From Ignavibacteria bacterium RIFOXYC2_FULL_35_21 (GTDB lineage Bacteria; Bacteroidota; Ignavibacteria; Kapaibacteriales; UBA2268): a stretch of 64,000 nucleotides of DNA. Below the pieces are notes generated by a model that made no database searches, was not told the DNA's origin, and saw only the letters and a program-made list of their open reading frames with translations. The translations under genes were made by a program, and so were the position numbers. Below, piece by piece: positions 1 to 64,000 of the stretch. Location of the stretch: contig MHAY01000037.1 in NCBI GenBank assembly GCA_001804705.1, forward strand, positions 1 to 64,000, in the 5' to 3' direction. Positions within the stretch are counted from its first letter, which is position 1, and the number at the start of each line of letters is the position of its first letter.

Positions 1-64
1 ATTGGAATAGTGTTTTAATGCCAATAACAATAACCCCCATTAGAGGGGGGAAGGAAGGTGCGTC

Positions 65-238
65 GTGGAATTACACGATATCTATCCGGGTCGGATGACA
101 CTAAAAAAACTCAAGAAAGACGAGAGGAGGAGGTGGAAAAACTTCGCGAGAGGGCATGTGGTGTGGATGTGTCCGAATTGCGGTGGTCGCAACACGAGGG
201 GAGAGAAATGCTGGAAATGCGGCAAACACAGACCATGA
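65..238 (+). CDS. small zinc-ribbon protein, 57 aa
   Basis: Not recognised as a named family. The C-terminal half has two CxxC knuckles, CPNC near residues 36-39 and CWKC near 49-52, which is the pattern of a small zinc ribbon. The first half is very basic (KKLKK, RRR), so nucleic-acid binding is a reasonable inference. A GTG start at 65 is preferred because AGGAAGG lies 6-7 nt upstream; an in-frame ATG at 95 is the alternative. The frame closes just upstream with TAG at 41-43. The G+C content is clearly higher than in the rest of the window, and the gene sits left of a breakpoint in a HEPN gene, so it may belong to a mobile element or phage. A longer open frame (58-255) overlaps it but shows no protein features. 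Confidence 0.5.
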   Translation: MELHDIYPGRMTLKKLKKDERRRWKNFARGHVVWMCPNCGGRNTRGEKCWKCGKHRP

Positions 239-251
239 AAGGGGTGAAGAG

Positions 252-335
252 ATGAACAAGAACCTAGCCCTGGTTATTCCAGGCATAAGGTGGCGCACCG
301 ATGAACACTGTTCGCGCTACCTGTCTTTTTCCTAA
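252..335 (+). CDS. possible very short ORF, 27 aa
   Basis: An ATG follows the zinc-ribbon gene by 13 nt and has AGGGGTGA a few bases upstream, so it could be the start of the next gene of the same fragment. It stops after 27 codons, close to the breakpoint in the HEPN gene. It may be the remaining head of a longer gene, or chance. No domain is visible. Confidence 0.2.
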   Translation: MNKNLALVIPGIRWRTDEHCSRYLSFS

Positions 336-549
336 AATCCTTTTTGGGTAAAGGACGAGGGAACAAAATCCGCGCGAGCGGTGTTTTTTTATTATCATTT
401 ACGAAATGTGCTTTTAGGATTTTTTCAAGAACCAAATGTCCAATATATAAACACCAATTGTAATCTCCCATAATAAATAATCTTTCTGCTACTTGTAAAT
501 CACTTTCAGCAGCATCTATCCAATAATTAATATGTTCTTCGATTTTCAT
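274..549 (-). pseudogene. truncated HEPN-domain protein
   Basis: The first ~57 residues fit the start of a HEPN domain protein (an EEHINYWIDAAESDL helix, then a LVLEKILKA helix). HEPN proteins of this kind are usually paired with a MNT nucleotidyltransferase, and some act as RNases in toxin-antitoxin pairs. After KKTP, near position 380, the expected HNL-containing helices are replaced by a basic, proline-containing tail that runs to 274 in G+C-richer DNA. I infer that the gene is broken by an insertion or rearrangement at about 380. No MNT partner is visible. An assembly chimera cannot be excluded. Confidence 0.6.
370..390 (+). terminator. small GC hairpin plus T-run at the breakpoint
   Basis: CCGC-GCGA-GCGG is followed by TG and seven T residues. 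It could end rightward transcripts of the left fragment. The stem is only 4 bp, and it falls exactly where the HEPN reading frame loses its homology, so it may be produced by the junction. Confidence 0.25.
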
Positions 550-614
550 CTAATATGTTTCTATTAATATATTATTGAATTTATTATTGAATCTATTCAA
601 ATATAGTATTTTTA

Positions 615-1781
615 TCAAAATATTGCATCTTTAACTTTATCAATAAAATCTTTATCCTTGTGAGATGATTTCTTCTTCGGAATAATGTTTTCACTTTTTG
701 CAAGTTCTTTTATAGTCTGCTTCTCTTTTGAATTGATTGAAGTCGGGACATAAACATTTACATAAACAAGCTGGCTTCCTTTGCCGTTTGAATTAAGATG
801 AGGAATACCTTTGTCCTTAAGCCTGATGACAGTTCCCGGCTGCATACCTGCTGATATTTTTATTTTTTCTTTACTTAACAGAGTCGGTACTTCGACATCG
901 TCACCTAAGACTGCCGAAGGATAGCTGATTGTCAGGTGATAAATCACATCATCCCCTTGCCTGATAAATTCGGGATGTTCCTTTTCATTTATAATGACAA
1001 TCAGGTCACCAGCCTCACCGCCTCGCCTACCTGCATTGCCTTTGGAGCGAATCGGCATATAATTGCCTCCTTCAACACCGGCAGGAATATTGACCTTGAC
1101 TGTATCTTCCGCCTGTACTCTTCCTTCACCCCTGCATTTTTCACACAGTTCGCGGATTAACTGTCCCGAGCCATTGCAGACATTGCATGTACTGATGTTC
1201 ACGAATTGTCCGAACATTGAACGGGTTACTTGACGCACTTGTCCAGTTCCATTGCACTGATGGCAGGTTTGAAATCCAGACGAAGCTTTTGCTCCGGTTC
1301 CTCTGCAATCATCACATACAAGAAATCTTTTTAATTTAAGAGTTTTTTCAATACCGGTTGCTATTTCTTCGAGTGTCAGGTGAAGCTGAATTTTAAGGTC
1401 TGAGCCTCGCTCGCCGACTGGACGCCGTTGGGAACGCCCTCTGCCGCGAGAACTCGTACCAAAGAAATCATCAAATATGCTTCCGCCTGTGAATATATCG
1501 CTGAAATGAGAAAATATATCGTCGAAATTTGAAAAGCCGCTGTAATCCCTACCCATTCGTAATCCGTCATGGCCATATTGGTCGTATCTGTGCCGTTTAT
1601 CAGAATCGCTCAGGATTTCATAAGCTTCGGATGCTTCTTTAAATTTTTCTTCCGACACTTTATCCCCAGGATTCCTGTCAGGATGAAACTGCATCGCTAA
1701 TTTTCTGTAATTCGTCTTGATTTCATCTATACCGGCATTTCTTGAAACGCCAAGAATATCGTAATAATCTCTTTTACTCAT
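615..1781 (-). CDS. dnaJ: chaperone DnaJ, 388 aa
   Basis: Hsp40 co-chaperone that stimulates the DnaK ATPase and delivers unfolded clients. It has an N-terminal J domain (YDILGVS start, HPD motif in FHPDRNPG), a Gly/Phe-rich linker, and the full cysteine-rich zinc region with four CxxCxGxG repeats: CDDCRGTG, CHQCNGTG, CNVCNGSG and CEKCRGEG. The C-terminal client-binding domains follow. The start is the ATG at 1781 (MSKRDYYDIL); the frame stays open for 15 more codons upstream, but those lie inside grpE. It overlaps the end of grpE by 8 nt, so the two are translationally coupled. dnaK is not adjacent, and no CIRCE operator is visible upstream of the pair. Confidence 0.95.
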   Translation of the reverse strand: MSKRDYYDILGVSRNAGIDEIKTNYRKLAMQFHPDRNPGDKVSEEKFKEASEAYEILSDSDKRHRYDQYGHDGLRMGRDYSGFSNFDDIFSHFSDIFTGGSIFDDFFGTSSRGRGRSQRRPVGERGSDLKIQLHLTLEEIATGIEKTLKLKRFLVCDDCRGTGAKASSGFQTCHQCNGTGQVRQVTRSMFGQFVNISTCNVCNGSGQLIRELCEKCRGEGRVQAEDTVKVNIPAGVEGGNYMPIRSKGNAGRRGGEAGDLIVIINEKEHPEFIRQGDDVIYHLTISYPSAVLGDDVEVPTLLSKEKIKISAGMQPGTVIRLKDKGIPHLNSNGKGSQLVYVNVYVPTSINSKEKQTIKELAKSENIIPKKKSSHKDKDFIDKVKDAIF

Positions 1782-2475
1782 TTTCTTCCTCTTTTGGTTC
1801 ACCTGCAGAGGTAACGACCTTTGCATGTCTCAATACTTTATCCTTCATCGTATATCCTGACTGCACTTCACTGATGATGTAATCTTCAGGCAATTCCGAA
1901 GGCATTCGCATAACGGCTTCATGCTCATTGACATCGAATGGCTTTCCGACAGTATTTTCCATTATTTTTACATTTTCATTTTCGAATAGCTTCAGTGCTT
2001 TCTGATAAATCAGGTCAAGACCTGTCAGCATTGAATCACAATCCACAGCTTTTTTACCGGCTTCCACTGCTTTACCCAAATCATCAAGCAATGGCAACAG
2101 ATTAAGGATGAGACGTTCATTTGCATAGTCAATCATTTCGCGCTTTTCTTTGAGTGCTCGCCTGCGATAGTTTTCAAGTTCAGCGGCTACTCTCAGAACC
2201 TGGTCTTTCAACTCATCTCTTTCTTTTTCCAATTCTTTTAATTTATCAATTTCGGAAACAGCTTCGGCAGTCTCATGTATTTCAGGTATTTCTAATTCAG
2301 GTTCTTTAATGTCATTAACCGCTTCAATTGGTTCATCCTGTTGAACAGATTGAGTATCTTCATAATTCGTCAGATTTTGCTTTTGGTCCTGATTTTTCAG
2401 GTATGTGTCATAAATATCCTTCATCTTATTCATTGATGAACGCAAAGGCTTTTTTGGATTTGAACCGTCATCCAT
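1774..2475 (-). CDS. grpE: nucleotide exchange factor GrpE, 233 aa
   Basis: Co-chaperone that releases ADP from DnaK. The acidic, low-complexity N-terminus (~70 aa) leads into a long coiled coil (LKELEKERDELKDQVLR, then AAELENYRRRA), the typical GrpE dimer helix. The C-terminal beta domain follows, with the NEHEAVMR and GYTMKDKVLRHAKV family signature. Length is normal for Bacteroidota GrpE. First gene of a grpE-dnaJ operon on the minus strand. The ~120 nt upstream carry no inverted repeat of the HrcA type, so heat-shock control through HrcA/CIRCE is not supported here. Confidence 0.95.
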   Translation of the reverse strand: MDDGSNPKKPLRSSMNKMKDIYDTYLKNQDQKQNLTNYEDTQSVQQDEPIEAVNDIKEPELEIPEIHETAEAVSEIDKLKELEKERDELKDQVLRVAAELENYRRRALKEKREMIDYANERLILNLLPLLDDLGKAVEAGKKAVDCDSMLTGLDLIYQKALKLFENENVKIMENTVGKPFDVNEHEAVMRMPSELPEDYIISEVQSGYTMKDKVLRHAKVVTSAGEPKEEENE

Positions 2476-2598
2476 TTTAACATTCTCTCCGTGTATTTAA
2501 TTTCAATTAGAAAAAACCGAATTTAAAACATTATATAATTTCAAGTTATAGTTAGACGAAATCGGATTTTATTTCTTGTAGTAAACAATTTTGAATAG

Positions 2599-2724
2599 CC
2601 ACTATCTTCAGATAGTGGAGGTATTATTCCACCAAATTCTGACTTTAGTCTCTTATTTTAAGTCGTTAAATCCCAAATCGTGTGATAAAACAAGCCTACT
2701 ACTTGAAAGTAGTGGCTGTTCATT
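2599..2724. repeat. REP-like double-palindrome element, copy A
   Basis: This ~126-bp unit begins with the hairpin CCACTATC-TTCA-GATAGTGG, has a small internal palindrome GACTTTAGTC and a TAAATCCC box, and ends with the hairpin CTACTTGAAAGTAG followed by TGGCTGTTCATT. The same order of landmarks recurs at 44782-44907. Two terminal hairpins round a non-coding core resemble REP/PATE-type elements moved by IS200/IS605-like (Y1) transposases; no such transposase is in the window. It lies directly upstream of the tRNA pair. Confidence 0.65.
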
Positions 2725-2753
2725 AATAATTTTTCTATCTGCAAAAACATTGT

Positions 2754-2761
2754 TAATTTTG
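2754..2761 (+). promoter_or_regulatory. -7 element TAATTTTG upstream of tRNA pair
   Basis: TAATTTTG matches the Bacteroidota sigma -7 consensus TA-n2-TTTG and ends 10 nt before the mature 5' end of tRNA-Ala. No good TTG box is seen at the usual distance further upstream, so the assignment is tentative. Confidence 0.4.
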
Positions 2762-2771
2762 TATTCCGATT

Positions 2772-2844
<73 letters not shown>

Positions 2845-2866
2845 CAAACGACCGGAAAAACAAAAT

Positions 2867-2939
2867 TGGCCCGTAGTGTAACTGGCAACACGTCTGACTC
2901 TGGATCAGAAGAGTTCAGGTTCGACCCCTGACGGGCCAG
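2867..2939 (+). tRNA. tRNA-Gln (anticodon CTG)
   Basis: A complete 73-nt cloverleaf: acceptor TGGCCCG/CGGGCCA, anticodon stem TCTGA/TCAGA with loop CTCTGGA, hence anticodon CTG reading CAG, T-arm with GGTTCGACCCC, and discriminator G. The weak U1-A72 first pair is typical of glutamine tRNAs. It lies 22 nt after tRNA-Ala and shares its transcript and terminator. Confidence 0.93.
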
Positions 2940-2945
2940 CTTAGA

Positions 2946-2974
2946 AAGCAGTAAGTGATTACTGCTTTTTTTTT
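2946..2974 (+). terminator. intrinsic terminator after the tRNA pair
   Basis: A perfect 9-bp stem AAGCAGTAA-GTGA-TTACTGCTT continues directly into a run of T residues. It starts 7 nt after tRNA-Gln and ends the two-tRNA transcript. Confidence 0.85.
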
Positions 2975-3187
2975 ATTAAAAACCTAAAAAAACGTAAATT
3001 TGGCTGTCCGAGTATCCTAATTAACCTAAATTTGGCTATTATGATGACTGAATTAACGTTTTTTACAATTTCGTGTCAGTTTTTTAAAATAGCAATACAT
3101 TCAAATAAGTGTTTTAAAATATCATTTTTTTGTTGTAGATTTCTTTTTTTTTGATGATAATATACTATCTAAAAAAAGTAAAAAATT

Positions 3188-4489
3188 ATGATACTGATCC
3201 AAAAAATATACTCTCTCAATATAAATCGAATTATTATCTTATTTTTCTTTTTATCATCTTACCTTTGCTCTGCCCAAACCGGTATTTGGGAAGAACTTAG
3301 ACCAACAAATTCACCTTCCCCAAGATTAGCATTTGGTATGGCAGAAATAGGAGAAGGTAAAGTATTAATCTTTGGTGGAAACGATGCAGATAGAATATTT
3401 GATGAAACATGGATTTATGATTTCCAGACAAACACTTGGTCAGAAATTCAAAATGACATTCATCCAAATAAAAGATATGACCATCGTTTGGCAAGAATTA
3501 CAAAAAATAAAGTTCTATTATTCGGAGGTTGGGACCCTAAAAATCTCATAGATGGAGATTATAAAGGTGATACTTGGATATTTGATTTGGAAACACTTTC
3601 TTGGAGCGAAATCAAATCCTTAACAAAACCATCTGCAAGAATAAGTTTTGGATTAGCTCAATTATCTGATGGCAAAGTAATTTTAGTTGGTGGTGACACT
3701 GTAGAAGCAAATTATGCTAATGATACATGGATTTATGATTTAGAGGATAATAAATGGATACAGATATATATAGATATTTTTTCAGCACCACCTAAATGTG
3801 AAGGGGCGACGATAGCACAAATTGATACAAATAAGATATTATTTTATGGTGGTTGGCAATACAATTTATTAGATGAAACATGGTTATTCGATTATATTGA
3901 AAGCAAATGGATTAAAATAATACCAAAAAGTAACTCTATTCCAGTTGCAGGATCATCAATGGCAAATATAAGAAAAAATGAAGTTGTTTTCTGGGGAGGT
4001 GAAATTAACTCAGGTGGTAATTATAATGAAATGTGGTTATTTAATTTTATTAATTCAACATGGATGAAAATTCAAACAAATATAAAACCGGATGGAAGGT
4101 ATTTACACGAAATTGTTAACTTTGGTAATAATAAAATACTTCTTTTTGGAGGGTTAAATAATGAAGAAAACAGATGGCATAATGATACCTGGATTTTTAC
4201 ATTACAACCAAATGATTATAAAGATGATGAAATTATCTATTCAGAAGATTACTCAAAATCATACCTTGTTTCTTATGATAATAAATTAAAAATAAAATTG
4301 AATAAATCAGGAAAACTGAATTTCACTTTATTTGATATTTATGGCAAAATAATTTCAGAAAAAGAAAATGTGGTTGAGGATAGCTTATATTTTGATATTG
4401 ATATAAGCAGTATTTCTAATGGGTTGTATTTTTTAGTAATTAAATTTAATCTAAAGAATGAAATAATTAAAATTTTAATTAATAGATAA
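3188..4489 (+). CDS. secreted kelch-repeat protein with T9SS sorting domain, 433 aa
   Basis: A signal peptide (hydrophobic IIILFFFLSSYLCSAQ, probable cleavage after the AQ region) is followed by six kelch-like repeats, each with a hydrophobic stretch then GG (LIFGG, LLFGG, ILVGG, LFYGG, VFWGG, LLFGG) and a downstream W-x-[YF]-D strand. These should fold as a beta-propeller, a binding scaffold. The last ~75 residues (FTLFDIYGKII, then the GLYFLVI strand) look like a T9SS type-A sorting domain, so the protein is probably exported to the cell surface. Ligand unknown. A TPR protein gene follows 20 nt downstream, possibly in the same operon. Confidence 0.8.
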   Translation: MILIQKIYSLNINRIIILFFFLSSYLCSAQTGIWEELRPTNSPSPRLAFGMAEIGEGKVLIFGGNDADRIFDETWIYDFQTNTWSEIQNDIHPNKRYDHRLARITKNKVLLFGGWDPKNLIDGDYKGDTWIFDLETLSWSEIKSLTKPSARISFGLAQLSDGKVILVGGDTVEANYANDTWIYDLEDNKWIQIYIDIFSAPPKCEGATIAQIDTNKILFYGGWQYNLLDETWLFDYIESKWIKIIPKSNSIPVAGSSMANIRKNEVVFWGGEINSGGNYNEMWLFNFINSTWMKIQTNIKPDGRYLHEIVNFGNNKILLFGGLNNEENRWHNDTWIFTLQPNDYKDDEIIYSEDYSKSYLVSYDNKLKIKLNKSGKLNFTLFDIYGKIISEKENVVEDSLYFDIDISSISNGLYFLVIKFNLKNEIIKILINR

Positions 4490-4509
4490 ATTATTAATAA
4501 GAGGTTATT

Positions 4510-5322
4510 ATGAAAGCACTCATATATTTCACATCAATTTTTATAATTTGTGTTCACTTCTCATGCTTTAGCCAGACTCCTGAATCATTCTACCAGAAAG
4601 GAGTGGAATTTGGCAGGTCAGGTTTATACGACAAAGCAATTGAATTCTTCGACAAAGCTTTGGAATTGAAAGGTGATTATTACGAAGCATGGTACCTGAA
4701 GGGCATCAATAACGGCTTGTTGGATAAATATAATGATGCCTTGCATTGTTTCAACAAAGCTATTGAATTCGGCAAAGGCAAGACTAATGCTTGGATTGAA
4801 AAAGGGAAAATTCTGGGAGAGATGAACAAATTCAGCGAAGCTCATGATTGTTTCGACAAAGGTATAGATTGGTGCCAGGATAAAGCCGAGGCATTGTATC
4901 AGAAAGGATTATTGTACGGCAAAATGAATTTAATTGATAAAGCACTTGGATGCTTTGACAAAGGGATAGAATTTGGTCAAGGCAAAGCCGGAGCAATGTA
5001 TAAAGGATGGTATCAGAAGGGTTTGATGTATGCAAAGAATAATATGCATAATAAAGCGGATGAATGCTATGACAAAGCGATTGAATATGGTAAAGGCAAA
5101 GTTGAATCATGGTATGAGGCATTGTATCAGAAAGGATTAGCGTTTTCAAAAAATAATATGCATAATAAAGCTATTGAATGGTTAAATAAAGCTTTAGAAA
5201 TTAAACCGGATTTAACACAGGCATTGCGGGCTAAAGCAGAATCCTTAAGAGCATTGGGCAAATATGAAGAAGCAGACGATAGTGAAGAAAAAGCCCGTGA
5301 AATTGAGGAACGGAATAGATAG
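4510..5322 (+). CDS. exported TPR-repeat protein, 270 aa
   Basis: An N-terminal hydrophobic signal (LIYFTSIFIICVHFSCFSQ) is followed by about seven tetratricopeptide units with the usual small and aromatic positions (YQKG, ALECFDKAIE types). TPR arrays mediate protein-protein contacts. Several units are nearly identical in DNA as well as protein: the stretch encoding LYQKGL recurs near 4891 and 5119, and that encoding NNMHNKA near 5038 and 5152. This suggests recent internal duplication. AGAGG lies upstream of the ATG. The partner is unknown; the upstream kelch protein is a candidate by position only. Confidence 0.8.
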   Translation: MKALIYFTSIFIICVHFSCFSQTPESFYQKGVEFGRSGLYDKAIEFFDKALELKGDYYEAWYLKGINNGLLDKYNDALHCFNKAIEFGKGKTNAWIEKGKILGEMNKFSEAHDCFDKGIDWCQDKAEALYQKGLLYGKMNLIDKALGCFDKGIEFGQGKAGAMYKGWYQKGLMYAKNNMHNKADECYDKAIEYGKGKVESWYEALYQKGLAFSKNNMHNKAIEWLNKALEIKPDLTQALRAKAESLRALGKYEEADDSEEKAREIEERNR

Positions 5323-5446
5323 AAGTATCATTTTGAAATCAAAATTAATCAATGCTGGTTACACGCTTTGGATTCCTTACTGAGTATGGAATTACAATGA
5401 AAATAATTCTAAATTTTAATTATCAATTCTCAATTCAATAAATGAA

Positions 5447-7048
5447 TTATTTCCCATTCCCATTTCCTTTTTTCACACCAGCTACAGGAATTGCGAAAGC
5501 GAAAGTAGAGCCTTTGCCAAGGGCGCTCCTAACCCAGACTCTGCCGTTGTGTGCCTCGACCAGCTTGCGGACTATCCACAAGCCTAAGCCGGATGATGGC
5601 TCGTTTGCAGTCGGTTTGGCGCTAAGCCTCGAGCCTCTCTGGAATGCTTTCTGAATATCAACTTCGGATAAGCCAAGCCCATTATCGCTGACTTCGACTA
5701 CAAGATTATCTTCTGCATTTAGTGATTTGATACGAATTTCACCTCCGCTATTCGAGAATTTTATAGCATTCGAAATCAGGTTATCAATTATTTCATCAAC
5801 TTTCTGATAGTCAAGCTCAATCTGAGGTATGTCATTTCCCAAATCGAGGAGCATTGAAATGTTTTTATTTTTTGAAGCGATAGAGTTTCTTCGGAATACA
5901 TCGTTGATGATTTCGTTGATATTGTAAGTTTCAAGATTGAGCGTTATTGCAGTTGATTCCAGGGAAAGAATACGTGAAACCTCCTGCGAAAGGCTGACAA
6001 TCTTTGTTGTGGTTTCGAATATGTCGTCAATGATTTCCATTTGCTCAGTTGCAGTCAGGTCATAAGACCTGAGGAGTTCGACAAGGCTTTTAATCAGGGC
6101 AACTGGATTTTTTATATCATGAATTATAATCGCGAAAAGCTCATCCTTCTGCTTCTGCAATTCCTCCAGTTCTTTCTTGCTTTTAGTAAGCTTTTCGGCT
6201 TTTTCTTCTAGCTCCTTATTTTGTTTATTTAGTTCATAGCTTCTGCTTTGCAGAATATTAATCTGTGAACGTAAAGCCTCGACTTCGTCTTTGAGGCTCT
6301 GGTTTTCCATGAAAAGCTCTTCATAAGCAGGCTTTTCTGCTGCAGGTGTTGGAGTTGCCATTTCTTCTTCCTTTATAATTATTTTTTCATTTAGTTCTTC
6401 TTCCGGTTCAAATAAAATGTACGATTCTTCGGGTTTTCTTCTTTTTTTTCTGAATTTGATAATAATAATGATTAAGCCGATTAGTATAGGAGCAACAATC
6501 AATGCTATTATGATATGAGACTTGTTTATAACAAATTTAGAAGGGTCTTCTTTTTTTTCTTTCAAATATTTGTTCTCTCTGTGTAATTTTTCAATTTCAT
6601 TTCTCAGGGAGTCTTCTTTGTTATTAACATTAAATTTTAAGTATGCAGGATATGATGTCCATCGCTGAGAGAATGCGTAAATAGTCAATTGATAACTTCC
6701 TTCGGGTAAGCCGTAATAAAGGGCAACCCTGGTTCTCGATGAACGTATATTTATATCATTTTCATTTTGAAGTTTAATATTAAAAAGAAATGGTTTTGTT
6801 GTATCCTTTGCTTCGCAATGAAAAATAAAAGTTATCGAATCATTTTGTGATATAACAATATCGTTCCACTTTTCTGTGTTTATTGTGTCATTGTTAATTA
6901 CGAGATAATCTAATTTTGTCCTGAAATCTTTATTGTACTTATTTTCACTTCCATAGAGCATAAGTACAAAGAGAATAAATGCAGATAAAAAAACAGCATA
7001 TCTCTTGTTTCTAAGAATCAATATTTTATTAAAAATGGTCATAAACAT
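5447..7048 (-). CDS. membrane sensor histidine kinase, 533 aa
   Basis: Two-component sensor kinase. A first membrane helix (~residues 15-35) is followed by a ~130-aa extracytoplasmic beta-rich domain resembling Y_Y_Y-type sensor modules (GLPEGSYQLTIYAFS), then a second helix (~175-200), a long coiled coil, and the kinase core. The phosphoacceptor is in IIHDIKNPVAL at about residue 310; the N box is NLISNAIKFSNSGG; the G boxes are SDNGLGLS and SSGLGLWIVRKL. The start abuts the stop of the upstream phosphatase gene (TAA-ATG), so they are co-transcribed. No response regulator is adjacent, so the partner is elsewhere. Confidence 0.9.
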   Translation of the reverse strand: MFMTIFNKILILRNKRYAVFLSAFILFVLMLYGSENKYNKDFRTKLDYLVINNDTINTEKWNDIVISQNDSITFIFHCEAKDTTKPFLFNIKLQNENDINIRSSRTRVALYYGLPEGSYQLTIYAFSQRWTSYPAYLKFNVNNKEDSLRNEIEKLHRENKYLKEKKEDPSKFVINKSHIIIALIVAPILIGLIIIIIKFRKKRRKPEESYILFEPEEELNEKIIIKEEEMATPTPAAEKPAYEELFMENQSLKDEVEALRSQINILQSRSYELNKQNKELEEKAEKLTKSKKELEELQKQKDELFAIIIHDIKNPVALIKSLVELLRSYDLTATEQMEIIDDIFETTTKIVSLSQEVSRILSLESTAITLNLETYNINEIINDVFRRNSIASKNKNISMLLDLGNDIPQIELDYQKVDEIIDNLISNAIKFSNSGGEIRIKSLNAEDNLVVEVSDNGLGLSEVDIQKAFQRGSRLSAKPTANEPSSGLGLWIVRKLVEAHNGRVWVRSALGKGSTFAFAIPVAGVKKGNGNGK

Positions 7049-7783
7049 TTATTCTGCTTCATAAGCTTGCTTTCTTTTAATTTTTGCATGATGCCTGATT
7101 TTATACTTTTTCTTTTTTACAATATCCTTCATTATTCTTAATATATCAAAAAAAGTTGAATAAGGGTAATGTGGAATTTTTTTTTCATTGCAATATGCCG
7201 CAAGGTTCTTCTTAGCAAAAACTATGTCGGAGTGTTCTGCTCCGCAATAATCAGAGTAATCGTCGCCGATGTAAACGAGAACTGTATTATCATCAATACT
7301 ATTGAGCATCGAGTTCCTTTTGCAGGATGCACATAAGCACTCACAGGATTCGCTAGCATAAGGGTAAACAGGGATGGGCGGAGAGCCATCGTTGAATATA
7401 AGACGATTGCAATAAACATGGAGCCAATCTAATCCGAGCTTATTCAGAACAGGATTGATGTAAGTATCAAAACCGTCGCTCACTATAGAAACATGTATAT
7501 CATTTTCTTTGCAAAATTCAGCAAAGTCTTTGAAGTAAGAATCAACTTCTGCTTGTTCGGCAAAATGGCGGATAATTTCAGCATTTGTACCGGGTTTAAG
7601 TTCACTGCAAACAGTCCGCCAGTAATCCCTTATATTAAGCTTGCCTTCTCTCAATTGTGAATGATAAGGTTCGAATTTGCCATAGACTTTGAATATTTCA
7701 TCTCCAAGGTCCGGCTTTGTTACTGTACCGTCGAAATCACAGAATACGGCTATTTTCAGTTCTTTTGATTTATTCACAAGCAA
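7049..7783 (-). CDS. HAD-family phosphatase, MtnX/SerB-like, 244 aa
   Basis: The nucleophile motif is at the N-terminus: FCDFDGTVTKPD (DxDxT). Motif II is VSDGFD near residue 94, and the late acidic motif IGDDYSDYC carries the metal-binding aspartates. The order and length fit the MtnX-like group (2-hydroxy-3-keto-5-methylthiopentenyl-1-phosphate phosphatase and relatives). Other methionine-salvage genes are not adjacent, so the substrate is uncertain; phosphoserine phosphatase-like activity is the alternative. First gene of a two-gene operon with the sensor kinase. An insertion rich in cysteines (CECLCASCKRN) is unusual and could bind metal. Confidence 0.75.
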   Translation of the reverse strand: MLVNKSKELKIAVFCDFDGTVTKPDLGDEIFKVYGKFEPYHSQLREGKLNIRDYWRTVCSELKPGTNAEIIRHFAEQAEVDSYFKDFAEFCKENDIHVSIVSDGFDTYINPVLNKLGLDWLHVYCNRLIFNDGSPPIPVYPYASESCECLCASCKRNSMLNSIDDNTVLVYIGDDYSDYCGAEHSDIVFAKKNLAAYCNEKKIPHYPYSTFFDILRIMKDIVKKKKYKIRHHAKIKRKQAYEAE

Positions 7784-7979
7784 ATAGTTCCGTTCATAAA
7801 ATTATATTATTATAATATTCGGTAAAATTAATAAAAAATTGACTTACAAATTGTAACTTTGGTGAAATTTCAACACCTTCCTGACTCACATTGGTAAGGG
7901 GGAATTTTATCTTGAAAATAATGAAATAAAACAAAAAACTTTATATTTTTGCAATTGAAGGTTTTATGGAGAAAAATAT

Positions 7980-8879
7980 TTGAACGAGCTGGTTAAGCGA
8001 ATAATCGTAGCTTTTGTAGGAATACCCCTGGCACTTTTGATAATGTACCTTGGTGGATATCCTTTTCTTGTTACCGTAGCCATTATCAGTTCAATAGCAT
8101 TGTGGGAGTTTTATAAAATAGCAGAAAAAAAACATGCCTTCCCTAATAAATTTCCCGGAATCCTTGCAGGATTAGTTCTAATGTCTCTATTTTATTATAG
8201 AAACACATTTTTCGATTTTGTCTGGCTGCTCATTTTTCTTACATTATTCATAATAATCGTTTTCTCACTTGAATTATTCAGAAACAAGCCAAACGGATTT
8301 CTTAATGTATCGACGACAATAGCAGGTGTTATTTACATATCGGCATCTTTCTGCTGTCTGATTGGATTAAGGGAGTTTTATAAATTGATTGACTCACCGA
8401 TTTTTGCTAACGATATTACCGGGATTAACCGAAGTTTCATTATATCAACCTTTACAAAAAGCATATTCTGTTGCTGGCTTGTCGCAAATATATTTATTTC
8501 TGTATGGGTGAGCGATTCGGCAGCATATTTTATCGGTGTGAAGTTTGGGAAACACAGGTTATTTCCTAGAATAAGCCCCAAGAAAAGCTGGGAAGGTGCA
8601 GTAGCAGGATTTATATTTGCTATAATCGGATTTTCGGTTTCTTCAGCTTTATTAATTCCAAAGTTTCCGATTATGCACGCAATCATAATAGGTGCAATCA
8701 TTGGTGTAATAGGCCAGGTGGGTGATTTGGCAGAATCACTTCTGAAACGTGATGCAGGAATAAAGGACAGTTCGGGGATAATTCCCGGGCATGGCGGCGT
8801 ACTCGACAGGTTCGACAGCATATTATTCGTTGCACCTGCGGTTTATATTTATTTGCTTGTGTTACTTTTTGTGGGATGA
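7980..8879 (+). CDS. cdsA: phosphatidate cytidylyltransferase, 299 aa
   Basis: Makes CDP-diacylglycerol from phosphatidate and CTP for membrane phospholipid synthesis. About eight hydrophobic segments are visible, and the family signature lies near the C-terminus (SLLKRDAGIKD, then PGHGGVLDRFDS). The translated start is TTG at 7980 with GGAG about 10 nt upstream; the nearby ATG is in another frame and stops at once. Diverges from the phosphatase-kinase operon. TATTTTTG at 7944-7951 could be the -7 promoter element. Confidence 0.93.
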   Translation: MNELVKRIIVAFVGIPLALLIMYLGGYPFLVTVAIISSIALWEFYKIAEKKHAFPNKFPGILAGLVLMSLFYYRNTFFDFVWLLIFLTLFIIIVFSLELFRNKPNGFLNVSTTIAGVIYISASFCCLIGLREFYKLIDSPIFANDITGINRSFIISTFTKSIFCCWLVANIFISVWVSDSAAYFIGVKFGKHRLFPRISPKKSWEGAVAGFIFAIIGFSVSSALLIPKFPIMHAIIIGAIIGVIGQVGDLAESLLKRDAGIKDSSGIIPGHGGVLDRFDSILFVAPAVYIYLLVLLFVG

Positions 8880-8965
8880 AATCATAATAATTTTTTATAA
8901 ATTAATATTCTTTAAAAAAAATAGAAAAATTATTTAAAATAAAATTTGGAAATTTAGGAGGTTGT

Positions 8966-11116
8966 ATGCAAAAGACATTTACATCATTTATTAAACTTAG
9001 CTTATTGGTTTTGCTCATATCAATATTTTCTAATTCTAATCTTTATTCTCAGGACTCGAAAGATTTTGTTGTTTTTCTTACGGCTGATGTAACAAAAACA
9101 CCAACACCGAGTATAAAGTTGAACTGGAGAACAAACAGTTATGCAAGAACATTTTATGTTTTCAGAAAAGAAAAGGAATCAACATCTTGGGGATATACAA
9201 TTGCTACTCTTGATAGTAATGCAACGTCATATACAGACAACAATGTCGAAGTCGGCAAAGCATACGAATATCAGGTATTGGCACGTTCATTAATGCCGGT
9301 TACGGGGGGAAACCTTGATTATTCAGCGATTGGTTATATATATGCAGGTATTGAGGTAAAACCAAAAGATTCTTATGGAACTGTGCTTTTATTGGTTGAA
9401 GAAAGTCTTAAATATTATTTTTCCGATAAAATAAAAAGACTGGTAGAAGATTTGATTGCCGAAGGCTGGAATGTTGTTCAAAAGGATGCTCCGCGTGGTG
9501 ATTCAAGTTATCCGGGCACACCAAATGAAGTCAGAAATATTATTAAACAGGAATATACAAAGGATAATACAATTAATACAGTCTTTATTCTTGGCAGAGT
9601 ACCGGTGCCTTATTCAGGTTATACAAATCCTGATGGCCATGAAAATCATATAGCTGCTTGGCCCGCAGATTTATATTATGGTACAATAGATGATAAGAGC
9701 GATAATTTTTGGACAGATATTTATGCTAATACTGATACAGCAAAAACAAAACCAGGTAGAAAAGAAAATGAAAATATTCCAGGCGATGGGAAGTTTGACC
9801 AAAGTGAAATCCGGGTAGGGGATGTTACCCTGAGAATTGGGAGGGTAGATTTTTATAATATGCCTGCTTTTGCGAAAACGGAACAACAACTGCTTGAGCA
9901 ATATCTTGATAAAGACCATGATTATAGAACAGGGAATATTCCTGTTGTAATGCGCGGTTTAGTTGACGTAAACTTTTCACCTTCAGGTAATCTTGAAATG
10001 AGTTTCGGTTCAAGTGGATGGAGAAACTTTGCTCCATTTTTTGGTTCTGATAGTATATTTGATAAAAATCCACCAAGAAGTATTGACTGGTTTTCAACAT
10101 TAAAAACAGAACCATACTATTGGGCTTATGGCTGTGGAGGAGGTATTTATACAGGTGCCGGAGGAATAGGAAATACAAGTAATTTTGCCGATACAAATCA
10201 AAAAAATGCAGTCTTTACAATGCTATTCGGTTCTTATTTTGGTGACTGGGATTCACAAAATAACTTTCTTAGGGCTGGACTTTGCAGCAACCCCTCAATT
10301 CTAACTTGTGCATGGGCAGGCAGGCCTCATTGGTATCTTCATCATATGGCTTTAGGAGAACCAATAGGGTATTCTACAATGTTAACTCAAAATAATTTTT
10401 TACTTTATATCCCTTTACTTGTTTATACCCCGAATTATCCTAATGGTGTTGTAATTACTTCAGGATTACTAGGTGTTCATACTGCTTTGATGGGAGACCC
10501 TACTCTTAGAATGTATATGGGTACTGTGCCTTCAGCAAAGAATTTGTCTGTGATTCAACCTGCAGGAGAACATGTCGAGATAAGCTGGGAGAAGCCTGAT
10601 GAGCAAGGTGAATATTTGTATAATGTTTATTTATCAACGAGCGAAAATGGGCCTTTCGCTAAAATAAATGAAGGCCTTCTGGCCGACACAAGCTTTACTG
10701 ACCCCGAACTTCACGAGGGTATGGTTTATTATATGGTTCGTTCCTTCAAGGTGCAGAACACTATGAGCGGCTCTTTCTATAATTCAGGCAGGGGGATAAT
10801 GAAGAACATTCAGGCAACTGCTGTCGATGAACAAATGAAGATAGAACATTCATTGGCAGTTTCTCCGAATCCTGCAACAACGAATATAAATATCGAGCTG
10901 TCACTTGAAAAAGATGCAATTGTTTCTCTTGATATTTATGACATTAACGGTAACAGGGTTGTGAATATATGCACACGCAATTTAGCGGGCGGTACACACA
11001 GCTTCGCATGGAATATGTTGAACAACAGTAACCAGAAAGTATGTCCTGGTGTATATCTTGTGAAGCTGACCGGCATTGGATTATCAAATGCAGAGAAGTT
11101 CATTGTAATGCCGTAA
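8966..11116 (+). CDS. secreted gingipain (C25)-like protein with fibronectin-type domains and T9SS tail, 716 aa
   Basis: A signal peptide is followed by an N-terminal FN3-like domain (to ~residue 120) and a central region with C25 peptidase hallmarks: strand VFILGRVPVPY, then AWPADLYYGTID, GRVDFYNMPAF and finally ALMGDPTLRMYM, which closes this fold. Another FN3-like domain (~525-605) and a C-terminal sorting domain (SPNPATTNINIEL, DIYDINGNRV, GVYLVKL) follow, so export by T9SS to the surface is likely. The usual GHG catalytic histidine and the later AC-x-x-G cysteine are not evident (YGCGGG and LFGSYFGDWD stand there), so it may be a non-catalytic relative. AGGAGG precedes the ATG. Confidence 0.75.
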   Translation: MQKTFTSFIKLSLLVLLISIFSNSNLYSQDSKDFVVFLTADVTKTPTPSIKLNWRTNSYARTFYVFRKEKESTSWGYTIATLDSNATSYTDNNVEVGKAYEYQVLARSLMPVTGGNLDYSAIGYIYAGIEVKPKDSYGTVLLLVEESLKYYFSDKIKRLVEDLIAEGWNVVQKDAPRGDSSYPGTPNEVRNIIKQEYTKDNTINTVFILGRVPVPYSGYTNPDGHENHIAAWPADLYYGTIDDKSDNFWTDIYANTDTAKTKPGRKENENIPGDGKFDQSEIRVGDVTLRIGRVDFYNMPAFAKTEQQLLEQYLDKDHDYRTGNIPVVMRGLVDVNFSPSGNLEMSFGSSGWRNFAPFFGSDSIFDKNPPRSIDWFSTLKTEPYYWAYGCGGGIYTGAGGIGNTSNFADTNQKNAVFTMLFGSYFGDWDSQNNFLRAGLCSNPSILTCAWAGRPHWYLHHMALGEPIGYSTMLTQNNFLLYIPLLVYTPNYPNGVVITSGLLGVHTALMGDPTLRMYMGTVPSAKNLSVIQPAGEHVEISWEKPDEQGEYLYNVYLSTSENGPFAKINEGLLADTSFTDPELHEGMVYYMVRSFKVQNTMSGSFYNSGRGIMKNIQATAVDEQMKIEHSLAVSPNPATTNINIELSLEKDAIVSLDIYDINGNRVVNICTRNLAGGTHSFAWNMLNNSNQKVCPGVYLVKLTGIGLSNAEKFIVMP

Positions 11117-11164
11117 TTTTATTAATGTGAGAAATTAAGTTTCGAAAAAGACGCTGAGAAGATA

Positions 11165-11189
11165 CCCCAATCTAAAGATTGGGGTTTTT
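11165..11189 (+). terminator. intrinsic terminator of the gingipain-like gene
   Basis: CCCCAATC-TAAA-GATTGGGG is followed by TTTTT. It lies ~50 nt after the stop of the secreted protein gene and before the convergent ispD operon. On the minus strand no T-run follows, so it serves the plus-strand gene. Confidence 0.8.
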
Positions 11190-11224
11190 CTTAACCAAAA
11201 AATCCATCTCGTCTTATGAATAAA

Positions 11225-11893
11225 TTAAAATTGAATATCGAATTGGGTAGTGATTTTTATATTTGTTTCCTCCCCGTCAATCACCTTTACCGGGTAACCT
11301 GCATATTCGGCTAATGCAGCATCGTCAGTTGCATGATAATTTTCTTTAATCGCCTTCTTATAAGCCGAAATAATAATTTCTGTCTTAAATCCCTGCGGAG
11401 TTTGAACTACGCACAGGACAGAGCGGTCTAATGTTTTCTGCACCATCCCATTTTCATCAATTTGTTTAATTGTCTCTTTGGGTTTAAGTGCAGGAATAAC
11501 GGCTCCAAACTCATTAGCTGTGAGAATGATTTTTCTTACAAGTTCAGGAGAGACAAAGGGCCTTACAGCATCATGTATTATTACTATATCGTATTCATTC
11601 GGTTCAAGAGTGTCGAGAGCATTTGAAACAGAATCCTGTCGCTCCTTCCCACCTGCAATAATTTTATAAACTTTTTTCAAGCCGTGAAAGACAATCATTT
11701 CATTAGTGTATTCTTCCCATGAGGGAGTGATTGCAATAATAACCGAAGATACCTCATTAATTCTTTCAAAAAGTTTGAGAGTGTGAATCAGAATCGGAAT
11801 ACTCTCATATTCACTGAATTGCTTAGGCATCGTGCCACCGAACCGTGTTCCAATGCCTGCCGCAGGTATGATTGCTACGCACTTCATAATCAT
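11225..11893 (-). CDS. ispD: 2-C-methyl-D-erythritol 4-phosphate cytidylyltransferase, 222 aa
   Basis: Third step of the MEP isoprenoid pathway: MEP plus CTP gives CDP-ME. The N-terminal nucleotide-binding loop IPAAGIGTRFGG...PKQF and the catalytic-region motifs GGKERQDSV, IHDAVRPFV and ATDDAALAEY are all present; length is standard. The first ATG at 11893 overlaps the stop of the GWxTD gene as ATGA; an ATG two codons later is the alternative. The overlap suggests translational coupling. Confidence 0.93.
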   Translation of the reverse strand: MIMKCVAIIPAAGIGTRFGGTMPKQFSEYESIPILIHTLKLFERINEVSSVIIAITPSWEEYTNEMIVFHGLKKVYKIIAGGKERQDSVSNALDTLEPNEYDIVIIHDAVRPFVSPELVRKIILTANEFGAVIPALKPKETIKQIDENGMVQKTLDRSVLCVVQTPQGFKTEIIISAYKKAIKENYHATDDAALAEYAGYPVKVIDGEETNIKITTQFDIQF

Positions 11894-13200
11894 TTGTATT
11901 TGTACCTTTCTGAAACCGTTGGGGGAGTTATTAGCCTGAAATCGCCAAAACCGGTATTATCCCCAAAGACAAACTGCCTGTTATTTAAATATGTCCACCT
12001 TTCATATTTTCTGCCAATTGTTCCCGGGGCAGAGCGCTCGACCTGAAAAGGTTTCCCAAAAATAATGTAAACCATTCCCATATCAGTCAGCCAGCCTTCA
12101 TTATAGGATTTGAACTCTTTGTTAGCATGGTCAATTCTTGTGTAATATTCCTCGAATGATTCATTTCTGTCTGTATTTGGCGATGGGTCTTGCTTATCCC
12201 AAAACTCCTTGAATCTTTTTTGTTTTTCATCCTGTGTTTGTGCGGCATCGATGTATTCAATCTCGCTTGGCTGTGCAACATATCTAAGCTGTTTGGCAGC
12301 CTTGTTTAAATCTGCAATGTTGAAGCCAAACACTGTACGATAGAATCCCAGGGACCTTTCGGCGGCGGCAAGATAATCTTCGGTTTTTATGGTTGTATCA
12401 TTTGATGGCTTTAAAGCAATTATTCTGAGATTGTAAGTCCCCTGGCTGATTGTCTCGTTGTAGGGTATTTTGAGATATAATTGAGTCTTACTCTTTCCCA
12501 CAAATTTTCTTAATTTTTTTGAATGATTGAGAACTTTACCTTCTTTATCTGTGATTTGGTAAATGAAGTCAGCAGAGTCATTTCCTGATTTGTTGTATGC
12601 CTCAAAGAAAGCGAAAAAGCCATCTTTCAAATCTCCAACGTTATCTGAAATAAAGGGTGTAATTTTAAACTTTTCGTTCTGTTCCTCGATTGATGACAGA
12701 ATTAAAATTCCGCTAATTGAAAACGGATAATCTGCAAAATTCAGAACGGTCAGTGTACGTGATTTTTCATAAGAATCATTAACGTAACTATCAATCAAAA
12801 CAACTTTAATTTCATAATTCCCTTTGGCGAGAGATAATAATGTCTGAGAATAGTCGAATTTCCCGGTACCACCCTGAGTTGATTTGTAATCTTGCTCTTT
12901 GATTACTCTGTGAACTCTTTTTTCTTCTTTTATATTTTTAGTGCTGTCCAGCACTTTTATCACAAGGTCATATTGCGCCAAATAGGTTTCTCCGGATTTC
13001 ATGAAATTAATAGATTGATAGGGTACGACTGTAAAAACATCAACCCTTGCCGAAGTATCGCTTTCTCCTTTGAAACATATCACATCGAGGTAAAACTGGA
13101 TTTCTACATTAGGTGATTTTATATCCTGGGAATAAGCTATAAATGATAAAGCTATAAACAATGCAAGGCAAATCAAAGCTATTCTAATTGTTAAATTCAT
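11890..13200 (-). CDS. GWxTD-domain secreted protein, 436 aa
   Basis: A signal peptide (ALICLALFIALSFIAYSQ) precedes a ~270-aa beta-rich region and then the C-terminal GWxTD domain, visible as NEGWLTDMGMVYIIFGKP followed by a YERWTY element. The GWxTD family is found mainly in Bacteroidota, Acidobacteria and related groups, and its role is not settled. It overlaps ispD by 4 nt. No lipobox is visible, so it is probably periplasmic or surface-associated. Function unknown. Confidence 0.85.
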   Translation of the reverse strand: MNLTIRIALICLALFIALSFIAYSQDIKSPNVEIQFYLDVICFKGESDTSARVDVFTVVPYQSINFMKSGETYLAQYDLVIKVLDSTKNIKEEKRVHRVIKEQDYKSTQGGTGKFDYSQTLLSLAKGNYEIKVVLIDSYVNDSYEKSRTLTVLNFADYPFSISGILILSSIEEQNEKFKITPFISDNVGDLKDGFFAFFEAYNKSGNDSADFIYQITDKEGKVLNHSKKLRKFVGKSKTQLYLKIPYNETISQGTYNLRIIALKPSNDTTIKTEDYLAAAERSLGFYRTVFGFNIADLNKAAKQLRYVAQPSEIEYIDAAQTQDEKQKRFKEFWDKQDPSPNTDRNESFEEYYTRIDHANKEFKSYNEGWLTDMGMVYIIFGKPFQVERSAPGTIGRKYERWTYLNNRQFVFGDNTGFGDFRLITPPTVSERYKYK

Positions 13201-13348
13201 ATTATTTTCTTTATATATTTCTTATTTACATATCTCAAAATAACGAATTGCTCTGAATTTTGATATAATTTCAAAAATAATAATTCGATAATGCGTCTTT
13301 TTCTTTCAATATTAAGTCAATAAATTATTAAATTTAAAATTCTCAATT

Positions 13349-16141
13349 ATGAAAATGTTAAATAATTATAATAATAGATTTATGATAACAAAGATAAAAA
13401 TTTTGACTTTAATAATCATTTCATCAACATTAATAGGCATAGCCTATCAGGCAGATGGAAAAGGTAAAAAGCCGCTTACATTTACTGACGTGATGAAATT
13501 CAAGTCAATAACTTCGACTGTAATTTCCGATGACGGCAGATTTACAGCTTATACTGCAACTCCGGACAGGGGAGACCCAAACATAATGGTTCAGTCAATA
13601 GCCGCCGATTCAATTCAGTTTATAATCCAAAGAGCGGAAAGTCCTGTTATTTCTTCAAACAGCGAGTATGTGATTTATTCGATACCACCTAAGGCATGGG
13701 AATTTGAAAATGCTGATAAAGACAAACCCAAAAAGGGGATGGGGATTTTAAATACAGGCACAGGCAAAATTGTTATGTTTGATAATATAGAAAAGTATAT
13801 TCTGTCAAACGACGGGAAATGGCTCGCTTACAAGTGTTTTGACATTAATCCTCCGAAACCTGACCTGTTAAAAAATAAGATTGTTGGTGCCGATTTGATT
13901 TTACGTCACCTGCAATCAGGTTCAGAGCTTACATTCCCCGGCATAACCGAATTTGAATTCGACAGTTTGTCGAAAAATCTCGGATATATTGTCAATGAAG
14001 AACTTGCAGCAAAGAATGGCGTTTATGCTTTGGATTTAACAGGTGGTTATTTGCTTCCTCAAAAGGTTTCAACACTTGACAGCGGTCTTTTCTCAAATAT
14101 TAAATGGTCGAGTAAGCAAAGTAATCTTGCATTTATTTCTGCTATTAAGAAAAAAAATGGTGAACCCGATTCATGCTCTTTAAATGTTTGGAATTCATCT
14201 ACCAAAACAAATACTGTTATAATAAGTGCAGACAGCTTGTCAAAAGAATGGTTCATTCCTTTTAAAAATAACTTAAGATGGACAAAAGACAATGCAAGGT
14301 TGTTTTTTGGTTTGAAACAAACTAAAGATTCAGCAGCAAAGAAAAATGAAGTAAAGTTTAATGATTCGACATTTTTCAATGTTGATACAATTTTGAAAAA
14401 AACAGAATTGGACTTATGGCATTGGAATGACCCGCGGATTAAGACAAATCAAAAAAAGTGGTATGAAAACAACAAGGACAAAACTTATCTTGCTGTCTAT
14501 CATTTTGATATAAAAACATATATACCCCTTGCCGATGAAAATATTCCGGATGTTGAATTTGCAGAGAATCCGTTTTATACGATAGGTTATAATAATAAAC
14601 CTTATCTTGTTGAATCAACATGGGAAGGAGATGTGCCCGCCGACCTTTATTCAATAAATCTAAGGACAGGAGACAGGAAAAAGCTTATCCCTAAGCTTAA
14701 TGAAAGTGCATATATTTCTCCTACCGGCAGGTATGTCCTGTACTTTAAAGAAAAGACCTGGTTCCTCTTCGATAACAATCTCGACACTCTTGTAAATTTA
14801 ACCGGCGAATTGAAATTTAATTTTTATGATGATGAATATGACATGCCTTCGGAAGCACCCAGTTATGGAATAGCGGGATGGATGGAGAATGACGAGGCTG
14901 TTCTTATTTATGATAAATATGATATATGGCGATTCTTTACCATATTGGGATTCAGCTACGTCAGTCAAACAGCGGCTGATGGCAGGTTTAATGAACTGAA
15001 ATTCAGGGTTGTGAATTTTGAGCCGGACAGGGAATTTTATAAAAAAACTGATGTTCTTTGGGTGCAGGGTTTCCATCAAAAGCAAAAATTTCAGGGTTTG
15101 TATCGTGTTACATTCGACTTGTTAGGGCCTGAAAGGCTTGCTCAGGAAGACTGTAAATTAAGTTACATTGCCAAAGCAAAAAATTCACCTAATCTGATTT
15201 TTTCCAAACAAAGATATGACATGTTCCCAGATTTATGGGTAACCGATTCACTTTTTGTGGAAACAAAAAAAATCAGCGATGTCAATCCTCAGATGAAGGA
15301 TTTTCTCTGGGGCAAGGCTTCTCTTATTGACTGGGCAAGCGGATACGGAGATACTTTACAAGGCTATTACATCAAGCCTGATGATTATGTTGAAGGACAA
15401 AAATACCCCGTAGTCGTGTATTATTACGAAAGATTATCAAATGACCTGAATACATTTTACAGCATTAGGAATAATCACAGGCCCTGTTATCCACTATATT
15501 CAGGAGATGGCTATGTGATTTTTGTTGCTGATATAAAATACAAAACCGGCAGTCCTGGTTATGATGCATTCAACTGTGTCGTGCCGGGTGTGAGAAAGCT
15601 GATTGATATGGGTATAGCAGATTCGACAGCTATCGGTTTGCAGGGTCATTCATGGGGTGGCTATCAGACTGCTTTCCTTATAACTCAATCAAATCTTTTC
15701 GCCGCCGCTGCCGCGGGTGCACCAGTCGGCAACATGACGAGTGCATACAGCGGTATTCGACTTGAATCCGGACTTGCGAGGCAGTTCCAATATGAGCATC
15801 AGCAAAGCCGTATCGGAGGGAACTTGTGGGATTCTCTCGATGCTTACATAAGAAACTCACCTGTGTTTCAGGCTCGTAAAATTCAGACACCATTGTTAAT
15901 TGAGTTTGGTGATATTGATAATGCAGTTCCCTGGCAGCAGGGCATAGAGCTATACCTTGCTATGAGGCGTCTGAGCAAGAATTGCATATTCCTTCAATAC
16001 AGGAACGAACTTCATATATTACAGAAATACCAGAACAAGCTCGATTATGCAATCAGGATGAAGGAATTTTTCGACACTTATCTAAAGAAAAAACCAGCTC
16101 CCGACTGGATAATCAAGGGAATCGAGTATAAAGGAAATTGA
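13349..16141 (+). CDS. S9-family prolyl oligopeptidase-like serine peptidase, 930 aa
   Basis: Exported peptidase with a probable beta-propeller N-terminal half (WD-like strands such as FTAYTATPDRG and ISPTGRYVLYF) and a C-terminal alpha/beta-hydrolase domain. The triad can be placed: Ser in LQGHSWGGYQ (~767), Asp in FGDIDNAVPW (~857) and His in NELHILQ (~889). Longer than DPP4-type enzymes and similar to the long S9 peptidases of Bacteroidota. An N-terminal hydrophobic segment serves as the export signal. The ATG at 13349 gives a long n-region; ATG at 13382 gives a tidier signal peptide, and neither has a clear ribosome binding site. Probably digests peptides in the periplasm. Confidence 0.88.
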   Translation: MKMLNNYNNRFMITKIKILTLIIISSTLIGIAYQADGKGKKPLTFTDVMKFKSITSTVISDDGRFTAYTATPDRGDPNIMVQSIAADSIQFIIQRAESPVISSNSEYVIYSIPPKAWEFENADKDKPKKGMGILNTGTGKIVMFDNIEKYILSNDGKWLAYKCFDINPPKPDLLKNKIVGADLILRHLQSGSELTFPGITEFEFDSLSKNLGYIVNEELAAKNGVYALDLTGGYLLPQKVSTLDSGLFSNIKWSSKQSNLAFISAIKKKNGEPDSCSLNVWNSSTKTNTVIISADSLSKEWFIPFKNNLRWTKDNARLFFGLKQTKDSAAKKNEVKFNDSTFFNVDTILKKTELDLWHWNDPRIKTNQKKWYENNKDKTYLAVYHFDIKTYIPLADENIPDVEFAENPFYTIGYNNKPYLVESTWEGDVPADLYSINLRTGDRKKLIPKLNESAYISPTGRYVLYFKEKTWFLFDNNLDTLVNLTGELKFNFYDDEYDMPSEAPSYGIAGWMENDEAVLIYDKYDIWRFFTILGFSYVSQTAADGRFNELKFRVVNFEPDREFYKKTDVLWVQGFHQKQKFQGLYRVTFDLLGPERLAQEDCKLSYIAKAKNSPNLIFSKQRYDMFPDLWVTDSLFVETKKISDVNPQMKDFLWGKASLIDWASGYGDTLQGYYIKPDDYVEGQKYPVVVYYYERLSNDLNTFYSIRNNHRPCYPLYSGDGYVIFVADIKYKTGSPGYDAFNCVVPGVRKLIDMGIADSTAIGLQGHSWGGYQTAFLITQSNLFAAAAAGAPVGNMTSAYSGIRLESGLARQFQYEHQQSRIGGNLWDSLDAYIRNSPVFQARKIQTPLLIEFGDIDNAVPWQQGIELYLAMRRLSKNCIFLQYRNELHILQKYQNKLDYAIRMKEFFDTYLKKKPAPDWIIKGIEYKGN

Positions 16142-16180
16142 GATAATTTTCATTATTTTTCTGATTGAAATATTTTTATT

Positions 16181-16188
16181 TACTTTTG
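16181..16188 (+). promoter_or_regulatory. -7 element TACTTTTG before the R-M gene
   Basis: TACTTTTG fits TA-n2-TTTG and lies 29 nt upstream of the ATG, leaving room for a short leader containing AAGGG. A TTG box occurs only 13 nt upstream, closer than usual, so this is a weak promoter call. Confidence 0.35.
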
Positions 16189-16217
16189 CTATTGAAAAGT
16201 AATAAGTAAGGGTTAAT

Positions 16218-19200
16218 ATGACTTCACGGAAAGAATTAATTTTATTTTATTTGAATAGAATTAAATCTGCTAATAAAGAAACTGCTAAAAAGGAGATATT
16301 TAAAGAGCTGCTAAACAGATTATATTCTTCAAACCCTGAAATTCTTGAAATTATAAACAAAATAAGTTTGGGAGCGGAGACTACAATACTTAACATACCT
16401 AGAAAAGATAAGCTACATCGCGGAAGTGCCGATACACTCTACGATAAAGTTATAATTGAATTTGAAAATGACTTAAAAGTGACACTAAATCATGCTAAAG
16501 AACAATTAAGTGGTTACCTATTAGGACAATTCAATTCGGGTGAAGGTTATAATTTTACTTTAATTGCATCTGATTTTATCAACTGGAAAATATTTTCTCC
16601 TGATGTATCATGTCTTGATTGTCTTGATACTTTAAAAGAAGATGAATTGGTACTTAATGAAAATATCGGTTTATCATTCACACTAAATCAAGATAATACT
16701 GAGGATTTTTATTTTTGGCTAGACCGTGTTTTATTTAAAACAGTAAGACAAAAAGCTACACTAAAACGCATACAGGAAGCATTTGGACATCAAAGCAATG
16801 TTTTTATTGAATGTTTTCGCGAGTTATCAAAATGGTATAATGATGCAAAAAAATTCGGAGAAGTACAAGTTGCTTTTGATGAATGGGGCAAATTTCTAAG
16901 CATAGCTTATGGAAGTTATGAAGCTACAGATGATAATTTTATGATTCATACTTATCTGAGTGTTTTCTCTAAAATGCTTGCCTACTCTATCATAACTAAT
17001 GATGAATTCATTAACGATGATGAGATGAAGGAAATTATAAGCGGGAAAATATTTGATGATAAGAATATTATCAATTTTGTCGAGAATGATTTCTTTTATT
17101 GGGTAAAAAACGAGCGTCTTTTTAGGAAATTAAAGAAAGTATTCAGGTTAATTGCACAAGAAATATCTGCTTATGATTTTACAAATGTTGATGAAGATGT
17201 GATGAAAGGGGTATATCAGGAACTTATAGATTTGGACACAAGACATGCTTTAGGTGAGTATTATACTCCTGATTGGCTTTGCGAAAGAATTGTTAATGAA
17301 TTTAATTTTAAAAAAGAAGATAAGATTCTTGACCCTGCCTCCGGAAGTGGTTCTTTTTTGAGAGCAGCCATACATAGAATGAAAAAATTATATCCCTATA
17401 AACCTATTGATGAATTATTTAATCAAATTTATGGAATTGACATTCATCCTCTTTCTGTTCAAATTACAAAGACAACCATGCTTATTTCAATTGGGGAGGA
17501 GTTAAAATCAAATAAAAAGCCAATCCATCTGAATATTATTTTAGCTAATACACTTCTTGCACCTGAAGGAGTTCAAGACCTTTTTGGCGGGCAATTCAGC
17601 CTAAGTATAGATAAGGAAAAGTATAAGCTTAATACTCAAATATTAGAAGATGTTCGACTATTTGATGAGGCATTGGATATTTGCGAAAAGATTGCAGAAC
17701 AAACCCTTGGAAAAAAACAAGAGACAATAGAAGGTTTCGAAAATACTTTACAAAAAATTTATATTAATGGTGGTTTAACACAACCTGTTGTCGAAAGCTT
17801 TTATAAATTATATCTGGGATTTAAAAAAGTCAAAGAAAAGGGAAGAAACAGTATTTGGAAATTTATAATTCAAAACCTTTATAAACCTTATTTTTTGGCA
17901 GGTAAATTCGATTATGTTATTGGTAATCCACCGTGGTTTACATACAGCTCAATACAGAACGAAGAATACCAGGATATTCTGAATCAAATTGCTGAGAAGC
18001 ATTTGGTTAAGCCCGAAAAAGTAGCAAATTTTCCTCATTTGGAAATTGCTGTGATTTTCCTTGCTTATTGCAGCAGCTATTTTTTAAAAGAAAATGGCAA
18101 GCTCGCTTTTGTCCTTCCGCGCAGCATCTTTAGTGCCGACCATCATGATAATACACGCAGCGGAAAAGCATCAGGCTTTCGGTTAACTCAAATCTGGGAT
18201 TTGAAGGATGTATCGCCATTGTTTAATGTCCCAAGCTGTGTTATGATAGCAGAAAAAGGCAACAACAATAAGAAACTGCCTGCAACCGGTTTAGATGGAA
18301 TTGTTTTTAACGGGAGATTAAAAGTACACAATTGCCATCTTCCGGAAGCATTGAATCACATAAGAGAAACAGATGTGAAATGGTACTATGTACAGCAAGG
18401 TAAAGCAACGGCATTTTCTACCAGTAAGAAAAAGATTCAAAACAGGATAAATCCTTATAGAAGTAAATTCAAGCAGGGTGCAACAATTGTACCTCGCACA
18501 TTCTACTTTGTTGAATTCAGTCAGCAAGCACCACCGGATTTATTAGACCGAATTGTTGTTTTAAAAACTGCAGAATCAATAAAATCTGAAATGAAAAGAC
18601 CATGGAAAGGCCTTTTTATGAAGGACAGAATGGAGAGTAGGTTTCTTTTCAGAACAGTCCTTTCAAAAAGTATACTCCCTTTTACACTTTTTGAACCTAT
18701 CATGGTTGTGCTTCCCCTTCTTATCGAGGAAGTTCAAAAAGGTATTAAAAAAATCAGGCTAAGCTCGTCAACTGAAATTAGACGTGAAGGCTGTCTTGAA
18801 GCATCAGGCTGGTTTCTAAAAGCAGAAAGATATTGGGAGCAATTGAGAACAGAAAAATCTAAAAAAATGTTACTTACTGATCGGCTTGATTATCATAGAG
18901 GCTTAACAGGACAGAATTTAAATGCCCCATATTTAGTGTTATATAATTCGTCTGCTAAGGATGCAAATGCTGTTGTTGTCCAAAGGAAGGATATTGACCT
19001 TGAATTAATTATCGATAGCAAAGCGTATTGGTTTGGAACTAATAAAATAAAAGAATCTTATTATTTAGTGTCTGTGCTGAATTCGAGTTTTTTGAATGTT
19101 TTAATGAAAGATTTTCAAACAAGAGGTCTATTCGGCCCAAGGGATGTTTCCAAAAAAATACTTGATATTTATTTTCCTGAATTTGATAATACAAATAAAA

Positions 19201-19385
19201 AACATATAAGACTTGCTGAACTTGGGGAAAAAGCACATAAAAAAGCTACTAAATACACAAATGATAATCCGCCAAAACAGGAATTAACAACCTTTCATCT
19301 TGGCAGGCTACGTTTAGCTATAAAGAATCATTTAAAATCAGAAATGTCTGAAATTGATGGGATAGTTAAGGAATTAATAAAGTAG
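16218..19385 (+). CDS. type IIG-like restriction-modification protein (N6-adenine methylase fused to nuclease-like domain), 1055 aa
   Basis: A single large protein with a gamma-class N6-adenine methyltransferase core: the SAM-binding motif DPASGSGSF at about residue 372, preceded by LGEYYTPDWLCE, and the catalytic motif NPPWF at about 570. The N-terminus has a PD-(D/E)xK-like signature (GSADTLYDKVIIEFE, D72, E81, E83) with a beta strand TLIASDFINWKIF, consistent with a nuclease domain. The ~450-aa C-terminal part would hold target recognition. With no separate specificity or nuclease gene beside it, a type IIG enzyme is the best fit; a BREX PglX-like or phage-defence methylase is the alternative. 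Nuclease activity is inferred, because the usual K of ExK is not obvious. Confidence 0.8.
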   Translation: MTSRKELILFYLNRIKSANKETAKKEIFKELLNRLYSSNPEILEIINKISLGAETTILNIPRKDKLHRGSADTLYDKVIIEFENDLKVTLNHAKEQLSGYLLGQFNSGEGYNFTLIASDFINWKIFSPDVSCLDCLDTLKEDELVLNENIGLSFTLNQDNTEDFYFWLDRVLFKTVRQKATLKRIQEAFGHQSNVFIECFRELSKWYNDAKKFGEVQVAFDEWGKFLSIAYGSYEATDDNFMIHTYLSVFSKMLAYSIITNDEFINDDEMKEIISGKIFDDKNIINFVENDFFYWVKNERLFRKLKKVFRLIAQEISAYDFTNVDEDVMKGVYQELIDLDTRHALGEYYTPDWLCERIVNEFNFKKEDKILDPASGSGSFLRAAIHRMKKLYPYKPIDELFNQIYGIDIHPLSVQITKTTMLISIGEELKSNKKPIHLNIILANTLLAPEGVQDLFGGQFSLSIDKEKYKLNTQILEDVRLFDEALDICEKIAEQTLGKKQETIEGFENTLQKIYINGGLTQPVVESFYKLYLGFKKVKEKGRNSIWKFIIQNLYKPYFLAGKFDYVIGNPPWFTYSSIQNEEYQDILNQIAEKHLVKPEKVANFPHLEIAVIFLAYCSSYFLKENGKLAFVLPRSIFSADHHDNTRSGKASGFRLTQIWDLKDVSPLFNVPSCVMIAEKGNNNKKLPATGLDGIVFNGRLKVHNCHLPEALNHIRETDVKWYYVQQGKATAFSTSKKKIQNRINPYRSKFKQGATIVPRTFYFVEFSQQAPPDLLDRIVVLKTAESIKSEMKRPWKGLFMKDRMESRFLFRTVLSKSILPFTLFEPIMVVLPLLIEEVQKGIKKIRLSSSTEIRREGCLEASGWFLKAERYWEQLRTEKSKKMLLTDRLDYHRGLTGQNLNAPYLVLYNSSAKDANAVVVQRKDIDLELIIDSKAYWFGTNKIKESYYLVSVLNSSFLNVLMKDFQTRGLFGPRDVSKKILDIYFPEFDNTNKKHIRLAELGEKAHKKATKYTNDNPPKQELTTFHLGRLRLAIKNHLKSEMSEIDGIVKELIK

Positions 19386-19402
19386 TTATTTACTAATTTC
19401 TA

Positions 19403-22400
19403 TCATTGCCTTATATCTTCCTCCGCCTTTTTAATCAACAGATGTATTCTGTTGTGCAGGTTCACCTGGCTGTTGCCGGCGTCAATGTCGAGAAATTGAA
19501 GATTCAGGTCGGGATGTATATTCTTGATTGATTTTTCTACGCCGCGTGCAACGATATGATTGGCTATGCAACCGAAAGGCTGCATACAGAGAATATTCTT
19601 TATCCCTTCTTCTGCAAAAGTTAATATTTCACCTGATATCATCCACCCTTCGCCAAAGTAATGATTCGACATACTCATTATCTTTTCTGCCTTATTTGCA
19701 ATTTGTCGTACAGAGTGTCTCGGAGAGAAAAATTTAAAATTCTTCATTACTTTGTCAAATTGCATGCATCTGTGGTCGAAATATTTTTCAAGCAATATTG
19801 CAAGTTTCCTTGTTATAGGCTTTTTTTCAATTTTCAAAGTATGTTTATAATTTACATTTATTAGCCATTGAACAAACATATTTATCAGTGGCGGAAATAT
19901 TACTTCAATCCCTTTCTTAGTCAGTTCCTCTGCTATTTTATGATTACCCATCGGATTGTATTTGACATATACTTCGCCGACTACACCGATTTTTGGTACA
20001 TTGATTCTTTCAATTTCAATGTTATTGAATTCACTGACTGCAACTGATAAATGTTTCAGTATGCTTTTTAAATCATTTTTTTCTATAAAGGGAGTAATTA
20101 TCGAGTTGTATTTATCTGCTATTCTCCAGGCATCACCCTTGTTTTTTTCTCTGGGTGCTATGGCATGATACATTTGCGAAATTGCATCACCAAAAAGAAT
20201 GCTTGTAATCCCGAGAACAGTAAGTTTTTTCTTACTTAGTTTAAAACCGGGTTGATTATTTAGTTTATTTGCAAGTGTAATTCCAACGACAGGCACATCT
20301 GCGAAACCATTTTTAACGAGAGCCTTTTTGATTAATGAAAGGTAATTCGATGCCCTGCATTGTCCTCCTGTCTGCGTAATTCCGACTGCTATTTCATTTG
20401 TGTCATACTTCCCGGATTTCAGAGCTTTTAATATATCTCCAATCACAAGGGTTGCAGGATAACAGATTTCATTATTCACATATTTTAATCCAAGCTCCAA
20501 GGAGTCATGGTCGGATGGTGGAAGAATTTCAGCCTTGTATCCCATCGCTGAAAATGGTCCCGTAAGATAAGCCGAATGAAAAGGTGAGAAATAGGGTATA
20601 AGAACCGTTCGCTTACTATCTTCCTTTAAAAAAGGTTTTGTAGTTTTTCTTTTTATATCTTTGTTGGTAGAATTTCCGTTATTTTCTCTCAGCCTCATTG
20701 ATTCGACAAGTGAGCGTAATCTTAATTTCATAGAACCTGTGCTTGTCAACTCGTCTATTCTGATGAGTGTAAAATTCTTTCCGTAGGATTCAATTATTTC
20801 TTTTGTCTCATCTATAGCAATTGTGTCAGGGCCACAACCGAAATTATTTAATAGAACATACTCGACATCTTTCTGTTTGCCGGCCCATTTTGCTATTCTG
20901 TAGATTATGTTCGGATAAGCCCACTGAGACAGTACACCCAAATCATTCAATTTTTGATTGTCATCGAGTGGAATGGAATCTTCTGTTAACACATCATAAC
21001 CGAAATCACATATCATTTCGGGTATATTATGATTTATAAGCTTATCTATCTGATAGGGCCTGCCCGAAAGAAGGAGCAATCCTCTTTTTTCATTTCTGGC
21101 TTTCCCGATTATTTCTTTTCCTTTATTTATTAATTGATTTTTAAAATTTTCGTGTTCCTGCAAGGCAAGACTGAAAGCCTTATTGAAGGTTTTCTTTTTA
21201 ACATTAAACTGTTTTAAGTAATTGAAGCTTGCATCTTCAAGTAGCCCGACATTTTTAAAATTAATATTCGGTGAGTCGAATTGAACATTATATTTTTTTT
21301 CTGGTTCAACTGAACTTCTTATAACATCCGGATAACCGCTGATGACGGGACAATTGTAGCAGTTGGATGTTTCAGGAAATTCGTTTTTTTCAAATGTTAC
21401 AATTGGATAGAATATTCTCTCAACACCGGAATTAATAAGATTAATAATATGACCGTGAACAATCTTAGCAGGATAGCAGATATTATCCGACATTATTGTT
21501 CCACTTCCTAAATCACTCATGTCGTTCGATGATTTGTCTGATAGTTTAATTTCAATTCCACATTCAACGAACAGTTTTGCCCAAAATGGAAAATTTTCAA
21601 AAAAATTGAGTACCCGGGGTATTCCTAATATTAATTTTGCATTTGCTTCGGGTTTTAATTTTCTATTGAAGAGTAAATCAAACTTGTAATCAGGCATATT
21701 AAAACCTTTTTCATTTTTTCTCCCTGTATTTGTATAAATTTTCTCACATCGGTTGCCTGTATTATAAACATTCCCATTACCGAAATTCAATTTGCTCACA
21801 GTGCAGGTATTCTCACATCCCTTGCAGTGAATGAATTTTACATTATAATTGCCGAGCGTGTCAATATTTTCAAAATTTCTGAAAGTACCCGTGAGATTTT
21901 CACCCTTTTGAAATTTATCGAGTGCTGTCAATGCAGCTCCATAAGCTCCCATTAGTTCTGAGATGTCAGGATTAATAACCTTTCTGCCAAGTACATTCTC
22001 GAATGCCTTCAGTACAGCGATATTCTTAAATGTACCTCCCTGAACAATTATATTTTCACCCAGAATAGAATTATCAAAAATTTTCAGGACTTTATGCAGG
22101 CAATTGTTAATCACAGAATAAGCCAGTCCTGCTGAAATATCTTCGGCTGATGCTCCTTCCCTGAATGACTGCTTCACCTTGGAATTCATAAAAACTGTGC
22201 ATCTTGTCCCAAGGTCGCATGGTTTTGAAGAATTGACTGCAATGTCTGCGAATTTATCAACCGTATAGTTCAATGAATTTGCAAAGGTCTCGATGAATGA
22301 ACCGCAACCTGATGAACATGCCTCATTGACTTCAATGTTACTTATTATTCCATCCTTGACAAAGATTGCCTTCATATCCTGTCCGCCAATATCGAGTATG

Positions 22401-23671
22401 AAAGAAACATTTTCATTAAAAACTTTTGCGGCTCTGTAGTGTGATAAGGTTTCGACAATGCCGAAATCAAGAGCATAAGCAGCTTTTATGAGGTCTTCAC
22501 CATAACCTGTTACAGCACTTGATATAATACTCAAATGAATATTATTTTTATCAATTATTTTTTTCAGATTCATCATGCCTTCACGGACTGCACCTATCGG
22601 GTCGGCATTATTATTTTTATAAAAATGATATGCTATTTGGCCTAGTTCGTCAATCAAAACTATCTTTGTCGTTGTTGAGCCAGAATCAATTCCGAGAAAA
22701 GCATTTTTAACGTCCATTTCTTTAATCGAAATTCTTTTTGCTTTTGCAGATGATTTATTTTGTTTCCATTTGAAAAGCTCTACTGAACTTGAAAAAAGAG
22801 GCTGAATGCCATTAAGATATGTCTTTTTTGCTTTATCATCTCCTGACAATTTATTGATAAGTGAATCCAAATCGCTTATGTATCTATCGGAAATATTTGC
22901 CAAAGCCGTTCCCGACGCTGCGAGTAGCTCAGGATTCTGTATTTTAATAATTTGGTTATCGTCAAATCCGAACAATCTAATAACAATATTTCTGAGTTCT
23001 GTTAGAAAAGTTAAGGGGCCACCCGATAAAATCAATTTCGGAAATACATCCGAACCGTGGAGAAGTGAATTTTTTATTTGAATTGCAATCGCATGGAAAA
23101 CAGATGCGGCAATATCTTCTTTCGGTATTTCCCTGCTCAACAGGTTTTGGACATCTGTTTTTGCGAATACTCCACATCGCGAAGCAATCGGATGAATTTC
23201 CTTAAATCCTTTTGCAAGTTCATTCAGTTTTTCAAGGGAGATATTAAGTAGCGAAGCCATCTGGTCAATAAAAGCACCTGTACCTCCGGCACAACTGCTG
23301 TTCATTCTTATGTCATGTCCGGATTTTTCATTAAAGAAGATGATTTTGGAATCCTCGCCTCCAATGTCAATCAATGTTCTGGATTCGGGATAAAATTTAG
23401 AAGTATATTCTGCTGATGCAATAAGTTCCTGGACAAATGTAATACCAAGCTTCTCCGATAATCCCATACCTGCACTTCCTGTAATGGCTATGCTTAATTC
23501 CTTATTCCCAATTTCCTTCTTAGCATCATTTAGAACATCAATTAAAGTTACTTTGATATCGCCATAATGCCTTCGGTAATCAGAAAATACAGGATTGTTT
23601 GTATTATTTAGTACAACCACCTTTGCGGTAGTTGAACCAATATCTATACCAGTTAAAAATCTTTCATTCAT
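19403..23671 (-). CDS. giant BadF/BadG/BcrA/BcrD-type (HgdC-like) ATPase with DUF2229 and HgdB-like regions, 1422 aa
   Basis: Two ASKHA ATPase modules in tandem: the first opens with LTGIDIGSTTAKVVVL and has the IDIGGEDSKII and SCAGGTGAF motifs; the second opens with FLGIDSGSTTTKIVLI (~residue 325) with DIGGQDMKAI and ACSSGCGSF. The cysteines in CSSGCGS/CAGGTG regions are where the 4Fe-4S cluster of 2-hydroxyacyl-CoA dehydratase activators sits. A cysteine cluster (CKGCENTCTVSK) follows, then a ~700-aa DUF2229/HgdB-like part with CYPAKIVHGH and CYPATLVIGD. Members of this fused family are widespread in anaerobes; the substrate is unknown. The start MNERFLTGID at 23671 is preferred, with GGCGG upstream; the frame extends 17 codons further. 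Confidence 0.85.
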   Translation of the reverse strand: MNERFLTGIDIGSTTAKVVVLNNTNNPVFSDYRRHYGDIKVTLIDVLNDAKKEIGNKELSIAITGSAGMGLSEKLGITFVQELIASAEYTSKFYPESRTLIDIGGEDSKIIFFNEKSGHDIRMNSSCAGGTGAFIDQMASLLNISLEKLNELAKGFKEIHPIASRCGVFAKTDVQNLLSREIPKEDIAASVFHAIAIQIKNSLLHGSDVFPKLILSGGPLTFLTELRNIVIRLFGFDDNQIIKIQNPELLAASGTALANISDRYISDLDSLINKLSGDDKAKKTYLNGIQPLFSSSVELFKWKQNKSSAKAKRISIKEMDVKNAFLGIDSGSTTTKIVLIDELGQIAYHFYKNNNADPIGAVREGMMNLKKIIDKNNIHLSIISSAVTGYGEDLIKAAYALDFGIVETLSHYRAAKVFNENVSFILDIGGQDMKAIFVKDGIISNIEVNEACSSGCGSFIETFANSLNYTVDKFADIAVNSSKPCDLGTRCTVFMNSKVKQSFREGASAEDISAGLAYSVINNCLHKVLKIFDNSILGENIIVQGGTFKNIAVLKAFENVLGRKVINPDISELMGAYGAALTALDKFQKGENLTGTFRNFENIDTLGNYNVKFIHCKGCENTCTVSKLNFGNGNVYNTGNRCEKIYTNTGRKNEKGFNMPDYKFDLLFNRKLKPEANAKLILGIPRVLNFFENFPFWAKLFVECGIEIKLSDKSSNDMSDLGSGTIMSDNICYPAKIVHGHIINLINSGVERIFYPIVTFEKNEFPETSNCYNCPVISGYPDVIRSSVEPEKKYNVQFDSPNINFKNVGLLEDASFNYLKQFNVKKKTFNKAFSLALQEHENFKNQLINKGKEIIGKARNEKRGLLLLSGRPYQIDKLINHNIPEMICDFGYDVLTEDSIPLDDNQKLNDLGVLSQWAYPNIIYRIAKWAGKQKDVEYVLLNNFGCGPDTIAIDETKEIIESYGKNFTLIRIDELTSTGSMKLRLRSLVESMRLRENNGNSTNKDIKRKTTKPFLKEDSKRTVLIPYFSPFHSAYLTGPFSAMGYKAEILPPSDHDSLELGLKYVNNEICYPATLVIGDILKALKSGKYDTNEIAVGITQTGGQCRASNYLSLIKKALVKNGFADVPVVGITLANKLNNQPGFKLSKKKLTVLGITSILFGDAISQMYHAIAPREKNKGDAWRIADKYNSIITPFIEKNDLKSILKHLSVAVSEFNNIEIERINVPKIGVVGEVYVKYNPMGNHKIAEELTKKGIEVIFPPLINMFVQWLINVNYKHTLKIEKKPITRKLAILLEKYFDHRCMQFDKVMKNFKFFSPRHSVRQIANKAEKIMSMSNHYFGEGWMISGEILTFAEEGIKNILCMQPFGCIANHIVARGVEKSIKNIHPDLNLQFLDIDAGNSQVNLHNRIHLLIKKAEEDIRQ

Positions 23672-23879
23672 TCCGCCACCGAAAATGAAAATGAACCTCA
23701 TGCCGAAAATTAAATAATTCAAATATTTATCGGCATTTCCGAATTTCGGGACTATTAAATTAATACATTTTTTAATAAATAGGTCGAAAATTTAATTATG
23801 TAAAATAATATTACTAAATAACTATCTATATTATTGTTTGGCTTAAATTTTGTAAGTTTTATTTTATTTAACATTTATT

Positions 23880-25160
23880 GTGACTGATTATCTTGGAATA
23901 GCGGAAGGAGAAGGTATTAAGCCTTTAAATCCTCAGGAAAGGAAGGAGAAGGATTACCTTAGATTACCATTAAGCCGAAGAACAAAGGATATTCAGCTTA
24001 GGGTAGGAGAGGTGTTGCAGGCAACAATACTGGAAGTCCTTTCTCCACAGGAAGCCATTGTTCAGCTTCCAACGGGGACAGTGCATGCTTTCATTCACGG
24101 GAGGTTGAAAAAAGGGGATATTGTTTTTCTTCGTGTCCAGGAAACAGCTCCTAATTTAGTGTTGAGAATTCATTCGGTATCCTATTTAAAAAATGGTATG
24201 GAGCTTCCTCTGCTGGAAATTCTCAGGATTCTTGATTTACCTGAATCACAATTCTTCAGGGAGACTGTCAATTATTTAAAAAAGCACCGAACTTACATTT
24301 TACGGGATGAAGCTTTGCTCATTGAAAATTCATTTACTGCAATTGAAGAATCAATCAGAAAAGATTATAGCACGGATGTGTTTTTCTCAGCCATTATTTT
24401 TATACACGAAAACAAACTACCGATTGATTCGAGAATATTTCTGAAAATTGCTCCTGTTCTGTCAGGAAATAATTTTGTATTCGATCTATTGAAAGAATTT
24501 GAACAATTATATTCAAATCTACCCGATTCACTGAGATATAAACTCGATACCTACTTCAGTTTGATTAAATCAGAATCAACATCACTGAATAAACTTCTTG
24601 ACGTTTTTCTTATTGGTTCTACGAACAGTGAAAAGTCTTCATTTTATGATACTTTAATTGAAATATTACTTATTAAAGATGAAGATACGACAAGAGAAAT
24701 AAAAAAAGTCAAAGATATGGCGAAAAGATTGATTCAGGTGATTGAAGGACAGCACTTTGTGAATACATTCGGAATCAACAATAATTCTGCATTATATTTT
24801 TATTTGCCATTTCCCTATCAAAATTCTTATGCAATTTCCAAGATTATTATAAGGAGCAGTCATGTTTCTAAACAATCAGAAAAAAGAATAATTAAATTTA
24901 CAATAATAACACTCACTTCTGAACTTGCTGAAATTGTAACTACCGGAGAATTAACCACCGGAACCATTAATATAAACTTTTTGACAGGTTCCAATGATTT
25001 GGCTAATTTATTCTCAAAACACATTGCTGAACTCAAAGATAAACTTAAATTGGGTGCTAAGGAGGTTAGTATAACGACGGCTAAGGATGTTCGGGGAACA
25101 AAATCCGGTACTTTGGAAGAAGGGAGGCAGCAGCCAACAAATTTTTCAATAGTTGTATAA
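23880..25160 (+). CDS. possible FliK-like (flagellar hook-length) protein, 426 aa
   Basis: Not firmly recognised. Residues ~40-105 form a beta module (VGEVLQATILEVLSPQEAIV, LKKGDIVFLRVQ) of the kind at the N-terminus of FliK-like proteins, and the last ~120 residues (YFYLPFPYQNSYAISKI, then strands and LKDKLKLGAKEVSI) resemble the Flg_hook C-terminal domain in layout. The middle is helical. With flhA in the window a flagellar or export role is possible, but this is inference from pattern only. GTG start at 23880, no strong ribosome site. The AI-2E family gene follows after 16 nt. Confidence 0.4.
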   Translation: MTDYLGIAEGEGIKPLNPQERKEKDYLRLPLSRRTKDIQLRVGEVLQATILEVLSPQEAIVQLPTGTVHAFIHGRLKKGDIVFLRVQETAPNLVLRIHSVSYLKNGMELPLLEILRILDLPESQFFRETVNYLKKHRTYILRDEALLIENSFTAIEESIRKDYSTDVFFSAIIFIHENKLPIDSRIFLKIAPVLSGNNFVFDLLKEFEQLYSNLPDSLRYKLDTYFSLIKSESTSLNKLLDVFLIGSTNSEKSSFYDTLIEILLIKDEDTTREIKKVKDMAKRLIQVIEGQHFVNTFGINNNSALYFYLPFPYQNSYAISKIIIRSSHVSKQSEKRIIKFTIITLTSELAEIVTTGELTTGTININFLTGSNDLANLFSKHIAELKDKLKLGAKEVSITTAKDVRGTKSGTLEEGRQQPTNFSIVV

Positions 25161-25176
25161 TGTAAATAGGTACTTT

Positions 25177-26232
25177 ATGGATTCGACAATTAAAACAATT
25201 TTGTTAATTTTTCTTTTCGTATTGGTATTCTATCTGCTTTCGGTTCTTTCTTCGATTCTGTTACCATTGGTGCTGGCATTTCTTTTGGCAGTGATGTTTC
25301 AGCCGCTCATAGCATTATTGAAAAAAATTAAAGTGCCTTCCTTTCTGATTCTTCCGGCTGTTTCAATTATCACATTAGCATTTATTTTTTTGATTTTGAA
25401 CATAATTTATCAGACTTCAACAGATATGGCAGCTCAGAAAGATTATATTGCATATAGGTTCCAATCAAAGCTTGAAGGATTTTTCAACTGGATACAATCA
25501 ATTTCCGGCGGAGCTATTAATACCGATTTTCTATATAAACAAATAAATGAAATACCAAAAAGCGACTGGTTTTCAAATACAGCAGGAAGCGTTGCAAAAA
25601 GTATAAGTTCATTCACAGGTTCCTTTGTAATGTTTGCTATATACTACATAGTGCTCTTGTCAGGAATGTCCGGGTATAAAAAATATGTTAGGTATGTAGG
25701 CGGAGACAAAAGCAGTACTTTACTCGAAACTTATGAGAAAGTTCAAAAATCTGTCTTTTCATATATGATAATCAAAACTTTGCTCAACCTTGCATCAGGC
25801 TTGATGGTAACCTTGATTTGCCTTGCGTTCGGTGTCAAGTTTGCGGTATTTTGGGGTTTCATAGCTTTTCTTGTAATTTATATCCCATCATTCGGTTCGA
25901 TTATAGCGACTGTATTCCCTGTTTTAATGGCAATTATTCAATTTGATTCTTTCAATAAAATTCTATTATTCTTCTTATGCATATTTGTTGTGCTGTTAAT
26001 TAATGGTAGTATCATCGAACCAAAGGTTATGGGAATAAGGCTGAGGCTCAATACTGTAACTGTGATTTTCGGCTTAGTTTTCTGGGGCTATTTGTGGGGA
26101 ATACCCGGAATGATGCTCTCAGTACCATTGATGGTGATATTGAAACTTGTATTCGAGCATTTCCCGACATTGAGTATAGTAAGCAGACTGATGGGCTATC
26201 CTGAAAAGGAAGCAGAAAAAGTAAAAGTATGA
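25177..26232 (+). CDS. AI-2E family transporter/permease, 351 aa
   Basis: A polytopic membrane protein with the family pattern: two or three N-terminal helices, an extended soluble stretch (~70-150), then C-terminal helices ending in IIEPKVMGIRLRLNTVTVI and WGIPGMMLSVPL, motifs shared by TqsA/PerM/YhhQ-type proteins. Some members export AI-2 or act as Na+/H+ antiporters; the substrate here is unknown. ATG at 25177 is chosen because AATAGG sits 6 nt upstream; a TTG at 25153 would overlap the previous gene. Confidence 0.85.
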   Translation: MDSTIKTILLIFLFVLVFYLLSVLSSILLPLVLAFLLAVMFQPLIALLKKIKVPSFLILPAVSIITLAFIFLILNIIYQTSTDMAAQKDYIAYRFQSKLEGFFNWIQSISGGAINTDFLYKQINEIPKSDWFSNTAGSVAKSISSFTGSFVMFAIYYIVLLSGMSGYKKYVRYVGGDKSSTLLETYEKVQKSVFSYMIIKTLLNLASGLMVTLICLAFGVKFAVFWGFIAFLVIYIPSFGSIIATVFPVLMAIIQFDSFNKILLFFLCIFVVLLINGSIIEPKVMGIRLRLNTVTVIFGLVFWGYLWGIPGMMLSVPLMVILKLVFEHFPTLSIVSRLMGYPEKEAEKVKV

Positions 26233-26307
26233 AGAAGTAAAATGAATCTGAGAAGAAAATATAAAATAATTTATAACGTTTAAATCATTTTTAATTGGTA
26301 AATGATT

Positions 26308-26481
26308 ATGGCAAAATCCTTTTTTACAGCAGTTGTTCATCTTGAAGATGACATATATGTAGCTGAATGTCCCGAAGTAGGTACAGTCAGCCAAGGTCCA
26401 ACAATTGAAGAAGCCATAGAAAATCTTAAGGAAGCAACTGAGTTATATCTGGAAGAATTTTTTGTTGATCGGTTCAACTAA
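26308..26481 (+). CDS. solo HicB-like antitoxin-type protein, 57 aa
   Basis: The sequence reads as the compact HicB-like fold: an N-terminal strand pair (FFTAVVHLEDD, IYVAECPEVG), then SQGPTIEEAIENLKEATELYLEE, the conserved HicB helix. It lacks the C-terminal DNA-binding extension of full HicB. No HicA is directly attached, but a hicA-hicB pair starts 34 nt downstream, so it may be an added or orphan antitoxin of the same cluster. An ATG two codons earlier (26302) is possible; the weak GG upstream fits 26308 better. Confidence 0.7.
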   Translation: MAKSFFTAVVHLEDDIYVAECPEVGTVSQGPTIEEAIENLKEATELYLEEFFVDRFN

Positions 26482-26515
26482 ATAATTATATTTTTAATCA
26501 ATCCGTTACTAAATA

Positions 26516-26773
26516 ATGACAAGTAAAGTTAAATTATTTAATAAAATTTTCAACAATCCGAAGAATATTCATTTTATTGAATTGAATTCAATTTTACTTG
26601 AATTAGGTTATGAGCGAAGGCAGAGTGGAAAAGGTAGTAGCCATTATGTGTATAGTCATCCAAATATTGATATGTTAGTTGTATTAGTTTCTCATGGAAA
26701 AAATGATGTATTACCTGAGTACCAAGTGAAAAAAGCTATTCAATCAATTAGAATTCTTCAGGAGGAAAAATGA
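26516..26773 (+). CDS. hicA: HicA-family toxin (mRNA interferase), 85 aa
   Basis: Small dsRBD-like protein of the HicA/YcfA type. The catalytic histidine is in GKGSSHYVY (His43), followed by HPNIDMLVVLVSHGKND and a helix beginning YQVKKAIQSI. HicA toxins cleave mRNA when the antitoxin is lost. The ~20 extra N-terminal residues (NKIFNNPKNIHFIELNSILL) are normal for this branch. The stop overlaps the start of hicB in ATGA, the standard toxin-antitoxin coupling. Confidence 0.8.
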   Translation: MTSKVKLFNKIFNNPKNIHFIELNSILLELGYERRQSGKGSSHYVYSHPNIDMLVVLVSHGKNDVLPEYQVKKAIQSIRILQEEK

Positions 26774-27057
26774 AAAATATTGAATATTGTATGAAGTTTA
26801 ATTATAATGTTGAAATTAGATTTATGCCTGATGGTATATATTGTGCTGAAATAAAAGATATTCCAGGTCTTGCTGCTTATGGAAATTCAATGAAGAAAGC
26901 ACTTGATGAATTGGAAAAAGTCAAAAGAGTTGCATTCGAGATAATGTTATCACAAAATAAAGAGATTCCTTTACCTAAAGTCAAACTTGAAATACCTATT
27001 CATTCATTTGAAAAATTAAGCAATAAAAAATTATTACAAGATTTTGTGATTACTTGA
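26770..27057 (+). CDS. hicB: HicB-family antitoxin, 95 aa
   Basis: Partner of the upstream HicA gene: starts inside its stop codon, with AGGAGG about 6 nt before the ATG. Residues 10-65 have the partial RNase H-like HicB fold (VEIRFMPDGIYCAEIKDIPG, then GNSMKKALDELEKVKRVAFE). The C-terminal ~30 residues are short and lack a clear ribbon-helix-helix motif, so autorepression may be weak or use another surface. Confidence 0.75.
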   Translation: MKNIEYCMKFNYNVEIRFMPDGIYCAEIKDIPGLAAYGNSMKKALDELEKVKRVAFEIMLSQNKEIPLPKVKLEIPIHSFEKLSNKKLLQDFVIT

Positions 27058-27089
27058 TATATAGTTGATAGTGATATTTAAATAATCAA

Positions 27090-29219
27090 TTATTCTTCGT
27101 GCTGCTGTTTCTTGTGTGCTTCAATCAACTCCTGCTGTATGTTAGGAGGAACAGTCTGGTACTCGGCAAATTCCTGTGAATAAGTTGCCCTTCCTGCTGT
27201 CATCGAACGCAATCCTGCAGAGTATCTGTCAAGCTCAGCTAATGGCATTCTCGCTTTGATGATTTGGTATCTTCCGATTGATTCGATACCAAGGATAATA
27301 CCCCTTCTCGTTGGAAGGTCACTCATCACGTCACCAACGTAATCGTCGGGTACTTTGATTTCAATGTTATATATAGGCTCGAGAATTTTGGGGCTTGCCT
27401 GAACGAAATTTTCTTTGAATACCATCATGCCTGCTGTTTTGAAAGCCGCTTCGTTAGAATCAACCGGGTGCATCTTACCGTCATAAATAGCTACACGAAT
27501 ATCCCGAACATAGCATCCTGTAAGTGGTCCAAACTGCATTTTTTCCATCACACCTTTGAGAATTGCGGGTAAAAATCTTTGGTCAATCACGCCGCCAACT
27601 ATACAATTAAGAAATTCAAGCTTGCCGCCCCAATCAAGGTCGTGAAGGTCTTTGCCCCTGACAGAGAAAGCTTCGGGATTTGGCATTCCTTCCACCCAAG
27701 GTTCTATAAGCATGTGAACTTCGGCAAATTGCCCTGCTCCGCCTGTCTGCTTCTTATGCCTGTAACTACCCTTAACCTGCTTGGTTATTGTCTCTCTGTA
27801 AGGAACACGCGGTTCATTAAACTCTGTCTCTACCTTATACCTGTGTTCGAGCCTCCATTTGGCGGCACTCAGATGAAGTTCACCTTGTGCATGAAGTATC
27901 ATTTGTCTTAGTTCTTGTGAATGTTCGATAACTAAAGTAGGGTCTTCGAGATGTAGATTGTTCATTCCCATTCCGACTTTTTCTTCTTCGCCTTTCGTTT
28001 TTGGAACCACAGAAGTTCTAACTCTCGGATTTGGATATTGAATTGGTCTAATAGTCAGGTATTTTCCTTTTTCGTGTAGAGTATCATTGATACGCGTACT
28101 TTTCAATTTTACTGTTGCTCCTATATCTCCGGCGAGAATCTGAGGCACTTCGACCCTCTTTTTCCCATTAATTATGAATGTCTGGTTAAAACGCTCGGAT
28201 GAATTGTTAGATTCGTTGACCAAATCTGTTCCCGGTGCTATCTTACCCGAATATACCCGGAAGAATGTCATATCTCCAAGATGAGCTTCGGATAATAATT
28301 TATATGTGAACAACACTGTAGGCCCCTTAACATCACATTTTACTTCCTTGCCTTCGACTGATACTTGTGGAGGAAGGTCATGAGGTGAAGGTAAAATATC
28401 AACGATGAAATCAAGCAGGTGTGTTACTCCTGTCCCTCTTTTTCCTGAAGCACAAAGGATAGGAAATATTTGCCTTTCCCTGATTGCTTTCTTTAATCCG
28501 TTTGTAAAATCCTCATTGCTCAATTCGCCGTTTTCAAAATATTTGTTCATAAGCTCTTCGCTTGTTTCAGCAACACTTTCAGTCAGTTCGTTACGAAGAG
28601 ATTCGGCTTTTGCTCTTTCGGAATCGGGTATATCTTTTTTAGTTGCTTTCCCGCCATCGTTGCCAAACTCAAACATTGACATCGAGATAATATCAATAAT
28701 AGAATTGAATCCTGCTCCTGTATGGAGAGGATATTGCACAAGCTTTGCCGAGCCGCCGAAAACGTGTTTTACCTCTTCCACAGTTTCATCAAAATTTGCC
28801 TGGTCAACGTCAACCTTGTTTATAACAAATGTAACAGGTGTATCATATTTCTTTGCATTGTCCCATGCGTTTTCTGTTCCGATTTCAACCCCGTTATGCG
28901 AATTAATGACAACCAATCCTGAGTCTGCAACCCTTATTGCAGCACACATTTCACCGATGTAATCATCATATCCCGGTGTGTCAATTATATTGATTTTATG
29001 ATTGTTCCATTCTGCAAACATTGTAGTTGACAAAATTGAACAGTGACGTTCATGTTCAAGTTCAAAATTGTCAGATACTGTATTGTTTTCTTCTATGGTT
29101 CCCTTGCGGTTAATAAATCCGGATTCAAATAATATAGATTCAGATAAAGTCGTTTTTCCTGAGTTGGCATGGCCAATTAAGGCAATATTCCTAATCTCCT
29201 GGGGTTCGTAAACTTTCAT
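27090..29219 (-). CDS. elongation factor G paralogue (EF-G2-like), 709 aa
   Basis: Translational GTPase with all EF-G domains. G1 is GHANSGKTTL, G3 is DTPGYDDYI, G4 is NKVDVD; domain IV begins PYRETITKQVKGSYRHKKQTGG and domain V has EPIYNIEIKVPDDYVG and a GRYQIIKARMPLAEL tail. The divergent effector region and lone position away from str-operon genes (rpsL, rpsG, tuf) suggest this is the second EF-G type rather than the main FusA. It would act in translocation or ribosome recycling. No clear promoter. Confidence 0.85.
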   Translation of the reverse strand: MKVYEPQEIRNIALIGHANSGKTTLSESILFESGFINRKGTIEENNTVSDNFELEHERHCSILSTTMFAEWNNHKINIIDTPGYDDYIGEMCAAIRVADSGLVVINSHNGVEIGTENAWDNAKKYDTPVTFVINKVDVDQANFDETVEEVKHVFGGSAKLVQYPLHTGAGFNSIIDIISMSMFEFGNDGGKATKKDIPDSERAKAESLRNELTESVAETSEELMNKYFENGELSNEDFTNGLKKAIRERQIFPILCASGKRGTGVTHLLDFIVDILPSPHDLPPQVSVEGKEVKCDVKGPTVLFTYKLLSEAHLGDMTFFRVYSGKIAPGTDLVNESNNSSERFNQTFIINGKKRVEVPQILAGDIGATVKLKSTRINDTLHEKGKYLTIRPIQYPNPRVRTSVVPKTKGEEEKVGMGMNNLHLEDPTLVIEHSQELRQMILHAQGELHLSAAKWRLEHRYKVETEFNEPRVPYRETITKQVKGSYRHKKQTGGAGQFAEVHMLIEPWVEGMPNPEAFSVRGKDLHDLDWGGKLEFLNCIVGGVIDQRFLPAILKGVMEKMQFGPLTGCYVRDIRVAIYDGKMHPVDSNEAAFKTAGMMVFKENFVQASPKILEPIYNIEIKVPDDYVGDVMSDLPTRRGIILGIESIGRYQIIKARMPLAELDRYSAGLRSMTAGRATYSQEFAEYQTVPPNIQQELIEAHKKQQHEE

Positions 29220-29392
29220 AAAATCTCCATACTTACAATTCTATTGTTTAATAACATTTCAAAATTCAAAGAATAGCAATTTATTTAAAATAAACGAAAT
29301 AATAAAATGAATTTTGGTATAATAATAGGTTTCAAATTATTTTCAAGTGTATTATTCGGTTTTGATTTGAAATGATTTATAAAAAATGGATT

Positions 29393-29545
29393 CTAGTATT
29401 CATCCTTGAAATATAATTCGACAGCTTCTCTTAAATTACTGATTGCTTCATCAATCGTTTCACCGAATGATGCAACATTAACATTTAGGCATTGTGATAC
29501 AAAATATTTATCTTCTTGCCAAACGACTTAATCATATTCTTTCAT
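29393..29545 (-). pseudogene. HicB-like gene with in-frame TAA at codon 6
   Basis: A 51-codon frame from ATG (with AGGTGAT upstream) encodes the same HicB-like fold as the solo copy at 26308 (WQEDKYFVSQC, then GETIDEAISNLREAVELYF), but codon 6 is TAA where relatives have a hydrophobic residue. The rest of the frame is intact, so the lesion looks recent. Either it is a dead antitoxin or translation restarts downstream; no second ribosome site is visible. Confidence 0.75.
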
Positions 29546-29599
29546 ATATCACCTTTTTATTATGCTTTCAACTAAATACGTATTGGAAAAATATTAATT

Positions 29600-30061
29600 T
29601 TATCTCGGATATGCTCCAAACAACTTATTCACGAACCTGTGGAAGCTATGGAAACTCTTTACAGGTTCAGCAAACATCATTATACATTCACCCATAATAA
29701 AATTTCCTTCTGCGCATGAAATCATGTCTAATGTTTGTTTTGTTTCGGAGCCTTGTTGAATCCAGATATTCCTGATACCTTGTGCAATTGACTGCTGGAC
29801 AATCATATCAGTTTCCTTTTTGGGGGTAAGTATAATCAATGCGTCAGGAGATAAAGGCAGTGCATTTATATCTGAATAGCATTTCTCACCACCAATTGAA
29901 TCAACATTAGGATTCAAAGGAACGACATTGAAACCCTTTTGTTTAAGTTCGGAATAAACCATATAACCGAACTTCTTGGGATTTCTCGATACACCTGCTA
30001 CTGCAATTGTGTTTGAAGACAGAAATTCATCAATACCATTCTTTGTCGTTTTGTTTTTCAT
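29600..30061 (-). CDS. CoA-binding (YccU-like) protein, 153 aa
   Basis: A Rossmann CoA-binding domain like those of succinyl-CoA synthetase alpha and YccU: NTIAVAGVSRNPKKFGYMV near the start, VVPLNPNVDSIGGEKCY, PDALIILTPKKET and IWIQQGSETKQT, ending in GECIMMF. Proteins of this size are stand-alone CoA-binding domains of unsettled function. AAAAAATT precedes the ATG, so translation signals are weak. Monocistronic, with ~50 nt between it and the broken HicB gene. Confidence 0.85.
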   Translation of the reverse strand: MKNKTTKNGIDEFLSSNTIAVAGVSRNPKKFGYMVYSELKQKGFNVVPLNPNVDSIGGEKCYSDINALPLSPDALIILTPKKETDMIVQQSIAQGIRNIWIQQGSETKQTLDMISCAEGNFIMGECIMMFAEPVKSFHSFHRFVNKLFGAYPR

Positions 30062-30162
30062 AATTATTTTTTAATAAGTTTTAAAATTCGATTAATAATA
30101 CGTTTTCCAAAATTAAAAGTTTTCAAATCAAATTTTTCAATAAATAAATTGTTTATCATTAT

Positions 30163-30338
30163 TAAGCTCCATAGGAGCGATATGTTTATAGAATTGAATA
30201 ATAAAACCGAACCGAGCTCCGTAGGAGCGGCATAAATTATAAAATATTATGTTTTGGCTTAATAATATGCAGTTCCTGTTGGACTCTTTCGGCTATTGGA
30301 ATTAAGTGCTTAAAATATACCGCCCCTACGGGACTCAA
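30163..30338. repeat. cluster of GCTCC-GGAGC hairpin repeats
   Basis: Two direct copies of an imperfect unit built on the palindromes GCTCC-ATA-GGAGC (30166-30178) and GCTCC-GTA-GGAGC (30216-30228), each followed by CG and an AT-rich tail, and a third, inverted and diverged copy (CGCCCCTACGGGACTC, near 30321-30336). They fill most of the 299-nt space between the CoA-binding gene and murE. Repeats of this form are common intergenic repeats in Bacteroidota-like genomes; the mover is not known. Confidence 0.6.
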
Positions 30339-30360
30339 AATGTAATAATGATAATTCTTT

Positions 30361-31839
30361 TTATACGAATTTCATCAGCACTTCATAATCATCGAAATGA
30401 TGCTTCACTTCACCCAAGATTTGATAGGTTTCATGCCCTTTCCCGGCAACAATGATTATATCGCTTTCTGCTGAGATAGAATAAGCATAAGCAATAGCTT
30501 CAGCACGGTTTGAAATTTGAATAACTTTCATCTTTTCACCATTTTCAATTCCATAATATATATCCTGAATAATTTTTGATGAATCCTCCGTACGAGGATT
30601 GTCATCTGTTAGTATAGTAAAATCTGCAAGGGATGACGATATTTTACCCATTATTGGTCGTTTTGTTTTATCCCTATCACCACCACAGCCGAAAACACAA
30701 AGTAATTTATTATTTTTCAGTCCGGCAGATACCAATGCTTCTCTGCATGAATTTAAAGCTTTTTCGAGTGCATCGGGAGTATGAGCATAATCAACCATAG
30801 CGATTGCTTTATTCTTCAATATAATTTTTTGCATTCTTCCCGGAGCACCTGCTGATGTTTTGAGTATTTCAATAATTGCATTTTTATCGAAACCTAATTG
30901 CAGACATATTGCAACAGCCATTGCAGCATTATCTATATTGAATCTTCCGAGTAATCCTGTCTTAATATTCATTAATTCATTTGAATTTATTTTAAGCATG
31001 AAATCTGATCCATCGAGGTTCAATTTTTCATCGGCAATAATAATATCATTCCCACTTTTCCTTCCTACTTTGATTTTCCTTGATGTCTTAATATCCTTCA
31101 AAATAAATTCAGAATAATCATCATCACCATTTACTACTGCTATTCCATCAGGCGAAAGCATTTGGAAAAGCTGTTTTTTGGCAGAAGCATAATCCTCCAT
31201 TGTCGTATGATAGTCGAGATGGTCATGTGTTAGGTTTGTAAACGCGGCTACATCAAATGAAATACCTGATACTCTGTTCTGCGACAAAGCATGTGATGAT
31301 ACTTCCATTACAACATACTTCACACCTTCCGATTTCATTTGAGATAGATAACTGCAAAGTTGAAGCGGGCCTGGAGTAGTATGAGTGGCAGGCAGTTTCT
31401 GATTGCCAATATATATACCTGTTGTTCCTATTATTGCTGCCTTCTCACCGATTGAATCAAGAATTGATTTAATTAGAAAAGTAATTGTAGTCTTGCCATT
31501 TGTACCGGTAATTCCGATAACTTTCATTTCTCGTGTTGGGAAATTATACCAGGTATGTGCTAATTCGGCAAGAGCCAGTCGCGAATTATCAACCATAATA
31601 AAAGTAATATTTTTATCATTTATTGTAGGAATTTCCTCGCAAACAATTACTTTTGTGCCTTGCCTAATAACATTTTCAATATATTTGTGCCCATCGGAAT
31701 TTGTTCCTCTGATTGCAACAAACAATGAACCGGCTTTACACTCTCTCGAGTCCTGTTCAATAGAAAATATATCAATATCGGTATAACCAATAATATTGGT
31801 GTATGTCAGTGTTTTTATTAGTTCAGTTAATTTTTTCAT
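30361..31839 (-). CDS. murE: UDP-N-acetylmuramoyl-tripeptide synthetase MurE, 492 aa
   Basis: Mur ligase that adds the third residue of the peptidoglycan stem peptide. Order: N-terminal UDP-binding part (SIEQDSRECKAGSLFVAI), ATP loop GITGTNGKTT, central VVMEVSSHAL and FTNLTHDHLDYH, then the C-terminal DNPRTED, the motif seen in enzymes that add meso-diaminopimelate rather than lysine. The ATG at 31839 (MKKLTELIK) matches typical starts; an ATG 24 nt upstream is in frame, and neither has a good Shine-Dalgarno site. Other division/cell-wall genes are not adjacent, which is unusual. Confidence 0.93.
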   Translation of the reverse strand: MKKLTELIKTLTYTNIIGYTDIDIFSIEQDSRECKAGSLFVAIRGTNSDGHKYIENVIRQGTKVIVCEEIPTINDKNITFIMVDNSRLALAELAHTWYNFPTREMKVIGITGTNGKTTITFLIKSILDSIGEKAAIIGTTGIYIGNQKLPATHTTPGPLQLCSYLSQMKSEGVKYVVMEVSSHALSQNRVSGISFDVAAFTNLTHDHLDYHTTMEDYASAKKQLFQMLSPDGIAVVNGDDDYSEFILKDIKTSRKIKVGRKSGNDIIIADEKLNLDGSDFMLKINSNELMNIKTGLLGRFNIDNAAMAVAICLQLGFDKNAIIEILKTSAGAPGRMQKIILKNKAIAMVDYAHTPDALEKALNSCREALVSAGLKNNKLLCVFGCGGDRDKTKRPIMGKISSSLADFTILTDDNPRTEDSSKIIQDIYYGIENGEKMKVIQISNRAEAIAYAYSISAESDIIIVAGKGHETYQILGEVKHHFDDYEVLMKFV

Positions 31840-31923
31840 AAAAGAAATACATTCCTCATTCAATAATTGAATACGAAATTCAGAAAAAATAAGAAGAATA
31901 AAAATTTAAATATTTGTGGAGTT

Positions 31924-32000
31924 GTCATTCTGAGCGGAGCGAAGAATCTAATTCAAATGAAGAAATAAACTGATAGATTCTTCACTTTGTTCAGAATGAC
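31924..32000. repeat. imperfect inverted repeat of GTCATTCTGA...GAAGAATCTA type
   Basis: The outer arms GTCATTCTGA/TCAGAATGAC and inner arms GAAGAATCTA/TAGATTCTTC are perfect and enclose ~23 nt, forming a long cruciform-like hairpin between murE and the HNH gene. Fragments of the same motif recur near 60423-60450, 52994-53019 and 39607-39633, so it is a dispersed intergenic repeat. Confidence 0.7.
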
Positions 32001-32028
32001 ATAAAAAAGTTTTATTGATATATATTAT

Positions 32029-32520
32029 TCATTCCATAAATAGAAATGGTTTCCAGTTCTCGTCAACTTTGCCCATGTATTGGGTGATGAAAAGTATATG
32101 ATGAGGCCTTCTTGGTCTCTTGATTAAGTGCAATCCTGATTCCTCAGGTGTTCTGTCGGCTTTCTTGTTATTACAGCTTTTGCAGGCACTGACAAGGTTA
32201 TCCCATGAATCGGAGCCGCCGCGTGATTTAGGAATGATATGGTCAATTGTCAGTTCATGTGATTTTGTGCCGCAGTATTGGCATCTGAAACCATCACGCT
32301 TCAAAATATTTCGTCTCGAAAGTTCAATTTTCTTAAAAGGTACTTTAATATACCTTGCCAAACGAATAACACTTGGAAAGGGCATCGAGTAATTAATTGA
32401 ACGAACAACCCTGCCGTCACGCTTGGCAACAATCTCGGCTTTAGTCAAAAAGATTAGTATAATGGCTTTCTTGGCGCTGCAAATGCTCACCGGTTCATAA
32501 GACTGGTTGAGTATCAGCAC
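32029..32520 (-). CDS. HNH endonuclease-family protein, 163 aa or longer
   Basis: HNH nuclease fold with a zinc-binding pair: FRCQYCGTK, then LTIDHIIPKSRGG (catalytic His), WDNLVSACKSCNNKKAD. The N-terminal ~60 aa (LILNQSYEPVSICSAKKAI) is the region that precedes the HNH domain in a common Bacteroidota/Chlorobiota family of unknown role. The start is unclear: GTG at 32520 is the first usual start codon, but the frame is open for 33 more codons with no ATG, and AAGGAG lies only 3 nt before an ATT at 32607. No neighbouring restriction or phage genes, so a housekeeping role is more likely than defence. Confidence 0.85.
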   Translation of the reverse strand: MLILNQSYEPVSICSAKKAIILIFLTKAEIVAKRDGRVVRSINYSMPFPSVIRLARYIKVPFKKIELSRRNILKRDGFRCQYCGTKSHELTIDHIIPKSRGGSDSWDNLVSACKSCNNKKADRTPEESGLHLIKRPRRPHHILFITQYMGKVDENWKPFLFME

Positions 32521-32728
32521 CCTGCCATTCGAGATGGGATTAGAACTTAGCTTCTTCCCGTATTCGAGTTCCTCGTGTTCACTAATTTCAGGTTGATTGA
32601 AGGCAATTCTCTCCTTTTATTTAATTTATTTCTTGTATAGAAATATTTCTTTAAAAAATATTTTATAAATTTAAGAAAAATTTTTATTTAAGTCAAGTTT
32701 TATTCTAAATAACAAAATTTAAGATACC

Positions 32729-32751
32729 CTGTCAGGAGTTACTCCTGACAG
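32729..32751. repeat. perfect palindrome CTGTCAGGAG-TTA-CTCCTGACAG
   Basis: A 10-bp perfect stem with a 3-nt loop, 17 nt after the end of the secreted-protein gene on the minus strand. No clean T-run follows on either strand, so a terminator is only one possibility. A second strong palindrome at 35595-35631 also carries a CAGGAG/CTCCTG core. Confidence 0.6.
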
Positions 32752-32767
32752 TATTTATATATAATAT

Positions 32768-33424
32768 TTATCTCACATACACCATTCTTTTCGTCAATGC
32801 TCTGTCTCTTGCAATGAAGCGGAGCAGGTACATCCCGCTTGGCTCTAATGACAAATCAAACGAGAACTGAGACCAGCCCCCGACATTCTGCAAAGTCGAA
32901 ATGATTCTACCATCGAGACTGCAAAGCAAGACTGACTGAACATCAATCTCAGCTTTCTTTGTAATCAGGAGTGTACTGCCCATTTGTTGTGTGAAAAAAT
33001 AATTGTCTGCTTCTTCGTAGGTTGATGGTTCGTTGCCGTTCTGGGTGTAATCTTCAAGAACTGCCGATGCTATATTAGAATCAAAATAGAACTTACAAAT
33101 ATATTTATCTCCTTCAGGGTCATAAATATTAAATAGGAAATTTTTTGATTCCACTGAACCATTAACTAATTGAGATGTCATTTCACTATTCAAGTTTACT
33201 GATGATTTATCAATAATATTAAAACCAGAAAATATACCTTTGCATGTTTTAATTATACCTGCATCATATTTGTCATCATTATTCAAATCCATAATCCAGA
33301 TATTTGTAACATTCAAGCATGTGTCATTACAGTTTATGCATTTTATTGATACAGGTTTTTTTGAAAATAATTGTTCAATAGAAATAAATAATAAAAAAAC
33401 TATTATAAAAAATTTGAATCCCAT
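32768..33424 (-). CDS. secreted protein with T9SS-type tail, 218 aa
   Basis: No known domain. Signal peptide (FFIIVFLLFISIEQLFS) at the N-terminus, then CINCNDTCLNVTNI and a WIMDLNNDDKYDAG stretch that looks like a calcium-type acidic loop. The last ~70 residues (LLCSLDGRIISTL, then SGMYLLRFI) match the C-terminal sorting domain pattern, so surface export is likely. It follows the 706-aa secreted protein gene by 4 nt in the same operon. Confidence 0.7.
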   Translation of the reverse strand: MGFKFFIIVFLLFISIEQLFSKKPVSIKCINCNDTCLNVTNIWIMDLNNDDKYDAGIIKTCKGIFSGFNIIDKSSVNLNSEMTSQLVNGSVESKNFLFNIYDPEGDKYICKFYFDSNIASAVLEDYTQNGNEPSTYEEADNYFFTQQMGSTLLITKKAEIDVQSVLLCSLDGRIISTLQNVGGWSQFSFDLSLEPSGMYLLRFIARDRALTKRMVYVR

Positions 33425-33428
33425 AAAT

Positions 33429-35549
33429 TTAATCTATTTTGTTAATCTTTTTGTAAAATGTATTATTACCTGATTTTATTGCTAAAATATAGATTCCCGT
33501 TTTAATTTCATCTCTAATACCGACCGTAATTATATTTGTTGATTGGTCTAAATTTTCATAATTTTTCGAGAATATTTTTATCCCTAATATATCATATAAT
33601 TTAACATTCGCCAATGGAACTTTTAAATTTGTAAATTCAATATAAAATGAATTTGAAATGGGATTAGGATAAACAATTACCGAAGCATCTATATCACTCT
33701 TTTCTTCTATGTAATTATCAATAACATGGGTATAAATAAATTTATTATTAAAGTCAGAAATTTCATTGTTATTGACAGCTCTGATAAATATTCCATATTT
33801 ACTATAATTCAATAATCCTTTAAATAAATAACTGGTGTCCGTTGTACCTTTAACTGATACTATAGGTATATTCTCAGCGAATTTATTGTTATTATAAGTA
33901 ATAGCAAAGTCATAAGATTCAGCTTCTGAAACCGATGACCATTTTATCAAAATTTTATCATTATTATAGTATCCTTTTATTGTAGAATCAGGATATATGA
34001 ATTGAGGTATGTTTAATTTTCCTTTTTCAGTTCTGAAATAAGATTCACCATTAATACTTGTCATTGTTGAATTCCGGGATTTTCCAATAGCTGTATAATA
34101 ATAATATTTACTTAAATTAGTAATCAATATAGATGTATCTGTTACATTAGTTGATATGGCATTATGAATTCTTGGTTCAATTAAATTGTTATGATCCATA
34201 AAATCGCTAAATGATATGCCTGTTACTTCAATTTGATAAAATGTTGCTCCTTCAATTTTATTCCATGATATTATTATACTATCTGTTTTAAAAAAATTCT
34301 GTGCATTTTTTTCACCGGTTATAATAGGAAGAATTGGTTTTAATGTTTTATTTCCTGTATATTTAAAAATATTTATACCGAGTGTAAGCCCACCACCATC
34401 TGTCCTAATATATATTATATCTTTATCAATATATAAGGCTTTCAATGGTTTGTAAAAAAATAGACCATTTGTTTGAGTATGAAAATACTGTTCTTCCCAA
34501 GATATTCCTGCATTGGAAGTTTTAATAACGTAAAAATTTAAATCATCAGTAAAATTATTATAATAGCACAAAATAAAATTGTTTGTATCAAAACATTCAA
34601 AAAAGTAAAAGCCAAATTCATTTGTCTTTTTCCATACTGTATCAAAAGTATTACCACCATCAGTAGTTCTAATAATTTTTGTATAATCAGCCCAATCAGG
34701 GTATAAAGAATCTGAATAGATGAAGAATATTACTTTTTCATTAAGAATTTCTTTTATTGTAAATTTTTTATCTAATTTCAATTCATTACTAATCCAATTA
34801 ATACCTTGATTAGTTGAAAAATAAATATATTTATTTTGATTAATTTTATCTTTTACACTAAGTATTAATTTACCGTCATTTAAGAATTTAGCACTTGTAA
34901 TTATTAAAGAATCACCTAAGTAAATATTTTTGTATGTATTCCATCCGTCATTTGTATAAAGACATTCAGTCACTTCTTTTGTATTTGCATAGAGAGGATT
35001 GGATATGTTATCTAATATACAAACACCTCGGTTTTGGTCAGCCATAGAAATGTCAGGAATAACAGTATTAGAATCAAATTCAATTATCCTAAATGATAAT
35101 CCTCTATCGTCTGAGATTAATAATCTAGCATTATGCTTTTTGAAATACCTTTCTGAACCGTCAACATAATATATGAAATATTCTGCACTGTCTTCTGAGA
35201 TTACAATTTTATTTTCGGTTGGTGTGCATAGGGAATACCAATATATAGAACATTCGGTACAATCCTTATATCTTTCCATAGTCTCATTCCAAGAATTGCC
35301 CCCATCGGTTGAAAATCTCAGAAATAATTCTTCTTTACCTCTTATGAAATCTTTATCCAAATGTCCCCGTTGTTTTAAATTATAGTATATAATTTGATTG
35401 CTGTAATTTGAGAGTAAATCTGTACTCAAGTAATTTGAGAAATCTGACATATTCGATGAATCTACCAGAATCCATTCATCCGTGATTTGTGAAAAGTTAA
35501 CCGAAAAAGAAACGAAAGCTATTATAAAGATAAGAATAAACAATTTCAT
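33429..35549 (-). CDS. secreted beta-propeller-like protein with fibronectin-type domains and T9SS tail, 706 aa
   Basis: A signal peptide is followed by repeated BNR/sialidase-like strands with the S-x-D-x-G-x-x-W pattern (FSTDGGNSWNE, ISDDRGLSF, FSTNQGINW, TTDGGNTF, SNAGISWEE), suggesting a propeller. Two fibronectin-III-like modules follow (~430-510 and ~525-610; ISWNKIEGATFYQIEV, IKWSSVSEAESYDF), then a sorting domain (VIVYPNPISNSFYI, LYDILGIKIF, GIYILAI). Probably a surface-anchored or secreted binding protein or glycan-directed protein; catalytic sialidase residues are not evident. Confidence 0.75.
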   Translation of the reverse strand: MKLFILIFIIAFVSFSVNFSQITDEWILVDSSNMSDFSNYLSTDLLSNYSNQIIYYNLKQRGHLDKDFIRGKEELFLRFSTDGGNSWNETMERYKDCTECSIYWYSLCTPTENKIVISEDSAEYFIYYVDGSERYFKKHNARLLISDDRGLSFRIIEFDSNTVIPDISMADQNRGVCILDNISNPLYANTKEVTECLYTNDGWNTYKNIYLGDSLIITSAKFLNDGKLILSVKDKINQNKYIYFSTNQGINWISNELKLDKKFTIKEILNEKVIFFIYSDSLYPDWADYTKIIRTTDGGNTFDTVWKKTNEFGFYFFECFDTNNFILCYYNNFTDDLNFYVIKTSNAGISWEEQYFHTQTNGLFFYKPLKALYIDKDIIYIRTDGGGLTLGINIFKYTGNKTLKPILPIITGEKNAQNFFKTDSIIISWNKIEGATFYQIEVTGISFSDFMDHNNLIEPRIHNAISTNVTDTSILITNLSKYYYYTAIGKSRNSTMTSINGESYFRTEKGKLNIPQFIYPDSTIKGYYNNDKILIKWSSVSEAESYDFAITYNNNKFAENIPIVSVKGTTDTSYLFKGLLNYSKYGIFIRAVNNNEISDFNNKFIYTHVIDNYIEEKSDIDASVIVYPNPISNSFYIEFTNLKVPLANVKLYDILGIKIFSKNYENLDQSTNIITVGIRDEIKTGIYILAIKSGNNTFYKKINKID

Positions 35550-35594
35550 ATTATACCCCGCATAATTTTTAATAATAAATTTTTTATTAAAATA

Positions 35595-35631
35595 ATTTTA
35601 TCTCCTGCCTTTGACAGGCAGGAGATAAAAT
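35595..35631. repeat. 16-bp perfect palindrome between secreted-protein genes
   Basis: ATTTTATCTCCTGCCT-TTGAC-AGGCAGGAGATAAAAT: a 16-bp perfect stem with a 5-nt loop. The AT-rich outer arms mean that transcripts of either direction would end the hairpin in a U-rich stretch, so it can act as a bidirectional terminator for the minus-strand gene ending at 35810. The surrounding 260 nt (35550-35809) show nothing else. Confidence 0.65.
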
Positions 35632-35809
35632 TCAATACTCCTTATTTTAAATTGTCAAAATAATGTTACTGTTTATTAAACAAGTATGCTTATGACATTA
35701 TTCAAACTCTATCTTACAATATTTTTACCTTAGCAAAGGGCAATAAAACTAAAATAGTTTCAAATAATTTTACATTGAATTTGATAAACCATTTACAGAA
35801 TTTTACTCA

Positions 35810-36403
35810 TTAATTAATACAATCATAATAGCAGCCAGGGTCATTTGGATCACAGTTATCGGGTCCATAATGAGTTGAATATCTATAACGTATATCGTAA
35901 CCAATAAAATTACCCTGGCCATCAAATAATTTAGTAACTGTATAAGTTGCCTTGCAACAGCCAGTTCCATAGCAAGAAACCATGTTTGGAAGTGGATCAT
36001 TAGGATCGATTGGAATAGGTCCATCCCATTTCCAACAAGATGCCTTGAAAAATTCAACCGTTATAGATACATCTGGATCACACAAACCAATTTTTTGGCT
36101 TATAGTGCATTCAGTTAGATTAATTAGAATTTTTTCCATATCACAACTTGGAGTAAAATTACCTTCAAATGATATATTACTTACAATTCTAAATTGACAT
36201 ATACTAGGTTCTTCACATGTATTTTTTCTATATTCAAATTCGCAAGATGCGGTAAGTCCAGGGCACACTTCTGAACAACTAATTGTAAAAGGTCCATTCC
36301 ATTGTACTTCCGGGCAATCATCCGGGCAGTAAGTCACATGTTGTCCATTGGTAAAATAAAAAATAGAAATAAATACAAAAAAAATAATTATTAAATTCTT
36401 CAT
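35810..36403 (-). CDS. secreted cysteine-rich protein, 197 aa
   Basis: Not recognised. A signal peptide (LIIIFFVFISIFYFTNGQ) is followed by a mature part rich in cysteine, evenly spread (for example CPDDCPEVQW, CSEVCPGLTASC, SCYGTGCCKATY), with about 16 cysteines in 180 residues, which suggests many disulfides or a metal site. Repeated DPNDP turns occur (IDPNDPLP, CDPNDPGCYYDC). There is no sorting domain of the usual type at the end. Plausible surface-exposed or extracellular protein with no function to assign. Confidence 0.6.
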   Translation of the reverse strand: MKNLIIIFFVFISIFYFTNGQHVTYCPDDCPEVQWNGPFTISCSEVCPGLTASCEFEYRKNTCEEPSICQFRIVSNISFEGNFTPSCDMEKILINLTECTISQKIGLCDPDVSITVEFFKASCWKWDGPIPIDPNDPLPNMVSCYGTGCCKATYTVTKLFDGQGNFIGYDIRYRYSTHYGPDNCDPNDPGCYYDCIN

Positions 36404-36452
36404 TTAAACACCTTAAAATTAGTTATAAAAGAGTAAAATTAAAAAAATTGTT

Positions 36453-36460
36453 TAATTTTG
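36453..36460 (+). promoter_or_regulatory. possible -7 element TAATTTTG before candidate sRNA
   Basis: TAATTTTG ends immediately before the 5' arm of the candidate sRNA stem. No TTG box at the normal distance. In AT-rich DNA this motif occurs by chance, so support is modest. Confidence 0.25.
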
Positions 36461-36551
36461 CTCTTACATCCGCATTCCTTTTGGTTAAAGTTAAAGTATG
36501 CGGGTAAGAGACTCCGTGCTCAGCCGGTGGGAGAAATCCCACTGGTTTTTT
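36461..36551 (+). ncRNA. candidate structured small RNA with intrinsic terminator
   Basis: Two hairpins in a row. Stem 1 pairs CTCTTAC+CCGCAT (36461-36475, 2-nt bulge) with ATGCGG+GTAAGAG (36498-36510), 13 bp. After 13 nt, stem 2 pairs CCGGTGGG with CCCACTGG (36524-36531, 36538-36545; loop AGAAAT) and is followed by six T residues. Stem 2 contains one G-U pair that is only paired in the plus-strand RNA (A-C mismatch on minus), which favours a plus-strand transcript. It is not recognised as a known riboswitch class. Alternative: a repeat element, or a 5' leader of the minus-strand secreted protein. Confidence 0.45.
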
Positions 36552-36729
36552 ATATTAACTACAAATGCTCGTCTTATGACATGTTCCACTTCGCCTGCTG
36601 CTCTGAATTGTTTATCTCATAATCCTCCCTTTTTTCGTTAAAAAAATAAAGTTTTTTTTTAAATGGATGCACTCCTATATATATAACAATTTAAAAAGCA
36701 AAAAAGGGACACAAATTAATTTTTCTTTT

Positions 36730-37338
36730 TTAAATTTTTATTTTTATTAACTCTTCGGGGGGGGGAAGTCCCAGCAATAATGCTTTAGCATATTCTTTTG
36801 CTTCTTTAAATCTTCTTTGAATTGTCTTTTTGCTTACTTTGAATCCATCGGCAATCTCTTCTATTTTATAGTCCAGGCATCTCCATAATACCAGCTCGTA
36901 GAGTTCACGCGGCATGGCTTTCATCAATAATTCATATTCAAGTTCATTTTCTATGTATTCACAATCATCACCACCCATGATTGTATCAAATAAATCATTA
37001 GTGTTCTTTCCGGCATCTTCAGCAAGTTTATCAAGTGTAACAATCTTTTTGTTTCTTTTAATGTAGTTTTTGATATTGTTATTACAGGCTGTATAAAAGA
37101 ATCGCGAGAATTCGTCTTTTCAATATTTTTTTTCTGACACACTGTCTTTCATTAATATTTTTAAACTTGCCCGTAAACATAAATTATCTATAACACCATC
37201 ATATACATTAGAATATCTTTCCACCAACTTACTTACTGTTTCTTCAAAAATGCCTGGAGATAAAAACCAGATAAATGATGATTCCTGGTAATGGTGTGGT
37301 TGGCTTTTAAATTCTAATGTAGATTTATTTTTCATCAT
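36730..37338 (-). pseudogene. sigma-70-like (ECF-type) factor gene interrupted by one in-frame TGA
   Basis: Read through the TGA at 37120-37122 (codon 73), the 203-codon frame gives a sigma-like protein: an N-terminal region 2-like part (PGIFEETVSKLVERYSNVYDG... ILMKDSVSEKKY), then KDEFSRFFYTACNNNIKNYIK, a linker, and a C-terminal region 4-like helix-turn-helix (ELYELVLWRCLDYKIEEIA, VSKKTIQRRFKEAKEY). The reading frame does not shift, so a single base change (for example TGG to TGA) would restore it. The first 72 codons and the last ~82 (from an ATG at 36978) could each be translated alone, but there is no ribosome site before the second. Standard-code TGA is used as a stop elsewhere in the window. 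Confidence 0.7.
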
Positions 37339-37599
37339 AAATTTAATACTTCAATCGTTTGCAAATATGTAACACAGTTAAATTCAAAATCATAATTAAT
37401 TATGAACATATTATAGTATAATAAATTAAAATTATAAAATAAAATAATAACATTTATCGAAATTTCATGGTCAACAATCTAAAATCCAGTCATGTACATT
37501 TGAATTTATATTATAGGGATTACTTGTTATCCTGTTTATTATTAATTCATTAGTTTCACGTAATTTTGCACTTATTATTTTTTATAATCGCTTTACTTG

Positions 37600-39057
37600 A
37601 TGAGTGAAAATAAAATACAGGATACTAACAGCAACGGAATGCTGAAAAAATCATTGACTCTTTTTGATTCTACTGCAATAGTCATCGGTTCGATGATTGG
37701 GTCGGGTATTTTCATCGTCAGCGCAGATATGGCTCAGAATCTTGGTTCCCCGGGATGGGTTATTCTTGCATGGCTTCTGTCAGGTGTGATGACTGTAATC
37801 GCTGCACTCAGTTATGGGGAGCTTGCGGGAATGATGCCCAAAGCAGGCGGGCAGTATGTGTATCTTCGGGAAGCATACAATCCATTAGTCGGATTTCTCT
37901 ATGGATGGACTTTATTTCTCGTCATTCAAAGCGGCACCATTGCGGCTGTGGCTGTAGCTTTTGCAAAGTTCACAGGCGTACTTATTCCCTGGTTTTCCGA
38001 AAAAAATATTCTTCTCGACTTTGGACTTTTAAAAATCAATTCGACTCAGATTTTGGCAATATTCATGTTAATAATCCAGACAATTATAAATCTTAATGGA
38101 ATAAATACCGGCAAATTTGTTCAGAATATTTTTACTTTGACGAAGGCAACTGCTCTGCTCGGATTGATTATCATTGGGATTTTCTTTGTACAAAATATCG
38201 AAGCATTCAATTTCAACATGAGTATTTTATGGGATGCTTCAAAAGGTTCGGGACTTGATATAACTCATTTGACCGGCTTTGCAGTAGTTGCGGCACTTGG
38301 AACGGCTATGGTAGGTTCATTGTTTTCTTCAGATGCATGGAATAATATAACATTCATAGCAGGAGAGACGATTAATCCGAAAAAAAATATTCCATTAAGC
38401 CTTTTTCTCGGAACGACAATTGTATCATTATTATATATTCTGGCTAATGTTGCTTATATGAATGTTCTTCCTTTGAGAGGAGTAGCAGAAGGTGCAACTG
38501 TAGCTGAAAGAGGTATCCAATTCGCAACTGACGAAAGGGTTGGAACTGCATTCATGCAGGTTGTTTTTGGAAATTCAGGTTCCGCTCTCATGGCGATACT
38601 TATTATGATTTCAACATTCGGCTGTAACAACGGATTAATACTTGCAGGAGCCAGGGTCTATTATTCGATGTCACACGATGGTTTGTTTTTTAAATCTGCC
38701 GGAAAGCTGAATAAAAATAATGTTCCGGGTTTAGCCCTGGTAATTCAATGTTTCTGGGCTTGTATCTTGTGTCTTTCAGGCACATACAGCGACCTTTTGG
38801 ATTACGTGGTATTTACAGTTCTCTTATTTTACATTTTCACAATAGCCGGAATATTTATTTTACGCAGAAAGAAACCTGATGCAGAAAGACCGTACAAAGC
38901 ATTCGGATATCCCGTGATTCCTATAATCTATATAGTAGCTGCTTTGGTAATAATGGTGATATTGCTAATTTATAAGCCTGATTACACATGGCCAGGCTTA
39001 ATAATTGTCATTGCAGGTTTGCCGGTTTATTTTCTCTGGAGAAAAACTAATAAATAA
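37600..39057 (+). CDS. APC-family amino acid permease, 485 aa
   Basis: Twelve-helix transporter of the amino acid-polyamine-organocation superfamily, LAT/AdiC-like. Helix 1 has the broken-helix substrate motif VIGSMIGSGIFIV, helix 3 region PKAGGQYVYLREAYNPLVGFL, then SSDAWNNITFIAGETINPKKN, typical of the LAT branch. C-terminal helices 11-12 are present. ATG at 37600 is used; a TTG one codon before also fits. TAATTTTG at 37561-37568 may be the promoter -7 element. Substrate: neutral or basic amino acids, unresolved. Confidence 0.9.
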   Translation: MSENKIQDTNSNGMLKKSLTLFDSTAIVIGSMIGSGIFIVSADMAQNLGSPGWVILAWLLSGVMTVIAALSYGELAGMMPKAGGQYVYLREAYNPLVGFLYGWTLFLVIQSGTIAAVAVAFAKFTGVLIPWFSEKNILLDFGLLKINSTQILAIFMLIIQTIINLNGINTGKFVQNIFTLTKATALLGLIIIGIFFVQNIEAFNFNMSILWDASKGSGLDITHLTGFAVVAALGTAMVGSLFSSDAWNNITFIAGETINPKKNIPLSLFLGTTIVSLLYILANVAYMNVLPLRGVAEGATVAERGIQFATDERVGTAFMQVVFGNSGSALMAILIMISTFGCNNGLILAGARVYYSMSHDGLFFKSAGKLNKNNVPGLALVIQCFWACILCLSGTYSDLLDYVVFTVLLFYIFTIAGIFILRRKKPDAERPYKAFGYPVIPIIYIVAALVIMVILLIYKPDYTWPGLIIVIAGLPVYFLWRKTNK

Positions 39058-39196
39058 AAAAATTAAATAGTTACTCATATTAGGCATAAGTTATTATTTC
39101 TCTTTGAAATAATTTTCAATTTTCAATTTTGCAATTTCCAATCAATGTTTCAATTTTCAATGTTAAAAGAGAAATGAACTTTACTACATTTTAGTA

Positions 39197-39445
39197 ACTC
39201 ATGTTACGCAATATTGAAAACTTTATTCTACACCTTTGTAATTTTAAAAACCTTATTAGTACATTTAACCTTAGTAAAAAGTAAAGTAACCGGCTATATT
39301 AACCATATTAGCTTGTTCGACCAAAAATCAAAATCAAAATAAGATAATAAGGTTTGATTTGTAGAATAATAAGTTTTGTTACTAAGGTAAAAAGAGTGAA
39401 ATAAGGTTTTGACTAAGGTTTGTAAAATTTATGCGTAAGGTGAGT
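39197..39445. mobile_element. same-family miniature element nested in copy 1, with TAGTA target duplication
   Basis: Starts ACTCATGTTACGCA and ends TGCGTAAGGTGAGT, i.e. the same terminal inverted repeats as the outer element but a different interior (an imperfect hairpin built from AAACCTTA/TAAGGTTT and TTAGTA/TACTAA segments). It is bounded by TAGTA on both sides (39192-39196 and 39446-39450). The related copy at 52266-52531 has the corresponding uninterrupted site (TTTTAGTAATTT in reverse complement), so the duplication is directly shown. Confidence 0.75.
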
Positions 39446-39486
39446 TAGTAATTTATTACTTTGAATAAGCAAAAATTTTGAATTAA

Positions 39487-39672
39487 CCCAAATTATTCAT
39501 TAGAAGTTTATTATTATCCTAAAAGCAAGTGCCTGACTGACATTCTGAGAAGTGTAACGACGAAGATTCTGAAACCCCCTTAATCCCCCTTTGAAAAAGG
39601 GGGAAAGATGCTTCGACTTCGCTCAGCATGACATTAAATTATACCATATCAATTTCTATTGAATAATCTGGG
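39487..39672. mobile_element. second nested element of a different family, termini CCCAAATTATTCA, with ATTAA target duplication
   Basis: A 186-bp segment beginning CCCAAATTATTCA and ending TGAATAATCTGGG, a 13-bp inverted repeat with one mismatch. It is flanked by ATTAA on both sides (39482-39486 and 39673-39677), and the copy at 52266-52531 has a single ATTAA there. The interior holds a CCCCCTTT/AAAGGGGG hairpin and the common GATGCTTCGAC...CTCAGCATGACA motif. Non-coding; transposase not in window. Confidence 0.65.
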
Positions 39673-39771
39673 ATTAATTAAATGTTTAGAAAATTCAATT
39701 AAAATTAAAAAATTGGAAATTGAAAATTTAATTCTTTTACAAATATTCTTATGTTGCTTAACATGAGTTAT

Positions 39772-41898
39772 TTATTGTATCTTCACCATGCTCAGTATTT
39801 CGACATCTGTTTCAGCAGGTAATTCTGTGTAACTTATTACACTCAGCATCGGGAACTGGGACCTGACCATCCTGTAGAGGTAGGGCCTGATTTGTGCCGA
39901 GCAGATAACAATAGGCAGATGCCCGGCTAAAGTGATTTCATCAATTGCTTCGTTCAGGCTTTTTTGAAGCTCTCTTATTATGTCGGGTGACAGCCCCAGA
40001 GTAATGCTCGTACTCGCCTGTGAATTGGACTGGAGTGCGTTTGTCATTAACTGCTCGATATGAGGGTCGAGAGAAATTGCATGTACAACTCCGTTCTGGT
40101 CCTGGTAAAGCTTCTTAATAGTTTCGGACAAATTATGCCTGACGTACTCAGTCAGAACGTCAATGTTCTTTGTTACTTTGAAATATTCGAGAAGCGATTC
40201 GAGAATAATCGGCAAATCACGAACGGGTATGACTTCCCTTAATAAATTCTGCAATACCTTCTGAACTACAGATATGGGCAGTGTTTCGGGTTTGACTTCT
40301 TCGACGAGGACAGGATAATCCTCCTTAAGGTTCTCAACCAGGTGCTTAACATCCTGGCGTGTAAGCATTTTATCTGCATTTCTTTTTAAGAGTTCGGTAA
40401 GATGTGTCGTTAGTACGGTTGCCGCTTCGACGACGGTATAACCCATTATTTCGGCATTTTCTCTTTCGGAGACACTAATCCATGTTGCAGGCAAACCAAA
40501 CACGGGTTCTGTAACTGTAATACCCGATAGCTCTCCCTCTGCAGTTCCGGGATTCATAGCGAGAAGCATGTTAGTATGGAGAACATTACGTGAAATTTCG
40601 TTTCCCCTTATTTTAATTACATATTCCTCTGGCTCAAGCTGTAAGTTGTCACGCACACGAACAGGAGGAAGAATGATACCAAGCTCGTTTGCAAGTTGTC
40701 TTCTGACATTTGTAATACGTTTGAAAACGTCACCACCCTGCGATTCATCAACGAGAGAAATCAATGAATAGCCAAGTTCGATTTCGACAGGGTCAACTTT
40801 AAGAAGTTCTTCGACAGGTTGTTCTTCAGGCTTTTTGGCTTTTTCGGCTTCGGCAAGGTCCTGTCGAAGTTCTTCATCAGCTTTTCTCTTAATTTGCCGA
40901 TTTCTTATGTATGCCAAACCGCCTGCTAATCCGGATAAAACAAGAAAGGGAAGCATAGGAAAACCGGGCATAAATGCAAACAGGACCATAGCAAAAGATG
41001 CTACAGCCAAAGCTTTGGGTTTTTTCCCGAACTGAGCCCCTAATTCAACATCAAGCTTTTCGGCGGATGCTGAACGTGTAACCACCAAACCACCGGCAAC
41101 TGAAATCAATAATGCAGGTATCTGTGTAACAAGTCCATCACCTATCGTAAGAATTGTATAGGTTGAAAGTGCAGTGGTAATATCCATTCCCCTTTGGGCA
41201 ACACCGATAGCAAATCCGCCGATTATGTTAATTCCAACAATGACAATACCTGCAATGGCATCACCTCGTATGAACTTCGCCGCACCATCCATTGCACCAT
41301 AAAAGTCTGATTCCTTTGTTAGAGTTTCTCTCCTGTCCCGTGCCTGTATTTCATCTATATATCCTGCGTTCAGGTCAGCGTCAATACTCATCTGCTTACC
41401 TGGAAGAGCATCTAATGTGAATCTTGCGGCAACTTCGGCAATACGTGTAGAACCTTTGATAACTACTATGAAGTTGATTACTAAGAGAATTAAAAATATG
41501 ATAATACCTACAACATAGTTACCGCTTATAACGAAAGTACCGAATGCATGAATAATTTTTCCTGCCTCAGCTTCGCCGAGGATTAATCTTGTTGCCGTAA
41601 CATTCAATCCGAGCCTGAATAATGTTGTTATCAGCAAAATAGTAGGAAAGGATGAAAAATCGAGAGGACGTATCAGATAGACTGCTACAAGCAAAATCAG
41701 AACAGAAATGGATATGTTAGTTGCCAGAAGCATATCCAGCATAAATGTTGGCAGTGGAATAATCAGAAGAGCTATAATTAATAATATGCCTAAGGCAAGA
41801 AACAGGTCGGGACTTCTTTTGAGAAAAGGTAAAGTTCTCGTCTGAAAACCTGTCATTGCCCTCGAAGGGGGCGCCATTAATTGCGTATTTTTAGCCAT
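39772..41898 (-). CDS. flhA: flagellar biosynthesis protein FlhA, 708 aa
   Basis: The major export-gate protein of the flagellar type III secretion system. Eight N-terminal membrane helices (~30-330), with the FHIPEP signature RFTLDALPGKQMSIDADLN near residues 165-185, then a linker and the cytoplasmic four-domain C-terminus (~360-708). Length and layout match flagellar FlhA rather than injectisome homologues. It stands alone here with neither flhB nor fliPQR beside it, though the window also holds a possible FliK-like gene. The 3' end is 3 nt from a miniature transposon. Confidence 0.93.
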   Translation of the reverse strand: MAKNTQLMAPPSRAMTGFQTRTLPFLKRSPDLFLALGILLIIALLIIPLPTFMLDMLLATNISISVLILLVAVYLIRPLDFSSFPTILLITTLFRLGLNVTATRLILGEAEAGKIIHAFGTFVISGNYVVGIIIFLILLVINFIVVIKGSTRIAEVAARFTLDALPGKQMSIDADLNAGYIDEIQARDRRETLTKESDFYGAMDGAAKFIRGDAIAGIVIVGINIIGGFAIGVAQRGMDITTALSTYTILTIGDGLVTQIPALLISVAGGLVVTRSASAEKLDVELGAQFGKKPKALAVASFAMVLFAFMPGFPMLPFLVLSGLAGGLAYIRNRQIKRKADEELRQDLAEAEKAKKPEEQPVEELLKVDPVEIELGYSLISLVDESQGGDVFKRITNVRRQLANELGIILPPVRVRDNLQLEPEEYVIKIRGNEISRNVLHTNMLLAMNPGTAEGELSGITVTEPVFGLPATWISVSERENAEIMGYTVVEAATVLTTHLTELLKRNADKMLTRQDVKHLVENLKEDYPVLVEEVKPETLPISVVQKVLQNLLREVIPVRDLPIILESLLEYFKVTKNIDVLTEYVRHNLSETIKKLYQDQNGVVHAISLDPHIEQLMTNALQSNSQASTSITLGLSPDIIRELQKSLNEAIDEITLAGHLPIVICSAQIRPYLYRMVRSQFPMLSVISYTELPAETDVEILSMVKIQ

Positions 41899-42183
41899 CT
41901 GGTTTTATTATCTGTTTAATAATACACTACAATCATGCTGAAATAATTTCAGCATTAATATTAATCCCTATATTTCATTGAAAATAAATATTTTAATAGA
42001 ATTTCCCTTTTTTATTTTGGATTCCTAATATTTAAACAAAATGATATTTTACAATTTGTTTGCCAATTAAAACCAGAAATTGAAATGAAAAAAAATATTG
42101 TGTGTATTTATTGAGATGAAAAGGCCATTTCCAAAATTTCGTAAATTACTATTTTGTTTTAGTCAAATTTTATACAAACTATT

Positions 42184-43938
42184 ATGAAAATAAAGGTATT
42201 CTTATTACGGTTTTCAGTTGTATTTCTATTATTATCCACATCGCTTTATTCAAAAAAAGTTGATATTTTCTTCCAGCAGAAAATTCCGATGAGAGATGGT
42301 ATTAAACTTTCTGCTGACTTATATATTAATCCCAGTATGAATGCACCGGTGCCGGTTCTTTTTGTAATGACTCCTTACACAAGCGATGGTGTTCATACCG
42401 ATGCAATGTTTTATGCAGAGAACGGATATAATGTTGTAGTGGCTGATTGCAGGGGCAGAGGTAATTCCGAAGGGGATTTCATTCCTTTTGAAAATGAAGG
42501 TAAGGATGGTTATGATATTTGTCAATGGATAGCAAGCCAGTCATGGTGCAATGGGAAAATCGGAATGTTCGGAGGTTCATATCTTGGGATGGCTCAATGG
42601 CTGGCCATTAAGGAAAACCCGCCTGCTTTGAGAACAGCTATACCAGTGGCAACGGTATGCCCGGGGATTGATTTTCCTAAGCAAAATAATATTTTTTATT
42701 CCTACGATATCCAATGGCTTGTATTCACTTATGGAAAAACAAGCAATGCCAAAGCCTTTGGAGATGAAAAATTTTGGAATCGTATTTATATGGAACATTT
42801 TCTGAATATCATCCCATATAATGAACTGGATTTGATATCAGGTGTAAAATCAAATGTTTATCAGAAGTGGTTGAAACACCCGACTTTTGATGATTATTAC
42901 CGGAATATTTTACCATCTAAAGAGGACTTTGCAAAAATCAACATTCCCCTATTGAAAATTACAGGACATTTCGATGATGACCAGCCGGGAACGATGTATT
43001 ACTATCGAAATTTTATGGAATACGGGAATAATGATGCAAAGAACAAATGTTATTTGATTATAGGCCCCTGGAATCATGGCGGCACAAGACGCCCTGCGAA
43101 GAATTATATGAATATGACTTTCGGAGACAATTCCATTCTCGACATTCTGAAAATTCATCTACAATGGTTTGATTACACATTAAAAAATGGTTCACTGCCT
43201 GACTTCCTGAAAAACAAAGTAGCATGTTATGAGATGGGAAGTGATGAATGGAAGTTTGCAAGTAAGATTGATGATTTATCAAATTCCAAAAAAATATTTT
43301 ATTTACATTCGGAGAACGGTAAAGCAAATGATATTGTTAATTCAGGAAAATTAAATTCCGACAAACCTGATAAAGAAGAGCCTGACAGTTATATTTATAA
43401 TCCGTTAGATACAAATTATTCGTCATTTAAAATTGAAAATCAATCAACCGAATATGCTTGGAGAAGCCCGACAGAAGCCATTTATCCCGACAGGCTTGTT
43501 TATCATACTCCGGTACTCAAAAAAGATTTGGTTTTCACAGGAAATGCAAAATTCATTACATATATATCTGCCGATGTTACGGACACTGATTTTGAAGGGA
43601 TACTTTATGAGGTATTGCCTGATGGTTCGTGCAATTACCTGACATCAACAATAATGAGAGCAAGATACAGAAATTCACTATCAACAGAAGAACTTCTTAA
43701 ACCTGATGAAATATATAAAATTGAATTTAAGAATTTTCATTTCACATCGAGGAAACTAAAAAAAGGAAGCAGAATAAGGCTTGTCTTTGGAGCATTGAAT
43801 TCTCCGTTATTCCAAAAAAATTACAATTCCGGGACAGATGTATCGTTTGAAACAAAGAAAAATGCAAAGGTTGCAAATATAAAATTGTATCATGATAAAA
43901 ATTATCCGTCATATCTGGAGCTTCCTGTTTATGAATAA
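42184..43938 (+). CDS. CocE/NonD-type hydrolase (X-Pro dipeptidyl-peptidase family), 584 aa
   Basis: Exported alpha/beta-hydrolase of the S15/CocE family. A signal peptide (VFLLRFSVVFLLLSTSLYS) is followed by the hydrolase fold: RDGIKLSADLYI, ADCRGRGNSEGDF, nucleophile in MFGGSYLGMAQW (Ser ~132), Asp in HFDDDQPGTMYYY (~265) and His in GPWNHGGT (~298). The C-terminal ~200 aa form the jelly-roll X-Pro domain. Likely a peptidase or esterase for Xaa-Pro or glutaryl substrates; exact substrate unknown. Shares an 8-nt overlap with the lipoprotein gene downstream. Confidence 0.88.
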   Translation: MKIKVFLLRFSVVFLLLSTSLYSKKVDIFFQQKIPMRDGIKLSADLYINPSMNAPVPVLFVMTPYTSDGVHTDAMFYAENGYNVVVADCRGRGNSEGDFIPFENEGKDGYDICQWIASQSWCNGKIGMFGGSYLGMAQWLAIKENPPALRTAIPVATVCPGIDFPKQNNIFYSYDIQWLVFTYGKTSNAKAFGDEKFWNRIYMEHFLNIIPYNELDLISGVKSNVYQKWLKHPTFDDYYRNILPSKEDFAKINIPLLKITGHFDDDQPGTMYYYRNFMEYGNNDAKNKCYLIIGPWNHGGTRRPAKNYMNMTFGDNSILDILKIHLQWFDYTLKNGSLPDFLKNKVACYEMGSDEWKFASKIDDLSNSKKIFYLHSENGKANDIVNSGKLNSDKPDKEEPDSYIYNPLDTNYSSFKIENQSTEYAWRSPTEAIYPDRLVYHTPVLKKDLVFTGNAKFITYISADVTDTDFEGILYEVLPDGSCNYLTSTIMRARYRNSLSTEELLKPDEIYKIEFKNFHFTSRKLKKGSRIRLVFGALNSPLFQKNYNSGTDVSFETKKNAKVANIKLYHDKNYPSYLELPVYE

Positions 43939-44746
43939 GTCTGCGGCTTTAATAATGACAACTATTATTTCATTGTTATTAGTATTAACAAGTTGCGAGG
44001 ATAATACTAATCCAAATCCTGTCGAGAGTGATTATTTCCCGTTGACATTAGGCAATTACTGGGTTTTTAATAGTTATGAGCTCTATAATAATAATAGAAA
44101 GATTAGCGGGACAGAAAAAAGAGATTCGGTTGTTGTCGAGAAGAAGCTAACTTTGGAGGGTAAAACTGCATCTTTACTTTCTGTTTACAGGGATGAGCAA
44201 ATATATGATTCTATATATATTTCTAAAGAGACTTCAAAAGTTTACATGTTGTTTGATGAAAACGATATTGATGTACCAAATTTTAAGAGTCAGTGGTTTC
44301 TGATTGCCGATTTCTCGAAAACCAGCAATACAGAGTGGCATCTTTATGATTCGATATTGACAAATTATTCTTATAATTTCGAAGACAGCACAATCAATAC
44401 AACATACCATCACACAATTAACGGGAGGTTTGAGTATGAAGAGAATTTCCCATACAACAATGTCAGCATTAAAAGCAAGGTATTTCAAATTAAATATGAC
44501 ACGAGATTATATTTCTTATATAAATTTCCTGATAATATCAGTACTGATGAAGTAGAAGTAAACAGATTAAGACAAAATAATTATCATTTCACTTTTGCTG
44601 AAAATATCGGATTGGCAAGGATAAAATATGACCCTTATGTAATATCAACAAGGACCATTCCATTTACCATCTACTCAAAAACCGAGAGCTATAAAGGCTT
44701 GCAAAGTGATTTGACTGGTTATAGAATTATTATATTAGAGAAATAA
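43931..44746 (+). CDS. predicted outer-surface lipoprotein, 271 aa
   Basis: Unrecognised. The ATG at 43931 lies inside the final codons of the hydrolase gene (ATGAATAA), which is the better start; a longer frame begins 39 nt earlier. The signal is a classic lipobox: hydrophobic IISLLLVLTS then Cys. The mature part is beta-rich with YFPLTLGNYWVFNSY near the start, a pattern seen in many small Bacteroidota lipoproteins. Likely translated with, and possibly working beside, the CocE-type hydrolase. Confidence 0.7.
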   Translation: MNKSAALIMTTIISLLLVLTSCEDNTNPNPVESDYFPLTLGNYWVFNSYELYNNNRKISGTEKRDSVVVEKKLTLEGKTASLLSVYRDEQIYDSIYISKETSKVYMLFDENDIDVPNFKSQWFLIADFSKTSNTEWHLYDSILTNYSYNFEDSTINTTYHHTINGRFEYEENFPYNNVSIKSKVFQIKYDTRLYFLYKFPDNISTDEVEVNRLRQNNYHFTFAENIGLARIKYDPYVISTRTIPFTIYSKTESYKGLQSDLTGYRIIILEK

Positions 44747-44781
44747 TATTAAAATAATATTCCTATAAAATATAAGATTAA

Positions 44782-44907
44782 CCCCAATCTTCAGATCGGG
44801 GAAGAGGAATCCAACAGATAACGACTTTAGTCACAAACTAATTTAGGGGATAAATCCCGGATTAGCATATGGCAGACACCACTATTTAAAAGTAGCGGCT
44901 ATTCATT
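44782..44907. repeat. REP-like double-palindrome element, copy B
   Basis: Same landmarks as copy A (2599-2724): a first hairpin CCCCAATC-TTCA-GATCGGGG, GACTTTAGTC, a TAAATCCC box, then CCACTATTTAAAAGTAGCGG and CTATTCATT. It follows the lipoprotein gene by ~35 nt and precedes the convergent radical SAM gene, so the first hairpin might also terminate the plus-strand transcript. Confidence 0.65.
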
Positions 44908-44929
44908 TCCTAAATTTTTATTAACAGAT

Positions 44930-45817
44930 TCACAATCCTCTTGCCCATTCGGGCCTTAAATACAATTTTCCGGGTGAGTTGATTGCTAAAGATAATCGTT
45001 CCACCAAAATTTCTTTGTCTCTTGATAAAATTCCTTTCAATGTCAGATAATTTGATGCGTGGTCACTTCGGAAAATTGTGCTTGTTAAATTTGTATTTTC
45101 AATAAATAACTTCAACTCTTCAAATAATTCTTTTTTATTCAAAGGTTCGAAATCATATCCAGCCCTGCTTTTATAATGCTCCAATCCGAGAGGGTAGCTC
45201 AAAACAAGAGTGGACAAATAATGAGGCTGGATTTCATTTACAACTCTTGCAGAGTTAATTGAATGTTGCCGGCTATATTTCTTTCCTCCAAGGCCATTAA
45301 TAATCATAACAGAAGTCTGAATCCCTGCTTCTTGTGCTTTATTGATACTTTCAACTGTGGTTGAAAAGGTTTCACCTTTATTAATCAAATTGAGCAATTC
45401 ATCATCACCTGATTCAATTCCTATATATAGGAGTTTTAAGCCTGATTCATAAAGTTCCTTCAATTCTTCTTTTGATTTCTGTATAATATCTTGAGGCATG
45501 GCATAAGCAGAGATTCTCCTTAGATGAGGAAATGACTCATTTAATTGTGTTAAAATCCTTATCAATCTTGATGAAGATAGTACCATCACATTGCCATCAG
45601 CCAAAAACACTTTTCTCACATCAGGGTCAATATTTGAGTAATCTATTATTTCTTTAATAACGTCTTCTTCTTTTTTAACTGTAAATTTTTTTGATGTGTA
45701 CATCTCACAAAATGAACACTTGTTCCATGAACAGCCAATCGTAATTTGAAAAATTAACGATAATGCTTCGCTGGGGGGCCTGAACAAAGGCTCATTATAT
45801 TCTATTGGAAATTTCAA
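44930..45817 (-). CDS. radical SAM protein, 295 aa
   Basis: The iron-sulfur cysteine motif is near the N-terminus: GCSWNKCSFCEMY, with spacing Cx4Cx2C (C29, C34, C37) instead of the more common Cx3Cx2C. It belongs to the HemN/Elp3-like subset with a C-x2-N-x-C-x-F-C signature. TIM-barrel strands follow (VFLADGNVM, LLYIGIESGDDELL, INGLGGKKY). Function unknown. Its first codons overlap the end of the membrane protein gene upstream by 4 nt, so the two form an operon. Confidence 0.8.
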   Translation of the reverse strand: MKFPIEYNEPLFRPPSEALSLIFQITIGCSWNKCSFCEMYTSKKFTVKKEEDVIKEIIDYSNIDPDVRKVFLADGNVMVLSSSRLIRILTQLNESFPHLRRISAYAMPQDIIQKSKEELKELYESGLKLLYIGIESGDDELLNLINKGETFSTTVESINKAQEAGIQTSVMIINGLGGKKYSRQHSINSARVVNEIQPHYLSTLVLSYPLGLEHYKSRAGYDFEPLNKKELFEELKLFIENTNLTSTIFRSDHASNYLTLKGILSRDKEILVERLSLAINSPGKLYLRPEWARGL

Positions 45818-47436
45818 TTAATTTTCCTTTTCCAGATTTGATATGTGCCAAATTTTTTATGTAATTCAAAGTTTGCATGAATGTGCTTATCAAGTATGAA
45901 TACGCCTGAACTGAGACTGCTTTTGTTAGGTTCGACAAATTCATTATTTTCACACAAGACAATATATTTAACATCTTTCTTTTGAAAATCAGCGACTATT
46001 TCCTTCTGAACTTTTTCTGTGGTGGCAACACCGGGGTGCAACTCATGATATTTTGTGCAGGCATCCCTATCTGTAAGAAAATAGAACATCAAATCATTAA
46101 GAAGAATTCTGTCATGAAAATAATTCCCTACGAATATTTTTTCATTTATTGGTACGGTATTTTTAATATAATTAATCGCATTTTCAAAGTTTACTGCTGT
46201 TTGCTTACTGTCGCAGATACATTTTAATTCATGAGATTTATACCAGTAGGTATCTTTTGCAAAATAGCTTTTGTAAATCATTTTTGCCCTGTTTTCAAGC
46301 GGCATTAATAATGAAACAATTATTAAACCAATATAAATATACTTTGGGAATTTCTTTTTAGATTCATAAAATAAAATAACAAGAAGAATCAGTGCTATAG
46401 CCATAGTAGAAAATAAATGCTCTTTTTCCGAACGCACGGAAGCCTGGCTATAAAAGATAATTCCTGAAATTAACAATAACAATCTGATAAAAAATCCGTG
46501 AGGATTTGAATTGAATTCTTTCTTAATAACATTCAACCCTAACTTCAAGCCAATAATGATATAAACAATTAAAGGGAAATAGAAAACAATGCTGTCAACA
46601 AACAATTCGATAAATCTAATTTTTGTATATCCTGACATATCTACGCCAATAAGAAAAGGGACAGGCAGTGGTAGCGAACGAACTTTAGGGTAAATTTTTG
46701 AAGGAGCATAAATCAGTTGCTCATACAGGTCTTTCATGGGAACATTGAGCATCAGGTATAATGCCATTGGTAAAAAAGCAAGAATAGTAAATATAGTATA
46801 AAATGGAATGTTTTTTAATAATAATCCAATACATCCTTTATTATCATTCTTATCAATAGTTAAAAATGTAAATATGAGCATTGATAATATAACTGAAACA
46901 AAAACATAAGCTCCGAACTCAAGCCTGAAATAAGCTGTTAAACCTGTAGTAATGCCGCTGAATATTAGATATAATATCTTCTTTTTCTCATTGTACAAAT
47001 AAGCAAGAAAAATGCTCAATATCCCAAAACCGAGTGCAATAGGAATAGATTTACCATAAAACGAACAATAGCCTGTCCAGATGACAATTAAGATAAAAAC
47101 CCAGGGTGCATAATTATTTTTCAGATATTTTTTTGCAATCAGGAATGCAAATATTGGTGGAATAAGCATGAATATTATTGAAATTATTCTTTCATTGGAG
47201 ATTGTCCAGCCAATAATATTCAAAAGAAAAGCGAGAAAATAGAAGTAGCCCGGAGCATATAAGGTCCAGAAATCTTTATAAGGTAAATCTCCTTGTGCAA
47301 CCCTCTTTGCTCCATAAATACCTATTGCTTCATCATAAATATTCAGCTTAAAATTACTTCCCAAATAAAGATAAAGAAAGCCTAATGCTAATAGAATAAT
47401 GATTGATAAATATAATTTCTTTTTATCTCTGTCCAT
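45814..47436 (-). CDS. polytopic membrane glycosyltransferase-like protein (GT39/PMT-type), 540 aa
   Basis: Eleven or more hydrophobic segments; the first loop has YDEAIGIYGAKRVAQGDLPYKDFW, of the kind that carries the catalytic acidic residue in PMT/ArnT-like enzymes. The C-terminal ~120 aa are soluble and end in FGTYQIWK. These enzymes use polyprenyl-phosphate sugars to glycosylate lipids or proteins at the outer face of the inner membrane. The acceptor is unknown. Upstream gene of a pair with the radical SAM protein. Confidence 0.6.
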   Translation of the reverse strand: MDRDKKKLYLSIIILLALGFLYLYLGSNFKLNIYDEAIGIYGAKRVAQGDLPYKDFWTLYAPGYFYFLAFLLNIIGWTISNERIISIIFMLIPPIFAFLIAKKYLKNNYAPWVFILIVIWTGYCSFYGKSIPIALGFGILSIFLAYLYNEKKKILYLIFSGITTGLTAYFRLEFGAYVFVSVILSMLIFTFLTIDKNDNKGCIGLLLKNIPFYTIFTILAFLPMALYLMLNVPMKDLYEQLIYAPSKIYPKVRSLPLPVPFLIGVDMSGYTKIRFIELFVDSIVFYFPLIVYIIIGLKLGLNVIKKEFNSNPHGFFIRLLLLISGIIFYSQASVRSEKEHLFSTMAIALILLVILFYESKKKFPKYIYIGLIIVSLLMPLENRAKMIYKSYFAKDTYWYKSHELKCICDSKQTAVNFENAINYIKNTVPINEKIFVGNYFHDRILLNDLMFYFLTDRDACTKYHELHPGVATTEKVQKEIVADFQKKDVKYIVLCENNEFVEPNKSSLSSGVFILDKHIHANFELHKKFGTYQIWKRKIN

Positions 47437-47605
47437 TTTGACAATAAAATAACCGGATAAAATATGTTATAAATTTAAAACTATGTAAAAATTAACATAT
47501 TATAAAATATCAATTAAACAAAAGCGTGTTCATTTTCATAAATTTTCAATATTTTGAATTTATTATTAACTTGCATTATTATAATTGATTAAATAAGAGT
47601 GAACA

Positions 47606-47959
47606 ATGACAAAACAAGTAGCTAGAACAGTAAAGCATGTAGGGAAACATATTCCACACACTACGACAAAAAAGCAAATAAAGAAGAAACCAATGTGGGA
47701 AATCCCGTTTCTTAGAAAGAATGCTATAATTGCAGCAATCGGATTAGGTGTAATTTTATTAGGTTATATTCTGATGTCAACAGGAATAACAAATGAGCCT
47801 GCCTTACCTAATGGAAAGTGGAACAATCCAATGGCAATTTCTGTTGCACCATTACTTCTTGTCATTGGGTATTGTGTGATTATACCTTATGCCCTGATTA
47901 AGTTTTACGGGAAAAAGGGTGATGCAGAAACTACCGGAGAAGATAAGCCAAAACAATAA
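47606..47959 (+). CDS. DUF3098-like small membrane protein, 117 aa
   Basis: A basic N-terminal ~30 residues, then two membrane helices (AIIAAIGLGVILLGYILMS and ISVAPLLLVIGYCVIIPYAL) with a loop GITNEPALPNGKWNNPMA. This is the arrangement of the DUF3098 family of Bacteroidota and Chlorobiota. Function unknown. The stop overlaps the start of era by 1 nt (TAATG), so it is in the same operon. GAGTG is the best upstream ribosome site. Confidence 0.7.
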   Translation: MTKQVARTVKHVGKHIPHTTTKKQIKKKPMWEIPFLRKNAIIAAIGLGVILLGYILMSTGITNEPALPNGKWNNPMAISVAPLLLVIGYCVIIPYALIKFYGKKGDAETTGEDKPKQ

Positions 47960-48852
47960 TGACAACTAAAGCGGGTTATGTATCTATTGTCGGCAAACCT
48001 AATGCCGGTAAATCAACTTTAATTAATGCTATTCTGGGAACAAAACTGTCTATTGTTACGCCTAAGCCTCAGACTACAAGAAAAAATATTCTTGGTATAA
48101 TATCTTCAGAAACATCACAAGTAATATTTGTTGACACACCCGGTTTTATCAAACCGCGTTATGAATTACAAAAGTCAATGGTCAACAACATTATCGAATC
48201 AATCCAGGGAACTGATTTAATACTTATATTATTTGATGTCAGCGACAGAGACAATATTGATTTTTTCTTATCCAGCGAATTAATTGAAATTATTAAAGTT
48301 CAAAAAAAGCCTGCTTTTCTGCTCATAAACAAAATTGATTTACTAAAAAATGTCAAAGATGTTTTACCTCTGATAGCTGAATTCAGTAAGTCGAATCTCT
48401 TTAAAGAAATTTTTCCAATATCAGCATTAAAAAAAGCAAATATTGAAGATTTATTAAAATCAATTGAGAAATATTTGACTGACTCACCTTTTTTATTTGA
48501 AACTGATATAATAAGCACACAGAACGACAGATTCTTTGCATCAGAAATAATCAGGGAGAGAGTGTTTATGAGTTATGGCGATGAGCTTCCTTATTCAACA
48601 GAAATTCTCATCAATGAATTTAAAGAGCGTGAAAAAGGGAAATGGTATATATCGGCAGACATCATTATCGAGCGGGAATCTCAGAAAAAGATTATCATAG
48701 GAACGAAAGGTGAAAAAATCAAAGCTGTTGGTGAGATAGCAAGGCAAAACATAGAACAATTTATTCAGCATCCTGTTTACTTAGAGTTATTTGTTAAAGT
48801 CCGTCCCAAATGGAGAGATAATAAATCTGTTCTGAAATCACTCGGATATTAA
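47959..48852 (+). CDS. era: GTPase Era, 297 aa
   Basis: Essential GTPase that binds the 3' end of 16S rRNA during 30S maturation. G1 GKPNAGKSTLI, G2 TTRKNILG, G3 VDTPGF, G4 NKIDLL and G5 SALKKA, then the C-terminal KH domain with GTKGEKIKAVGEIARQ. Length is standard. The final stop codon abuts a miniature transposon: its last A is also the first base of that element (see 48852). Confidence 0.95.
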   Translation: MTTKAGYVSIVGKPNAGKSTLINAILGTKLSIVTPKPQTTRKNILGIISSETSQVIFVDTPGFIKPRYELQKSMVNNIIESIQGTDLILILFDVSDRDNIDFFLSSELIEIIKVQKKPAFLLINKIDLLKNVKDVLPLIAEFSKSNLFKEIFPISALKKANIEDLLKSIEKYLTDSPFLFETDIISTQNDRFFASEIIRERVFMSYGDELPYSTEILINEFKEREKGKWYISADIIIERESQKKIIIGTKGEKIKAVGEIARQNIEQFIQHPVYLELFVKVRPKWRDNKSVLKSLGY

Positions 48853-49116
48853 CTCATGATACGCAAGAGTTTTTATTTCTCTAATAAATAATTTTCAATT
48901 TTCAATTTTGCAATTTTCAATCAATTTTTAAAATTTAAATGTTTAAATAAAATTTAACTTTATGACATTTCACTAATTTATTACTTCCAATAATTAAAAA
49001 AATTTCAATTAATTAAATGTTTTGTAATTTTTTCATTGAAAATTTAATGAAAATTAAAAATTGCAAATTGAAAATTTAATTCTTTTACAAATACTTTTAT
49101 TTTACTTAAAATAAGT
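48852..49116. mobile_element. miniature inverted-repeat element, copy 2, with TATTA target duplication
   Basis: Left end ACTCATGATACGCA, right end the diverged inverted form ending TAAAATAAGT; 265 bp, AT-rich, non-coding. A perfect TATTA duplication flanks it at 48847-48851 and 49117-49121. The left copy lies inside the last codons of era, so the element entered at the stop codon; restoring one TATTA copy also restores TAT-TAA, so era was not damaged. The left ~60 bp resemble copy 1. Confidence 0.75.
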
Positions 49117-49129
49117 TATTAATTAAAAT

Positions 49130-50845
49130 TTAAATTGGTTTATCGAGATTTCTTTCTGATTTTTTTTTGCCGAAAATAATGTAATTATTTTTTCTTGAAA
49201 TTATGCTTCTTGTTGAGAGCAGGTCTTTCATTACAGCAGATTTAATAGAAATATTCCGATGTATATAATAAACAATTAACAAATCAGGAAATTCATCAAT
49301 CCTTCTTAAATTTTCATAATCTACATAATCCTTTATTTGTTTGATAGGAATATATGTTTTGCTATTATCCCATCCACTGAGCCAACCATCAGTGTACCAG
49401 TCAAGTTGAGTATTTATTGAATCAGAAGGTGTGCTTTCGTGATATAAATAAATAAAAGATTTACTGTCAGCAGAGTTAAGAATATCGGCAGTCCTAATAG
49501 CACCGAATGAATCCCCTGTTGGTGCAGCAAGATTCAAAAGAATAACTTTAAAAATCATCAGGTATGGAATCAATGTAATGGAATAATACAAGCCTGATGG
49601 CGATATTTTGTCAAGTAGTTTTTTAGGTAATATGAATGCACACAAAATTGAAATTATAATAATGATAATAAATAATAATGCATAGAAAGAATATTGACCT
49701 CCTGTGATTAACAATTCGACTTCCTGTCGCAAATTAAAAATAAAAGACCAAAGAAAAAATGCAATCAGAGCTGTTACAATAATCCATAAAATTCTATTTG
49801 ATTTTGTGATAAGGTGATTACTGTCAAAAAACTTCAATGAAAGAAGAATAGCAGGAGGGAGCAAATAAACTATATAATTTGGATGATTTGTGAGATAGTC
49901 CGACAATATTATAAATACAATTAGAAACCATACGCCTAACATATAATTAAGATATTTCCCATGCTCACTGTTAGCAGATAATTTATTGATTTTATTAAAA
50001 GCAAAAATTATATAAATAAAGCCAAAGATGATAAAAGGATTAGAAATAATAATTTGATTGAAATAATCCAGCATTCTAAGACGAGAATAATTAATTATAT
50101 CAAAAACAGATTGAAAGGGAAAAAGTGAACTTAAAATGTTATTACCGGATTTAATTGTTACAATTAAATATAAAAGAAATGATAATATAATTGCTAAAAC
50201 ACCGGCAAAAATTAGGAAACTTATCTGCTTTTTCTTTTCTTTAATAAGAAATAAACAACCGACAAAAACAAGTGGGAATAACCATACAATAGGCTTTGTT
50301 ATAATAACACATAGAAATGATAAAGCAAAAAAGAGAGAGTAAGTTAATATATATTTTTTCTCAGTTGATTCTAATGTTTTCAAAATAAAAAATAAAGTTC
50401 CGAGGATAAATGCAATAACAGGTATATCTGCCAAACCCTGCCGGGCATAATTATTCCATGCAACAGTCCCTGATAGAAGAAACAATGCGATTATTGAACT
50501 CGAATACGTTAAAAACCTTCGTGATATTAAATAAAAAAAAGCAAGAGCCATTGCAGAGCATAAGGCAGTGAATAACCTGACCGAAAAAGTATTCTCTCCA
50601 AACACAGACATACTCCCTGCTATAGCCCAAACAATTAATGGTGGTTTTGAAGATGAATAAATGCCCGTAGCAGAGTGCTTTGCTTGGCCTGAATTGATGC
50701 TTTGTTGCGTAATTGATTTTGCACTCATTGCATTCAAACCTTCCTCATTGGGTTGAATCTCACCCGAACCCAGTCTCAGAAAAACTGTAAGCGAAAGGAA
50801 CAGAACAATAGCAATTGCTTTATGTTGATTTGCAGAAAGAGTCAT
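49130..50845 (-). CDS. ArnT/PMT-like membrane glycosyltransferase, 571 aa
   Basis: Polytopic membrane protein with an N-terminal helix, an acidic loop (QPNEEGLNAMSAKSI) and SSKPPLIVWAIAGSMSVFGE, the layout of family 83/39 lipid-linked sugar transferases such as ArnT. Eleven or so helices follow, then a soluble C-terminal domain (~440-571). The target may be lipid A or another surface glycolipid. No arn genes are adjacent. The ABC permease gene lies 18 nt upstream on the same strand. Confidence 0.75.
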   Translation of the reverse strand: MTLSANQHKAIAIVLFLSLTVFLRLGSGEIQPNEEGLNAMSAKSITQQSINSGQAKHSATGIYSSSKPPLIVWAIAGSMSVFGENTFSVRLFTALCSAMALAFFYLISRRFLTYSSSIIALFLLSGTVAWNNYARQGLADIPVIAFILGTLFFILKTLESTEKKYILTYSLFFALSFLCVIITKPIVWLFPLVFVGCLFLIKEKKKQISFLIFAGVLAIILSFLLYLIVTIKSGNNILSSLFPFQSVFDIINYSRLRMLDYFNQIIISNPFIIFGFIYIIFAFNKINKLSANSEHGKYLNYMLGVWFLIVFIILSDYLTNHPNYIVYLLPPAILLSLKFFDSNHLITKSNRILWIIVTALIAFFLWSFIFNLRQEVELLITGGQYSFYALLFIIIIIISILCAFILPKKLLDKISPSGLYYSITLIPYLMIFKVILLNLAAPTGDSFGAIRTADILNSADSKSFIYLYHESTPSDSINTQLDWYTDGWLSGWDNSKTYIPIKQIKDYVDYENLRRIDEFPDLLIVYYIHRNISIKSAVMKDLLSTRSIISRKNNYIIFGKKKSERNLDKPI

Positions 50846-50863
50846 AACTAATTCATATAATTA

Positions 50864-51643
50864 CTATACAACGTATCCAAATATAGCATCAATAATAAGA
50901 ATAGCAGCAGCAGAAATAGTAAAAGCCCTTACAGTGCTGTTGCCCACACCTTCGGCACCGCCAGAGGTTGCAAAACCGACATGGCATCCGACCAAAGCTG
51001 TTACTCCACCAAAGATAAATGATTTTGAAAGGCTAATATATATCTCCTTCATTTGAAAAAAATCCTGAATTGAAATAAAAAATTCATAAAATGTAAAATC
51101 AAATTTGATTGATGTTATAATATAGCCCCCAATTAGAGCAACGACATTTGAAAATACAGCAAGGACAGGCATCATCAGCAATGCACCGAGTACACGAGGC
51201 ATAGCAAGAAATCGGTTCTTATCTATTGCCATCATCTCGAGTGCATCAATTTGCTCCGATACATTCATCGTTCCGATTTGAGCGGCAATTGCTCCCCCTA
51301 CCCTTCCTGCAATAACGAGTGCAGTCAGCACAGGGGTTAATTCAGTGAACACGGCCGTAGCAATTGATGCTCCGAGATAGCCACGTGTTAAATTAATAAG
51401 GCTGAATTTTGAAAACAGAAGAGTAGCCTGGAGTGCGGCTATTGCTCCGGTAAACGAACCTATCAAAATAACCAAAGGTAAAGAATCCGAACCGATAATC
51501 GCCATTTGCTCCACAACAAGCTTTCTATCCTTGAAGGCACGGGGGAAATAGCCAATGACTTTCCCCAATAAAATAATTATCTGTCCGAACTCTCTAAGAA
51601 AGTTGAGAACTTTTCGCCCTAAGCGTGCTATTTGTTTTAGCAT
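50864..51643 (-). CDS. MlaE-family ABC transporter permease, 259 aa
   Basis: Integral membrane permease of the phospholipid-retention (Mla/Ttg2) system, with five or six helices and the conserved VIAGRVGGAIAAQIGTMNVSEQIDALE central motif region (cytoplasmic loop contacting the ATPase), GSFTGAIAALQ earlier, and a C-terminal helix pair. The ATPase MlaF and the MCE protein MlaD are not beside it, so the rest of the transporter is elsewhere. TAGATTTG on the minus strand near 51684-51691 may be its -7 promoter element. Confidence 0.88.
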   Translation of the reverse strand: MLKQIARLGRKVLNFLREFGQIIILLGKVIGYFPRAFKDRKLVVEQMAIIGSDSLPLVILIGSFTGAIAALQATLLFSKFSLINLTRGYLGASIATAVFTELTPVLTALVIAGRVGGAIAAQIGTMNVSEQIDALEMMAIDKNRFLAMPRVLGALLMMPVLAVFSNVVALIGGYIITSIKFDFTFYEFFISIQDFFQMKEIYISLSKSFIFGGVTALVGCHVGFATSGGAEGVGNSTVRAFTISAAAILIIDAIFGYVV

Positions 51644-51784
51644 CTGATTTTCCTCTTATGAGTAAACACAGGTATTTTTTTTGCAAATCTAAATATAATT
51701 TGTATATTAATTTAATAGGTTATTTCATAAATACAGTAAAGAAATATTCAAATCAAAAATTAATAATTATCTGAGGGATTAACT

Positions 51785-52249
51785 ATGAAATCTAAATTAG
51801 CTGTTTTGGCTGTTCTTCTTGGACTCTTTATTATCTCGGGAATAATCATTGCACAGGTTGCAAAAGATTACGACACAGTTCTCGGCGTTTGGTTGACCGG
51901 CAAGGCTGATGCAAAGGTTCAGATTTACAAAAAGAACAATAAATATTATGGGAAAATAATTTGGCTGAAAACACCAAATGATGAACATGGGAAACCGAAA
52001 GTGGATAAAGAAAATCCCGACGAAAATCTTAGAAAAAGGCCAATTCTCGGTATGGAAATTCTTACAGATTTTGTTTATGACGAAGATTATACATGGGAAG
52101 ATGGAGATATATATGACCCAAAATCAGGTAGTACTTATAGTTGTAAGATGTACCTCAGCAAGGATTACAAAACACTCGAAGTAAGAGGATATATTGGTAT
52201 TTCTCTATTTGGCAGAACCGAAATATGGAAAAGGGTTGATGAACAATAG
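51785..52249 (+). CDS. DUF2147 family exported protein, 154 aa
   Basis: A signal-peptide helix (LAVLAVLLGLFIISGIIIAQ), then the DUF2147 pattern: VLGVWLTGKADAKVQIYKK, YYGKIIWLKTP, RPILGMEILTDFVYDED, WEDGDIYDPKSGSTYSCKM and GYIGISLFGRTEIWKRV. The family is a small lipocalin-like beta-barrel, common in Bacteroidota and Proteobacteria, of unknown function. GAGGG lies just upstream. A miniature transposon starts 16 nt after the stop. Confidence 0.88.
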   Translation: MKSKLAVLAVLLGLFIISGIIIAQVAKDYDTVLGVWLTGKADAKVQIYKKNNKYYGKIIWLKTPNDEHGKPKVDKENPDENLRKRPILGMEILTDFVYDEDYTWEDGDIYDPKSGSTYSCKMYLSKDYKTLEVRGYIGISLFGRTEIWKRVDEQ

Positions 52250-52265
52250 TCATACTTTATAACTA

Positions 52266-52531
52266 TCTCATGTTACGCAAGACATGAGTATTTGTAAAAG
52301 AATGTAATTTTCAATTTCCAATTTTTTAATTTTAATTGAATTTTCTATAAAAAAATTTTCAAAACATTTAATTAATTCAAAATTTGTGCTTATTCAAAGT
52401 AATAAATTACTAAAATGCAGTAAAGTTCATTTCTCTTTTAACATTGAAAATTGAAACTTTGATTGAAAATTGCAAAATTGATAATTAATAATTATTTCAA
52501 GGAGAAATAATAACTTATGCCTAATATGAGT
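52266..52531. mobile_element. miniature inverted-repeat element, copy 3
   Basis: Left end TCTCATGTTACGCA and right end TGCCTAATATGAGT, 266 bp, flanked by a near 5-bp duplication (AACTA at 52261-52265, AAATA at 52532-52536). It is the least disturbed relative of copy 1 (in reverse orientation) and supplies the empty-site reference for both nested insertions. No reading frame; starts 16 nt after the DUF2147 stop. Confidence 0.7.
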
Positions 52532-52587
52532 AAATAAATAATTTCTTCATTACTATATGGCTAATAAAAATCCAGTATTTCTACGGA

Positions 52588-52618
52588 TTGACGGCTTGTT
52601 CTATTATTAGTAAGTTTG
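52588..52618 (+). promoter_or_regulatory. Bacteroidota-type promoter TTG-N20-TAAGTTTG
   Basis: TTG at 52588-52590 and TAAGTTTG at 52611-52618, 20 nt apart, fit both boxes of the Bacteroidota housekeeping promoter. Transcription would start near 52623-52627, beyond the ATG at 52620, which decides the start of the J-domain gene in favour of 52665. Confidence 0.55.
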
Positions 52619-52664
52619 AATGGAAACCGGTAATAGCCGGTTAGTAAATATATTGGTATATGAC

Positions 52665-52982
52665 ATGGCAGTTAAGGATTTTTATAAAATACTTGGTGTG
52701 CAAAGAACCGCCTCATCCGATGATATTAAGAAAGCATATTACAGGTTGAGCCGGCTCTACCATCCGGATATCTGCGGCAACACACCTGAAAACCTGAGAA
52801 GATTCTATGAAATTGCCGAAGCTTACAAAGTGCTTGGTAACCTCGACAACCGCCTCCAATACTGCATTATATTAAACAAATACTTTTTGGATGAACTGTT
52901 CCTTTATAAAAACCTAAAAATTCCTTATTTTAACAGCCATAAAAGAAGCCAACAATATGGCAGGATGGTTATTGAATATTAA
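52665..52982 (+). CDS. J-domain protein, 105 aa
   Basis: A minimal Hsp40: the J domain occupies most of the protein (FYKILGVQRTASSDDIKKAY, YRLSRLYHPD with the HPD motif at 33-35, then NLRRFYEIAEAYKVLG). There is no Gly/Phe or zinc-binding region. It would recruit a DnaK for a specific job. The upstream ATG at 52620 is disfavoured because it sits at the predicted transcription start. No ribosome site stands out before 52665. Alone between repeats; partner unknown. Confidence 0.8.
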   Translation: MAVKDFYKILGVQRTASSDDIKKAYYRLSRLYHPDICGNTPENLRRFYEIAEAYKVLGNLDNRLQYCIILNKYFLDELFLYKNLKIPYFNSHKRSQQYGRMVIEY

Positions 52983-52993
52983 AATAAGGGTGA

Positions 52994-53019
52994 GATGCTT
53001 CGACAGGCTCAGCATGACA
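52994..53019. repeat. short dispersed motif GATGCTTCGAC...CTCAGCATGACA
   Basis: A 26-bp motif also present at 39607-39633 inside the nested CCCAAATTATTCA element, with TGCT and AGCA arms. It lies in the 47 nt between the J-domain gene and the PAP2 gene. Confidence 0.45.
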
Positions 53020-53029
53020 GGTTAAGGAA

Positions 53030-53710
53030 ATGAAATTTACGGAAGAAATTAAAAAGCTATTCAGGGAAAATTCATATTTTTTCACGTTCTATCTTGCTTT
53101 TCTCGTAACGGGTTTGTACCCGGTTCTCTTTATGAAGAAGGGTGATTTTCTTCTGTGGCTCAATTCACTGCACAATCCAACTCTCGATTTTTTCTTTAAA
53201 TATGTAACTTATTTTGGCGATGGCATAGCATACATTGCTATTGCAATTTTACTTTTACTTTTCGTAAACGGCAGATATTTTTTGTTTGCAATTGCAGGTT
53301 ATGCAACAAGTGGAATTGCTGCTCAAATAATCAAAAGAATTGCTGATACACCCCGTCCAAAGCTGTTTTTCGGTGACAGTGTACCCTTGCATTTTGTCGA
53401 AGGTGTTTCAATATTTTCATACAACAGCCTTCCCTCAGGTCATTCGGCTTCTGCATTTTCTTTATTTCTTTTGTTAAGCATTATAACTCAAAACAAGAAA
53501 ATCGGAATATTTTATTTTTTTGTTGCATTGCTCATTGCTTTATCGAGAGTTTACCTCGTTCAGCATTTCGTTATTGACATTTACATCGGCTCAATCATCG
53601 GTATGGTTTTTACAATTCTGTGCTATTTCCTGATTATCAAATTAGGTCAAAACAGTTCAAAAAAATGGTTGTATAAACCTGTAATAAACCTAAAAAGAAC
53701 ATTAGAATAA
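53030..53710 (+). CDS. PAP2-family phosphatase, 226 aa
   Basis: Membrane lipid phosphatase with the three-part catalytic signature in order: KRIADTPRP (~101-109), PSGHSASAF, and SRVYLVQHFVIDIYIG (His and Asp of the last box). Five or six hydrophobic segments. Size and arrangement suit undecaprenyl pyrophosphate or phosphatidylglycerophosphate phosphatases of the PAP2 type; the substrate cannot be read from sequence. GTTAAGGAA precedes the ATG. Confidence 0.9.
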   Translation: MKFTEEIKKLFRENSYFFTFYLAFLVTGLYPVLFMKKGDFLLWLNSLHNPTLDFFFKYVTYFGDGIAYIAIAILLLLFVNGRYFLFAIAGYATSGIAAQIIKRIADTPRPKLFFGDSVPLHFVEGVSIFSYNSLPSGHSASAFSLFLLLSIITQNKKIGIFYFFVALLIALSRVYLVQHFVIDIYIGSIIGMVFTILCYFLIIKLGQNSSKKWLYKPVINLKRTLE

Positions 53711-53823
53711 CACCATTCTTCAGAATGGTGAATGTTTAAGGTAACGAGATTCCTGAATAAAAAAAAATAAAACAAAATAAAAAAAAATATAAGAATAACA
53801 CCATTCTTCAGAATGGTGAATGT
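53704..53823. repeat. tandem pair of CACCATTC-TTCA-GAATGGTG hairpin units
   Basis: The same 32-bp unit occurs at 53704-53735 and 53792-53823, each with an 8-bp perfect stem and TTCA loop and each followed by an A-rich AATAAAACAAAAT segment, so the whole is an ~88-bp tandem duplication. The TTCA-loop hairpin resembles the first hairpin of the REP-like copies A and B. It lies between convergent PAP2 and desulfurase genes and may also act as terminators. Confidence 0.65.
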
Positions 53824-53877
53824 CTATTGATGTAACTTGTTGCCAGATTTATAAAATAAAACAAAATCAAAATAATT

Positions 53878-55038
53878 CTACTTTTCTTTCCTTACAAAAG
53901 TCTTTACAGTTTGCTTTATTGCTTCGATAAACTTATCAACCTCATTATCGGTTGTAAAGTATGAAGGGCTGGCTCTGACTGTACCCCATGGATAAACACC
54001 AAGCGGTTTCATAATTAGTGGAGCGCAATGCAATCCCGTCCTGACCGTTATATCGTAAGAACTGTCGAGTATGTATCCCACTTCCTCGGGAACCATCCCT
54101 TTGATATTGAAACAGAAGTTCACATAGCTGTTTCTTTTGCCCCGTGTATAAACTTCAACTTCGGGATAGTCTTTCAATTTATCAATTATTGTTTTAACTA
54201 TTTCAACTTTCCTGTTTCTTATATGGTCAATGCCTTTTTCAAGGATATAACCGGCACCTGCATCTAATGAAACAATTCCCGGCATATTAGGTGTACCTGC
54301 TTCATAATATAACGGCATTTCTGTTGGCTGTGTAAGGACCTCACTTTTCACACCTGTCCCACCTACTTTCAACGGTTTGACATCCAAACCTTTCTTTAGA
54401 TATAGCCCCCCGATTCCCTGAATACCATATAAAGATTTATGTCCTGTGAATGAAAGCAGGTCAATATCCCATGCTGTAACATCAATAGGAATATTTCCTG
54501 CCGACTGAGATGCGTCAACTATAAACAAAGCTCCATGCCTGTGGGCAACTTTTGCAATTTCAGCTAAATCGAGTATCGAACCGGTTACATTTGAACTGTG
54601 GTTAACAACCACTGCTTTTGTGTTAGGTTTAATTGCTTCTTCTATTTTGGCAGGCTCGACATAAGATAAGCAATCACATTCCACAAAGTCAACTTCAATC
54701 CCTTCATCTCTTTCCAAATGCTTTAAGGGGCGGATTACAGAATTATGCTCGATTGTCGTTGATACTACATGAGAGCCCTTCTTTAAACCGATTCCGTTTA
54801 TAGCAAGATTCAGAGCTTCTGTACTGCCTGATGTAAATATAATCTGATTAATATCAGAAACATTGAAAAGTTTGGCAAGTTTTTGTCTTGCACTTGTTGC
54901 ATGGTCATCCGAATCAATTTCCAAGCCCGTGCGGGCAGAGTGGCATGTAGGTGCATTAAAATATGCATTTACTGCATCAAACACTACTTTTGGCTTTGGA
55001 TAGCTGGTTGCTGCATTATTAAAATAAATCATATTCAA
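53878..55038 (-). CDS. cysteine desulfurase-family aminotransferase class V protein, 386 aa
   Basis: PLP-dependent enzyme of the SufS/CsdA/selenocysteine lyase group. N-terminus MIYFNNAATSYPKP, VVVNHSSNVTGS and VDASQSAGNIP, the PLP lysine in SFTGHKSLYG (~199), and the catalytic Cys in RTGLHCAPL (~338). It removes sulfur from cysteine, or is a near relative. No suf or isc genes adjoin, so the pathway is not settled. Start may be M1 or M3 (MNMIYFNN). Confidence 0.85.
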   Translation of the reverse strand: MNMIYFNNAATSYPKPKVVFDAVNAYFNAPTCHSARTGLEIDSDDHATSARQKLAKLFNVSDINQIIFTSGSTEALNLAINGIGLKKGSHVVSTTIEHNSVIRPLKHLERDEGIEVDFVECDCLSYVEPAKIEEAIKPNTKAVVVNHSSNVTGSILDLAEIAKVAHRHGALFIVDASQSAGNIPIDVTAWDIDLLSFTGHKSLYGIQGIGGLYLKKGLDVKPLKVGGTGVKSEVLTQPTEMPLYYEAGTPNMPGIVSLDAGAGYILEKGIDHIRNRKVEIVKTIIDKLKDYPEVEVYTRGKRNSYVNFCFNIKGMVPEEVGYILDSSYDITVRTGLHCAPLIMKPLGVYPWGTVRASPSYFTTDNEVDKFIEAIKQTVKTFVRKEK

Positions 55039-55189
55039 AAAAAATAATTGTACATTCTAAAAAATAAAGTCCGAAATTATGAAAAATTGAGTCAATTGTA
55101 TTTAATTTTTTTTAAATTTATACGTTAGATATAATGCATAATTGAATAAATACCTAAAATTATACGTATTATTTTTATCGGTGTAGTCA

Positions 55190-56185
55190 ATGCAGGATAA
55201 CTTTAAATTATCGAAAACCTATTTTGAGCTTTCAGAACATAATTTTACACAGGTTGTAATATTTTATTTCATCTCTCTGTGCGGGTTAGTGATTGCGTTG
55301 GTTATCCTTCTGCCGGTTATGCAATGGTTCTTTCATGATTTCCTGAGAGGAACTGTTTATAACGATACCGGTGTTTCAATTCAATACTTCATAGAGACTT
55401 CAAAAGATAAGTCGGTTGTGTCTTATATTTTTAACTGGGCAATTGATTTGAATAAAGGTACATCACTTGAAGCAAGGTATTGGTTTAATCCTTTTCTAAC
55501 CCTTGTTCTTCAGTCAGCTTTGTTCGGCTTGGGAATTTCTATAATTATTTCATCCCTTTTACCCGAAAGTCTCGGCTATATGCGCCAGAAAATAGACCGC
55601 GAGGTAGTCAATACAATAGAAAAAATTTCACAACTCAAATATGGCTATCATTCCGACGAAAACTACAAAGAAGTTCTCAATGATATACTTTATGCTGATT
55701 TGAGAAGCCTTCAGTCTTATGTTGAAGAATGGAACATGACAATGGAAGACCTGAAAACTTTGCACAATGCAATAAAATGGATGAATGCCGGCTTTCTTTA
55801 CCGACTTTGGCATGTTAACGATGGAATCAGAATGTACATGAGGTATTATTTCACCGTTCAGTACAGTAACACAATTCTTGGCTTTGTTTATATCGGTGCC
55901 GCTGTACTGATTATCATTATTGGCCTTCGCGGTTTAAAGTTCATTCCTCCAACTGAACCATCGCTTGTTTTGTTTGCTTTGGGACTTGAATTTTCACTTC
56001 TAATCGTCTATGCTGTTACGCTAATGTATTCAAGGCAGGAAGAGGAGTTTGTGCTTGAACAGACCGGCTCACATGCTGATATGCTAATGCTTGGAAAGGA
56101 TTTCGGCAGTTCAAAAGATATAGAAAATTTATTAAGAGTTTTTATTAATAAAAAATCACCGGATAAATTTTATCCGAAAAAGTAA
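55190..56185 (+). CDS. unknown membrane protein, 331 aa
   Basis: Not recognised. Helix 1-2 near residues 22-45 (VVIFYFISLCGLVIALVILLPVM), a periplasmic loop to ~100, helix ~105-127, then a soluble region of ~110 aa (IDREVVNTIEKISQLKYGYHSDENYKEVLND...) and two C-terminal helices (~240-290) before a charged tail (EEEFVLEQTGSHADMLM). The layout recalls flotillin- or MotA/TolQ-like scaffolds, but no signature is visible. rfbC follows after 11 nt on the same strand, so an envelope role is possible. Confidence 0.5.
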   Translation: MQDNFKLSKTYFELSEHNFTQVVIFYFISLCGLVIALVILLPVMQWFFHDFLRGTVYNDTGVSIQYFIETSKDKSVVSYIFNWAIDLNKGTSLEARYWFNPFLTLVLQSALFGLGISIIISSLLPESLGYMRQKIDREVVNTIEKISQLKYGYHSDENYKEVLNDILYADLRSLQSYVEEWNMTMEDLKTLHNAIKWMNAGFLYRLWHVNDGIRMYMRYYFTVQYSNTILGFVYIGAAVLIIIIGLRGLKFIPPTEPSLVLFALGLEFSLLIVYAVTLMYSRQEEEFVLEQTGSHADMLMLGKDFGSSKDIENLLRVFINKKSPDKFYPKK

Positions 56186-56196
56186 TTGAGGCACAA

Positions 56197-56766
56197 GTGG
56201 GACTGAGACTCCTGGCAAAAGAATTAAACGGCTTGTTCATCTTTGAGACTGAAGTTCACAAAGATAACAGGGGCTTTTTCATCGAGGCCTTCAGGGCTGA
56301 TGAGTTTAAAACACTCGGATTACCCACAGTGTTTGAACAGGATAATTACTCCCGCTCATCTGCAGGTGTCCTCAGAGGAATGCACTTTCAGTGGGAACCG
56401 CCCCAGGGCAAGCTTATCAGGGTGATTGCAGGCACAGCGTATTTTGCCGAAGTTGACATACGCAAAAACTCGCCAACGTTCGGTAAATATTTTGGGATTG
56501 AAATATCTGATTTTAATAAAAAAGTATTGTGGGTGCCCCACGGATTTGCAAACGGATTTGTAGCTCTCAGCGATACTGTTGATGTGCAGTACAAATGCAC
56601 AACACAGTGGAATGGTAAAGGTGAAGGCTGTATCCTTTGGAAAGACCCCGATATTGGAATCAAATGGCCCCTCGGCAATCCCATACTTTCCGAGAAAGAT
56701 AAAAAAGGTATGACACTCGCCGAATGGCAGAAGAAAAAAGAATCGAGTGCGTTTGAATATAAATAA
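56197..56766 (+). CDS. rfbC: dTDP-4-dehydrorhamnose 3,5-epimerase, 189 aa
   Basis: Cupin-fold epimerase of the dTDP-L-rhamnose pathway (RmlC). Visible family motifs: HKDNRGFFIEAFRADEF, FEQDNYSRSSAGVLRGMHFQ (the active-site His region), GTAYFAEVDIRKNSPTFGKY and VPHGFANGFVALSDT. GTG start at 56197 with TTGAGG upstream; no ATG fits. The other rhamnose genes (rfbA, B, D) are not in the window, so it is a scattered pathway gene. Confidence 0.93.
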   Translation: MGLRLLAKELNGLFIFETEVHKDNRGFFIEAFRADEFKTLGLPTVFEQDNYSRSSAGVLRGMHFQWEPPQGKLIRVIAGTAYFAEVDIRKNSPTFGKYFGIEISDFNKKVLWVPHGFANGFVALSDTVDVQYKCTTQWNGKGEGCILWKDPDIGIKWPLGNPILSEKDKKGMTLAEWQKKKESSAFEYK

Positions 56767-56800
56767 AAATCAACCGCAAGATTAATCCTACGGTTGATTT
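56767..56800 (-). terminator. intrinsic terminator for the TauE operon
   Basis: A perfect 10-bp stem AAATCAACCG/CGGTTGATTT with a 14-nt loop between the convergent rfbC and TauE genes. On the minus strand a U-rich stretch (TTTTTATTT) follows the stem, so it ends the TauE transcript; on the plus strand only the stem's own Ts are present, so it is weaker there. Confidence 0.6.
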
Positions 56801-56818
56801 GCGAGAGTAAATATTTTT

Positions 56819-57874
56819 TTACATCCCTGCTTTCTTTGCCTGGATTTCTTTTCGTGCCGATATTATTAATTTTACAGTAATAATTACGCACATCGTTATA
56901 GCAGAACCCATGATAAACCATCCTGATGCTGCCTTCAGTGCAGGATAATGCAATATGGATTCCATCTGTTTCAGCACTACGGACAATCCGGCTAAACAGA
57001 CCATAATGGCAAATAATAGTCTTATTCCATAACCTCTGACAAACTTGACAGCAGTTACTCCTATTTGCGCTCCGATTGCGGCACCGACAAGCATAAATAA
57101 TGCGGCGAATAATTCGGTTCTGCCATAAAATGAATAGAGAAAACATGCATAAGCCCCATCAATCATAACTACGAATAAATCAGTTCCGACGGCAAGGGCT
57201 GTAGGTACTCCGATAAGATAAACAAGCGAAGGCATTCGGATAAATCCTCCCCCTACTCCAAGAAAACCGGATACTAAACCGCAAAAGAAAAATACAATAA
57301 ACACAACAACGATTGATATTGATTCAATATTCGATTTTGGATACGATATGGCAAGGAATTTCCAGGACCTGATTTTATCAATAAGTGACTTTTTTCCAAT
57401 TGTAGCAGCCTGTAATTTCTTTGCCTCTTTCTTTTTCCTTAAAACAAAGTAATCATATAACATGAATGAGCCGAGTCCAAGGAGCATTATTATATAGGAC
57501 CATCTGACAACAGTACCGACTATGTCCTCCCCCGATTGTTTGCCAAGCCTATCGAGGTACATGATTAATTGTGCTCCCACCCAGACTCCAGGAATTTCTC
57601 CTATAATTGTAGTAAGGCCGAGCTTCCAGTCAACGTTGCCCATTTTGCCGTGTTTTTTGGTTGCAACGATTGACTTGCCGAAAATGTGTGCAAAGTCTGT
57701 TCCGATTGCAAGGGGCATTGGGAATCCGAAAATATTCAGTGCCGGAGTTACAATCCAGGCACCGCCGACACCGAAAAAACCTCCGAGTACACCGACACAA
57801 AAGCCAATTGACATTAACAGAAGGACATTAAATTCCATCTGTGCTATAGGAAGATAAAAGTTAAATATATCCAT
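56819..57874 (-). CDS. TauE/SafE-family sulfite/anion exporter, 351 aa
   Basis: Membrane permease with the internal two-fold repeat of the family: VLGGFFGVGGAWIVTPALN near the N-terminus and GFLGVGGGFIRMPSLVY in the second half. About eight helices. Members export sulfite, sulfoacetate or related anions. The start at 57874 (MDIFNFYLPI) has GGGAG 9 nt upstream; the longer frame (57925) would overlap the preceding gene. It follows the 98-aa membrane protein by 13 nt. Confidence 0.88.
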   Translation of the reverse strand: MDIFNFYLPIAQMEFNVLLLMSIGFCVGVLGGFFGVGGAWIVTPALNIFGFPMPLAIGTDFAHIFGKSIVATKKHGKMGNVDWKLGLTTIIGEIPGVWVGAQLIMYLDRLGKQSGEDIVGTVVRWSYIIMLLGLGSFMLYDYFVLRKKKEAKKLQAATIGKKSLIDKIRSWKFLAISYPKSNIESISIVVVFIVFFFCGLVSGFLGVGGGFIRMPSLVYLIGVPTALAVGTDLFVVMIDGAYACFLYSFYGRTELFAALFMLVGAAIGAQIGVTAVKFVRGYGIRLLFAIMVCLAGLSVVLKQMESILHYPALKAASGWFIMGSAITMCVIITVKLIISARKEIQAKKAGM

Positions 57875-57887
57875 ACTCCATATCTCC

Positions 57888-58184
57888 CTACTCGTGATGT
57901 TGAATTTTACCGACTTCCAGGCCAAACAGCTTAAGGATAAAGTCTGTCACAAATGCTATAGTAACTCCGACAGTAGCCATTGTGAGTGTTACTACAAATG
58001 CAAATGAAAATCTTTGGGTATTATAAAGATCTGTTAACCAGAGCCTGATGCCTTCTAATTTGGATGTATCCACGTGCATTTCGAGCAAGCCTTCTTTTTC
58101 GACTCCAAGGAAGAATGACAAGGGGAAAAGCACAAGCAGGATTATTATCCATGGAAGGACTGATTTGATTTCGCTGAACTTCAT
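57888..58184 (-). CDS. small membrane protein next to TauE, 98 aa
   Basis: Not recognised. Two hydrophobic helices (WIIILLVLFPLSFFLG and FAFVVTLTMATVGVTIAFV), separated by ~35 polar residues, form a compact two-helix protein. It is the first gene of the TauE operon and could be a partner subunit of the exporter. ATTAATTC-type ribosome signal is weak; GGGAG lies 9 nt upstream of the ATG. Confidence 0.6.
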   Translation of the reverse strand: MKFSEIKSVLPWIIILLVLFPLSFFLGVEKEGLLEMHVDTSKLEGIRLWLTDLYNTQRFSFAFVVTLTMATVGVTIAFVTDFILKLFGLEVGKIQHHE

Positions 58185-58450
58185 TAATTCACTCCCGTTC
58201 TTGTTTTCTCAATTGTTTTTTTAGATTTCTTATATCTTTTAAAATAAATTTCTATTCAACTATTTTTACTTTTTTAAATTAAGTGTATAAAATGCTATGA
58301 CAGTTTCATTAAATATATCTGTATAGAATATGTTGCTATAATAAAAAAAATATTGAATTTATATAGTTATCTATATTATATATTAAAACTTAGTAAACAT
58401 TTTCAAAGTCAGGTTCCAATCTTTACATGAATAATGAACACATTTTTTGT

Positions 58451-58458
58451 TAATTTTG
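58451..58458 (+). promoter_or_regulatory. -7 element TAATTTTG before DUF47-PiT
   Basis: TAATTTTG lies 29 nt upstream of the ATG at 58488, placing a transcription start near 58465. This agrees with 58488 and not the upstream ATG at 58434 as the translation start. No clear TTG box is seen. Confidence 0.4.
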
Positions 58459-58487
58459 TGTTAAGAAATTTTTACCACAGGAGAATT

Positions 58488-59111
58488 ATGTTCAGAAATC
58501 TTTTACCAAAAGAATATTCGTTTTTCGATTATTTTGAAAAAGTGATTAATATTGACGTTATGATGTGCTATGAATTTATGCGTTTCACCACTCAGAAAAC
58601 AAATTTTGAAGATTATGTGAAGAAAATCAAGGAATATGAGCTTGAGGCTGATAAAGTTACATACGATTGTACGGAAGCTCTTCATAAAACATTCATCACT
58701 CCTTTCGAAAGAACAGATATTCTGACATTAACCAAAAGACTTGACGACATTGCAGACAATTTAGATGCCGCCGCTCAGTGCATTCTTTTATATGACATAC
58801 ATGAATTGAGAAGCGAAATTTTCGATTTTGCCGAAATTCTCAGCGAGTCAACTAACGAACTTGTTACTGCCGTAAAGGGTCTTCGTGATTTGAAACACGT
58901 GGAGCAGACAAAGAAAAGCTGTACGAGGATTCATGAACTCGAAGAAAAAGCCGATGCTGTTCACAGAGTAGCCGTATCTCATCTTTTCAAGGAAGGGAAT
59001 GCACTTGAAATATTAAAATGGAAGGAAGTTTTTGCAAGATTAGAAAGAGCAGTTGACCGATGCGAAGACCTTGCTAACGTGATTGAAAGAATAATTGTTG
59101 ATAATGCTTAA
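58488..59111 (+). CDS. DUF47/PhoU-like phosphate transport regulator, 207 aa
   Basis: Helical PhoU-related protein of the DUF47 family: FRNLLPKEYSFFDYFEK at the start, then DKVTYDCTEALHKTFITPFERTD, LTKRLDDIADNLDAAAQ and ERAVDRCEDLANVIERI. Members usually sit beside PiT transporters and are thought to tune them. The ATG at 58488 has AGGAG 6 nt upstream. A PiT gene follows 218 nt downstream. Confidence 0.9.
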   Translation: MFRNLLPKEYSFFDYFEKVINIDVMMCYEFMRFTTQKTNFEDYVKKIKEYELEADKVTYDCTEALHKTFITPFERTDILTLTKRLDDIADNLDAAAQCILLYDIHELRSEIFDFAEILSESTNELVTAVKGLRDLKHVEQTKKSCTRIHELEEKADAVHRVAVSHLFKEGNALEILKWKEVFARLERAVDRCEDLANVIERIIVDNA

Positions 59112-59329
59112 TCTTTATAATAAAATTTTCAATTTATAATTTTCAATTTTCAATGAATATCTAATTTTTTTTTTAAAAATTTTTCAAACAACTTTTTCAT
59201 TTCACCCATAATAGAAAAATTTGATTCGATAGAGTTTTAAAATTTAAAATTTAAAAATTTATTAAAAATTAAAAATTGATAATTCTGAATTAATAAAACT
59301 TACATAAAAAAGAAGAGCGGGATAGGAAT

Positions 59330-60361
59330 ATGGATTGGACGATGAGTGTTGTAATATTTGCGATTGCATTGGCTTTATTCTTTGATATAATAAATGGTTT
59401 CCACGATTCAGCTAATTCGATAGCCACTATTGTCTCAACCAAGGTTTTATCACCGAAATTTGCTGTTTTATGGGCGGCATTTTTTAATTTTATTGCTATG
59501 TTTATTTTCGCTCCCAAAGTTGCCAATACAGTATCCAAAATAATCAGAATAGATTCAGTTGACCCTGCGTTTCTTTATGTGGTTCTGTCAGCACTGGCTG
59601 GTGCCGTTTTCTGGGATTTATTAACATGGTGGTTCGGATTGCCGACGAGTTCATCCCATGCCTTATTAGGCGGCCTGGCAGGTGCAGGAATTGCTCATTC
59701 CGGATTTGGTGTCATCAGGTGGGAAAAGCTAACAGAAGCTATGGCTTTCATTCCTCTTGCTCCTGTTATCGGTGCTGTTCTTGGTTTTGGTGTAATGATA
59801 GCTGTCTATCATATTTTCAGGAAGTGGCACCCCAAAAAAGTGGACAACGTGTTTCGAAAAGGGCAGTTGTTTTCTGCGGCTATGTATTCGCTTGGTCATG
59901 GCGGCAACGATGCACAGAAGACTATGGGAATCATCGTTGCCATACTTGTTGCGGCTGGAATTTTCAGCGATAAAATTCAATTGAGTATTACAGAATTTAA
60001 AACACTCTGGATTATTCTTTCCTGCCATCTTGCCATGGGTATAGGCACTGCATTAGGCGGCTGGAGAATCGTAAAAACGATGGGAATGAAAATCACGAGG
60101 CTGAAACCTGTGCATGGTTTCTGTGCAGAGACTGCAGGAGCTACAACGCTTTTCTTAGCAACCACTCTCGGTATTCCTATTTCAACTACTCATACGATAG
60201 CTGGTTCAATCATAGGAGTCGGCTCGACTACAAATTTTTCGAGCATTAAATGGATTGTGGCGGCGAGGATTGTGGTATCATGGATTGTTACGATTCCGCT
60301 ATCTGCATTGATGAGTGCAATTGTGTTTTGGTTGATAAAGCTCATTCACCCGCACTTTTAA
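59330..60361 (+). CDS. PiT-family inorganic phosphate transporter, 343 aa
   Basis: Low-affinity phosphate:cation symporter. The two PiT repeats are visible: FFDIINGFHDSANSIATIVS near the N-terminus and GHGGNDAQKTMGIIVA in the middle, with GLPTSSSHALLGGLAGAG and GIPISTTHTIAGSIIG, the paired serine-threonine loops. About eight helices. Follows the DUF47 gene, the common pairing. ATG with AAGAAG/GGGA region upstream. Confidence 0.92.
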   Translation: MDWTMSVVIFAIALALFFDIINGFHDSANSIATIVSTKVLSPKFAVLWAAFFNFIAMFIFAPKVANTVSKIIRIDSVDPAFLYVVLSALAGAVFWDLLTWWFGLPTSSSHALLGGLAGAGIAHSGFGVIRWEKLTEAMAFIPLAPVIGAVLGFGVMIAVYHIFRKWHPKKVDNVFRKGQLFSAAMYSLGHGGNDAQKTMGIIVAILVAAGIFSDKIQLSITEFKTLWIILSCHLAMGIGTALGGWRIVKTMGMKITRLKPVHGFCAETAGATTLFLATTLGIPISTTHTIAGSIIGVGSTTNFSSIKWIVAARIVVSWIVTIPLSALMSAIVFWLIKLIHPHF

Positions 60362-60364
60362 ACC

Positions 60365-60413
60365 AATTACGAATTACGAATTACGAATTACGAATTACGA
60401 ATTACGAATTACG
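60365..60413. repeat. tandem repeat (AATTACG)x7
   Basis: Seven perfect 7-bp units in a row, directly after the PiT stop codon. The 7-bp period means that translations in different frames give a repeating peptide, which is not evidence of coding. It lies at the left edge of a repeat-rich stretch. Confidence 0.95.
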
Positions 60414-61256
60414 AATGAAGCACGTCATTCTGTGCTTATCGAAGAATCTATAATCGAATTCAACGACATCAACACTAATTTTATTTCACGCAAAGACACG
60501 AATTAATCGCAAAGGGCGCAAAGAATTTCTCTTAAATTTTGGTGATATGGAGCCAAAACGTGCATTTTGTGCATTCGGAGCAGGTTTTTCCAAGTTTTGA
60601 GTTATAAGTTTTAAGTGTTGAGTGGTGGATATATAATTGAAATTTTGAATCGGGATTTCTATTTCACTATAATAAATCCCTCTCAGAAGACGAGGGACTT
60701 TTTTTTGGTTATAGAGGGACAAAATTGGGCAGATTTGGGCATTTTGAGCAGGTTTGACACGATTTGCATCTGCCCAAAAATCACAGTTAAACCATTAGTA
60801 ATAAGGAATTAAACTCACAAAAAAACCTTTGAAAATTTGGCATTTAAATTTTTTTGGGGCACACCATCTAAATCAATTATTAATAACAAATTACGACACA
60901 GAATTGTGGATATGTTTTATTGAAAATCCCCCTGAATCCCCCTTTAGTAAAGTGGGAAAATCGAGTTCCGGCAATGTCAAAGAACATGCGGTGCAAAAAT
61001 AAGGATGGAGGAATGATATAAAAAGAAAACGGTTTTAAAAGGATTTTAAAATAGTTTTTATTTTAAGTTTTAAGTTTTAAGTTTTAAGTGTTGAGTGTTG
61101 AGTTGTGGTCAACGCTAATTTTAACACAAAGGGCACGAAGGGAAGACACAAAGGACACAAAGGACGCAAATTGTCGGAACTGTGATTTGTGTGATTGGGA
61201 TGATTTTGGTTAATCCCACTTTTTAAAGTGGGGGTTGGGGGTGAGGCTGTGGAGCT

Positions 61257-61297
61257 CGTCTCTTGTCTCCCCCCATGCTGAAGCATGGGGTTATTCT
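61257..61297. repeat. 41-bp direct repeat, copy 1 (hairpin CCCCATGC-TGAA-GCATGGGG)
   Basis: A perfect 41-bp copy of 61448-61488, starting CGTCTCTTGTCTCC, containing an 8-bp stem with TGAA loop at 61271-61290 and ending TTATTCT. The copies are 191 bp apart. Confidence 0.9.
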
Positions 61298-61447
61298 AAT
61301 TCCCTCACCCTGAATCCCTCTCCCAGTGGGAGAAGGGGAATTAGTTGGTGTATGCAGGGACGCGGAGGGGCGGAGAGGAAAAAAGTCTGAATTAGGATTT
61401 TTAGGATTTGTGGATTAAAGGATTTGTTAGTTGGAGGCAGTGGGCAT

Positions 61448-61488
61448 CGTCTCTTGTCTCCCCCCATGCTGAAGCATGGGGTTATTCT
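61448..61488. repeat. 41-bp direct repeat, copy 2
   Basis: Perfect copy of 61257-61297, including the CCCCATGC-TGAA-GCATGGGG hairpin. The flanks differ, so the unit moved or was copied on its own. Confidence 0.9.
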
Positions 61489-61608
61489 CACACAGAGGGG
61501 CGGAGAGGCAAAGAAAAAGTCTGTGCCGCGGATTAAACGGAGTGTGTGAGTGTTATTAAACTTATTTTATTGAATTATTCTATTGGTGTACCATTTTCAT
61601 TTGAAGCA

Positions 61609-61920
61609 TTACACTTTAAATATAAATTTCATATTTTCAAAGAAATTATTTCTGGTTGATATATATCTTAATTTTTTTATTTTATATTCACGTGCAGCTT
61701 CCCAAATATAATGCAGAAATAAAAAGGGTAATACGTATAACAAAATGGGCGTAAAAAAACTAACGGAAATATTAATGTAATCATTGATTGTTAGAAATTT
61801 AAAAAAATTGAATTTTAATTCATCTGAATAGCCATATAGATATAAAATTGTACCAGTTACACTGATGATACCTATAAAGATTAACGATTCGGATACTTTA
61901 AAATATTTCTGATCTTCCAA
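61609..61920 (-). CDS. hypothetical two-helix membrane protein, 103 aa
   Basis: Not recognised. Two hydrophobic helices (LIFIGIISVTGTILYLYGY and ISVSFFTPILLYVLPFLFLHYIW) with a short polar loop and a basic tail (YKIKKLRYISTRNNF). AATTGGAAG precedes the ATG. It lies in a gene-poor, repeat-rich stretch just downstream of a methyltransferase remnant, so it may belong to an old accessory insertion. Confidence 0.45.
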   Translation of the reverse strand: MEDQKYFKVSESLIFIGIISVTGTILYLYGYSDELKFNFFKFLTINDYINISVSFFTPILLYVLPFLFLHYIWEAAREYKIKKLRYISTRNNFFENMKFIFKV

Positions 61921-61965
61921 TTATTTAACCTTATTAATTCTTTAAAATTTAAATCAAATCAAATT

Positions 61966-62136
61966 TTATTTATCATCGAATAAGCCCTCCTCTTCTTTCT
62001 CATTATCTAATCTCTTAGTACTGCTTTTAAATGTCAGCATCTCTCCTAATCCAGGGAGGCGGACGGTTTTGCCCGGTTGCTGTTTGTTCAGTTCCTTGAG
62101 TACATCGAGGCAGTCGCCGAAATAGAGTGTGTTCAT
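61966..62136 (-). pseudogene. DNA methyltransferase reduced to its two ends, 56 codons
   Basis: The 56 codons start with MNTLYFGDCLDVLKELNKQQ, the opening of many adenine-specific (N4/N6) DNA methylases (the FGD-C...L motif), but the DPPF catalytic box and the whole SAM domain are missing. The frame passes directly into VRLPGLGEMLTFKS... GLFDDK, a C-terminal-like tail. The frame is intact, so a large in-frame internal deletion is the simplest reading. Loss of the middle makes it non-functional. Confidence 0.65.
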
Positions 62137-62342
62137 TCTTTTTTTGGAATTGTTTAGAAATATAAATGATTAATATAAGAGATGGGGAATTAAAAGTCAA
62201 ATAAAAAATTAACAATTAACAATTAAGAATTAGGATGTTAGACTGTTAGGCTGTTAGGCAGGAGGAATTAATAATTAATAATATTAAAACAATCACGTCT
62301 AACTAAAACTTAATGAAGCCTGAAAATTAATTTTATATATGT

Positions 62343-62350
62343 TAATTTTG
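62343..62350 (+). promoter_or_regulatory. -7 element TAATTTTG before the E1 gene
   Basis: TAATTTTG is 47 nt upstream of the ATG at 62398. No TTG box at the usual distance; tentative. Confidence 0.3.
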
Positions 62351-62397
62351 AATTAATTAGGGCTGTGAAATTTTGATGAAATTTTTAGGTGAAATAA

Positions 62398-64000
62398 ATG
62401 GCTGAAAAAGTACTTAATAAAAAAACTAACGGGAAGGCACGTGCAATCGTTGGCGATGGCGAACCGATAGGTAAAATCCTCAATCAATACCTCGAACCAA
62501 GACACGCAAAAGTAACTTATATGGGAAAGGAAAAAGATATTATTCTGAACTGCCCTTTCGACGGAAGAAACTTTACAAAAGAAACGGTATTAAAATGGTA
62601 TGGAGAAATCCACCTCGGCAGGCGTTTGGATGACAAAGCGGCATTATATGTGAAAATGGCAAAGGGATGGTCTTACCATGCACCGTTTGCCGGTCATGAC
62701 GGAATCCAGCTTGCAACAGGTAAAATATTCAGACAGGGGAAAGATTTTTTATTTCCCTATTACAGAGATTTGCTGACTTGCCTGTCTGCAGGTATGACTG
62801 TCGAAGAAATATTATTAAATGGGTTGAGTAAAGAAGCTGATGTAGCAGGCGGCGGCAGGCATATGAGCAATCATTTTGCAAAGCCATCAATCGGGATACA
62901 AAACGTGTCATCATGTACCGGGAATCACGCACAACATGCGGCAGGTGTCGCAAGAGCAATAAAGAAATATAATGATGATGCAATTGCCATTTATTCCAGC
63001 GGCGAATCGGCTTGTTCCGAAGGGTATTTTTGGGAAGCTGTTAATAGTGCCTGCCTCGAAAAACTTCCAGTGATTTTTGTCATACAGAATAATAAATACG
63101 GAATTTCGGTTCCGGTGTGGGAGCAGACTGCGAATGCACAAATTTCGGATAATTATTCCGGCATGAAAAACCTGATGATATACGAATGCAACGGCAGATG
63201 TCCTTTCAATTCGTTCAACACTTTGGTCGAAGCCAGGGAATATGTACTGAGCGGCAAGGGACCTGCAATGGTTCATGCCGACTGTGACAGGATGGGGCCT
63301 CATTCCAATTCCGACCCTCATTTACTGTATAGGACTAATGAGGAGCTTGAGGAAGCCGCAAAAAGAGACCCAATGCTTCAAATGAGATATACAATTCTCG
63401 ATTACAAAATTGTAACAGAAGAAGAACTAAAAACTATCGAAGAAGAAAATGACAGAATAATAAGAGAGGAAGCTGACAGGGTAGAAGCTATGCCTAATGC
63501 TGACGGTTCGTCATGGGAACAATTTATTTTTCCCGAACCATACATCAAAATTGAAGACAATACGGAACCTGAGAGTGATGCAAATGCTCCTGTGATTACA
63601 TTAAGGGAAGGTATCAACCTTGCCTTGAAAGAAGAATTCAGGCTTAATCCAAATACCTTTTTATGGGGACAGGATGTTGCTTCGAAGAATAAACAAGGAG
63701 TGTTCAATGTATGCAAGGGTATGTTGGATGAGTTTGGGAATGAGAGAATTTTTAATTCACCAATTGCCGAAAATAATATCGTCGGCTCTGCTAATGGATT
63801 CTGCCGTTACAGAGATGATATTCGTGTAGTGATTGAAGGTGCCGAATTTGCAGACTACTTCTGGCCCGCTATGGACCAGTATATAGAATGTTCTCATGAG
63901 TACTGGCGTACTAAAGGGCAGTACACGCCAAATCTTGTGATTAGGCTTGCAAGCGGCGGTTTTATCCAGGGAGGATTGTACCACTCGCAGAATCTTGAAG
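62398..64000 (+). CDS. fused E1 alpha/beta 2-oxoacid dehydrogenase (branched-chain type), partial
   Basis: At least 534 residues, continuing past the window end. The first ~390 aa are the alpha half: GRRLDDKAALYVKMAKG, HMSNHFAKPS, the thiamine diphosphate box SSGESACSEGYFWEAVNSAC and NNKYGISVPVW. The beta half begins near residue 400 (VITLREGINLALKEEF) with LWGQDVASKNKQGVFNV, NSPIAENNIVGSANGF and EGAEFADYFWPAMDQ. The fusion of E1 alpha and beta as one chain matches the branched-chain 2-oxoacid dehydrogenase E1 of Bacteroidota and relatives. AGGTGAA precedes the ATG. Confidence 0.9.
   Translation, partial: MAEKVLNKKTNGKARAIVGDGEPIGKILNQYLEPRHAKVTYMGKEKDIILNCPFDGRNFTKETVLKWYGEIHLGRRLDDKAALYVKMAKGWSYHAPFAGHDGIQLATGKIFRQGKDFLFPYYRDLLTCLSAGMTVEEILLNGLSKEADVAGGGRHMSNHFAKPSIGIQNVSSCTGNHAQHAAGVARAIKKYNDDAIAIYSSGESACSEGYFWEAVNSACLEKLPVIFVIQNNKYGISVPVWEQTANAQISDNYSGMKNLMIYECNGRCPFNSFNTLVEAREYVLSGKGPAMVHADCDRMGPHSNSDPHLLYRTNEELEEAAKRDPMLQMRYTILDYKIVTEEELKTIEEENDRIIREEADRVEAMPNADGSSWEQFIFPEPYIKIEDNTEPESDANAPVITLREGINLALKEEFRLNPNTFLWGQDVASKNKQGVFNVCKGMLDEFGNERIFNSPIAENNIVGSANGFCRYRDDIRVVIEGAEFADYFWPAMDQYIECSHEYWRTKGQYTPNLVIRLASGGFIQGGLYHSQNLE

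Follow-up and report, generated by a model that had tools for sequence, protein, structure and literature searches.

A HEPN gene broken off at the end of an Ignavibacteria contig, possibly at a chimeric join beside dnaJ

The window analysed here is a stretch of 64,000 nucleotides from Ignavibacteria bacterium RIFOXYC2_FULL_35_21 (assembly GCA_001804705.1). Its first base is also base 1 of contig MHAY01000037.1 (C37), so that no leftward extension is possible. C37 is 93,575 bases long and belongs to an assembly of 105 contigs that is 97.75% complete with 0.26% contamination. Reading inwards from the contig end, the window carries a short tail with two small open frames, the N-terminal half of a HEPN gene, and then dnaJ and grpE (Table 1).

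Table 1. Features at the left end of the window.
Feature	Position	Strand	Remarks
Tail at the left end of C37	1..379		G+C 0.49; searches gave no relatives
57-aa frame with two CxxC pairs, zinc-ribbon-like	65..238	+	GTG start; Shine-Dalgarno-like stretch upstream; no confident family
27-aa frame (MNKNLALVIPG...)	252..335	+	Shine-Dalgarno-like stretch upstream; may be chance
Weak GC hairpin and T-run across the junction	370..390	+	GGTG and T-run are part of the HEPN gene
Junction	379..380		Sequence in common with G002's intact HEPN locus begins at 380; 379 is not shared
HEPN (PF05168) N-terminal half, ~56 codons	380..549	-	Frame continues to 274 (91 aa in all)
Stretch 97% identical to G002	380..620		dnaJ-grpE alongside ~80%
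dnaJ	615..1826	-	
grpE	1774..2475	-	

The minus-strand frame that contains the HEPN sequence (549..274, 91 amino acids) matches PF05168 over residues 8-55 only (profile positions 2-49 of 117, E 8e-9, score 36.1 with a cut-off of 22); the profile search found no full-length domain in this frame, and in intact relatives the match covers profile positions 2-115 and 2-116. DNA homology to the congener G002 is unbroken down to window position 380 and ends there, with a difference at base 379, and homology to a second congener, G003, ends at position 384. These limits therefore place the junction at 379/380, and we confirmed that the HEPN gene is broken there in the assembled sequence, in agreement with the original prediction that it loses its family sequence at about 380. 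The prediction had also named a fused HEPN sequence in relatives as evidence that would speak against it. We looked for the same junction in 53 other genomes of the family and did not find it, G002 and G003 matching from the HEPN side only. A natural family variant with a different C-terminus was rejected because none of these 53 genomes shows such a variant, and the 91-aa fused frame had no match in viral_contigs.

The locus is intact in both congeners. The HEPN gene of the window is the orthologue of HEPN genes on SCSM01000021.1 of G002 (MAG Bacteroidetes bacterium isolate FW215_bin.12) and on JACRLY010000089.1 of G003 (MAG Ignavibacteriae bacterium, from groundwater according to its title). 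After dnaJ, G002 has a 130-aa HEPN and an overlapping 107-aa minimal nucleotidyltransferase (MNT), then two opposite-strand frames, a beta-barrel porin (BBP2) and KdpA; the order in G003 is dnaJ, HEPN (129 aa), MNT (107 aa) and a frame that resembles the same porin up to the contig end. The MNT partner and the other half of the HEPN gene, whose existence had been guessed beforehand, are thus both present beside dnaJ in these relatives.

The arrangement in G002 and G003 resembles HEPN-MNT toxin-antitoxin modules such as HepT/MntA of Shewanella oneidensis (PMC7641770, PMC3710099) in the overlap of a PF05168 HEPN gene and an MNT gene that carries a GSx10DxD motif. We read this motif from the sequence of both MNTs, and PMC7641770 reports it as the active motif of MntA. 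The Rx4-6H motif was not seen in the HEPN of G002 (ARYPEDKQKFY) or G003 (VRYPEDKQKFY); in PMC3710099, PF05168 is listed as HEPN-T, and D is given in place of the catalytic H in several cases. HEPN lies 5′ of MNT and overlaps it at L036:7249-7937 and L037:3593-4281, and this HEPN-first order of G002 and G003 is the reverse of the usual one in PMC3710099, according to which MNT is almost always first. The window locus differs from such modules in that its HEPN ends after ~56 residues, with no adjacent GSx10DxD MNT gene before the contig end. Compared with solved structures, the intact HEPN of G002 gave two weak matches, TM0613 (E 0.05) and TT1696 (E 0.09).

Searches with the DNA of 1-385 found no second copy in its own genome and no match in 59 relatives, in phages, in plasmids or in E. 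coli genomes. The predicted rise in G+C content at the break is present (0.489 over 1-380 compared with 0.346 for the window, a value reached by a fraction of 0.0015 of 380-base windows), and the left end of C37 has the highest G+C among 100 left contig ends. However, the step relative to the next 1.1 kb (+0.105) is hardly above the steps at two other contig ends (+0.102 each) and so proves nothing alone; we therefore rejected it as proof by itself.

The two small frames of the tail are both preceded by a Shine-Dalgarno-like match of at least 5 bases, compared with 4 of the 39 long window frames that start with ATG. For the 57-aa frame we obtained no Pfam family above cut-off (best E 0.0066), four weak matches in phages (best E 0.02), only two weak matches in plasmids, both annotated as ligA, and no result in viral_contigs and genome_contigs. 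Among 395 genomes of the phylum, 55 gave matches to this frame at E up to 1e-3, its own genome included; apart from the frame itself, all of these are weak (28-48% identity), and most lie within frames of ~555-790 amino acids, a few in small ones. We take these long frames to be enzymes with a zinc knuckle. None of three exact 19-20-base patterns was found in viral_contigs, and the three Rfam matches in 1-800 all fell far below gathering.

A GC hairpin with a T-run had likewise been predicted at the break. The hairpin is present (CCGC-GCGA-GCGG, about 370-381) but weak: it has four GC pairs, is missing from the output of the terminator scan, and sits in a 68-base fold with a z of −2.3. The intact HEPN gene of G002 also contains the T-run and the last two bases of the hairpin, so that hairpin plus T-run straddles the junction. 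The T-run is formed by the HEPN gene's own Lys-Lys-Thr codons and, like the preceding GGTG, is identical in G002; only the left arm and the loop are wholly derived from the tail. The tail may have brought a terminator of its own, with a T-run that provided the short homology for joining; if not, the hairpin arose by accident when the two sequences met.

On the other side of the junction, the interval 380-620, coding and intergenic sequence alike, is 97% identical to G002, and the adjacent dnaJ-grpE about 80%. If sites are independent and diverge by 20%, the chance of finding at most 8 differences in 241 bases is about 2e-14. This contrast suggests that the two species recently exchanged the HEPN-MNT module, with the 3′ end of dnaJ as the boundary, or that strains were joined there.

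The remainder of the locus was not found in the assembly. The orthologous second half of HEPN and the MNT region are absent from the 105 contigs, in which the best DNA matches are paralogues elsewhere that are 68-75% identical; ~97% might be expected of the true remainder, judging by the half that is present. No MNT orthologue was found in the source genome (the best MNT elsewhere has 48% identity to the MNT of G002), the next 5.3 kb of the G002 locus, with the porin/kdpA region, had no match in the 105 contigs, and the assembly contains no KdpA by a search that was positive in 5 of 14 control genomes. The source genome is rich in modules of this kind; at E up to 0.001 it gave 9 matches for HEPN and 21 for MNT.

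To place the left end of C37 among the ends of the assembly, we sampled 120 ends, comprising every left end (105 contigs) and 15 right ends, and linked two ends if a 25-mer that began within the first 150 bases of either one occurred in both. Most ends (96 of 120) share sequence with another end; sharing starts within 30 bases in 82 of the 120, and the runs measure 26-111 bases (median 88.5). A typical end would stop roughly one read length into multi-copy sequence. The 96 ends form 19 end-sharing groups; many repeat families, which are probably insertion sequences, interrupt the assembly of this genome. The right end of C37 is of this repeat-sharing type and its left end shares nothing; the possibility that the left edge is like most others was rejected, since those overhang by ~90 bases and are shared. 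Because 1-385 has no other copy in the genome, the stop of the contig after 379 bases of tail cannot be put down to a repeat of its own genome. However, nothing is shared by 23 further ends of the sample either, and the right ends read were 15 of 105, so that the comparison of ends does not prove a chimera.

We give an even chance to the explanation that the tail is a chimeric contig end, joined in library amplification or assembly, which makes it somewhat likelier than a real deletion, a rearrangement or the edge of an element. C37 would then end inside the HEPN gene of an ordinary two-gene HEPN-MNT module that lies in relatives between dnaJ and the porin/kdpA pair; the outermost 379 bases would be foreign sequence, attached to HEPN through a short sequence such as GGTGTTTTTTT, most probably when the library was amplified or the reads were assembled, and the organism itself would have no 91-aa fused frame. 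Consistent with a chimera, the tail has no copy in any of the sequence sets searched, the junction is absent from the 53 other family genomes, the 105 contigs have no orthologue of the other HEPN half, of MNT or of the porin/kdpA region and no KdpA at all, and the left end of C37 shares nothing, unlike 96 of the 120 sampled ends. The junction also lies just before a rare seven-T run, as a join at short shared sequence would give; counting both strands, 274 of 127,160 positions have such a run 2-4 bases ahead, and the junction is one of them. Several observations argue against a chimera. The microhomology is putative, and eleven shared bases are too few for the usual de Bruijn k-mers. With 379 bases the tail exceeds the ~90-base overhang of repeat ends and must have had read support of its own; the 23 other unshared ends show that such an end is not peculiar to C37; and with the completeness and low contamination of this assembly, the missing neighbours could be truly deleted. 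The chimeric contigs in metagenome assemblies treated in PMC10978663 are alike in that unrelated sequence is joined to a contig, and differ in that here the searches gave no source for the tail and the chimera is inferred.

The alternative of a real deletion or rearrangement, which removed the second half of HEPN, MNT and the kdp region and brought other sequence beside HEPN, is unlikely, although it would account directly for the lack of an orthologue, in the 105 contigs, of everything from the 3′ half of HEPN through MNT and porin to KdpA in G002 (in G003, up to the porin). Loss of a contig from the assembly would give an identical picture, given that C37 stops there; moreover, the tail has no resemblance to anything in its own genome or in relatives, and C37 has no sequence to its left.

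Slightly less probable still is that an integrated phage, plasmid or island interrupts HEPN, with the tail as its edge and the remainder on unbinned contigs. The higher G+C content, the two small frames with Shine-Dalgarno-like stretches and a tiny zinc-ribbon-like protein, presumably of a kind often carried by phages, point in this direction, and HEPN-MNT loci are themselves exchanged, as the 97% identity to G002 beside genes of ~80% indicates. The tail, at only 379 bases, is too short to exclude a mobile element. However, 1-379 contains short frames only and no transposase or integrase, no convincing terminal inverted repeat and no known relative; the repeats found look like chance, and the inverted-repeat pair 95-110/383-398, which lies partly in the HEPN gene, was taken as chance too. 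Furthermore, a simple insertion would preserve the other half of HEPN elsewhere, and the absence of anything closer than ~70-75% DNA identity from an assembly of this completeness counts against one. Of the original suggestion of a mobile element edge, the junction at about 380 is thus real in the sequence, but nothing positively supports the element, and the contig ends there. The more specific idea that the 379 bases end an undescribed element with tiny Shine-Dalgarno-led genes, interrupting a recently exchanged HEPN-MNT module beside dnaJ, appears very improbable. We consider it equally doubtful that 380 to about 635 comes from a G002-like strain with the tail as that strain's own variant sequence: the 97% identity does end at the 3′ end of dnaJ, at a stretch of ~26 bases (counted by eye) identical in both species, but G002 itself runs on into an intact HEPN and not into the tail, and a recent module exchange explains the identity equally well.

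These results call for caution, as the edge of the window is the edge of a contig, and it would be wrong to annotate the fused frame found there as a new HEPN variant. Toxin-antitoxin-type modules broken by rearrangement are common, and if the junction is real, this locus would be one more of them. Whichever explanation holds, the gene beneath is, judging by its sequence, an ordinary member of a known toxin-antitoxin kind.

Follow-up and report, generated by a model that had tools for sequence, protein, structure and literature searches.

What is encoded at positions 36453-36551 of the window, the 64,000-nucleotide stretch of DNA from Ignavibacteria bacterium RIFOXYC2_FULL_35_21 analysed here? 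The initial annotation described two consecutive hairpins ending in a T-run behind an upstream sequence box, and read them either as a plus-strand small RNA or as a leader hairpin of the secreted-protein gene on the opposite strand. The element is present as described, box included. It opens at 36453-36460 (plus strand) with TAATTTTG, a putative promoter box of the Bacteroidota -7 type (TAnnTTTG). The same letters recur at 2754-2761 (plus strand), 11 nt ahead of a tRNA-Ala gene in the window, which supports the view that TAnnTTTG serves as this genome's -7 element. The small RNA occupies 36461-36551 (plus strand), with its 5' end expected a few nucleotides past 36460; its length of about 85-90 nt is read from the distance between box and terminator. 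Hairpin 1 lies at 36468-36505 (stem 36468-36474/36499-36505), and the intrinsic terminator at 36522-36551 consists of a 10-bp stem (36522-36531/36538-36547) and a T-run (T6 at 36546-36551). Both hairpins of the initial annotation therefore stand, but a short covarying hairpin between them had been overlooked. This hairpin 2, at 36508-36521, is a small middle stem of the form GAG(AC)...(GT)CTC. In the window copy, hairpin 1 can be extended to 36461-36510 through outer pairs 36461-36465/36506-36510, and the GAG of hairpin 2 is also part of that outer stem.

A pattern scan identified 36522-36551 as the only plus-strand terminator within 2.2 kb. The plus-strand element folds at -36.7 kcal/mol (z -3.8), and 1 of 200 shuffles folds equally well. 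The minus strand is also a good folder (z -3.3), so a single copy leaves the strand unsettled. Hairpins followed by a terminator are what an ordinary terminator, or the riboswitch-type leader of a plus-strand gene, would look like, but we regard this explanation as extremely improbable. The plus strand is free of genes for about 1 kb, as originally noted, with no start among the window ORFs before 37597, and no plus-strand gene consistently follows the terminator in the other copies. With no co-directional gene directly downstream, a riboswitch or attenuator is excluded for most copies by context. The initial annotation had placed the element outside the riboswitch classes that it could recognise; correspondingly, no Rfam 15 family reached its gathering score, and relaxing the threshold brought up noise alone (E 1.2 or worse), so that no known RNA family fits.

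The first reading overlooked the multicopy nature of the element. Seven copies, 77-100% identical, came up in a DNA search of the same genome. The first covariance model (CM), built from ten copies, recovered 13 copies in this genome; three congeneric genomes gave 1, 4 and 1, and a single genome from a second genus gave 5. These counts exclude four weak matches, in G003, G046, G064 and G099, that were judged to be generic terminators. A model built from 24 copies added one further copy, in G003; across the rest of the order, with 123 genomes searched in total, it gave no convincing match. The strong copies number 25, with 13 from this genome and 12 from four relatives, and TAnnTTTG is exact in 23 of the 25. 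Inspection of the regions ahead of third-gene paralogues and next to a poly-C tract revealed five more, diverged copies: L089 and L108 in G000, L091 in G001, and L094 and L095 in G002. Counting L108, this genome holds at least 14; a CM match at L097 (E 0.05) was left out of the count. The whole set of 25 strong and about five diverged copies is found in five related genomes, and among the 123 genomes of the order the family is restricted to one genus and one related genus. It is a previously undescribed family of small RNAs of about 90 nucleotides without an Rfam listing.

The copies allow fold and strand to be assessed together. Alignment A6 is a sequence-based alignment of 24 distinct copies, and the three-stem structure assigned to it was chosen after viewing these sequences. 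This structure has 92.3% of its cells paired, with pairing falling to 33-41% when partners are slid. Double changes occur in 12 pairs and amount to 36 cells against 8.8 in shuffles, and none of 500 shuffles reached the observed value on any measure; the copies are related, so the shuffles overstate independence, a reservation that does not affect the direction of the strand bias. The middle stem exchanges G-C for C-G in five copies and for A-U in four, and these swaps occur even where they break the outer extension of hairpin 1. That extension (36461-36465/36506-36510) is unsupported across copies (11 A-C, 9 other mismatches and 2 G-U) and probably sits partly ahead of the RNA 5' end. Over the inner part of hairpin 1, hairpin 2 and the terminator, G-U pairs number 49 and A-C pairs 4; in the terminator alone the counts are 25 and 0. 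Since an A-C on the plus strand is a G-U on the minus strand, this bias identifies the functional RNA as the plus-strand one. A fourth hairpin, in the leader, has no strand preference. The initial annotation had favoured the plus strand from a G-U pair and had suggested a covariance search for compensatory changes; the copies bear out the strand and supply the changes. Covariation and G-U bias together support a structured plus-strand small RNA with a terminator, and on this evidence the RNA is very probably real.

The two readings of the initial annotation are not exclusive: the plus-strand RNA stands, and the region is probably an antisense leader as well. It could be argued that the fold of the minus-strand operon leader is what matters, as an attenuator or a protein-binding leader, and that the terminator-like look of the plus strand is incidental. 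The element does probably lie within the leader, after a leader ORF, and the minus strand folds too. The G-U excess counts against this proposal, which we consider very unlikely; a T-run follows the hairpin on the plus strand alone, and TAnnTTTG keeps a fixed plus-strand place.

Beside the RNA in the window is an operon on the minus strand. Its first gene (35810-36403) encodes a secreted protein of 197 aa with 17 cysteines and no Pfam family, the G001 orthologue of which is 78% identical over 196 aa. The second (33429-35549) encodes a 706-aa protein with a type IX secretion sorting domain (PF18962, E 1.4e-09). The third (32768-33424) encodes a 218-aa protein whose match to the type IX sorting domain is weak and below cut-off (PF18962, E 8.4e-04); paralogues of this protein occur in several RNA-tagged operons. 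A long perfect inverted repeat, ATTTTATCTCCTGCC...GGCAGGAGATAAAAT, is present between genes one and two at 35594-35632. Upstream of the operon is a sigma-factor-like/HTH gene (36730-37338, minus strand) that is split into three frames in this assembly, its last piece matching PF07638 at E 0.001, below cut-off. A whole homologue of this split gene, with a similar poly-C end and a weak Pfam match, lies beside another RNA copy at L108.

The same geometry is seen throughout the family: in each of the 25 strong copies, 36-62 nt separate the box from a start codon on the other strand, from which the RNA points away. Most first genes encode a signal peptide and 3-10% cysteine; those of L031 and L053, which are related to each other, have neither a signal peptide nor cysteine richness, and those of L030, L031, L038 and L049 are interrupted in the assemblies. 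The first genes form several mutually unrelated groups, beside all of which the RNA is still recognisable. Later operon genes often carry type IX sorting domains. Each genome has at least 150 such domains, so the RNA-tagged secreted proteins are a minority. At about ten loci a regulator gene lies upstream and is directed towards the operon: an AraC-type regulator at L030, L045, L046, L048 and L051, a response regulator at L037, L043 and L050, an ECF sigma factor at L047, and the sigma-like regulator in the window, whole at L108. The other loci have no such neighbour.

RNA and cargo have separate histories. The first protein of the window shares 78% identity with its G001 orthologue, but the RNAs beside these two genes share 62%. 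By contrast, six paralogues within the same genome match the window RNA at 79-86% identity. The same decoupling is seen for two further pairs with orthologous cargo. This genome has seven copies that resemble one another at 77-94% and group together in a tree (94/88), while RNAs beside orthologous cargo in sister species are 60-68% alike to those seven. At L042, L052 and L091, in three congeneric species, different cassettes lie next to the same asparaginyl-tRNA synthetase gene (92-97% identical). These patterns point to gene conversion or module exchange. Such exchange could mean that the element acts at the DNA level, as a dispersed repeat or recombination boundary for swapping secreted-protein cassettes, with an RNA of little function of its own. 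The varied cassettes beside the synthetase gene and the decoupled histories fit this idea, as do L045 and L052, where the RNAs are 87% alike and the cargo is unrelated. We nonetheless think it quite unlikely: compensatory changes and the plus-strand G-U bias require selection on RNA. The fixed start-codon spacing is unlike mobile-element insertion and, with the RNA-type covariation, argues against a mobile repeat, and phage and plasmid collections held no match to the element.

We then considered the operon strand. A GGAGG-type ribosome-binding site lies past the terminator in nearly all copies, and in most it is accompanied by an ATG and a leader ORF of 2-32 codons that ends near the terminator. 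In the window, the Shine-Dalgarno sequence GGGAGGA and ATG AGA TAA (36612-36629, minus strand) form a minimal leader ORF within the predicted long operon leader. The leader peptides are unconserved in sequence, variable in length and polar, which speaks against a type I toxin. The leader segments of L046 and L108 are near-identical, though the adjoining RNAs differ, and both keep the ribosome-binding site and are missing the ATG.

Two kinds of putative operon promoter were found. At seven loci (L030, L045, L046, L048, L051, L094 and L095), TTGA(C/T)-N18-20-TAnnTT on the operon strand is preceded, near -240 and thus some 240 nt upstream of the RNA, by 11-13 nt direct repeats in tandem. The repeat sequence differs from locus to locus, and we infer an activator-dependent promoter with locus-specific activator sites. 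An upstream promoter is convincing solely at these loci, and the window copy is not among them. A leader that starts at a distal promoter would carry the small RNA's complement in full. A mirror image of the RNA's own box, TAATTTTA at 36434-36441 (minus strand), could serve the operon as a proximal -7 box. In 11 of 25 copies the operon strand carries the box letter for letter within the short stretch ahead of the gene. Within loci, box and mirror box match at 180 of 200 letters against a permuted mean of 168, with none of 10,000 permutations as high. The mirror box may be a proximal operon promoter, and an operon mRNA starting there would not overlap the RNA. Together, proximal and distal promoters would give two kinds of operon mRNA, of which the long one alone would be an antisense target.

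What, then, might the RNA do? We favour, at slightly better than even confidence, a cis-antisense regulator of mostly secreted-protein operons that resembles DonS of Bacteroides. Structure, strand, multicopy nature, geometry and leader ORF signals come from the sequence; to these the model adds promoter activity, a long leader, pairing and repression as inferred steps. A regulator-controlled operon promoter would lie roughly 180-230 nt beyond the RNA gene, and the long leader made from it would cross the RNA gene from end to end in antisense. Transcribed from a TAnnTTTG promoter of its own, the small RNA would pair with this leader between the leader ORF and the ribosome-binding site of the first gene, and would silence leaky operon transcripts by a translation block or by decay. 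When a regulator or a slip in a poly-C tract activates the upstream promoter, convergent transcription and excess leader would overcome the RNA. That the RNA is kept beside first genes that are mostly unrelated points to the shared leader, not the coding sequence, as the target. The repeat-preceded promoters of seven loci and the regulator genes just upstream of about ten also speak for this model. Three observations weigh against cis control: the proximal box, where present, could be the main start of a non-overlapping mRNA; a distal promoter is convincing at the direct-repeat loci but not in the window copy; and pure cis-antisense pairing needs no similarity among the seven same-genome paralogues.

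Because the RNA evolves independently of its cargo, there is room for a trans-acting role. Paralogous small RNAs could each be co-expressed with the adjoining operon from the divergent promoter pair and target mRNAs elsewhere, including those of other tagged operons, perhaps with an RRM protein, for which the FopS family is a precedent (PMC11697453). The similarity of the seven copies within the genome, set against that of RNAs beside orthologous cargo, would then reflect concerted evolution. RRM_1 proteins are encoded in four of the five genomes, at two to three per genome of the genus, and Hfq in none of the five. We nevertheless judge this role unlikely, if well ahead of the explanations set aside above. 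The RNAs lack a conserved unpaired 5' seed and the hairpin-1 loop is variable. At the cognate loci, to which the pairing analysis was confined, trans pairing with the neighbouring translation start, the leader ORF start, the leader or the first 150 nt of the gene was no better for cognate partners (permutation P 0.14 to 1.0). In G015, a genome that is 76% complete and has five RNA copies, the search gave no RRM protein. Cis-antisense control remains our preferred reading over trans action.

The poly-C tracts bear on how operons might escape repression. In the window, a tract of nine (36757-36765, minus strand) lies in the end of the broken sigma-like ORF. The 4.15 Mb genome has 8 distinct C/G runs of at least nine, and four of them (window, L028, L040 and L108) lie at most 400 nt upstream of an RNA copy where 0.011 would be expected, a rough Poisson P of 6e-10 that was calculated after the pattern was seen. 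A fifth lies upstream of the response-regulator gene of L050, and the remaining three are in or near other secreted-protein genes. The orthologous locus in G001 also has a tract, and the poly-C loci as a whole are 36757-36765, L028, L040, L050, L091 and L106-L109. In Bordetella, poly-C promoters of the fim surface-protein genes undergo phase variation by slipped-strand mispairing. Here too, rare poly-C tracts lie in the promoter region ahead of surface-protein genes, limited to some copies; the window tract differs in its position within the terminal part of the broken sigma-like ORF. The distribution suggests the tracts as candidates for phase variation of the secretome. A broader scheme, which we hold to be improbable, is that paralogous antisense RNAs kept alike by concerted evolution silence the leaders of their own and sister operons, with poly-C slippage and dedicated regulators picking the operon that escapes; this would amount to a genome-wide module for a phase-variable, possibly mutually exclusive, diversifying secretome.

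Several known systems are comparable. CopA, which acts with the tap leader peptide, and Sok are antisense RNAs of plasmid copy-number control and type I toxin-antitoxin systems, respectively. They are alike in being short structured antisense RNAs opposite a small-ORF leader ahead of a main gene; here, however, there is no plasmid replication gene, and the leader peptides are not hydrophobic toxins. The DonS RNAs of Bacteroides (78-128 nt) are divergent to, and repress, susC operons of polysaccharide utilization loci (PMC7366714). The present RNAs are of the same length class and are likewise divergent to the operon's first gene. They differ in lineage, in having one common covarying three-hairpin fold, and in that repression is predicted; the DonS target is a susC homologue, whereas the operons here encode secreted cysteine-rich and type IX-sorted proteins, their first genes being mostly for small secreted proteins and that of the window having no Pfam match. 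DonS overlaps its operon leader in antisense; here the distal promoters at seven loci would produce such overlap, and the proximal box is present too. The FopS paralogues, 14 in B. thetaiotaomicron, have a Bacteroidota-type promoter, the partner RbpB, and a common 5' seed complementary to susC starts; they lie in varied genomic contexts (PMC11697453). The family described here is likewise multicopy, with Bacteroidota-type promoters predicted from sequence, and the RRM_1 proteins could be similar partners in all genomes except G015. No such seed was seen: a hairpin begins at the 5' end, and the neighbouring starts gave no pairing signal. Every copy, moreover, keeps its place next to an operon, mostly one for secreted proteins.

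The RNA family is real and new, its general kind is known, and its arrangement is unusual. The literature searched held no small-RNA work on this uncultured bacterial group, to which an unlisted and strongly covarying RNA family is now added. RNA control of the DonS and FopS kind, so far tied to glycan uptake in Bacteroides, would gain a link to secreted proteins beyond Bacteroides within the wider group. Taken together, the RNA, the leader ORF, activators specific to each locus and the poly-C tracts offer a testable model for the switching of a large and fast-changing secretome.
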